The translations under genes and the position numbers were made by a program. This document shows, piece by piece, positions 1-30,115 of a stretch of DNA of 30,115 nucleotides. The DNA is from a virus. The notes beneath the pieces are model-generated. The model saw only the letters and a list, made by a program, of their open reading frames with translations. It did not search any database and was not told the DNA's origin. Within the stretch, counting starts at the first letter, position 1; the number at the start of each line of letters is the position of its first letter. The stretch spans positions 13,472 to 43,586 of the IMG/VR virus record IMGVR_UViG_3300037847_001663. One strand, written 5' to 3'.

Positions 1-2041
1 TTCCCATCTTACCGGTCTCAGATGCCTGCAAGTGGTTTATAATTTCTGCCGCTACCTTGTCAAGGGAGGCATCATCGTCTATGTCTTTTAGGCCCAAGCT
101 CATTGCAAGAATCTGCTCTGCCGCTCTTCCATTGTTTATGCCCTGCTCCCATCCATTAGAAACAGCAGACCAGTTCTCAACCCACTTGTTGTGTACCTCT
201 TTATCAAACTTTGCATCAAGATATGTGTTAGACACCTCGTACTGGTCAGCCGCAAGCTGCTCTACACTCTTATTGTCCTGATACATTGTCCATAGCTCCT
301 TGCGAATCTCCTCCTGCTGAGGCGTGTCGGCTATGAACTTATCAAGCTCAGCTACAGGTACGCCCAATGTCTCTTGAGCCACACGCTCAAGCTCTACATT
401 ACTGGACTTAGCTATAGCGTTATACTGTGCCGCCTTCTGAGCTTTTGCTTGAAACTTTTTTTGTATGTGAGTATCAAAGTCCTCTCGTGCGGTTCGGTAG
501 TCATTGTCATTTACAAACGGCCTTAAGTTGTTGGCCTCTTCTTCGGCCTCTTCTTTTATCTTCTGAGCGTCACCCCGTAACTTACCATTTATATATAGGT
601 CGTCTCCAAACTCTGCCTCCTGTTCAGGAGTCAGCTCCTCTCGTGTAAATGGAGCGTCCTCGATAAAGTCTACAGTGTTCATTGCATCTTCATATGCGTC
701 AAAGTTTTTCCTGTAGTTCAGATAGTCTAAGCCTCTCTGATTAAAGAAGCTGTCTGCCTCTGCATCTACTGCGGAGATGTCCTTCCAAGAACCCTCTGCA
801 AACTTCTCAGCTTCCTCAGCCGACTCAAAATAGAAGACCTCTCCCCTTTTCATTGCCTCTGCCAGCGGGTCTTCAGGCTCTATCCATGAGTCCTTACTTC
901 TTCCGTAGTTGTCAGGGTCAATTGGGAACAGTGTTGGATACGCAACATACTTGCCATCAACCTCTGCTGATTCCATCAAAACAGTTGACTCTGTCCCATC
1001 ATCATTAACGCGGGACTTGTTCCGCAAGTTCTGAGCGCGAATAGCATTCTTTACCTCATTGGTTTCAATCGCCTCAGTCCTCTCTTCTATATCCAGCTTA
1101 TCGCGAACAAATGCCTGTAGCTTCTCGACCTCTTCTATAGCCCCTCCACTTGTCCATGTGTCAAGGTCTATTTCAGTTCGTGTGCCATCTGATGCTAATA
1201 CCTCCATAGCGTCTCCGATGCCTGTCCTTCTAAATGAGAACCCGTATCTACCGAACTCTCGGTTCATGTATTCTACGACCTCCTTTTCCTCTTTCCTGAT
1301 AAGCTCCTCGGTGATAAGCGGTGTGAGCCGGTCAATGGCCTCAAGCTCTTTCTCAGTGGCTGCATTGTCCCTTCCTTCAATATAAGATGCCTTTTGGGTG
1401 AGCTTGAGACTTCCATCCTTAAATTGGTCAACCCACCTATTCCGTATATTACGCTCTGCCTCCCGCTCCTCTTCCTGCCGCTCCTCTAATGCGGGAGCCT
1501 CAAGCTCTAACTGCTTATGGGTGTATGCAATATCTGCTGCCCGTTGCTTGTACGCCCTCTCCAACGCACCCTCCTCAGGGTACATACCAAGCATCTTTAC
1601 GGGGTCTCTGTAGTTGGTTCCTCTCGTGTCTTGAGGAATAATCTCTTGGGGCTGGAATACGGTCTCAAAATCAACCTGCTCAACCTCTTCTTCAACGGGG
1701 GGTTCTACATCAAGCGCATCTTGAGTGGGAAGCTCAGTCTCTGTAGCAACCGATTCGCCATCGGGTGTAGGGGATTCGGATACCATATCCTCTTCCAGCT
1801 CCTGCCTTTCCACCAAAGGCGTAGGAGGTAATAAGGGAGATGGCTGTTCGGGAATATCTTTTTTTTTTACAAGACTTGAAAAATCCTCTAAAGAACCCAA
1901 TGTTGATTCTCCAAAGGATGCATGAAAATCCTTAATGTAAGAATCATCTGTCGTTATTAACGACACAAAATCTTCGTACTTCCCAAAAGAATCTTCACCT
2001 CCCAACTGAGAGTACAGCTCATTTATATATTGCTCGTCCAT
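1..2041 (-). CDS. Large internal/ejected virion protein, N-terminal part (partial at left edge)
   Basis: The frame is open from the ATG at 2041 to the window edge: about 680 codons with no stop, so the C-terminus is missing. Residues 1-60 form a compact acidic module (MDEQYINELYSQLGG, then SFGKYEDFVSLI and FGESTLGSLEDF). Residues 62-135 are a Pro/Glu-rich, probably disordered linker. The rest is mostly charged helix. Residues 350-420 carry a segment with DGKYVAYPTLFP, RGEVFYF and FAEGSWK, a motif I associate with large phage internal or polyvalent proteins. It directly follows the 627-aa gene (TAA then ATG with no gap) and is last in the tail/internal-protein unit. Such genes in podoviruses usually encode proteins packaged and ejected with DNA, sometimes with a peptidase or transglycosylase further downstream. 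No catalytic domain is visible in this part. Function is inferred from position and motif. Confidence 0.8.
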   Translation of the reverse strand, partial: MDEQYINELYSQLGGEDSFGKYEDFVSLITTDDSYIKDFHASFGESTLGSLEDFSSLVKKKDIPEQPSPLLPPTPLVERQELEEDMVSESPTPDGESVATETELPTQDALDVEPPVEEEVEQVDFETVFQPQEIIPQDTRGTNYRDPVKMLGMYPEEGALERAYKQRAADIAYTHKQLELEAPALEERQEEEREAERNIRNRWVDQFKDGSLKLTQKASYIEGRDNAATEKELEAIDRLTPLITEELIRKEEKEVVEYMNREFGRYGFSFRRTGIGDAMEVLASDGTRTEIDLDTWTSGGAIEEVEKLQAFVRDKLDIEERTEAIETNEVKNAIRAQNLRNKSRVNDDGTESTVLMESAEVDGKYVAYPTLFPIDPDNYGRSKDSWIEPEDPLAEAMKRGEVFYFESAEEAEKFAEGSWKDISAVDAEADSFFNQRGLDYLNYRKNFDAYEDAMNTVDFIEDAPFTREELTPEQEAEFGDDLYINGKLRGDAQKIKEEAEEEANNLRPFVNDNDYRTAREDFDTHIQKKFQAKAQKAAQYNAIAKSSNVELERVAQETLGVPVAELDKFIADTPQQEEIRKELWTMYQDNKSVEQLAADQYEVSNTYLDAKFDKEVHNKWVENWSAVSNGWEQGINNGRAAEQILAMSLGLKDIDDDASLDKVAAEIINHLQASETGKMG

Positions 2042-3925
2042 TTATTCTGTTTTCCTAACAGTTGCGTTTAAACTTGTCTTATTTGCTGTATTAGTCTTTT
2101 CTTCTTCAGGCGGTGTATCAGCCTCTTGTTTCCGTCTAAGCCCCTCCAAACCTGCCTCTTTAGCCGTTTGTGGTTGTGCCTTCCCAGTAGTTAATTCCAC
2201 ATAAATCTTCTTCATCAGGTTAATAAACGACCTTCTTCTTTGACCGTGAGTGCTATCATGGCCTCCTACTTCGGCATTGAAGTCATGCGGAGGAAGTTCG
2301 CCAACCTGTATAGTTATAATATCCCCATCAGTGCTGATGGTATACATATCCCCACTAACGTCAAGCTTATCAAACATTTCTTTTGCTCTTTCAGTCATAT
2401 CCGAAATAGCACCGGAAGTACCACCCAAATATCGTGTGGTATCAAGCTTCTTATCTACAACTTCAATAGCATCCTCTATAGTAACATCGGTTTCCAGCTT
2501 CTTACCGCGACCCACTTTGTAGCCTCCTTTGATTTCAGCCTCTTCATCAAACACCTCGTCACCTCTACCTCCAATAAGCTCATCTTCATACCGAGCCACG
2601 TCTTTAATATTTAAAAGCGCACCCCCGTAATTCTTAACAAAATCAGAATAGTTGCCACTAAAGTCAATAGTCTTAGTTACCTCCCTTCTGTTCTTTCCGC
2701 TTCCTTCCATCATAGTGAGGGTTCCTTTCTTCCCTCCGTCTGAGAAAGAAAGCTCTACAAAATCATTCCCGATAATAGAGGCTATTGCGGCAGATGCCCC
2801 TGTTTTGTCTGCATCATTAAAAACCCTATAGAGAGCATCACCGTAAGAAATCATCTTGTCGGTTTCTTCCTGAGCCTTTCTCTCTACGTCAGTTTGCCTC
2901 CTTTCCCTTGGAGTAATGGTCTTAGAATACTTTGTCTGCACCTTAACCTCAGCTATTGCTTTTTCTACGACAGCTTCCTTCTGCTCATCTTGCAGCACAG
3001 CGTTCACTCTACCTCCAAGCTTTGAGTCAGGCTTAAGCCATATACCCTTCGCTATCTCATCAGCAGTTGCCGTCTCCTTCCACTTCTCATAATCAGCCTC
3101 ACTACGCACACCCTGTATGATGCTGTAACCAGTTGAGCTGTCAAGAAGAATACTCGCCTTGTCGTTCTCGCTTATGCCGTTGACAAAGTTCTCCCTGATT
3201 GAAGCCTCTAAGTCTCGACCTCCCGCAAGGCTAAAAGGGTTTTCAGTTCTGACGTATCCGTTATCCTCAATCACCGTGTCAAGCAGCTTGGCGTACTCGC
3301 CCACCTTTCCGGTAAAGTCGTACTTATCGTACTTGTTCATCATACGAACCTGTACCTCACCTATACCCTCTGTAGTTCCGTTGTTAATATCATGCATACG
3401 AACCATTCCGGTGCTTGGGTCAATCATTAACTGATGGTTCTGAAGGTCAAGCACACCCTGAACATTGTTCATCTCGTTAGCCTCTATAACACCAGCTAAA
3501 TCATCCTCCTGTCTTGTTACAGCTTGGTTAATGGAGTCTTTGTAAGCAGCGGTCACAACGCGAAGCTGTGTAACGCTGTCAATCAGGTTCTGCCTCTGTA
3601 TGGCATAGTCACTCGGATTTATTTTACCAGCCCTCAACAGGTTCTCTAACGCCCTCATATGCTGAGCTGACTGGTTAGCCATAGACAGCACCTGTGCATT
3701 AAATGTGTCGTCACCCTTGTTTGTCCTTGCGGCCTCTCTTGCCTGCTCAAGCTCTTTGGTAACATCAGTCCTCAGCTCAGCTATATCTGTCTCACGCTTC
3801 TCACGCTTGTCAGCCTGCTCAGTCTGAATATCTTCAAACCCCTTGTTAAGACCCGTCTGTATTGCGCCATAGTCAACGGGCTTCAGGTCTTCCCTAACCC
3901 TTTCTTTATACTTGTAGTAGCTCAT
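2042..3925 (-). CDS. Putative internal virion protein, 627 aa
   Basis: Full-length gene beginning MSYYKYKERVREDLKPVDYG. Residues 20-160 are highly charged and predicted coiled coil. The middle is mixed alpha/beta and the tail (about 585-627) is Lys/Glu/Pro-rich and probably disordered. There is no signal peptide and no membrane segment. The start overlaps the stop of the upstream 272-aa gene by one base (TAATG), and the stop abuts the next start, so the three genes look translationally coupled. Long helical proteins in this position, after tail genes and beside an Ala-rich membrane-type protein, recall the ejected internal proteins of podoviruses and crAss-like cargo proteins. I recognise the N-terminus as recurring in uncultured Bacteroidota phages but cannot name an enzymatic role. 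Confidence 0.8.
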   Translation of the reverse strand: MSYYKYKERVREDLKPVDYGAIQTGLNKGFEDIQTEQADKREKRETDIAELRTDVTKELEQAREAARTNKGDDTFNAQVLSMANQSAQHMRALENLLRAGKINPSDYAIQRQNLIDSVTQLRVVTAAYKDSINQAVTRQEDDLAGVIEANEMNNVQGVLDLQNHQLMIDPSTGMVRMHDINNGTTEGIGEVQVRMMNKYDKYDFTGKVGEYAKLLDTVIEDNGYVRTENPFSLAGGRDLEASIRENFVNGISENDKASILLDSSTGYSIIQGVRSEADYEKWKETATADEIAKGIWLKPDSKLGGRVNAVLQDEQKEAVVEKAIAEVKVQTKYSKTITPRERRQTDVERKAQEETDKMISYGDALYRVFNDADKTGASAAIASIIGNDFVELSFSDGGKKGTLTMMEGSGKNRREVTKTIDFSGNYSDFVKNYGGALLNIKDVARYEDELIGGRGDEVFDEEAEIKGGYKVGRGKKLETDVTIEDAIEVVDKKLDTTRYLGGTSGAISDMTERAKEMFDKLDVSGDMYTISTDGDIITIQVGELPPHDFNAEVGGHDSTHGQRRRSFINLMKKIYVELTTGKAQPQTAKEAGLEGLRRKQEADTPPEEEKTNTANKTSLNATVRKTE

Positions 3926-4743
3926 TATTGAATAAATCTTGCTTGACCCCCTGCGTTATAGTACGCAGAAAGCCACTCGTCTAATGTTGTCGCTTTACTT
4001 ACGGCCTGCTGAAAAGACGTTTGGTTTTGGCTGGGGACATAACTGCCATACTTTTCAGTAAGCGCAGGAATGCCGCCTGCTGATTGTCCTGCCTGTGGCG
4101 GCCCCATCATAGAAGGGTCATAATCCCCAGCCATAGTTTTTTCAGCAGCAATCCTCGCAGCTCCTGTGTTCGCACTCTGTACAGCACCGCCAACAGCAAC
4201 GGCTTGTTGCCCTATGTTTGCCACACCCTCTATACCCGAAGTTAGAGCTTGCTGCTCGTATTGAGCTGCCATTTTAGCCGCATCAGACGCAGCCATCTGC
4301 GCTCCCTCGGCTTCAGCAAGGTCAAGTCCAGCCAACTGGTCTCTGATTTGAGCCTCCTCTTGCGCCTTTAAAAGCTCAAGGTCATCAACCCTCTTAGCCC
4401 TTACAGCCTGTAACGCCTCCTGCTCCTTGATTTGAGCCATCTGAGTACGTCCAACTGTAGCAGCCAACTGCCGAGGGTCACCTTTTCTTGCAACGTCAAT
4501 ACTTGTTGCGGCTACAACAGCTTGATTCTCTGCCGCTGTCCTCTCGCCCTCAAGGTTGACAGCAAGTCCTGCTAATGTCCTTTGTTCCATCTTCCTGCGA
4601 GCCGCATCCATGGCTTTCTTAGCGTCTGCTTCAGCTCTTTGCTTTGCAGCCTTCTGCTTATTAGCTGCGTCAACTGACATACCAACACTGACTGCCGTAC
4701 CCACAACTCCAACGACAAGTCCTGCTATTGCTATTCCTGACAT
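3925..4743 (-). CDS. Putative Ala-rich internal virion protein with N-terminal membrane segment
   Basis: 272 aa. Residues 3-21 (IAIAGLVVGVVGTAVSVG) are a Gly/Ala-rich hydrophobic segment. A long Ala/Lys/Glu/Gln-rich helical region follows (about 25-180), then a Gly/Pro/Ser-rich tail and a short folded end (TTLDEWLSAYYNAGGQ). This layout, one hydrophobic N-terminus plus an Ala-rich coiled coil of about 200-270 residues just before very long helical proteins, is typical of small podovirus ejection proteins (T7 gp14-like by architecture, not by demonstrated homology). It overlaps the upstream cupin-like gene by 13 bases and the downstream 627-aa gene by one. It may help form the channel that carries DNA across the cell envelope. 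Role inferred from architecture and neighbours. Confidence 0.75.
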   Translation of the reverse strand: MSGIAIAGLVVGVVGTAVSVGMSVDAANKQKAAKQRAEADAKKAMDAARRKMEQRTLAGLAVNLEGERTAAENQAVVAATSIDVARKGDPRQLAATVGRTQMAQIKEQEALQAVRAKRVDDLELLKAQEEAQIRDQLAGLDLAEAEGAQMAASDAAKMAAQYEQQALTSGIEGVANIGQQAVAVGGAVQSANTGAARIAAEKTMAGDYDPSMMGPPQAGQSAGGIPALTEKYGSYVPSQNQTSFQQAVSKATTLDEWLSAYYNAGGQARFIQ

Positions 4744-5261
4744 AGTTCTTTTCTTTTAGTAATTACAATCTGAGGCAGGTCTGTATAGTTGTTTGTGTAG
4801 ACATCAGCCTCAGCCTCTTCAAATGTTTTAGCGTCCGTCTTGTACACGCAGCACCAATTAGTGTCTTCGTGTATGTATAGCACTCTCTGAGTACCTATCT
4901 GTGTAAATATAGTATGAGGCCCAGTAATGGTTTTTACCTCTCCCTCGTCATTAAGATACGACACCTTCCCTTTCAATAAAAAGGATGGGTGCTGTTGCTT
5001 GTGTATCATGCTTACCACAAGGGAACCCTGCGGCATAAACAGCTCTCTCGTATAAAGACCACCTTCAAGGGTCTGCTTAAGAGGAAACGCTTCAGCCATC
5101 TCTTGTGACTGAGCTGTCCCCGCAGTGTGTTCCATAAAGCCTTCAATGTTCTGCAACTGCTTGCTAAAAGCAGAAATCTGCTCCCACAACATTCCTCTTT
5201 TTGCGGTGATAGACCTTAATATATCTTCCCCTTTTACGAGAGTTTCCGTCACGTTAGCCAT
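4731..5261 (-). CDS. Conserved phage protein with cupin-like beta barrel
   Basis: 176 aa. Residues 1-60 are helical (ITAKRGMLWEQISAFSKQLQ). From about residue 68 a cupin-like pattern appears: GGLYTRELFMPQGSLVV, then MIHKQQHPSFLLKGKVSYL, then GPHTIFTQIGTQRVLYIHED and NWCCVYKT. The His/Glu positions resemble a RmlC-type barrel, but whether metal is bound cannot be told. It ends 13 bases inside the next gene. A -7 box (5267-5274) ends only five bases before the ATG, so transcripts starting there would be nearly or fully leaderless. Similar cupin-like proteins occur among tail and internal genes of Bacteroidota phages, and I infer a virion-associated or assembly role. The fold call is moderate and the function unknown. 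Confidence 0.72.
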   Translation of the reverse strand: MANVTETLVKGEDILRSITAKRGMLWEQISAFSKQLQNIEGFMEHTAGTAQSQEMAEAFPLKQTLEGGLYTRELFMPQGSLVVSMIHKQQHPSFLLKGKVSYLNDEGEVKTITGPHTIFTQIGTQRVLYIHEDTNWCCVYKTDAKTFEEAEADVYTNNYTDLPQIVITKRKELCQE

Positions 5262-5266
5262 GACTT

Positions 5267-5274
5267 CAAAGATA
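5267..5274 (-). promoter_or_regulatory. Bacteroidota-type -7 promoter box TATCTTTG
   Basis: The minus strand reads TATCTTTG, matching the Bacteroidota -7 consensus TAnnTTTG, in the 20-base gap between the 268-aa gene and the cupin-like gene. Only five bases separate it from the ATG, so the start site would fall at or just inside the start codon. It would give the internal-protein genes their own promoter. No clear TTTG -33 element was found. Confidence 0.55.
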
Positions 5275-5281
5275 CAACTTT

Positions 5282-6088
5282 CTAAGGATAGCTTTGCATT
5301 ACATCAGAGACCACAGCGAATAGCTCTGTAGCTGTTGTCTTGTCGTTTGTGAGCTTAACTGTACAATAGTGACCAAGAAGACCGTGAGACTCAGCTATCT
5401 GATTCTTTTGGTAAAGAACAAAGTCTCCGTTTGATGGAACGGAAGCTCCCGCAATAGTTGTGTCTATCGTCAGTACGTTACTTGTAGGAGACAATGGAGC
5501 GACTATCTGTCCTGCCAACGCAGGAGCTATTGTTGCGGGGTCTGATGTGGCATAAACAAAGTCACCTATAGAGGCTATACTTCCTACCTGAAATCCAGTT
5601 GGAAATGTTAAAGTAGTTGTTGCTGGAGCAGCGGGGTCAACAGTGGTCACTGTACCTAACCCATTTGCCGACCTCATTAAAAAGTTGGTTGCTCCGGCAG
5701 CGGTCAATCCTCTCACAAAAGCAAACCAGTTACCCTCCTTCTTCTCAAACCATTCGTCATTAATAGTCCTTGCCGACTGAATGTCAGAAGTCAGCTCAGA
5801 AGTCCACGCCTCATCACTCTCCAGCTCAATTGTTTTAAACAGCTTTGACTGTAAAGGCTGGGGGTTAAGTTGAGTTGTGATAGAGCTGGGCGTTATGTTA
5901 ATCAACGCCTCATCGTAAAACTGGTTTCTCGTGTTGTTGACGTTATGTCTGAACAGGTTCCCGTCTTTAAAAGTGTACAGGTACTGATTCATTCCCTGAA
6001 TCTGCTCAGGGTAATACGAGTAAAAAGAGGGCCAACCTCCTTGCCCGTTAGCGGATGAAGGGCTGTATGTGAGTGTGTAGTTTGGCAT
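5282..6088 (-). CDS. Tail-associated structural protein with a beta insertion domain
   Basis: 268 aa, start MPNYTLTYSPSS. The N-terminal half contains GGWPSFYSYYPEQIQGMN then YLYTFKDGNLFRHNV, a signature I associate with a virion protein encoded next to muzzle/tail genes in crAss-like and other Bacteroidota phages. Residues about 145-235 form a Thr/Ala/Val-rich beta region (FQVGSIASIGDFVY ... SNVLTIDTTI ... GDFVLYQ) that looks like an insertion into the conserved core. The core resumes as a beta strand (CTVKLTNDKTTATELFAVVSDV). It lies one base after the Cys-repeat protein gene and upstream of a promoter box. Likely a tail or tail-tip component; exact place unknown. Confidence 0.75.
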   Translation of the reverse strand: MPNYTLTYSPSSANGQGGWPSFYSYYPEQIQGMNQYLYTFKDGNLFRHNVNNTRNQFYDEALINITPSSITTQLNPQPLQSKLFKTIELESDEAWTSELTSDIQSARTINDEWFEKKEGNWFAFVRGLTAAGATNFLMRSANGLGTVTTVDPAAPATTTLTFPTGFQVGSIASIGDFVYATSDPATIAPALAGQIVAPLSPTSNVLTIDTTIAGASVPSNGDFVLYQKNQIAESHGLLGHYCTVKLTNDKTTATELFAVVSDVMQSYP

Positions 6089-6089
6089 T

Positions 6090-7313
6090 TTAACTGCAAG
6101 TTGTTAGTGCTTGGTCAACGACCCCTGAGCTATTTACATGAACAATTGTATACTCTTCCTGCAATTGATAATACCCCTCCGTCATTGTAGTTGTACCTGA
6201 GGGGTTGGTATAAATCGTATCATTTAAAGCAGGAAGTGCGCTTGTACCATCGTGATAGTACACTGTATTTGGAGTAGATGCACACGCACTCACTGTATTT
6301 CCTGCTGGATTGGGAGTGGCTATCATGTCGGTTAAAAGAGAGGCTGACCTACAGCCAACGCCTGAGCGTACAACAATTCCGCTATTCACTTCTATCCACC
6401 TCGCGCCAGCAACATGGTAAAAACCATTAGCGGGAGGAATCTGTAGACTCAAACCGAGCTGTCCTGTAAATACCATGTCATAAAGACGAGGTGTGCCAGC
6501 CTCTCCATTGATGACAACGTGATAGAACGTAGTATCAATAGTTTGGTCGCATACTGTGGCTCGTGTTGCTACAGGAGTATCCGAAGATGTGAATGATGGC
6601 AGTGTCTCAGGACAACCTACGGTAACTCCAAGCTGACCCGCCCCATCCCAAGATGTTTCTCTCGGAGAGTATACATAAGCATTTAACTCCGTAGGGACAA
6701 GAAAGGGTTTTGGAACCGCTATGTAGCACTTCTCAGGACTCTTATCCTTAAGCGTTACATCTGAAACTGCAATCGTTTCAGACACTGTTGTTGTCCCTAA
6801 TTGAAAAGATGCGGTAGCAGGTTGCCACGACCTTTCTGTCAGTGTGTATGCGCTTCCTCCTGTTACAATGGGGGTAGGACTGAAGTCATTCGAGCCTGTA
6901 TATCTCGTTGTGATAAGCCCATAACGATTTGAAACCTTTGTGGTATACGTTACGCCATTATACTCCACATCAAATCCCATTGGAAATCCCTCAAAGGTGC
7001 TTCCCGAAAAGTCAAACTCAACTACATAAGTCCCCGCTGGCCTCCCTTGGGCGCAGATAGTATCCTTGTAATTGTCAGGCTGTGTTACATTAAATACGCC
7101 CGTAAACGGAGCCTCGTAATTGCATATGGCTTGACAGCAGGAATCACAAGTGTAAACAGAACTCAACGATGTCCCGTCCCATATCCTGTATATAGAACCT
7201 AATCTATATGTCCCCGCAGGAGCAGGATTGGTTAGGTCTGCATCTGTAAACAAACCTGTTGAAGTGGCAAACGATGTGCCGTCATAGTAGAATGCGGTAA
7301 AACTTACTGGCAT
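6090..7313 (-). CDS. Cys-rich repeat tail protein, possible adhesin
   Basis: 407 aa, beta-rich, without signal peptide or transmembrane helix. It contains at least three related units of about 50-67 residues: residues 5-56, 255-321 and 344-406. The last two begin and end with Cys and share the pattern [TV]x[FY]YH near the start, a GxY or GxxxxxY strand and a V/I-rich strand before the final Cys. The same unit closes the upstream 1654-aa protein. The middle (60-250) is a different Thr/Ser/Val-rich beta region. It starts one base after the stop of the 1654-aa gene. Repeated small beta domains at the end of a tail gene block commonly form receptor-binding or decoration modules. An adhesin role is inferred. 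I do not recognise a named family. Confidence 0.75.
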   Translation of the reverse strand: MPVSFTAFYYDGTSFATSTGLFTDADLTNPAPAGTYRLGSIYRIWDGTSLSSVYTCDSCCQAICNYEAPFTGVFNVTQPDNYKDTICAQGRPAGTYVVEFDFSGSTFEGFPMGFDVEYNGVTYTTKVSNRYGLITTRYTGSNDFSPTPIVTGGSAYTLTERSWQPATASFQLGTTTVSETIAVSDVTLKDKSPEKCYIAVPKPFLVPTELNAYVYSPRETSWDGAGQLGVTVGCPETLPSFTSSDTPVATRATVCDQTIDTTFYHVVINGEAGTPRLYDMVFTGQLGLSLQIPPANGFYHVAGARWIEVNSGIVVRSGVGCRSASLLTDMIATPNPAGNTVSACASTPNTVYYHDGTSALPALNDTIYTNPSGTTTMTEGYYQLQEEYTIVHVNSSGVVDQALTTCS

Positions 7314-7527
7314 ATTAACAACTTGTTTTAGCGATTATCTCTCCGTTACCTAACACCTTAATATAGCTATTTGTCCCATCACCCAAAGAGATGTAGTTTT
7401 CTGTAGTGTTTGGTAGCAATGCTCTTACAGGGGTTTCGCAATCACTCAGGGAGTAAATATTGTCTCCTATTTCAGGAGCTACTCCTGACCCATCGTGATA
7501 GTAGGTTGTTGCCTTGGCCGCTGCACA
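6096..7527 (-). repeat. Divergent Cys-bounded protein repeat shared by two tail genes
   Basis: Four related coding units: 7318-7527 (last 70 codons of the 1654-aa gene), then in the next gene 7146-7301, 6351-6551 and 6096-6284. Three begin and end with Cys. Shared pieces are TTYYHDG, TVYYHDG, TTFYHVV and AFYYDG near the start. The DNA atcgtgatagta is identical in two of the units (near 6249 and 7493). The similarity is mainly at protein level. Confidence 0.65.
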
Positions 7528-10500
7528 AGCAAGGGTCGATGTCGTTTCAACCCCCGAACCTATAAAAGGAGTACATCCTGCACTTACTGTACACTCGCAG
7601 CACACATCGTATGACTCATTAGGGTCTATTGACGTAGTGTGGCAGAACATTGCCTGACCCGCGCCTCTGTAGTCATATATGAGATACAGAGTTGACCAAG
7701 CTGGAGCTGGTGTTAAATCTACCTGAGCAGTATAAACAGGAGCCTGACTGGTGTTTGTAGGCAATACCGTAGAAGCTGCCAACATATTGGCTATTCCGGC
7801 AGGCGTGTTTGGATATGTAGTTCCCGATGGGGCGGCTACATATGCCAGTTGATTAAGATTTGGCTGGAAAGTAAACGTACTCGACCCACCCCCGTTTGAT
7901 AATAATGTAACTGTCGAATTGGCTGTTGGGAATGACGGTGTACCTTGAATACCATTGGACTCAAAGAACTGAGACACAACAGGTGCTGATGTAGAACCTG
8001 ATAGGAATGTAACATTCTCAGAGGTCAATGGGCTTACATATGGAGTATCCTCATATCGGTACTGATTTATTATAGTTTCCCCCGAATCCACATCGTCCGT
8101 CAAGCAAACCATCACCACCTTTATCTCCGAACCTGTAGGGCAAGGGGGGTTCATGGTAGTTACTGAAGCTGGATTGGGGTCAACAGGGGTTACTGTAATC
8201 AATACTTCACTTATAGAACTCAAATTTTTAGACACCGAAACCGTAAATGTTCCCGTATCTCCCGCTGGGCCTGAAGGATTAGATGTTTCAACACCATTAT
8301 ATACCGCTGATACCGTTACTGCGTAATCCGCTGTAAATTCAATATTCATAATACCAATCCCTGACCCCGCATTAACAATATACTGAGTCGCAGCAATTAA
8401 ACCAGTCCACTCAACAGGCGGTAGATATGCCCCAACAGTTCTTCCCCTACATGATGTTATCGGTATTTGTAGGGGAAGATTCGTGGTGTTAGATGCCAGT
8501 ACATATTCATTCATATAAGGGTCGTAACCACCAAGTTTTTGAGTGGTAAAAGAATCTTGGAATAAGTCCCTGAACCACGACCTCATGCCGATAGATGATA
8601 TAGCTTGAAGGGAATCTCCTTGAGTAACAGAGCCTGACAGCTTAATAACAGAAGACCTCTTAGCGTCTGTGAAGTACATATCCCTACCGTAAGTAGCGAA
8701 ACTCTCAGGGTTGTTAGATATCCCGTATTCTTCAATCCTTGCAATCTGCTGTCCTAATATGGTTGGGGTTGCGGTTACAATATTTGAGCCATCTGCTCCA
8801 CTTATCAAGCTCTTGTTTACCTGAATGTAAGATATCTTGTCCTCCTGCAATACCAGTAGATTGTCGCGGAACGAATGCAGCACTTCAATAGGGCCGTAAG
8901 ACTCCTCGCAGTCCTTGTAGTTCGCAAGACCAAGATTGAAACTATTCAAGTTATTCAAGGCTGTCTGCTCTTGATACAGACCGCTGTAAGTGATAGAAGC
9001 CTCCCTGCGTATCTGCTCGTAATCCTGAGTGGTTACACCAGCAGACCTATTACCAAGCGTAAAGAAATTCCCTGTAAGAGAGTCAAGTATCCTGTAGCTC
9101 TCTACTCCGTTTCCAAACGCAAAGCAGTTAAAAAAGCTAAGATTTACTTTAGCTTCTTGAGACCCAACAATTTGGTCTTGGTCTCCATCAGCCGTACCTG
9201 ACATATGGTTGCCATTGGTAATAGCATAGTTGTCTGCTCCCTCATAGTAAATTCCATCAGCTACTTTGCTTGGGATTGTTTCAAAGACAAATTTTCCGTT
9301 TGCTGGAGTAATCGAGATAGTGGCATAAATGGCACTATTCCTACCGCTCCTTGCGTCACAAAAGTCGGGGCCAGCATCTAATATAAGGTACAACCCATCA
9401 CCTTGATAGCAAGGGCCGTTAAGATTAGTGACAGGAGGGGAGCCGCCCCAACAAAAACCAAAAACTGGGTTTAAAGGGTCGTCAGGCAGATAGGGGTTAG
9501 GTGGAATGCCGTCAAAAAAGTAAAACCAATTATCTACAGAGTCAGATTGGTTAGGGTAGAGGGGTATAGCGTACGGGTCAGTATAAAGAGTAGGGTCATA
9601 ATATGTGGAGTTCCCTTGACAGGTACTCCCTGCCTGTACATTCACCCCTTGTAAATCCCAAAAATCCTTAAAGTTAGCGTAGTCTTGTTGCGCTACTATT
9701 TGATTCTCATATATACACTCATAATCAGTACATCTCCCCGATATTCCTCGTCTTATAAAGCGGAAACGCATATTCACTATATCACCTGCATTTACTGAAA
9801 TATTAGTAGACGCAGGCTGTTGCAAAGGAATAGCTAAAAATGGAGAGAACATATAAGCGTCCGAAGCGTAAGAACCGTTATATACAAACGAGTCTTCCTC
9901 ATTAGTGTCAGCACTCCAACCAGCAGGTCTCACCTTCATATAAACCCCCGCTGGTTCAACGAAGGGTGGTGTGTTGCCTCCCGTTAAAAAGTTATTAGGT
10001 TGGTCGGCTACCTCTAATACGGTAGTTGTTATGACGTTGTTTAATGCCCCATTAGCATCTGCCTTAACAATAAGCCGCAAACCTTCTGTAACCTTATTGG
10101 CCTGCTCTCCTTCCAGCTTTATCCATGTCATGCCCGTAGCTTCATCCAAGAAAGCAACATTGGCATATATGGTTTCATACAGCCCCTGTGACGGCTTAAC
10201 CATAAACTTATACCTCTCAGCCCAAGAAGGAGGCTTCATGTATTCAGGAATTGTTACCTCTAAGCTATTTATGTTTATGCTATTACTTACGTCAACATTG
10301 ACAGAGTTCCTTTCACTAACAAGAACAGTTGACTGCCGAGCATTTGAGTCCTGATATACAATACCTACCTGATACTCTCTATTGCTGTGAAGGCTTTGGG
10401 AAGATTTAGGCCCAAAAACGGTGGCAGAAGCACTTACAATACTGAAGTACTGAAATACTGGAGAATTAGTTCCGCTACAATCATTCGGCCCCGTATCTTT

Positions 10501-12279
10501 CCTATACCGATGGGCTGGTGGTGAGATTCTCAACCGGTTAATATTAGTATCCCAATAAAAACTAATCCCTCCAAAGTCGCTGGTTGGGCCAGCTTCAGTG
10601 TCAACAGGGGGTGAGAAATTATTTACTGGTGGCTGAGACACTTGCCTTCTTGTTGCCATGCAGACCACAGGCTCAAATGTCAACGGGTTGTTTACCGAAT
10701 CTGTATTATTTACTGAGGGAACAGCGGCATTAAATAAATCTATCCATGTTGTGCCTGAAGGCCAGTCATTGGGGTCGGCCTGAGCTGTGTCCCATCCCCA
10801 TGCAGTTCGGAAGTAGTTTCCCTGAAAAAAGCTCTGCGCGCTTGTGTAGGATTGGTCGAGCCGCACCGTAAATGTAACTGGGAAAACCGCTGCGGTATTA
10901 AATGATGCGTTAGCCTGATTAGAGGCGGGGATTTCATCCGGATACGAACCTGAATAAGAAAATCCAGCACCACGAAACTGAATGGTAAACTGAATAAAAT
11001 TCCCCTCTATCAAATCACTTGGCCCGACACCGCTAAAGTCTACATCTGCAACCCCTTGGCTAATATTGGGGGGTGATGATAAGGTGGAGTCTACATTTAA
11101 TCCACCAAAAGTTCCAAGAGAAAGAGGAACATCTACCCCTCCCGCAACTTCTGTAGACTTAGAAGCTACCGTATAGGTTAAGTCAATAGCCTGTCCACTT
11201 GAATCAGTAAGGTCTCGCTGCTCAACGTAGTTGCCATATAGCAATCTGTTGCCAAATATATTTTGCGCTTTAGATTTAAGCGGAACGTTGTCATAGAGCC
11301 TTAGTATCTCCTCGCTGTTTAGTACAGTGTATATCTCCCCATTAGTAAATGAAGTTTGAAAATCACTGTTGTTATTAAGGTCAGATACATCATACTCTTC
11401 GATGACAAATATGTTATTAGAGTCAGCCTCCTTAAAAACAACGTCAACTCTTTTAACCCTTGAGTCTCCCGTCTTAAAAGTTACCTGAGCTTCGTTCCAT
11501 ATATTTTGCATGGAATCATTGAGATAACTTGAAAAATCTAATATAAAATTAGAATTAGGAGCAAAAGCAGGAGCTGTAAACTGAGAAAGCGCACTGTACT
11601 CTCCATCAGCATACTGATACCTATATGCAAAGCATATAAACGTATCCTTAATGTAGTTTTCTCCACCAGCCACCTGAGCAAACTCAACAGTTGGAGATTC
11701 TAAAGGTGGGGGCTTAATGACGCTTATGTCAAGCTCAATAATTTGGTCTCTTAATCCATATGCCAGCGTTATGTCAGGAAACGGATAGTCACTCGTGACG
11801 TTTATCTTCCTCGGCTCATTATAGTTGTCCGTAAAAAATAACAGGTCGTCAATCTTGTCAACGCCATTTATAAGATAGGCAGGGTCAAAGTTTAATACCG
11901 TCTCAGAAACCACATGGTAAGTAAGCTGTTGAGCTTGTGTGTCATAAGACACAATCATATCAACCTTACCTAACACACCTGCTGAAGGCGGGGCAGCTTG
12001 CGTATTTGCTGGGTCATGCACAAACCAATACAGGGTCTCTTCTTCTGAGTCGGCAAGGGTTCCAATACAAGTAGCTTCTTCGCTTAGCGCAACTCCATTG
12101 TACTGTAGCGTGGTAAGTTTGATGTTTCCCTTTGTGTTCTCTACAGCACCTATCTCAGTAAGCTCTGTAGACCCCACTCGTATGTTCATAGCATCAACGT
12201 ACTCGCCATCAGGCAAGAGCCGTTCATCTATGCTCTTGTTCATCCGCCCAAGCTTGAAATTCCTTGTCTGCTTAGCCAT
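7315..12279 (-). CDS. Giant muzzle-like tail protein (crAss-like), 1654 aa
   Basis: The largest gene in the window. It opens with NFKLGRMNKSIDERLLPDGE and then YVDAMNIRVGSTELTEIGAV, a signature shared with the long tail 'muzzle' or nozzle-type proteins of crAss-like phages. Most of it is beta-rich. A conserved stretch near residues 1180-1320 includes FRDNLLVLQEDKISYIQVNK, EEYGISNNPESFATYGRDMY, ISSIGMRSWFRDLF and GGYDPYMNEYVLAS, again typical of this family. After that come Ig-like/Thr-rich segments, and a C-terminal Cys-bounded repeat (1585-1654) also found in the next gene. It follows the 320-aa ring-type gene by one base. The expected role is the distal tail tube that gates DNA release and carries adhesins. 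Family call strong, detailed function by analogy. Confidence 0.85.
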   Translation of the reverse strand: MAKQTRNFKLGRMNKSIDERLLPDGEYVDAMNIRVGSTELTEIGAVENTKGNIKLTTLQYNGVALSEEATCIGTLADSEEETLYWFVHDPANTQAAPPSAGVLGKVDMIVSYDTQAQQLTYHVVSETVLNFDPAYLINGVDKIDDLLFFTDNYNEPRKINVTSDYPFPDITLAYGLRDQIIELDISVIKPPPLESPTVEFAQVAGGENYIKDTFICFAYRYQYADGEYSALSQFTAPAFAPNSNFILDFSSYLNDSMQNIWNEAQVTFKTGDSRVKRVDVVFKEADSNNIFVIEEYDVSDLNNNSDFQTSFTNGEIYTVLNSEEILRLYDNVPLKSKAQNIFGNRLLYGNYVEQRDLTDSSGQAIDLTYTVASKSTEVAGGVDVPLSLGTFGGLNVDSTLSSPPNISQGVADVDFSGVGPSDLIEGNFIQFTIQFRGAGFSYSGSYPDEIPASNQANASFNTAAVFPVTFTVRLDQSYTSAQSFFQGNYFRTAWGWDTAQADPNDWPSGTTWIDLFNAAVPSVNNTDSVNNPLTFEPVVCMATRRQVSQPPVNNFSPPVDTEAGPTSDFGGISFYWDTNINRLRISPPAHRYRKDTGPNDCSGTNSPVFQYFSIVSASATVFGPKSSQSLHSNREYQVGIVYQDSNARQSTVLVSERNSVNVDVSNSININSLEVTIPEYMKPPSWAERYKFMVKPSQGLYETIYANVAFLDEATGMTWIKLEGEQANKVTEGLRLIVKADANGALNNVITTTVLEVADQPNNFLTGGNTPPFVEPAGVYMKVRPAGWSADTNEEDSFVYNGSYASDAYMFSPFLAIPLQQPASTNISVNAGDIVNMRFRFIRRGISGRCTDYECIYENQIVAQQDYANFKDFWDLQGVNVQAGSTCQGNSTYYDPTLYTDPYAIPLYPNQSDSVDNWFYFFDGIPPNPYLPDDPLNPVFGFCWGGSPPVTNLNGPCYQGDGLYLILDAGPDFCDARSGRNSAIYATISITPANGKFVFETIPSKVADGIYYEGADNYAITNGNHMSGTADGDQDQIVGSQEAKVNLSFFNCFAFGNGVESYRILDSLTGNFFTLGNRSAGVTTQDYEQIRREASITYSGLYQEQTALNNLNSFNLGLANYKDCEESYGPIEVLHSFRDNLLVLQEDKISYIQVNKSLISGADGSNIVTATPTILGQQIARIEEYGISNNPESFATYGRDMYFTDAKRSSVIKLSGSVTQGDSLQAISSIGMRSWFRDLFQDSFTTQKLGGYDPYMNEYVLASNTTNLPLQIPITSCRGRTVGAYLPPVEWTGLIAATQYIVNAGSGIGIMNIEFTADYAVTVSAVYNGVETSNPSGPAGDTGTFTVSVSKNLSSISEVLITVTPVDPNPASVTTMNPPCPTGSEIKVVMVCLTDDVDSGETIINQYRYEDTPYVSPLTSENVTFLSGSTSAPVVSQFFESNGIQGTPSFPTANSTVTLLSNGGGSSTFTFQPNLNQLAYVAAPSGTTYPNTPAGIANMLAASTVLPTNTSQAPVYTAQVDLTPAPAWSTLYLIYDYRGAGQAMFCHTTSIDPNESYDVCCECTVSAGCTPFIGSGVETTSTLACAAAKATTYYHDGSGVAPEIGDNIYSLSDCETPVRALLPNTTENYISLGDGTNSYIKVLGNGEIIAKTSC

Positions 12280-12280
12280 A

Positions 12281-13243
12281 TTACTTTATGAGTTTATTCT
12301 GACCTCTTAGGTTCATTAAAAGTCTTGCAGGGTGAAGATTGCTTATACGAATCTTAGCGTTCCTTAACAAAGCACTCTTGTCCTTTTGCGCTCTCCTTAC
12401 AATGTACTCTTGGATTCCAAAACGACTATTAAGTATAGCATACTTAATGTATGCATATATATACTCCTCAAAAAACTTGTGAACCCTTACGCCTGAATCA
12501 CTTGGGTCGGGCTTAGGGTTGTCTGCTGTGCCTTCAAAGTTTTGCCGGTTCATTCCGTCAGAAATATACTCAAGTACGCAATGCTCTCCTGCCATGCCTG
12601 AGCTAAAGTTAATTACACCACCAGCCTTGTCTATTCTGAACGTAGGATTAGCGTTAGCTGTCTCAGTGTTTAAGCCATACCTCGCTCCTATTTGAAAATC
12701 AAAGTACCAACAGCCATCAACACAGTAGCCCTCGCAACCGTGATAAATACTGTCCTCATTTAGGTACATGGTCTTAGCTGTTCCATCAAGCCTCTTTAGG
12801 TCAAGCAAAGAATGCTCCGGCTGTAGGATATTCCCATATTGGTCAAATAAAATGTTACAGTTGTTGTCCTGCAAGTATGAGCCTGCGCTATTTGCCTGTA
12901 TGTTTTCCGTAAGCGGATACAACATACCATTCTTAAACAATGATATCCTCACCCAGTTTACAAAGTCAGGAGGCAAGATAAACCGCAGGTCATCACACAC
13001 ATCTAACTCAAGTGCCTTTATTTCCTTGAACGCATCGTAGTTCAGTTCTTGTATTGCTCTCTTGGCATGAAACAGAACCTGATACCTGTTTATGTTATTG
13101 ACAATCTCATGGTTACCCTGATAGATAAGCATAAAGTTGTTCACTACATCAGTCAAGCTGACGTACTGATACGAACCCCAATTAGCATCTTCAGGAACAG
13201 CCCCGCTATTCTCGTAATATTGATATCCGCTTAAGTATGCCAT
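12281..13243 (-). CDS. Tail adaptor/ring-type protein (crAss-like stabilisation family)
   Basis: 320 aa. The N-terminal third has YVSLTDVVNNFMLIYQGNHE, then YQVLFHAKRAIQELNYDAFK and LRFILPPDFVNWVRISLFKN. This helical-bundle-plus-beta pattern belongs to head-to-tail connector/ring proteins related to P22 gp4-type tail stabilisation and T7-type tail tubular A proteins, as annotated in crAss-like phages. The C-terminal part is a helical region (VRVHKFFEEYIYAYIKYAIL) ending in a basic tail. It shares a TAATG stop/start overlap with the 231-aa gene upstream, and the muzzle-like gene follows directly. The product should sit between portal and muzzle and help close the head. Confidence 0.85.
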   Translation of the reverse strand: MAYLSGYQYYENSGAVPEDANWGSYQYVSLTDVVNNFMLIYQGNHEIVNNINRYQVLFHAKRAIQELNYDAFKEIKALELDVCDDLRFILPPDFVNWVRISLFKNGMLYPLTENIQANSAGSYLQDNNCNILFDQYGNILQPEHSLLDLKRLDGTAKTMYLNEDSIYHGCEGYCVDGCWYFDFQIGARYGLNTETANANPTFRIDKAGGVINFSSGMAGEHCVLEYISDGMNRQNFEGTADNPKPDPSDSGVRVHKFFEEYIYAYIKYAILNSRFGIQEYIVRRAQKDKSALLRNAKIRISNLHPARLLMNLRGQNKLIK

Positions 13244-13938
13244 TATCGTTCTTCGTTATATTCATTAATCTCCGCCTGACTCATGGTCTGATATACCGCT
13301 GCTTCTCTTATCGACAGTCCAGCGTACTGCAATATCTTATTAACCAACATCGGCTCGTCTGACAGGGGAAGCTCAAAGTCTATTGAAGTCCCTGCATTAA
13401 ACATCGGCTCACCATTTTGCAACGTCACATACCCCCACTTAGGGTCAAGAGGATATCTAATGTACTGGCAGGATATTACGCCACCTGTAATGGTTACTGG
13501 AAAAAGAAACGCAGTATTACCCCTGACCACATACGCAGGATACTCCGTTGTAGGAGCTGTAAGCAATGAGTTTAAAAGGTTGTGAAGTTTAGACTCAGAC
13601 ACCTTCTCTACATCCAGCGTACTATTATACAGAAGCCTATTGATGTAGTAAAAGTCAGCAGGCAGGGTGTATTGATTTGCTGCTGCGTTAACAAGGAGTT
13701 CAAATTTTGAAAAAGAATCAATCACCTCAAGCAGGTTCTCAGCAATGTCAGCGTAGCTCGACCCTGTTGAGTGAGCGTTTACCTTGTTTATCTGATAGTT
13801 GTACTGATAGAAGTAGTCCTCAAACATATCCAACTGCGCCTGCTTAGCAAAAAGATTGAAGTCAGACGGGGATATATAACCATAATTGTTCTTGTTGCAT
13901 ACCGCAAGAACCGTGTTTCTCACTGAGTTTATTATCAT
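13243..13938 (-). CDS. Ring/tail connector protein, 231 aa
   Basis: Starts MIINSVRNTVLAVCNKNNYG, followed by YISPSDFNLFAKQAQLDMFE, a helical start I know from a protein family encoded just ahead of the gp4-like ring protein in Bacteroidota phages. Later landmarks are YTLPADFYYINRLLYN, EYPAYVVRGNTAFLFP and ISCQYIRYPLDPKWGY, then helices near the C-terminus. No membrane segment. It opens the tail unit: a -7 box ends 15 bases upstream and the terminator of the preceding unit lies just beyond that. It overlaps the next gene by one base. Together with the 320-aa protein it is likely part of the stacked rings below the portal. Family confidence good, exact ring position unknown. Confidence 0.82.
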   Translation of the reverse strand: MIINSVRNTVLAVCNKNNYGYISPSDFNLFAKQAQLDMFEDYFYQYNYQINKVNAHSTGSSYADIAENLLEVIDSFSKFELLVNAAANQYTLPADFYYINRLLYNSTLDVEKVSESKLHNLLNSLLTAPTTEYPAYVVRGNTAFLFPVTITGGVISCQYIRYPLDPKWGYVTLQNGEPMFNAGTSIDFELPLSDEPMLVNKILQYAGLSIREAAVYQTMSQAEINEYNEER

Positions 13939-13953
13939 GGGAATACCTTTTTA

Positions 13954-13961
13954 CAAAGATA
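13954..13961 (-). promoter_or_regulatory. -7 promoter box TATCTTTG for the tail unit
   Basis: TATCTTTG on the minus strand, 15 bases before the ATG of the 231-aa ring gene and only a few bases after the T tract of the preceding terminator. Placement between a terminator and a start codon makes this one of the most convincing promoters in the window. It would drive the tail genes 13938 to 5282. Confidence 0.72.
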
Positions 13962-13964
13962 GCC

Positions 13965-13998
13965 AAATAAAAAAAGGGTGTCCGTTAAGACACCCTTT
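13965..13998 (-). terminator. Rho-independent terminator after the 112-aa gene
   Basis: On the minus strand AAAGGGTGTC, a six-base loop, then GACACCCTTT: a perfect 10-bp stem, followed by a T-rich run (T7-A-T3 counting the stem's last T residues). It lies 24 bases after the stop of the 112-aa gene and immediately before the tail-unit promoter, so it separates two transcription units. Confidence 0.88.
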
Positions 13999-14021
13999 CT
14001 CCTTAATTGAAACGAATACTC

Positions 14022-14360
14022 TTATACAGAGAACTCAGCTTCTATTTGAGCGATTCCAGTAACTGCATAAGGCAGACGAGCTGTAATGTCAAAAACAGGA
14101 TTAGTCCATGAAGTTGTTAGAGCCTCTCCAATCAAGTCGATTAGTTTGTTCAATTGCTCCTTGGTCTTAGCTGCATCACTTGCGGTAGTCGCAGTGATTT
14201 CATAACCCAACACTTCTGAAGCTCCTGTAGCTCTATGACCTACAGAGTTCATGAAGATAACAACCTTAGTGTTTCCACTTGGCTTTTCAACACCTAAAAT
14301 GTTGTTGATAGGGATTAGATGCCCCATTCCATCGTGAGATACTTTCAAAAACTTTTGCAT
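14022..14360 (-). CDS. Small conserved phage protein in its own transcription unit
   Basis: 112 aa, start MQKFLKVSHDGMGHLIPINN. The first half is beta-rich (NILGVEKPSGNTKVVIFMNS). Then comes a helix (AAKTKEQLNKLIDLIGEALT) and a C-terminal beta stretch ending QIEAEFSV. No signal peptide, membrane helix or recognised domain. It has its own -7 box (14389-14396), a 28-base leader and a strong terminator at 13965-13998, so it can be made alone and probably in large amounts. Its place between capsid and tail genes suggests an abundant virion component such as a capsid decoration protein, or an assembly factor. That is inference from context only. Confidence 0.75.
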   Translation of the reverse strand: MQKFLKVSHDGMGHLIPINNILGVEKPSGNTKVVIFMNSVGHRATGASEVLGYEITATTASDAAKTKEQLNKLIDLIGEALTTSWTNPVFDITARLPYAVTGIAQIEAEFSV

Positions 14361-14388
14361 GATAAAAAAATTTGCAGATTAGTAAACA

Positions 14389-14396
14389 CAAAGATA
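14389..14396 (-). promoter_or_regulatory. -7 promoter box TATCTTTG for the 112-aa gene
   Basis: TATCTTTG on the minus strand in the 38-base gap after the 247-aa gene. The 28 bases to the ATG give room for a short A/T-rich leader. With the terminator downstream it defines a single-gene unit. No obvious TTTG -33 element at the expected distance. Confidence 0.7.
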
Positions 14397-14398
14397 CG

Positions 14399-15142
14399 TT
14401 ATTCTTCCATATGTTTTTCTAACAGCTTCAGTGTCTCAAGTCCCTCGTCTGACTGTAGGTATGAAGATGTGATGTATATCGGGTCTTCACCGAAAGGAAC
14501 AGTCAGCATACGCTTCTTGTTGTTCGGAAGATTGAAGTACACATCCTTGTTATTGTTTCTCATGCCAAGCAACCCTTGGTCAAAGAAAGCAGACACATCT
14601 GCCTGTAGGTTCAACATAGGGTCATCAAGGACATTAAGGAACTCTTGTGGGCTTGTTTTAGCGTATATAAGAACATCACGCTTTAACTCAGCAGTAGAGA
14701 CATTACTTACATCCCTTCCAAGCATCACCCTTGCCACCCTTTCAAGCTCGTCAATGTTAAGCTCTTTGGCAGCAATCAATGCATCAACCTGATAGTTAAT
14801 GGACTCCAGTTCTGACTGAGCGTCTCTTTCTTTATTAACCTCTTCAAAGACTAATCCATTCTGAGGATGGTAGTGCAAAAACTCTTGAAGTACAGGGTTA
14901 GTTTTAGGAACCGACAAAAAACCATCCACAAAGATTACAGGCTCAACAATAGCATTGTCATCCTGCTCATCTTCAAACGGGCTTTTTTGGTTTATTGCGT
15001 ATCGCAATGGCCTGTTATATTGACCATCAAAGTACAGTAATGGGAATCTTCTTGTGTTTCTTGACGGAATTGTCAAGCTAAGAGGGGAAGCGTCTCTTTT
15101 TAGTTTGTAGAGCTTGTCTACAGGGGCAATTTTTTTTTGCAT
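14399..15142 (-). CDS. Conserved phage structural-region protein, 247 aa
   Basis: Start MQKKIAPVDKLYKLKRDASP. Landmarks are LTIPSRNTRRFPLLYFDGQ, RPLRYAINQKSPFEDEQDDN, NPVLQEFLHYHPQNGLVFEE, a helical region (120-175), then FFDQGLLGMRNNNKDVYFNL and KKRMLTVPFGEDP. I recognise this combination as a family always found next to the major capsid gene in uncultured Bacteroidota phages, but know of no proven function. Head completion or an internal head protein are options. The gene follows the capsid terminator. Only a weak -7-like TAATTTCA lies in the 18-base gap, so it may depend on read-through. The coding start contains a run of nine A (ATGCAAAAAAAAA). Confidence 0.8.
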   Translation of the reverse strand: MQKKIAPVDKLYKLKRDASPLSLTIPSRNTRRFPLLYFDGQYNRPLRYAINQKSPFEDEQDDNAIVEPVIFVDGFLSVPKTNPVLQEFLHYHPQNGLVFEEVNKERDAQSELESINYQVDALIAAKELNIDELERVARVMLGRDVSNVSTAELKRDVLIYAKTSPQEFLNVLDDPMLNLQADVSAFFDQGLLGMRNNNKDVYFNLPNNKKRMLTVPFGEDPIYITSSYLQSDEGLETLKLLEKHMEE

Positions 15143-15160
15143 TAGATTGAAATTAGAGTT

Positions 15161-15196
15161 AAAAAAAAGAGAGGAGGGGAAGACCCCTCCCCTCTC
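15161..15196 (-). terminator. Strong terminator after the major capsid gene
   Basis: On the minus strand a G/C-rich hairpin: a 7-bp core (GGAGGGG against CCCCTCC) extended by four more pairs across a two-base bulge, with a four-base loop, followed by eight T residues. It begins about 20 bases after the capsid stop codon. It would end most transcripts after the capsid gene and help keep capsid mRNA abundant. Confidence 0.88.
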
Positions 15197-15215
15197 ATTG
15201 GGTAATCAAGTTAGC

Positions 15216-16622
15216 TTACGCATTGAAGATAACGAAGTTGTTAGCTCCAAGAGTACATACACAACGCTCAGACAAGAAGTTAACTTTCATCTCATCAATT
15301 GAGCTTGTAGCAGCACCACCGGCAGAACCAGTAATCCAAGTCTTGTATCGTCTGTCTTCTGTCTCAGAAGCTCTGTAACGAACGTGAAGGAATGGACGCT
15401 TAGCGTTCTTTCCAAGAACTTGGTCATATACTGATGTAGAACCAGCAGGAACAAGAAGACCGTTAACAGCACCCGAAGAAAGGTCTCCACGCATTGTTGG
15501 GTCGTTCAAGTATTTCCAGTCAGACTTGTAAAAGTCATATCCTCTACGGAATCCAGTGAAACCAAGGTTCAATGCCATCTCCTCGTCATTGTCAAACAAT
15601 CCGTAAGATGTACCACCAGCACCGTAAGAGTTCTGAGCAGCAAGCATATCGTCAATGTCGAAAGAGAAGTCTCTGTTCACGAACAATACGTTCTCCTCGA
15701 TAGCTCCCTGACGGTCAAGACGCTGGATTACAGAATCAAAGTCTGCAAGGGTAGTAGGGTTACCACCAGTCCAAACATTACCTCTGTTCTCAACAGCAAA
15801 GAATACTCCATCAGAGCCTGTCAAAGGCTGTGCAAGACCAATAGCACCTGAAGCCGCTTCAGCAGGAACTGCCTCAATCATTGCGGTCTCAAGATAGTCG
15901 TCAAATCGCATACGAGTTTCATGCTCTGACTTCAAGTACCATAGGTATCCAGTAGCACCGTTTTCGGTAGTTACTTCAACCCATCCAATCTGTGCCATGT
16001 CAGAACCGTTTACAGCGTAAGTGTCCTTAAGGATGATTGGCTTGTTGTCAAAGATGCTGTCCTCTGCCTCAAGAGACCCTTCCATTCCGTCAGTTCCTTT
16101 TCCAAATTCAGAACCGTAAATCATAATGGTAACGTCTGCATTTCCTGCACCAGTACCAGCAGTAACAAGACCAGCTCCCTCGTAGAAAGCAACAGTAAAT
16201 GTAGCAGCTCCAGCAGCAGCAACAGTAACAACTCCTTTATTTACTCCTGAACCATCGTTCTGAGAAATAAGAAGTGTCTGTCCTACTCGGATAGCTCTTT
16301 CACCACCGCCTGTGATGGCATCGTTAACTTGGAATACAGCAGTGTCGTCTCCAGCAGCCGCAGCAGTACCGACCTGAGTATACTTGGTGTGAAGTCGTCC
16401 CTGCTCAGCCCACTTAATCATGTCAGAGTTAGACGGCATCTCAGCTCCAACCATTCGCAAGAACGATGAAACGCTTCGGTTACCGTATCGCTCAAACTCC
16501 TTTTCGTAGGTGTCAGGAAGATACTGGTTCAAGAAATCAAAATTCGTAATGTAGTTTGTAGCCAACGCTACACGCTCCGCATTCGGTTGCAGAGCAAATG
16601 TTGGGGATGCAGCTAATGCCAT
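15216..16622 (-). CDS. Major capsid protein (HK97-type expected)
   Basis: 468 aa. N-terminal landmarks are NFDFLNQYLPDTYEKEFERY, SVSSFLRMVGAEMPSNSDMI and KWAEQGRLHTKY, matching the crAss-like capsid family. Residues 90-171 are a Gly/Ala/Thr-rich beta segment (RVGQTLLISQNDGSG ... ATFTVAFYEG ... VTIMIYG) that looks like an insertion domain. The C-terminal half has DYLETAMIEAVPAEAASGAI, a helical/beta core and ends LGANNFVIFNA. Length is normal for the family. It lies 21 bases after the scaffold gene, has an A-rich leader, and is followed by the strongest terminator in the window, as expected for the most abundant virion protein. Function certain by context, fold by family knowledge. Confidence 0.9.
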   Translation of the reverse strand: MALAASPTFALQPNAERVALATNYITNFDFLNQYLPDTYEKEFERYGNRSVSSFLRMVGAEMPSNSDMIKWAEQGRLHTKYTQVGTAAAAGDDTAVFQVNDAITGGGERAIRVGQTLLISQNDGSGVNKGVVTVAAAGAATFTVAFYEGAGLVTAGTGAGNADVTIMIYGSEFGKGTDGMEGSLEAEDSIFDNKPIILKDTYAVNGSDMAQIGWVEVTTENGATGYLWYLKSEHETRMRFDDYLETAMIEAVPAEAASGAIGLAQPLTGSDGVFFAVENRGNVWTGGNPTTLADFDSVIQRLDRQGAIEENVLFVNRDFSFDIDDMLAAQNSYGAGGTSYGLFDNDEEMALNLGFTGFRRGYDFYKSDWKYLNDPTMRGDLSSGAVNGLLVPAGSTSVYDQVLGKNAKRPFLHVRYRASETEDRRYKTWITGSAGGAATSSIDEMKVNFLSERCVCTLGANNFVIFNA

Positions 16623-16643
16623 ATCGTTTTTTTCTTTTAAAGG

Positions 16644-17756
16644 TTAAATTCTTTTTGCACTCTTAATCTTCAATCCTCGACCTGAGTCTTGGTTCAAAGA
16701 CCTCACTTTGAATCCGCCTTTGGTTGTGGTCTCAGGCGACCGTCTCATGTCCATGTCTATATTTTTGGACTTGCGACTCACGTCATCAACCGCATCAGCC
16801 TTGCCTTGCTCGTAAAAGAACTTAGCAAACTTTTCGGGATTCATAGCTACAGATAAAGCTCTGTGGTAGCCGTCAGCATCTTTGATGAAATTATTGTCAT
16901 CAGTGTACTTATTCACAAAGTTGAGAATAGTCTCCTGAGACTTCTTCATCTCGGATGCATCAGCAGGCTTAAACGTCATAGACCTGTCATTGATATTGAA
17001 CTCAAAACCTTTGAACTCATCATTGAAAACTCTATCGGTCTCCTTCAAGAATAAATCAATTCTTTTTTGATTCGTATCCTGAAGACCTTTCGCTTCTTCT
17101 GCTTGTTGTCTATAGCGTCCTAACTCTTCGCTAACATTGTCAGAAACAGACCCCGCACTTGACTCAAGGGGAGCCTTATATTGTTCTTGCTGTTCTTTGA
17201 AGAATTTCTTCGCTTGGACAAGCTCTCGCTTCTTGGCTAACTTCTGCTTCTTAATAAGAGACTCGTCATCAAGGTCTTCGTCATATCCGAACTTAGAGTC
17301 TATAAGGTCATTTAAGTCCTCGTCATCTAACCCCTCCTCAGTCTGACGGTAGTAGTCCATAATCAACTCATCATCTTCTACCTCATCGTAGTTCTTGTTG
17401 AGCTTGATATAGTCATCCATACCCCGACCAGTCTCTTTTCGGTAGCGGAAGTAAGCGGCAACATCCTCCGGTAATTCTTCAGACGATTCCCGCTCAGCGA
17501 CAAACTCATCAATAGAGTTTATCTCTTTGCCATAGCGATTGCCAATATATGTAAGAACGTCCTCCTCTGATAACTCAGGAGAGGTGTTGTTTTCTTCAGG
17601 CGTTTCTGTTACTGAATCCTCTTCAACTTTAGATTCCTCAACTTGAGGCTGCTCATCGTTGAATTGCTCTTCATGTTTGTCAAGTAGCTCTTGCTCAATC
17701 TCTTGAGCAGATTTTTCCTCAACCGCCTGTACTTCTTTTACTTCTTTAAATTGCAT
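16644..17756 (-). CDS. Capsid scaffolding protein
   Basis: 370 aa directly upstream of the capsid gene. Residues 1-65 are very acidic and disordered (many Glu/Gln/Asp), followed by DVLTYIGNRYGKEINSIDEF and a helical, Asp/Glu-rich region (100-200). Coiled coil continues through about residue 250, and the C-terminus is basic (GGFKVRSLNQDSGRGLKIKS). An acidic helical body with a basic C-terminal tail that contacts the capsid protein is the classical scaffold layout. Its own -7 box lies 15 bases upstream, so scaffold and capsid form a two-gene unit. No protease motif is visible. The identification rests on architecture and position. Confidence 0.85.
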   Translation of the reverse strand: MQFKEVKEVQAVEEKSAQEIEQELLDKHEEQFNDEQPQVEESKVEEDSVTETPEENNTSPELSEEDVLTYIGNRYGKEINSIDEFVAERESSEELPEDVAAYFRYRKETGRGMDDYIKLNKNYDEVEDDELIMDYYRQTEEGLDDEDLNDLIDSKFGYDEDLDDESLIKKQKLAKKRELVQAKKFFKEQQEQYKAPLESSAGSVSDNVSEELGRYRQQAEEAKGLQDTNQKRIDLFLKETDRVFNDEFKGFEFNINDRSMTFKPADASEMKKSQETILNFVNKYTDDNNFIKDADGYHRALSVAMNPEKFAKFFYEQGKADAVDDVSRKSKNIDMDMRRSPETTTKGGFKVRSLNQDSGRGLKIKSAKRI

Positions 17757-17771
17757 AGATTAGATTTTCTA

Positions 17772-17779
17772 CAAAGTTA
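17772..17779 (-). promoter_or_regulatory. -7 promoter box TAACTTTG for scaffold and capsid
   Basis: TAACTTTG on the minus strand (consensus TAnnTTTG) in the 41-base gap after the portal gene, 15 bases before the scaffold ATG, the same spacing as the tail promoter. It would boost expression of scaffold and capsid over terminase and portal. Confidence 0.7.
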
Positions 17780-17797
17780 TAGAAAAATAGGATACGA

Positions 17798-20233
17798 TTA
17801 TCGAGGGTTGAACTCCGCAAAGTCAAACCCGTCCAAGCTATCCTCATTAGACTCAAATGTTATTGGAGGCAAATCGTTCTTCCTCTGATTAATCAACTGA
17901 GACTGCTGAGTATTCTGCTGGCTTATTCTTTGAGCCTTAGCATCCTCTCTGCTCTTTTCCCTTGATGCCAACTGCTCCTCCGTTATTCCTTTAAGCCCCA
18001 TATTGTATTGGAACTCTTTCTCCATCAAGGCCATCTTTAACTGGGCCTCTTGCTGCATCTTCTGAGTAGCGTATATAGACTTTGCCTCCTCAAGCTTTAT
18101 CTTGAGATTTATCTCTTGCTCCGCCTTCATCATGGCTTGTTCCCCTGCAAGCTGCTGGGATTGCATTTGTCCTTGTTGCTGAGCCTGCTGCATCTCCATT
18201 GCTCTCTTTTGGTCTTCCTCAGCCTTACGCTTACGCTTAACCTTTAGCAACTGATTAGCAAGCTTGATATTCTTCACCTCACGGATGTCAATAGCATCCT
18301 CAAGGTTAATGTCTCCTTTGGACAGTGCCATCTGAATGTTCTGCTCAAGCTGCGCCTTCTCTTCCTCGTCAGGAGCAACATCTATGAATATACCAAAGTC
18401 ATATAGGTATAGGTCGTTCATGCTGTCAAGCGTAGAAACATTGTACTTACCTATTTGATTTGCAAACTCCTCCCTGAAGTCTGAGTATTCAAGTACATCA
18501 GCAATCCTAATGGACAGACCCTCCGCTAAGTTCTTTAGCATATAAAGACTTGCGTCAAGGATGTGTCGGGTCGCTGTGTTTGAGTTCAACGCAGCAAGCT
18601 TCTGCACACCCACTAAAGCATTCGGGTCAGGAGTGCTGCCATCTCTCGCCTCGTTCAGTCCAGTTACTGACCTTATCATATCAAGGTAGTGATTGTAATT
18701 GGCAATCAACAACTGCATCTTACCACCTCCTGTGTTACCCACAAGCGGCTGAACTGGAACTCTTGCGTTATTGAACTCACCATCTTGAGTGTAGCTCCTT
18801 CCGATTACACTACCTGTTTGGAAGTACAGTCTTAAAGCGTCCTCAGGGTTGTAAGCATTGCCGGTTCCAAGGTCAACCTCGTTCAATCCATCGGCATCAA
18901 TGAACACACCGTCAGGAACCATACGGGATATGACCTGCTGTATCTTTAGGTGAGTAACTTGAATCAGGTCAGCAAAAGGAATCATCCTTCTAACCAACGA
19001 CTCTATTACACCCTTGTACATTCTTGGCGCACAGGCCACATAGTTTGGAAGCGCATACTGACTGGCAGACTGTGGTCTTACCATGTTCTTAGCTACCTCC
19101 CATTTCAATATGATGTTAGTACCCATGACCATAATGCCATCGTACCACACCTCAATAGTTTTTTCTACCCTCTCGAAGTTTCCTTCGTCCATCATCTCCT
19201 GTGGAGGGTTGAATGAATCATCCTTCTCTATCACACGAGCGTTGCCGTTGTCATCCTTCTTCTTCTTGTACACAAACTTCTTTGTGGACTTGTAGTTGAA
19301 GTAAAGCAGGGTACAAGTGTCTCGATAGAACATATCGTTCTGCTGATACTGCGCTACGTTGTAATAGTTGTACCAGCTCTGACTGTACTGGGAGATTTCT
19401 TCCATCTCCTCTCTCGTAATGGTCGGGTCAATCTTCACCAACTCTGCAATAGGTATGGTCTTGATTTCTCCCCAATAGAAACAGTCCTTGAAGTAAGGGT
19501 CTTCAGTATAGCTGTATATCACATTAGCTGGGTCAACGTAGTCAACCACAACACCCTGACCAGCCAAGAACTGATGCTTAACAATCGACACCCCCAATAC
19601 AGTTTGGTCGTAGTCAAGCCTCTTGCGTACCTCTGAGTAATGGTTCTGCTCAAGCAGCGTGTTTATACCAACCTCCTCAGCAATCTCCACCGCAGGCTTA
19701 TAGTTAAGCTGCATATACAGAGACAGTTCCTCGTCATTTGCAGGAACGTCATCAGGGTTCATAGTAAATGGGTTGACCTGAAACTGCTCTTGAATTTGAG
19801 TAAGTATCTCCTTACCCGCCATCTGAGTTTCAATCTGCTCCTGAAAACGATTCCTGTCAGAGGATGACATTGCGTCCTGAGCATATGCTCGTATCTTGAA
19901 CATCCTGTCGGACATTCCGTTTACAACAATGTCAACAAACTTTGGAAGGATGGGAACTGGTGTCCAGTCTAAATTAAGATAGGACAGGTCTCCATCTACT
20001 GCAAGCTCATTCTTGTACTTGGCAATTGATTGCTCTCCACGAGCATAGAGCCGGAGCTTGTTAAACTCTCCCCATTGGTTATAGAATCTACAGTTATTAC
20101 CATCTCGCTTAAACCACTCATACTGAATAGCCTGCCCTACCTGTAAGCCGTACTCCAAACTATCCTTCTCTGCGTCAGTCGCAAATTGGTCAGGAAACCC
20201 TACAGAGGAAACATTAACAGTTACTTTATCCAT
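17798..20233 (-). CDS. Portal protein (crAss-like)
   Basis: 811 aa, a length typical of crAss-like portals. Landmarks are KLRLYARGEQSIAKYKNELA, LDWTPVPILPKFVDIVVNGM, VDYVDPANVIYSYTEDPYFK, LVRRMIPFADLIQVTHLKIQ and ITGL-type VTGLNEARDGSTPDPNALVG, the helical stem/wing region conserved in this group. The C-terminal 150 residues (about 655-800) are a Gln/Lys/Glu/Met-rich helix suited to a barrel extending into the capsid. It starts directly after the large terminase stop (TAA followed by ATG, no gap). It forms the dodecameric ring through which DNA is packaged and to which the ring proteins attach. Identification strong. Confidence 0.92.
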   Translation of the reverse strand: MDKVTVNVSSVGFPDQFATDAEKDSLEYGLQVGQAIQYEWFKRDGNNCRFYNQWGEFNKLRLYARGEQSIAKYKNELAVDGDLSYLNLDWTPVPILPKFVDIVVNGMSDRMFKIRAYAQDAMSSSDRNRFQEQIETQMAGKEILTQIQEQFQVNPFTMNPDDVPANDEELSLYMQLNYKPAVEIAEEVGINTLLEQNHYSEVRKRLDYDQTVLGVSIVKHQFLAGQGVVVDYVDPANVIYSYTEDPYFKDCFYWGEIKTIPIAELVKIDPTITREEMEEISQYSQSWYNYYNVAQYQQNDMFYRDTCTLLYFNYKSTKKFVYKKKKDDNGNARVIEKDDSFNPPQEMMDEGNFERVEKTIEVWYDGIMVMGTNIILKWEVAKNMVRPQSASQYALPNYVACAPRMYKGVIESLVRRMIPFADLIQVTHLKIQQVISRMVPDGVFIDADGLNEVDLGTGNAYNPEDALRLYFQTGSVIGRSYTQDGEFNNARVPVQPLVGNTGGGKMQLLIANYNHYLDMIRSVTGLNEARDGSTPDPNALVGVQKLAALNSNTATRHILDASLYMLKNLAEGLSIRIADVLEYSDFREEFANQIGKYNVSTLDSMNDLYLYDFGIFIDVAPDEEEKAQLEQNIQMALSKGDINLEDAIDIREVKNIKLANQLLKVKRKRKAEEDQKRAMEMQQAQQQGQMQSQQLAGEQAMMKAEQEINLKIKLEEAKSIYATQKMQQEAQLKMALMEKEFQYNMGLKGITEEQLASREKSREDAKAQRISQQNTQQSQLINQRKNDLPPITFESNEDSLDGFDFAEFNPR

Positions 20234-22480
20234 TTACCTTATTAATTGGCTTGATTTCCCCGAATTACTATACCTTGCAAAGTTAATGCTTATTTTGGAC
20301 TGCTTTTTCTCAGGGGTGTACATATGCTTTTGATTCGCCATAATTGCAAGACCTGAGCTGATACAGGCATCAAACTTTGTCCGGTTTGTAATATCAAACT
20401 TTGCCCAGTCTTCTAACGTCCTTGAGAACGGCATCGTACCCATATCTCCTATCGTCCTATACGAGCCATCCATATCCATACCGATATACTTTTCGATATA
20501 AGACTCAATAGCTGCCGCGTGAGACTGCTTCACGTCCTCAGAGGTGTTGGGTATACCCCCAAGCTCTTTCTCTGTCTTAGATAGCTTGTTAAAGCGTTTA
20601 TCAGGTCTATTCATTGAGTAGCCCCTGTATCCTCTGTTCTTGAAATGATAAAGCAGCCTTGGCTTATTGTTCTCCGCAAGAAGAGGCATCCCGTAAAATA
20701 TACAGGCCATTAGTATCTCTTCAAAAAATATCTCTGCGGTCTGAGGTCGTGCCACATACTCTAAGAAGAACTCATTGCTTGGAGCGTCATCCATGTTAAA
20801 CTTGGTCAGCCCATGCAACGACCCGTTAGAGCCTCTGCCTCCAACTGTCCCTGAGATATCATACGGGTCACATCCAAACGACCCGATATGCTCATTGGCT
20901 GGCATCTTCTTTCCGTTCACCATAGCCACCCTGTTCTGTAGGTGTGCCGCTGGTAACCACGATACTGCAAACCGACCACGAGGGTCAGGCGACCATATCA
21001 CCTTTGTATCCTTCACACCATCCTTCCAATGGAACGAGCCTCGTGTTATATGATGCTCCTTTATCATTGAGTCGTTATAGTCAATCTGCTGATATATCTT
21101 GGTCAGGTTGAATATAGACTGCCTGCTCTCGTCCCTGAAAGCATGAGATGTTGTTCTTGGAAACTGACGGTAAAACTCATTCAATGCATCAGGGTCATTC
21201 TTCAAAGACTCAACCTCGTTCTCCCAATACTCAACAGCACCAACACCTATCATCTCCCCATCAATCCCCAACACAGGCTTGTCAGGCGTGTCTATTACAG
21301 GCATACCATACCGGTCAATAAACCCTTCCATGTTCCACTCCATTGGAATAAACAATGAGTACAGTCCACTTTTGGTCTGACCGTTTGGATTCCTTGTAGA
21401 TGGGTCTGAGTCCTCGTAAAGCTTCTTGAAGTTTGCGCCCCCTTTATTCAGTGCATTGGACGTAGAACCCATCATGCACTTACCGACTATCTTACTACCC
21501 AACCTAAGACAGGTCTTAGTAACCCTCCAGTTGTTTAAGATATTGTTCGGGTTCAACCACTTGCCACTCTCATCATGGACAAGCAGCAGAAGTTTCTCAC
21601 CATCATAAGAGTTATCATCCGTGTTCTTCCAATCAATCGTAGTATCCAATCCCTCAATGTCGTCATTAGCGACATCGTGCATATTGTTCTTGGTTATCTT
21701 GGACGCAGGAACTCTATAGGCCAGCTCAGTCTTTGGCTTATCCATACCGTCCATAATCGGCTTGAAGAAAAACGGGTAGTTGCTATTTATCGGAACAACC
21801 TTATCGGTGAACATCTTTTTGGCATCAGAACCTGTCTTAGAAAGTATCCCAAGCCTTCTGTCCTTTGCCAGTGTACCGGTATTCACAGTCTCTGAAGAAG
21901 CCATGAATGAAAAGCCTGAACGCCTTATCTTAAGGTAGTCAAGGCCAAAGCATCTGACATCGGCCTTACACGCCTCCCAAAATATGTAGAGCAGGCGATT
22001 AGCCTCTCTATAGTCAGGATACCCTACATCAATCTTTGTCCATTGCAGATACATATAGTGTCCACCTGTAATGTAAGTCGGGACACCGTTGTTCTTAAAC
22101 CATAGCCCGTTCTCTCTACGGTCAAACTCCTCCTCAATATATCCAACCCATCGACCCTTAAAGTCGGTAGGCATATCGTTCCACTGAAAAATACTTTGAA
22201 TACGCGACAGCTCCTTGGGACAGTCCTTTCTTTCCCAATACTGACTCTTGGGCTGCGAATGTCTTTGAAGACACTTTTTAGGGGCAACCGGTAGACCTAT
22301 CTTAATACCCTCTATGAGGTATATCTCTCCAAGCGTACCGTCTTTGGAGATGACAACAATATCATACTTGGGGTCGTAGCCGTATTTCCAGCTCTTCTTC
22401 TTGTTTTTGGAGTTAAGTATCTTGACTGGGACTACTCCCTCTAATACCCTGTAAAGACTATTTTGACCTTCGCTCTGCAA
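20234..22480 (-). CDS. terL: Large terminase subunit (packaging ATPase/nuclease)
   Basis: 748 aa. The ATPase half has ITGGHYMYLQWTKIDVGYPD and CFGLDYLKIRRSGFSFMASS at residues 177-196, where RRSGFSF occupies the place of Walker A without a normal GK[ST], as in crAss-like terminases. Walker B is LLLLVHDE (297-304). HIGSFGCDPYDISG (531-544) supplies the first Asp of the RNase H-like nuclease, and KFDACISSGLAIMA lies near the end. No ATG exists near the N-terminus. The frame opens after a TAG and the best start is TTG at 22480, just before conserved YRVLEGVVPVKI. It overlaps the small-terminase candidate by 23 bases and abuts the portal gene. It packages DNA into the prohead. Confidence 0.93.
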   Translation of the reverse strand: MQSEGQNSLYRVLEGVVPVKILNSKNKKKSWKYGYDPKYDIVVISKDGTLGEIYLIEGIKIGLPVAPKKCLQRHSQPKSQYWERKDCPKELSRIQSIFQWNDMPTDFKGRWVGYIEEEFDRRENGLWFKNNGVPTYITGGHYMYLQWTKIDVGYPDYREANRLLYIFWEACKADVRCFGLDYLKIRRSGFSFMASSETVNTGTLAKDRRLGILSKTGSDAKKMFTDKVVPINSNYPFFFKPIMDGMDKPKTELAYRVPASKITKNNMHDVANDDIEGLDTTIDWKNTDDNSYDGEKLLLLVHDESGKWLNPNNILNNWRVTKTCLRLGSKIVGKCMMGSTSNALNKGGANFKKLYEDSDPSTRNPNGQTKSGLYSLFIPMEWNMEGFIDRYGMPVIDTPDKPVLGIDGEMIGVGAVEYWENEVESLKNDPDALNEFYRQFPRTTSHAFRDESRQSIFNLTKIYQQIDYNDSMIKEHHITRGSFHWKDGVKDTKVIWSPDPRGRFAVSWLPAAHLQNRVAMVNGKKMPANEHIGSFGCDPYDISGTVGGRGSNGSLHGLTKFNMDDAPSNEFFLEYVARPQTAEIFFEEILMACIFYGMPLLAENNKPRLLYHFKNRGYRGYSMNRPDKRFNKLSKTEKELGGIPNTSEDVKQSHAAAIESYIEKYIGMDMDGSYRTIGDMGTMPFSRTLEDWAKFDITNRTKFDACISSGLAIMANQKHMYTPEKKQSKISINFARYSNSGKSSQLIR

Positions 22481-22775
22481 ACCCTTGATTAGATGATATG
22501 GCCTTACTGTTGCTTGAAGAGAACATGAGGTCTAACGCCTCTTGCTCCGAATCAATCCTATTCAATATCTCAAAGGCATCAAAGATTGCAAGCTTCTTAG
22601 TGGCCGCTGCATTCTTTAACCTGTCAGCCGCAAGCTCATCATCAGGGTCAGGTTTGATTATATCTTCCTTCGCAACCTTAATCAGTTGCTTCACCGCCTT
22701 CCTCCCAGCCGCTATAATCTCCAGCTTGATGCTTCTTGAATCCGTCTTTGTTTCGGTTGTACTTCTTACTCCCAT
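22458..22775 (-). CDS. Small conserved protein before terL; candidate small terminase subunit
   Basis: 105 aa, ATG at 22775. The variable Thr/Ser-rich start is followed by IKLEIIAAGRKAVKQLIKVA, a Pro/Asp spacer (KPDPDDEL) and AADRLKNAAATKKLAIFDAF with EILNRIDSEQEAL, ending in a basic tail. It is almost wholly helical. The position immediately before the large terminase (23-base overlap) and the small helical fold fit a small terminase subunit, but no DNA-binding motif is certain. The family recurs at this locus in Bacteroidota phages. Its first 98 bases overlap another small reading frame (22678-22845). The alternative is an unnamed packaging helper. Confidence 0.7.
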   Translation of the reverse strand: MGVRSTTETKTDSRSIKLEIIAAGRKAVKQLIKVAKEDIIKPDPDDELAADRLKNAAATKKLAIFDAFEILNRIDSEQEALDLMFSSSNSKAISSNQGFAERRSK

Positions 22776-22845
22776 GAGTCTTCTCGGTCATCCTGCGCTG
22801 AACATCTGAGAACTCTCTACGTCCAGCTTTTTTTACTCGCTTCAC
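22678..22845 (-). CDS. Small basic protein with GTG start, overlapping the next gene
   Basis: 55 aa starting GTG at 22845, whose GTGA overlaps the TGA stop of the 187-aa gene, a typical coupled start. The predicted product begins MKRVKKAGRREFSDVQRRM, continues with a THGSKKYNRNKDG stretch and ends in an acidic tail. It fills the otherwise empty 66-base gap upstream of the small-terminase candidate, then overlaps it by 98 bases in another frame. The Lys/Arg-rich composition and coupled start support it. The length of the overlap counts against it. No known domain. Confidence 0.45.
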   Translation of the reverse strand: MKRVKKAGRREFSDVQRRMTEKTHGSKKYNRNKDGFKKHQAGDYSGWEEGGEATD

Positions 22846-23405
22846 AATACTACTGTAATATTATCTGTAAACATCCGGTAGAGCTTTTCTCCGTCTACCG
22901 TAAACTCATAATCGCTGTAGGGTTGGTAGATTATCTCGTCTCCCTCCTTCAGTCCCAACTCCTCAAGCTGCTTATTAATATAACGAATTGTTCCGACCAA
23001 GGGTTCCTCCGTACCGTTCTTGTCTATAAACGAAGCTTTCTTATCGGAGGGCTTTACAAAACAATACTTGTCATGCGCGACCCATCCATCACCCTTGTTG
23101 TAAAGGAAGAACTGTAAAGAGTCTACAAAGAAGATGTCCTCCTGAAAAAAGCTTCTACCGCTTTTCTCATTGCCCTTCATATCATAATACTTCTTAAAAA
23201 CATTATGATGAACGAGCAACAAATCCCCAGCCTCAATAGGGCCGTCATAGTGGATAGGAGTCTCAATGACCTCTGCAAATCTGTTTGAGTGTATGTGGTC
23301 TTCTTGTGAGGTGCTTATAAGGATTTCTTTACCACCGACCTCTTTGGTGTTTGCGTACCGCTTGCCATCTATAGGCTTCACGATAAACATATATGGAGAT
23401 TTCAT
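22842..23405 (-). CDS. Conserved phage protein with GroES-like barrel pattern, 187 aa
   Basis: The ATG at 23405 (MKSPYMFIVKPIDGKRYAN) is chosen over an upstream ATG at 23462 because it forms a TAATG junction with the previous stop and the upstream extension lies inside that gene. Residues 5-75 follow a GroES-barrel pattern: strand MFIVKP, then GGKEILISTS like a mobile-loop GGIVL, NRFAEVIETP like the RGEVLAVG strand, and IEAGDLLLVHHNVF like VKVGDIVIF. The second half adds FFQEDIFFVDSLQFFLY, KYCFVKP and a FTVDGEKLYRMF end. The family recurs in Bacteroidota phages next to terminase genes. A chaperone-related role is inferred from the pattern only. Confidence 0.8.
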   Translation of the reverse strand: MKSPYMFIVKPIDGKRYANTKEVGGKEILISTSQEDHIHSNRFAEVIETPIHYDGPIEAGDLLLVHHNVFKKYYDMKGNEKSGRSFFQEDIFFVDSLQFFLYNKGDGWVAHDKYCFVKPSDKKASFIDKNGTEEPLVGTIRYINKQLEELGLKEGDEIIYQPYSDYEFTVDGEKLYRMFTDNITVVL

Positions 23406-23635
23406 TAGAAGTTTATATTGTATTCGACTGAAATAGGCATCCATGAGTTGAACTCCTTCCAAAGCACAACTTCACTTTCCTTGATAATCCAAATTTTAAT
23501 TGAGTCCCTATTGACATCGCGCTTGATGAGATGAATCTCATAATCCCCACCAAGCACGTTTTGCCCTACAATGTAGTGCATAGCCCCCGACTTATAGTCA
23601 GGGCCAACTGATATCTTACGGATGTCTTCGTGCAT
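23405..23635 (-). CDS. Conserved small phage protein, 76 aa
   Basis: Start MHEDIRKISVGPDYKSGAMH, then YIVGQNVLGGDYEIHLIKRD, a beta stretch (IKIWIIKESEVVLWKEFNSW) and end MPISVEYNINF. A compact mostly-beta protein without membrane segment. I recognise this IRKISVGPDYK ... MPISxEYNINF family from many Bacteroidota phage contigs, always near the terminase, with no assigned function. It overlaps both neighbours by one base (TAATG at each end), so its expression is tied to theirs. Confidence 0.82.
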   Translation of the reverse strand: MHEDIRKISVGPDYKSGAMHYIVGQNVLGGDYEIHLIKRDVNRDSIKIWIIKESEVVLWKEFNSWMPISVEYNINF

Positions 23636-23898
23636 TATACAACAATGCGTAACTCTCCAGTAGCGGTTTTGTACACATCACCTGCAACCAGTCCTCCAGC
23701 AAGAGCGTCTGTATTATTTGGATACACGCTTAAACCAGTGAGCTTAAGAGTACCCAAGTTACCACTCATGTAAGTAGCAAGAGAAGAAACGGGATAATTC
23801 TTCGTATCTCCACCCCCTTGAACAGAACCGATTAAAAGGGTATTAGCTGTTGGGGCTACGTTATCAGCGTATACTGAAGTATTGTTTATCTTACTCAT
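23635..23898 (-). CDS. Small Gly/Thr/Asn-rich phage protein, possible virion component
   Basis: 87 aa, start MSKINNTSVYADNVAPTANT. It continues LLIGSVQGGGDTKNYPVSSL, then TYMSGNLGTLKLTGLSVYPN and AGGLVAGDVYKTATGELRIV. The composition (Gly, Thr, Asn, Val) and the GLVAGDVYKTATGELRIV ending resemble short trimeric fibre or decoration proteins. No domain recognised with certainty. It overlaps the upstream coiled-coil gene by eight bases and the downstream gene by one. Role as a small structural protein is a guess from composition. Confidence 0.75.
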   Translation of the reverse strand: MSKINNTSVYADNVAPTANTLLIGSVQGGGDTKNYPVSSLATYMSGNLGTLKLTGLSVYPNNTDALAGGLVAGDVYKTATGELRIVV

Positions 23899-24121
23899 CT
23901 TTGCTCTTTATTTGGCCTGTCTTCATGTCAATGACAGAGTCAGCACCATATTTGTCAATCAGTTGTTTCTCAAGTTGAGAAAACTGAACCTTCATTCCAT
24001 CAATCTGAGAGAGTATCGACTGCTTAGTAATCTCCAAGTCGCCTAAACTCATCTTCGCATTCTGAAACTTTTGATTAAGCTCAGTTATCTCGTTGAACTC
24101 TTTTTCCTCAAGCTTTGCCAT
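23891..24121 (-). CDS. Small coiled-coil protein
   Basis: 76 aa, MAKLEEKEFNEITELNQKFQ then NAKMSLGDLEITKQSILSQI, IDGMKVQFSQLEKQLIDKYG and ADSVIDMKTGQIKSKDE. The heptad pattern covers residues 1-58. The ending KYGADSVIDMKTGQI recurs in Bacteroidota phages. First gene of the terminase/portal unit, 16 bases after a TATCTTTG box. Coiled-coil proteins of this size in packaging units may be assembly factors. The function is unknown. Confidence 0.8.
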   Translation of the reverse strand: MAKLEEKEFNEITELNQKFQNAKMSLGDLEITKQSILSQIDGMKVQFSQLEKQLIDKYGADSVIDMKTGQIKSKDE

Positions 24122-24137
24122 TAGATTTAATTTTAAA

Positions 24138-24145
24138 CAAAGATA
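24138..24145 (-). promoter_or_regulatory. -7 promoter box TATCTTTG for the terminase/portal unit
   Basis: TATCTTTG on the minus strand in the 31-base gap between the 146-aa secreted protein gene and the coiled-coil gene, 16 bases before the ATG. It would start a unit running through terminase and portal. Confidence 0.7.
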
Positions 24146-24152
24146 TAGAAAA

Positions 24153-24593
24153 TTATCTCACTGCTGCGTTGACTATCAGAGCGGTCTCAGCAGCAAGGGC
24201 TGCACCCAACAAGATGTTCAGGACAGAGGCTCTTACCCTCCTTTTTCTCATCTCCCTTTCCTGACTGGCAATTATTACCTCAAGGTTGTCGATGACATTG
24301 TCCTTTTCCCTGTCAGCCTTGGCCTGCAACACAAACTGCTTGTCCATGAATTTGATGACACTATCAGCCCTAAGCAGCTCTTGCTCAGTCAGTGCCGCCT
24401 TCTTCTTTACTTCCTGAAGATGAGAGAATGAAAATAGAACAAGGTCAAACTGATACTCAGTTATCCCGATAAGCGTATCGCTCTCGTATGGTATCAAGAC
24501 TGGCGACCTGTTCTGTGAAAAACTCGGACTTGCCAGCAAAAGGCAAAGCCCTGATGCTATCAACCTTGTAGATAGTTTTGATTTTGATTTCAT
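24153..24593 (-). CDS. Secreted protein with C-terminal hydrophobic segment; spanin-partner candidate
   Basis: 146 aa using the ATG at 24593, which gives a clean signal peptide: basic MKSKSKLSTR, hydrophobic LIASGLCLLLASPS, and a cleavage site near SFS/QN. The longer upstream start at 24650 would bury this signal. The mature part has a coiled coil (about 70-120, ending in basic REMRKRRVR) and a hydrophobic end (VLNILLGAALAAETALIV). It overlaps the preceding spanin-like gene by 137 bases in another frame, as outer-membrane spanin genes often do. The Cys in the signal is not in a good lipobox (Leu at -1), so it is probably not a lipoprotein. Likely part of the lysis system, or another envelope protein. 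Confidence 0.7.
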   Translation of the reverse strand: MKSKSKLSTRLIASGLCLLLASPSFSQNRSPVLIPYESDTLIGITEYQFDLVLFSFSHLQEVKKKAALTEQELLRADSVIKFMDKQFVLQAKADREKDNVIDNLEVIIASQEREMRKRRVRASVLNILLGAALAAETALIVNAAVR

Positions 24594-24828
24594 TTTTAAG
24601 GATTTGAATAGAGTCTCTTTCAGCCTGAAGGGAGTGTATCCGGCACTCAAGGTCAGCTACTTTCCCCTCGTAAATCTTTATCTTCTCTTGGCTGACCCTA
24701 ATTCGCTCCCTCTCAATAACAGCAATGTCCTTAATACTTGACATCCTCATACCCATCACGACACATATCGCAACGGCTATGAGGGCTATTAGGAAAAGAA
24801 CTTTTTCAGTATTGCTACTGTCGTGCAT
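24457..24828 (-). CDS. Rz-like inner-membrane spanin candidate
   Basis: 123 aa: short cytoplasmic start, one membrane helix at residues 10-27 (VLFLIALIAVAICVVMGM), then a periplasmic coiled coil (about 30-85: IERERIRVSQEKIKIYEGKV and onwards) and a short tail. This N-in/C-out layout with a long coiled coil, in a phage block that contains a holin, is that of i-spanins, which link inner and outer membranes and fuse them at lysis. It starts within the stop of the 120-aa gene (TAATG) and its 3' part overlaps the secreted protein gene. Architecture-based call. Confidence 0.68.
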   Translation of the reverse strand: MHDSSNTEKVLFLIALIAVAICVVMGMRMSSIKDIAVIERERIRVSQEKIKIYEGKVADLECRIHSLQAERDSIQILKNEIKIKTIYKVDSIRALPFAGKSEFFTEQVASLDTIRERYAYRDN

Positions 24829-25190
24829 TACTGCGTCCAGTATCCATACTCTGCCACAACTGGGCCACCTACTGCTATTACTTCACACCCTATAGTTCCT
24901 TTGATAGGGAAAAATGCCCACTCACCTGCACTTAGGTCAGCATAAGGGGCCGAAGCAGAAGCTGTTCTAATTGTAAGTGTGTTGGTAGCATCTGTGTTCT
25001 TTAGGTACAGATATGTAATAGCAGCCTTTCCTGACGCTACAAGAGTAGTAGCTGAAACCGTGTCTACAGATTCTCTTGCAGTGTTCACTACAGGATTGGT
25101 GACAGTTATAGCGTCTGTCTGCGAAATAGCCAAGCTTTCAGACGTAGCGTCTGAGCTGGTAATGTTTAATGTTGCTGTGATTGTTGCCAT
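24828..25190 (-). CDS. Small beta-rich virion-type protein
   Basis: 120 aa, start MATITATLNITSSDATSESL. Thr/Ser/Ala/Val-rich throughout, with strands AAITYLYLKNTDATNTLTIR, then AGEWAFFPIKGTIGCEVIAV and end VVAEYGYWTQ. The pattern of a 'YLYLKNTDATNTLTIR' strand followed by 'GEWAFFP' recurs in small head or fibre-associated proteins of marine Bacteroidota phages. No membrane segment. It lies 13 bases after the holin stop and shares TAATG with the spanin-like gene. Probably an exposed virion protein rather than a lysis protein, by composition. Confidence 0.75.
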   Translation of the reverse strand: MATITATLNITSSDATSESLAISQTDAITVTNPVVNTARESVDTVSATTLVASGKAAITYLYLKNTDATNTLTIRTASASAPYADLSAGEWAFFPIKGTIGCEVIAVGGPVVAEYGYWTQ

Positions 25191-25203
25191 GATGCTTTAT
25201 TCA

Positions 25204-25599
25204 TTATGCTCGTTTCGACCAACCTTCAATCTTGGTCATTATGTGTTTCCAAACATCAACTCCTGTGATGCTTCCTATATTCTCCATGTTGGACTTGAAC
25301 TCTACAATTGCAATGTAACCAGCAGTTATCTGAGCTACAGGCATCCAGTCCATGAATGCTACCTCCATAACTCTACTTAGAATTATGGCGATGCTGTAGA
25401 ATATTATCTTGGATATGGTTCGCGCCATTCTGTTGGAACGAATCTCTTCGCCTCTCATCTTAGCCGCCTTGCATCCTGTTACTACATCCGCCAATATCAA
25501 AACCCCAAGGCCAATTATGGCTGCGGTGATGGGCGCAAAGAAAAATACTATGTAAGGTATTCCCAACTTCAATATCGTACTCACTTCAAACGCTTTCAT
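25204..25599 (-). CDS. Holin (phage holin 4 / toxin secretion holin family)
   Basis: 131 aa with ATG at 25599. A TTG two codons earlier is possible but less likely. Hydrophobic segments lie near residues 11-36 (ILKLGIPYIVFFFAPITAAI onward), about 68-84 (KIIFYSIAIILSRVMEV) and about 90-104. Between the first and second is the family signature ADVVTGCKAAKMRGEE, and the C-terminal half has AGYIAIVEFKSNMENIGSIT followed by GVDVWKHI. These are hallmarks of the Bacteroidota/Firmicutes holin family. It would permeabilise the inner membrane at the programmed lysis time. It starts two bases after the preceding stop. No endolysin was found next to it. Confidence 0.88.
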   Translation of the reverse strand: MKAFEVSTILKLGIPYIVFFFAPITAAIIGLGVLILADVVTGCKAAKMRGEEIRSNRMARTISKIIFYSIAIILSRVMEVAFMDWMPVAQITAGYIAIVEFKSNMENIGSITGVDVWKHIMTKIEGWSKRA

Positions 25600-25601
25600 A
25601 A

Positions 25602-25826
25602 TCAATTTTGCTCTAAAAATTCAGCAGCCCTTTGAGAATCTTGAAAAACATTCCACGACTCTAACTCAGGCAGTAGGTCGCCAATCCACTCTAAGCACCT
25701 ATATGGTCTTTCACTTGCCGCCCATACTACTGCGTTAGCTTGATAGTGTGAAAGAGTTATGCTACTTGGGTCATATTCGTCTTCGGGTAAAAACGCCCAG
25801 CTATGTCTTGTGCTTCTAAATGTCAT
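25602..25826 (-). CDS. Small acidic phage protein, 74 aa
   Basis: The ATG at 25826 (MTFRSTRHSWAFLPEDEYDP) forms an ATGA overlap with the stop of the LamG-like gene. The longer frame from 25877 would overlap that gene by 55 bases and is less likely. The protein is Trp/Glu-rich (HYQANAVVWAASERP, LEWIGDLLPELESWNVFQDS) with no membrane helix or signal peptide. It sits directly before the holin, so a lysis-regulating role is possible, but nothing in the sequence proves it. I do not recognise the family. Confidence 0.65.
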   Translation of the reverse strand: MTFRSTRHSWAFLPEDEYDPSSITLSHYQANAVVWAASERPYRCLEWIGDLLPELESWNVFQDSQRAAEFLEQN

Positions 25827-26614
25827 GGTGTGTCGCTTACTACTCCGTAATCTGTAACAAATCCGTTCATTGTGCAATCTTGGTTACCGCTACTATCAGT
25901 AATTGTTCCCGTAAGAGGCCCGTCCGTAGATAGTGGTTTATAATAACCTTTAATTGTTCCTATTGTATTAAGGTCAGCACCTTTCCCCCCATTGTAGACG
26001 GCTGCAATCTCAGCGGAATTTAAAGCTTCCTCCCAGCACCCGACCTCTGCTATCCATCCTTTATACTGCTGAAATGCCGTGCGATTATTAGACGTTCCTA
26101 AACAAACATCTACGTTTGTGTTGGTTCTTAGACTTTGGTCAACGCTACCTGTATCAACAGAAACTCCATTGACGTAAATCTCAATGTCTTGCTTAGCCGT
26201 TCCTGAGTTCTGAGTTACGACCACCGCATAGTGTTGCCAAACTTGGCACTTTGCAGAAGTAATGGTGTGTCCTGAAGTATATGGCTTAAAGTTAGTTCTA
26301 ATATTAACTGTGCTATCAGTTGCACCATCATTCTTGAACCTAATCCACATACCTGCGTTTCCCGAATTATTAGTGGTAGCAACAGCCATAGCAGTACCAA
26401 GGTCTTTGTAACGACTACCGTCAGATTTAGCCCACCATGTTACAGTCCAATCTTTATCGTTGAAAGGCTGGAATCCATCTGTAGACAAATTACCATCAGC
26501 AGCGTAGTCATTAGACCCATCAAAACGTATAGAGGCATCAAACGTAAATCCGCCTCCGCCAGCCGCAGCGTTCGAGCCAAAAGGTACTCCTATGCCGTTA
26601 CCTATACCCAGCAT
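25823..26614 (-). CDS. LamG/concanavalin-like virion protein
   Basis: 263 aa. A Gly-rich start (PFGSNAAAGGGGFTFDASIR) leads into a jelly-roll domain. The signature pieces are FDGSNDYAADG, WTVTWWAKSDG, WQHYAVVVTQ, IEIYVNGVSVDTG and GWIAEVGCWEEALNSAEIAA with VYNGGKGADL, all typical of LamG_3-type lectin domains (about residues 25-235). The short tail carries TIKGYYKPLSTDGP. Such proteins on phage particles bind glycans on the host surface or other substrates. The Gly-rich N-terminus probably links to a virion partner. It directly follows the 156-aa structural gene (TAG then ATG). Function as a head or tail fibre adhesin is inferred. Confidence 0.85.
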   Translation of the reverse strand: MLGIGNGIGVPFGSNAAAGGGGFTFDASIRFDGSNDYAADGNLSTDGFQPFNDKDWTVTWWAKSDGSRYKDLGTAMAVATTNNSGNAGMWIRFKNDGATDSTVNIRTNFKPYTSGHTITSAKCQVWQHYAVVVTQNSGTAKQDIEIYVNGVSVDTGSVDQSLRTNTNVDVCLGTSNNRTAFQQYKGWIAEVGCWEEALNSAEIAAVYNGGKGADLNTIGTIKGYYKPLSTDGPLTGTITDSSGNQDCTMNGFVTDYGVVSDTP

Positions 26615-27085
26615 CTACCAAAGAGCTACAATATCTGTTGCTGCTGTTCCTGTTGACAAAACACGAGTCACGTTTATTGGCAAGAAAGTTCCAGCCAACG
26701 CTCCCTTAAAAAGAACCTCGTTACCTCCAGCCATCTTTACCTTGACATCTCCTGCAACTCCTACATAAAGGACGCAGCCGTTGCTTGGGTTGTTTGCTTG
26801 AGAGTAAATCACATATGAAGCTCCAGTGGCAATTGCTGCTGAAGTGGTAAGAACTGTATCGCTTACAATAGCATCCACAGTGGCAACCACGCTATTGGTT
26901 GTGTCATACACTATGTCACCAACAGCAACTGTCTTAGTAAATTCCGTTCCCGTACCTACTAACTGTGCGCCTGTAGGTGCTGCCGCTGTACCTGTATTGG
27001 CTATAGCCGCAGGATTCGGAATGTCAATAGTATCGCTTGGTATTACAGCTAAGGCTTCTCCAGCCTGTAGTTTTTGATATGCCAT
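26615..27085 (-). CDS. Small virion protein with an inserted beta domain
   Basis: 156 aa. The outer core is MAYQKLQAGEALAVIPSDTI at the start and GCVLYVGVAGDVKVKMAGGN, FKGALAGTFLPINVTRVLST, GTAATDIVALW at the end, a combination I know from short structural proteins of marine phages. Residues 36-96 are an insertion (EFTKTVAVGDIVYDTTNSVV, then AIVSDTVLTTSAAIATGASY) with a pattern similar to segments in the capsid protein and the 268-aa tail protein. First gene of its unit, 16 bases after a TATCTTTG box, suggesting high expression. Possibly a head-fibre or decoration protein. Confidence 0.8.
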   Translation of the reverse strand: MAYQKLQAGEALAVIPSDTIDIPNPAAIANTGTAAAPTGAQLVGTGTEFTKTVAVGDIVYDTTNSVVATVDAIVSDTVLTTSAAIATGASYVIYSQANNPSNGCVLYVGVAGDVKVKMAGGNEVLFKGALAGTFLPINVTRVLSTGTAATDIVALW

Positions 27086-27101
27086 TATCTTTTGCTTTAC
27101 G

Positions 27102-27109
27102 CAAAGATA
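27102..27109 (-). promoter_or_regulatory. -7 promoter box TATCTTTG with upstream TTTG
   Basis: TATCTTTG on the minus strand, 16 bases before the ATG of the 156-aa gene. A TTTG at 27127-27130 lies 17 bases upstream and may serve as the -33 element. This is the only box in the window with a plausible -33 match at nearly the usual spacing. It would drive the LamG/holin/spanin block. Confidence 0.72.
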
Positions 27110-27115
27110 AGGCTT

Positions 27116-27283
27116 TTACTTTTTATCAAATGGGAATACCCTGTTCAGGGTGTCTTTGCGTTTTCCGCAGCCACAGTCCTTCCCTGTAACCTCTGAAACC
27201 TTCTCCACAACCTTCTTAATGCCTGTTGCTTCTGTGATGTTCTCGACAACATCTCCCAGTCCTTTTGGATTTTTATTCTTCAT
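27116..27283 (-). CDS. Small Cys-containing basic protein, 55 aa
   Basis: ATG at 27283, stop TAA at 27116. The product starts MKNKNPKGLGDVVENITEAT, then GIKKVVEKVSEVTGKDCGCG and ends KRKDTLNRVFPFDKK. It is an amphipathic helical pair followed by a CGC motif and a basic helix. The start overlaps the stop of the 96-aa gene (TAATG). I recognise the KGLGD ... GIKKxVE ... DCGC ... LNxxFPF pattern as a recurring tiny gene of Bacteroidota phages. The Cys pair could bind metal, but two Cys are few for that alone. Function unknown. Confidence 0.8.
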   Translation of the reverse strand: MKNKNPKGLGDVVENITEATGIKKVVEKVSEVTGKDCGCGKRKDTLNRVFPFDKK

Positions 27284-27573
27284 TAGTATTTCCCTCTTTT
27301 AGATTTAGGTGAACTTTGGGTGGAGCCGCCCTTTCCGGCCCACAAGTGTTTGCAGGCCCAGTATCGAGCGGTCAATTTATTCTTTGCGCTGCCGCACTTG
27401 TGTCGAGCCTTGAATGACTTCCTTGCAGCATCTGAGTAGTTGTGTCCGTATCCCTTGGCTCCGAAGTGTATAAGCTTCTCCTTACCTCCGGAACACGCCT
27501 TGACCATCTTCTTCTTACCTGCTCGGTCTGAAGCGACAACCCTATTGCATTTCATCCTACTCTTCTCAGCCAT
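27283..27573 (-). CDS. Small basic conserved protein shared with large DNA viruses, 96 aa
   Basis: Start MAEKSRMKCNRVVASDRAGK, then KKMVKACSGGKEKLIHFGAK, GYGHNYSDAARKSFKARHKC, KLTARYWACKHLWAGKGGST and a Ser/Lys-rich tail. The KxxKLIHFGAKGYxxN ... ARKSFxARH ... TARYW pattern is a small domain family I know from phages and nucleocytoplasmic large DNA viruses (a DUF5754/5872-type group; the exact number is uncertain). Four Cys are spaced along the chain. It overlaps the upstream gene by eight bases and the downstream by one. The strong positive charge suggests nucleic-acid contact. Function unproven. Confidence 0.82.
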   Translation of the reverse strand: MAEKSRMKCNRVVASDRAGKKKMVKACSGGKEKLIHFGAKGYGHNYSDAARKSFKARHKCGSAKNKLTARYWACKHLWAGKGGSTQSSPKSKRGKY

Positions 27574-27925
27574 TTCTCCTGATTGCTGAGACCTTCTTAC
27601 CTGAAGCTCCCTGTTTACCGATTCGTCTTTTCTCCGCCTGCTTCTTACGCAGCATACTCTTGGACATCTCTGACTTTGTCACAGGTGTCTTTGAAGACAC
27701 TCTCTTTGATGGGCGACAATACTCACTCTTGTTGCCTGTACCGCAAGGCTTGCCTGTACGGGTGTCAACCCACTTTTCTTTGCCCCATCTTTTTAGGTTG
27801 GAGCCTGCCTCGCTCTTGCGTACCTGACCCTTAGACTTACGACACTTTGCTGTGGCCTGTGCAGCTCTTGCTGACCACTTGCCGTAACTCTTCATTACTT
27901 TCTTATAGCAAGCGTCCTTTGGCAT
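27566..27925 (-). CDS. Small basic two-module protein, 119 aa
   Basis: Module one (about 1-50) is MPKDACYKKVMKSYGKWSAR with AAQATAKCRKSKGQ. Module two (about 40-75) is SNLKRWGKEKWVDTRTGKPC followed by GTGNKSEYCRPSKRVSSKTP. A Lys/Arg-rich tail (MSKSMLRKKQAEKRRIGKQG) completes it. The SNLxRWxKEKWVDxxTGKPCG piece is a small domain seen in phages and giant viruses. The ACYxKVxxxYxxW piece is a separate small phage module. Very basic. Translation starts within the stop of the upstream 48-aa gene (TGATG). Possibly a DNA-binding or virion-packaged protein. Confidence 0.8.
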   Translation of the reverse strand: MPKDACYKKVMKSYGKWSARAAQATAKCRKSKGQVRKSEAGSNLKRWGKEKWVDTRTGKPCGTGNKSEYCRPSKRVSSKTPVTKSEMSKSMLRKKQAEKRRIGKQGASGKKVSAIRRNG

Positions 27926-28071
27926 CAGTAGCTCTTCTTCTCCATACCGTAGTTAGGGTTGTAGCTTATCTTGCTACCCTTATGCATCTTGGCATATGAG
28001 TCAGCCTGAGCCTTCCCTACTGCGTTGTATGGAAACACTTTCTTCTTACCGTTTGCTTTTACTGTTGGCAT
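27925..28071 (-). CDS. Tiny basic protein, 48 aa
   Basis: ATG at 28071 to TGA at 27925. The product starts MPTVKANGKKKVFPYNAVGK, then AQADSYAKMHKGSKISYNPN and ends YGMEKKSY. It fills the gap between the 84-aa and 119-aa genes exactly: one base after the upstream stop and a one-base TGATG overlap with the downstream start. Basic, Tyr/Lys-rich, no Cys. Short 'KVNGKKxxYxxxGxxxA' proteins are common in this kind of phage cassette. Too short to assign a function. Confidence 0.75.
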   Translation of the reverse strand: MPTVKANGKKKVFPYNAVGKAQADSYAKMHKGSKISYNPNYGMEKKSY

Positions 28072-28072
28072 A

Positions 28073-28327
28073 TCACTTCAGCTTATAGGTTCCTTCTTTG
28101 CCCCGTACACGCTTGACCTTGTAGTCACCGCCCTTGAGGAATCCACCTTTGCTCAGCCTACGCTTAGGTACGCGGATGTCATCAGTGGTGTACATCTCAC
28201 CGGTGTCCTCACGAGGAGAAACGTAATACTTACTACCCAAGCCGCTCTTACGCTTTACCTTTCGAGCTTTGGTAGTGTTCTCACCCGCTATGCGGGTCGC
28301 CTTTTTTTTCTTTGGGTCTGTCTTCAT
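28073..28327 (-). CDS. Very basic small protein, 84 aa
   Basis: Start MKTDPKKKKATRIAGENTTK, then RKVKRKSGLGSKYYVSPRED, TGEMYTTDDIRVPKRRLSKG and a Gly/Lys tail (GDYKVKRVRGKEGTYKLK). More than a quarter of residues are Lys or Arg. No Cys, no hydrophobic core obvious. ATGA overlap with the previous stop. Likely to bind nucleic acid or an acidic partner in the head. No family recognised. Confidence 0.78.
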   Translation of the reverse strand: MKTDPKKKKATRIAGENTTKARKVKRKSGLGSKYYVSPREDTGEMYTTDDIRVPKRRLSKGGFLKGGDYKVKRVRGKEGTYKLK

Positions 28328-28530
28328 TTCCGCTTACATCCAAAGTTGTTGGCGTAGTTCGCCATCTTCACTACTGACTCGGAGTAACTGTCCTTTTTCT
28401 TCATTACAGCGGAGGCTGCGCTACAGGCATCTTTGAACCCGTTGCGCTTTGCCCATGCTGTAAACTTGCCTTGAGACTTTTCTTTTATCTCAGGGAAGGC
28501 TCCTTTCTTGGTTCTCCCTTTGGTAGCCAT
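28324..28530 (-). CDS. Small basic conserved protein, 68 aa
   Basis: Start MATKGRTKKGAFPEIKEKSQ, then a compact helical domain KFTAWAKRNGFKDACSAASA with VMKKKDSYSESVVKMANYAN and NFGCKRK. The KFTAWAKRNGF ... VMKKKDxYSxxVVKMANYANNFGC pattern recurs in Bacteroidota phages. Two Cys could form a disulphide or help bind metal. ATGA overlap with the downstream gene and TAATG with the upstream one. Function unknown. Confidence 0.8.
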   Translation of the reverse strand: MATKGRTKKGAFPEIKEKSQGKFTAWAKRNGFKDACSAASAVMKKKDSYSESVVKMANYANNFGCKRK

Positions 28531-28736
28531 TACTTGATTCTTCGTGGCTTTGGAGACTCAGCTAAAGGCATTGAGTGTCGGTAGCTCATGCTCTTGTCAG
28601 CACCGTAGGCGTGACCGTACATCTTCTTTGACATTGCCTTGCTCTCGTCTCGTCTATCTTTAAGAGACTGGCTTTTCTTTCCGTGTCTTGCTCCTAATGA
28701 CTCATCGAGTCGTGCGTTGTATCCTTGCTTTTTCAT
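28530..28736 (-). CDS. First gene of the small basic protein cassette, 68 aa
   Basis: Start MKKQGYNARLDESLGARHGK, then KSQSLKDRRDESKAMSKKMY, GHAYGADKSMSYRHSMPLAE and end SPKPRRIK. Charged and probably largely disordered. The DESLGxRHGKKSxSxKxRRDES piece is familiar from other Bacteroidota phages. Its ATG is 22 bases after the minus-strand -7 box of the palindromic promoter, so it opens the cassette. No enzymatic motif. Confidence 0.8.
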   Translation of the reverse strand: MKKQGYNARLDESLGARHGKKSQSLKDRRDESKAMSKKMYGHAYGADKSMSYRHSMPLAESPKPRRIK

Positions 28737-28747
28737 AGCTATGGGTT

Positions 28748-28767
28748 TTATCTTTGTACAAAGATAA
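28748..28767. promoter_or_regulatory. Palindromic bidirectional promoter/operator candidate
   Basis: A perfect 20-bp palindrome, TTATCTTTGTACAAAGATAA, lies in the 40-base gap between the divergent genes. Each half contains TATCTTTG, one on each strand (plus 28749-28756, minus 28759-28766), so two -7 boxes face outwards back to back. The plus box ends 20 bases before the winged-helix ATG and the minus box 22 bases before the basic-protein ATG. A TTG at 28725-28727 may be a weak -33 for the plus strand. The palindrome would also suit a dimeric repressor. Confidence 0.72.
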
Positions 28768-28776
28768 TCAAATTAA

Positions 28777-29229
28777 ATGTCCTCTCCTGACTACATGAAA
28801 TACTGGCGGGTCATCCGCTACTGGGTCAAGGCAAAGTACGGCCTGACCGAAACAGAACTTGACGTGCTTTTCTTCCTAAAGACCGAGCCATACTTCAGCA
28901 AAGACAAGTTCAAAGAGTTTGACAAAGTCCTATCATGGGACAAGAACAGGTTTGACCGTATGCTCAGAGATGGGTGGATTGTAGTGTGGAGGAAGAGAGA
29001 GGGTAACAAGAAGACCCTCTACAACATCTCACACAAGGGCAAGCAGGTGGTCAACACTGTTTACAAGAAGCTACAGGGGGATGACATCTCAACGCACAAC
29101 AGCAGAATCTTTAACGCCAATACAAAGTTCACCGACAATATGTACCGTCAGGCAATCGTTAAGATGAACGAGGAGCTGCGTAAGGACAGGATGTCTAAAC
29201 GACAACAACAACGTCCCTCTCAAGGATGA
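28777..29229 (+). CDS. Winged-helix DNA-binding protein (MarR/PadR-like), only plus-strand gene
   Basis: 150 aa. Residues 1-100 fit a winged helix: helices MKYWRVIRYWVKAKYG and LTETELDVLFFLKTEP, a recognition region SWDKNRFDRMLRDGW, then wing strands IVVWRKREGNKKTLYNISHK and a final helix GKQVVNTVYKKLQG. The tail (about 105-150) is charged. It is the only plus-strand gene, divergent from the basic-protein cassette across the palindromic promoter and convergent with groES, which it overlaps by 35 bases at the 3' ends. It may regulate itself and the neighbouring late operon. The fold is likely from pattern. The target is inferred. Confidence 0.8.
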   Translation: MSSPDYMKYWRVIRYWVKAKYGLTETELDVLFFLKTEPYFSKDKFKEFDKVLSWDKNRFDRMLRDGWIVVWRKREGNKKTLYNISHKGKQVVNTVYKKLQGDDISTHNSRIFNANTKFTDNMYRQAIVKMNEELRKDRMSKRQQQRPSQG

Positions 29230-29452
29230 TGGTGTAGGGCTTGTCCTCGATGAACATCGAATAGCCTGCGCTCTTGTCGTAGTATATCACGTCACCCTCA
29301 CTCACACACTTCACCTCAGTACCCTCCTTGACCACAGTGGCCTTCTGATACCGGAAGTCGTCAGCGTCATCACGCGACAACAATAGACCTGAGTCTGTCT
29401 TCATCTCCTCCTTTAGCGGAGATATCACTATGTACTTGTTTACTGGTCTCAT
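29195..29452 (-). CDS. groES: Phage co-chaperonin GroES, compact form
   Basis: 85 aa (cellular GroES is about 95-100). It starts MRPVNKYIVISPLKEEMKTD. The mobile loop carries SGLLL at residues 21-25, the place of the GGIVL anchor that docks onto GroEL. Strands YQKATVVKEG and VSEGDVIYYDKSAG match the RGEVLAVG and VKVGDIVIF strands, and YTIILERDVV the final strand. The region between the two middle strands is only about six residues (TEVKCV), so the roof hairpin found in bacterial GroES is missing. It has an ATGA overlap with the 85-aa gene and lies two genes after groEL. The end is five Val residues encoded by GTT/GTC codons. Confidence 0.88.
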   Translation of the reverse strand: MRPVNKYIVISPLKEEMKTDSGLLLSRDDADDFRYQKATVVKEGTEVKCVSEGDVIYYDKSAGYSMFIEDKPYTIILERDVVVVV

Positions 29453-29706
29453 GCTCTTATAACGTATATCGGTGTTTGCTCTCCCACATAGCTTCCGGCA
29501 ATGTTGTAGTCAAAAAATTCTTGGGCCTCCACGTCATTCATCTCATGCTCCTCCATCAGTATGTCAATGATTTTGTTTTGGTCGTATACAACCCTTGGCA
29601 TCGTCATAAACTCAACGCCTATTATAGCATCGTCAAAGCCATCAGCAAACAATACTTGCTCTTCACTAACCAGCTCAATCACCTTATCTCTCTTACTTAG
29701 ACTCAT
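29449..29706 (-). CDS. Conserved small phage protein between groEL and groES
   Basis: 85 aa, start MSLSKRDKVIELVSEEQVLF, then ADGFDDAIIGVEFMTMPRVV, YDQNKIIDILMEEHEMNDVE and AQEFFDYNIAGSYVGEQTPI. The LxADGFDxAIIG ... KIIDILxxxxxMxxxEAxEFFxxNxxGxYVGExTP pattern is a widespread small phage protein of unknown role, also seen in cyanophages as far as I recall. It overlaps groEL by 14 bases and groES by four, so all three are co-translated. Position suggests, but does not prove, a link with chaperonin function. Confidence 0.82.
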   Translation of the reverse strand: MSLSKRDKVIELVSEEQVLFADGFDDAIIGVEFMTMPRVVYDQNKIIDILMEEHEMNDVEAQEFFDYNIAGSYVGEQTPIYVIRA

Positions 29707-30115
29707 ACGTTCTCGCCATTGTCACAATTGCATTTGTACTCAGGATGGTGTTCGCAACAGACACAGCACTACGCAGGGCTGTCTTGGTCACCTTGGCTGG
29801 GTCTATCACACCCATCTCAACCATGTCACCGAACTGACCTGTCTTTACGTTCATCCCCTCAGTGTCACTCATGTCATTGGTAATGTCACTCGCCTGCCGC
29901 TCAGTCATCCCTGAGTTCATCAGTATCTGTCGCGCTGGCTCACCCAAGGCAACACCCATCACCTCAGCCGCCATCTCATCAACAAGCGTATCACCTGTGT
30001 CAATCTCTGCCCTGAACCCGTTCAGTGTCACACCGCCTCCGGCAACAATTCCATCAGCCAGTGCAGCCCGTACAGCACACACTGCGTCATCAACACGGTC
30101 AAACCGCTCCTTCTG
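29693..30115 (-). CDS. groEL: Phage chaperonin GroEL, C-terminal part (partial at right edge)
   Basis: The frame is open to the last base of the window, giving 140 residues that match the end of GroEL. QKERFDRVDDAVCAVRAALA followed by DGIVAGGGVTL corresponds to the E. coli stretch RVEDALHATRAAV ... VVAGGGVAL, and the Asp equal to catalytic D398 is present (second Asp of RVDDA). GVIDPAKVTKTAL matches GILDPTKVTRSAL, with D495 for nucleotide binding conserved. GEPARQILMNSGM matches the APLRQIVLNCG helix. The Gly-Gly-Met tail of cellular GroEL is absent; the protein ends ARTYESK. An internal GTG at 30082 is not a start. The rest of the gene lies to the right. Confidence 0.92.
   Translation of the reverse strand, partial: QKERFDRVDDAVCAVRAALADGIVAGGGVTLNGFRAEIDTGDTLVDEMAAEVMGVALGEPARQILMNSGMTERQASDITNDMSDTEGMNVKTGQFGDMVEMGVIDPAKVTKTALRSAVSVANTILSTNAIVTMARTYESK

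Follow-up and report, generated by a model that had tools for sequence, protein, structure and literature searches.

What is the role of a perfect palindrome lying between two genes that diverge from it, one of which encodes a winged-helix protein? The question is raised by TTATCTTTGTACAAAGATAA, at positions 28748-28767 of the window (the whole stretch of DNA analysed here, 30.1 kb out of a 43.6-kb metagenomic virus record). We checked its exact coordinates and self-complementarity: as the initial annotation had stated, it is a 20-bp perfect palindrome, its own reverse complement. No other perfect palindrome of at least 14 bp occurs in the window. Perfect palindromes of at least 20 bp appeared somewhere in 7 of 200 dinucleotide shuffles (P ~0.035 for length alone), and the length by itself is evidence of modest weight. 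The exact 20-mer, with up to three mismatches allowed, was found in 0 of 100 shuffles. On its left side the palindrome is followed by small basic ORFs and, beyond them, by the genes of terminase, portal, and virion proteins, every one of them on the minus strand; rightward lie the gene of the 150-aa winged-helix (wHTH) protein and then groES and groEL, the latter two on the minus strand. The genes closest to the site are the following.

28777..29229, plus strand: wHTH gene, encoding a 150-aa winged-helix protein, MarR-like according to its predicted structure
28530..28736, minus strand: first leftward ORF, 68 aa, pI 10.3
28324..28530, minus strand: basic ORF, 68 aa, pI 10.1
28073..28327, minus strand: basic ORF, 84 aa, pI 10.4, with a homologue close to the wHTH gene in the relative L003
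27566..27925, minus strand: basic ORF, 119 aa, pI 10.8, DUF5872 (E 1.7e-12)
27283..27573, minus strand: basic ORF, 96 aa, pI 10.4
27116..27283, minus strand: basic ORF, 55 aa, pI 9.5
29195..29452, minus strand: groES (Cpn10), whose 3' end overlaps that of the wHTH gene
29693..30115, minus strand: groEL, truncated where the window ends, so that its C-terminal part is included

The two neighbours are what they had been taken for. The leftward ORFs, with pI values of 9.5-10.8, do form a cassette of basic proteins. DUF5872 is a curated family of unknown function, and the ORF at 27283-27573 matches both DUF5754 (another family of unknown function, below the cut-off) and part of PHROG 220, minor head protein and DNA pilot (E 1.2e-14). 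On the other side, the AlphaFold model of the 150-aa protein is confident (pLDDT 85.7, from a 32-member alignment) and combines a helix-turn-helix with a beta wing and long helices at the termini. Its top matches in a Foldseek search against the PDB belong to the MarR family, with a probability of 1.00 but an E of 4e-3 and a TM of about 0.45. These nearest solved folds bear out the winged-helix assignment, and the protein is predicted to have a fold of the MarR type. Sequence searches of Pfam, NCBIfam, and the PDB returned nothing solid for it: there is no match to a curated MarR model or to any Pfam family, and an NCBIfam match, to the SarA family, falls below the cut-off.

The palindrome had been described as two -7 boxes, one on each strand, and this holds: TATCTTTG reads on the plus strand at 28749-28756 and on the minus strand at 28766-28759. 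The flavobacterial sigma-A -7 box is TAnnTTTG, located at -12 to -5 (PMC9723704), and both strands carry it. The starts predicted below were derived from box position alone, at this same distance (PMC9723704).

28748..28767, both strands: perfect palindrome of 20 bp, made up of facing -7 boxes of the TAnnTTTG type 2 bp apart
28749..28756, plus strand: TATCTTTG as the rightward -7 box for the wHTH gene, with transcription predicted to begin at 28761 (A) and to give a leader of 16 nt
28759..28766, minus strand: TATCTTTG as the leftward -7 box for the basic cassette and what follows it, with transcription predicted to begin at 28754 (A) and to give a leader of 18 nt
28725..28727, plus strand: a TTG preceding the rightward box by 21 bp, the spacing of a -33 element; weak, and present in a minority of relatives

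The two predicted starts are 7 bp apart and both are A. Their predicted leaders, of 16 and 18 nt, have an ordinary length for this phage group, and the predicted melted regions, 28749-28762 and 28753-28766, almost coincide. Rather than back-to-back, the boxes are better termed inward-facing, each predicted start falling within the box of the opposite promoter. Seven other minus-strand genes of the window are also preceded by TATCTTTG or TAACTTTG, at 5-44 nt from their starts, which makes this a credible promoter box for the phage. Further -7 boxes lie inside the leftward virion module. The leftward box has no TTG counterpart at -33 spacing. E. coli-type sigma-70 promoters were considered as well and rejected, their count being no higher than in shuffles. 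Bidirectional promoters have core elements on both strands that overlap or nearly do so; here the boxes are 2 bp apart and the pair is conserved in relatives. Their opposite-strand starts lie no more than about 25 bp from each other, against the 7 bp predicted here.

These relatives are Bacteroidota phages and comprise 58 viral contigs, MW202828.1 (terminase 75% identical), Flavobacterium elemo phages, and Cellulophaga phi38:1. A rightward TAnnTTT[GA] followed by a leftward box is found in 37 of the 39 tabulated loci (upstream regions of relatives), which share ancestry and are counted as separate observations, so that P-values overstate their independence. No recognisable pair was found in L013 and L025. 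The gap between the boxes is 0 bp in 12 of the 37 loci, 1 in four, 2 in six, 3 in nine, 5 in three, and 7, 9, and 12 bp in one each; leaders are mostly of 12-37 nt on both sides, and predicted starts are 5-17 bp apart. The gap varies little (standard deviation 2.3 bp, against 12.2 when leaders are permuted), and the spacing of the start codons is variable. A consensus G closes the leftward box in 36 of the 37 loci and the rightward box in 15, the latter having a terminal A in over half of the relatives; of the two promoters, the leftward one is thus nearer to consensus.

The pair is also specific to this boundary. In a comparison over 50 non-redundant loci, where gene calls on metagenomic contigs are crude, it occurs at 36 of the 38 boundaries with a divergent wHTH gene (0.86 expected from shuffles; strict consensus on both sides in 11 of the 38). 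Its frequency elsewhere is 2 of 35 for the remaining divergent boundaries and 16 of 290 for codirectional boundaries. A general trait of divergent boundaries in these phages is thus rejected. MW202828.1 has the divergent wHTH layout and no clean pair. Phages without a divergent wHTH gene (Maribacter Panino, Calle, and the cultured elemo and phi38:1 phages, where the gene is codirectional) have no pair, which lends little weight because these are distant relatives.

We think it probable, judging from the sequence comparisons, that the palindrome is the core of an overlapping divergent promoter of the Bacteroidota housekeeping-sigma type. One TATCTTTG box would drive the wHTH gene rightward, and the box 2 bp away on the opposite strand would drive the basic cassette leftward, possibly together with the virion module beyond. 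We infer transcription from both boxes; a polymerase bound in one direction would then exclude the other, and the stronger or activated direction would lower the opposite one. Such mutual exclusion of polymerases at the facing boxes is likely because of the geometry, with its near-coincident melted regions, and because it has been shown for bidirectional promoters of E. coli, where competition arises only if activity in one direction is high enough (PMC12825309). By the same token, activation of one side would be needed for a real switch at this locus, and a switch between the regulator and a late operon, as initially proposed, is possible. The exact mirror symmetry would then be a by-product of both boxes being TATCTTTG around a self-complementary gap (TA).

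A different reading starts from the protein. The palindrome could be the operator for a dimer of the adjacent MarR-like protein, which would repress both itself and the leftward unit. Palindromes between divergent genes are often bound by MarR regulators, and repression of the regulator itself together with the divergent unit is the textbook MarR layout, which the fold predicted for the adjacent protein would suit. PecS is an example of a MarR regulator with such a palindrome between divergent genes (PMC6391409). A MarR-type dyad should keep its spacing among orthologues, yet here the gap ranges from 0 to 12 bp and the variable bases of the paired boxes are identical in 8 and different in 29 of the 37 loci, even though the protein is well conserved. 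In L003, whose wHTH protein is 91% identical, the same two halves are separated by 7 extra bp, and the first leftward gene is another one. The exact 20-mer is found at the wHTH boundary of the window, L001, and L002 only. An operator should keep its spacing when the protein is strongly conserved, and two promoters need not; these sites do not show the spacing expected of a dyad operator. The loss of the palindrome in relatives that was to refute the initial proposal is thus half borne out: the promoter pair is conserved in nearly all relatives, and the exact palindrome in the nearest ones only. What is conserved, as far as sequence comparison indicates, is two overlapping divergent promoters rather than a fixed palindromic operator. 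The initial claim of divergent promoters sharing base pairs is accordingly upheld by the near-complete overlap of the boxes, the divergence of the genes, and the conservation of the pair; the part that had the wHTH protein binding the palindrome is not supported, given the variable gap, the few loci with agreeing boxes, and the insertion in L003. The protein may bind elsewhere in the region.

The best remaining argument for an operator is that a related phage carries the identical 20-mer at another promoter, before a virion-protein gene with a codirectional neighbour (L060 55-74; L061 1916-1935; L115 2729-2746), in a record that shows no wHTH homologue in the part examined. This second copy, which also counts against the promoter pair, may have converged by chance, may mark a promoter that gives antisense output as well, or may be an operator common to both loci. 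Taken together, we consider the operator reading quite unlikely.

It might also be that a single box is the promoter, or that both are without functional coupling, the second arm arising from chance or from an A-rich leader and the symmetry having no function. Several arguments speak for this. First, palindromes of at least 20 bp occur in 3.5% of shuffles. Second, A-rich leaders follow many -7 boxes, and [CT]AAAnnTA is found after 15 of 89 codirectional ones. Third, TTG at -33 spacing is present in one direction only. The more specific CAAAnnTA, however, follows the -7 box in 9 of 10 wHTH promoters and in 2 of 89 codirectional cases (in relatives' genomes read nearly whole), which excludes an ordinary leader motif for this form. 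To judge by their contig positions, both codirectional [CT]AAAnnTA cases at L098 and L101 represent the wHTH site, which the crude gene caller had put in the wrong class, and the contrast is for this reason stronger, not weaker. Moreover, the wHTH boundary stands out against both shuffles and other boundaries, both neighbouring genes need a promoter, and there is no further TAnnTTTG near either start codon. An uncoupled or single box is therefore very unlikely. Finally, an RNA hairpin was rejected by sequence reasoning, as each predicted start lies in the other arm and neither transcript would hold both arms, and so was a common host repeat: the pattern TTATCTTTGNNCAAAGATAA is found at only 28 loci in the whole genome collection, and a shorter core once or twice per genome in the ten Bacteroidota genomes carrying it. 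The hits to TTATCTTTGNNCAAAGATAA are intergenic in 11 of 13 cases in Bacteroidota genomes and in 5 of 15 in other phyla, which speaks for the promoter reading.

Bidirectional promoters are an already known kind of element. Those of E. coli and Salmonella described by Warman, Grainger and colleagues (PMC12825309, PMC10268837) resemble the overlapping divergent promoter proposed here in having overlapping core elements on opposite strands and, as predicted for our locus, starts a few bp apart with one polymerase excluding the other. They differ in box type, which is TATAAT there and the Bacteroidota TAnnTTTG here, and in start spacing: the most frequent distance in E. coli is 18 bp, those of 10 and 23 bp being common too, whereas the end-to-end boxes of the window predict 7 bp (5-17 in relatives). 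The PecS/pecM system (PMC6391409) shares with our locus a gene for a winged-helix protein, MarR-like by prediction here, that is separated by a palindrome from a divergent neighbour. Unlike in that system, the spacing and symmetry of the palindrome are not conserved with the protein, the palindrome coincides with -7 boxes, and no curated MarR model matches. A search of the accessible literature for facing promoter pairs in Bacteroidota or their phages found none. The locus thus offers a comparative case in which Bacteroidota TAnnTTTG promoters could be arranged bidirectionally, the cited bidirectional-promoter papers being concerned with TATAAT. The phage group seems to have kept this arrangement where a regulator gene borders on a block of virion genes, at this one boundary, while the spacing drifted, and the natural spacing variants, with predicted starts 5 to 17 bp apart, could be used to measure how polymerases compete. 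The locus also warns against concluding too readily that a perfect palindrome next to the gene of a winged-helix protein is the operator of that protein.

The far end of the wHTH gene adds a second layer. The final 35 bp (29195-29229) are shared with groES, the two genes meeting by their 3' ends, and in this overlap ACAACAACAACG encodes QQQR in one direction and a portion of VVVVV in the opposite one. The offset between the two genes is -34 in most relatives and -5 or about -40 in some. The gene order places leftward units at both ends of the wHTH gene, and no terminator-like site was found on the minus strand within 27000-30115, including the stretch from groES to the basic cassette. It is conceivable, though rather doubtful, that polymerases from groEL/groES cross the wHTH gene antisense into the virion module and that this traffic times late expression. 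If so, the regulator would be made only while leftward transcription is low, and the arrangement would be conserved across the whole Bacteroidota phage group. The layout recalls the noncontiguous operon, as described in PMC7154746 and for tha/ith of phage 80alpha (PMC11087260), with one opposite gene nested among same-strand genes, overlapping units, and a likely collision of polymerases. In such an operon one transcript runs across the nested gene; what is seen here is the gene layout and the 35-bp groES coding overlap. Besides the groES at 29195-29452, a second GroES-like protein is encoded at 22842-23462 (PHROG 13932, E 2.8e-22), away from the first and adjoining the terminase gene. At 27086-27110, before the gene starting at 27085, there is a looser inverted repeat, TTATCTTT-10 nt-AAAGATAA, with a full TAnnTTTG in its minus-strand box only.
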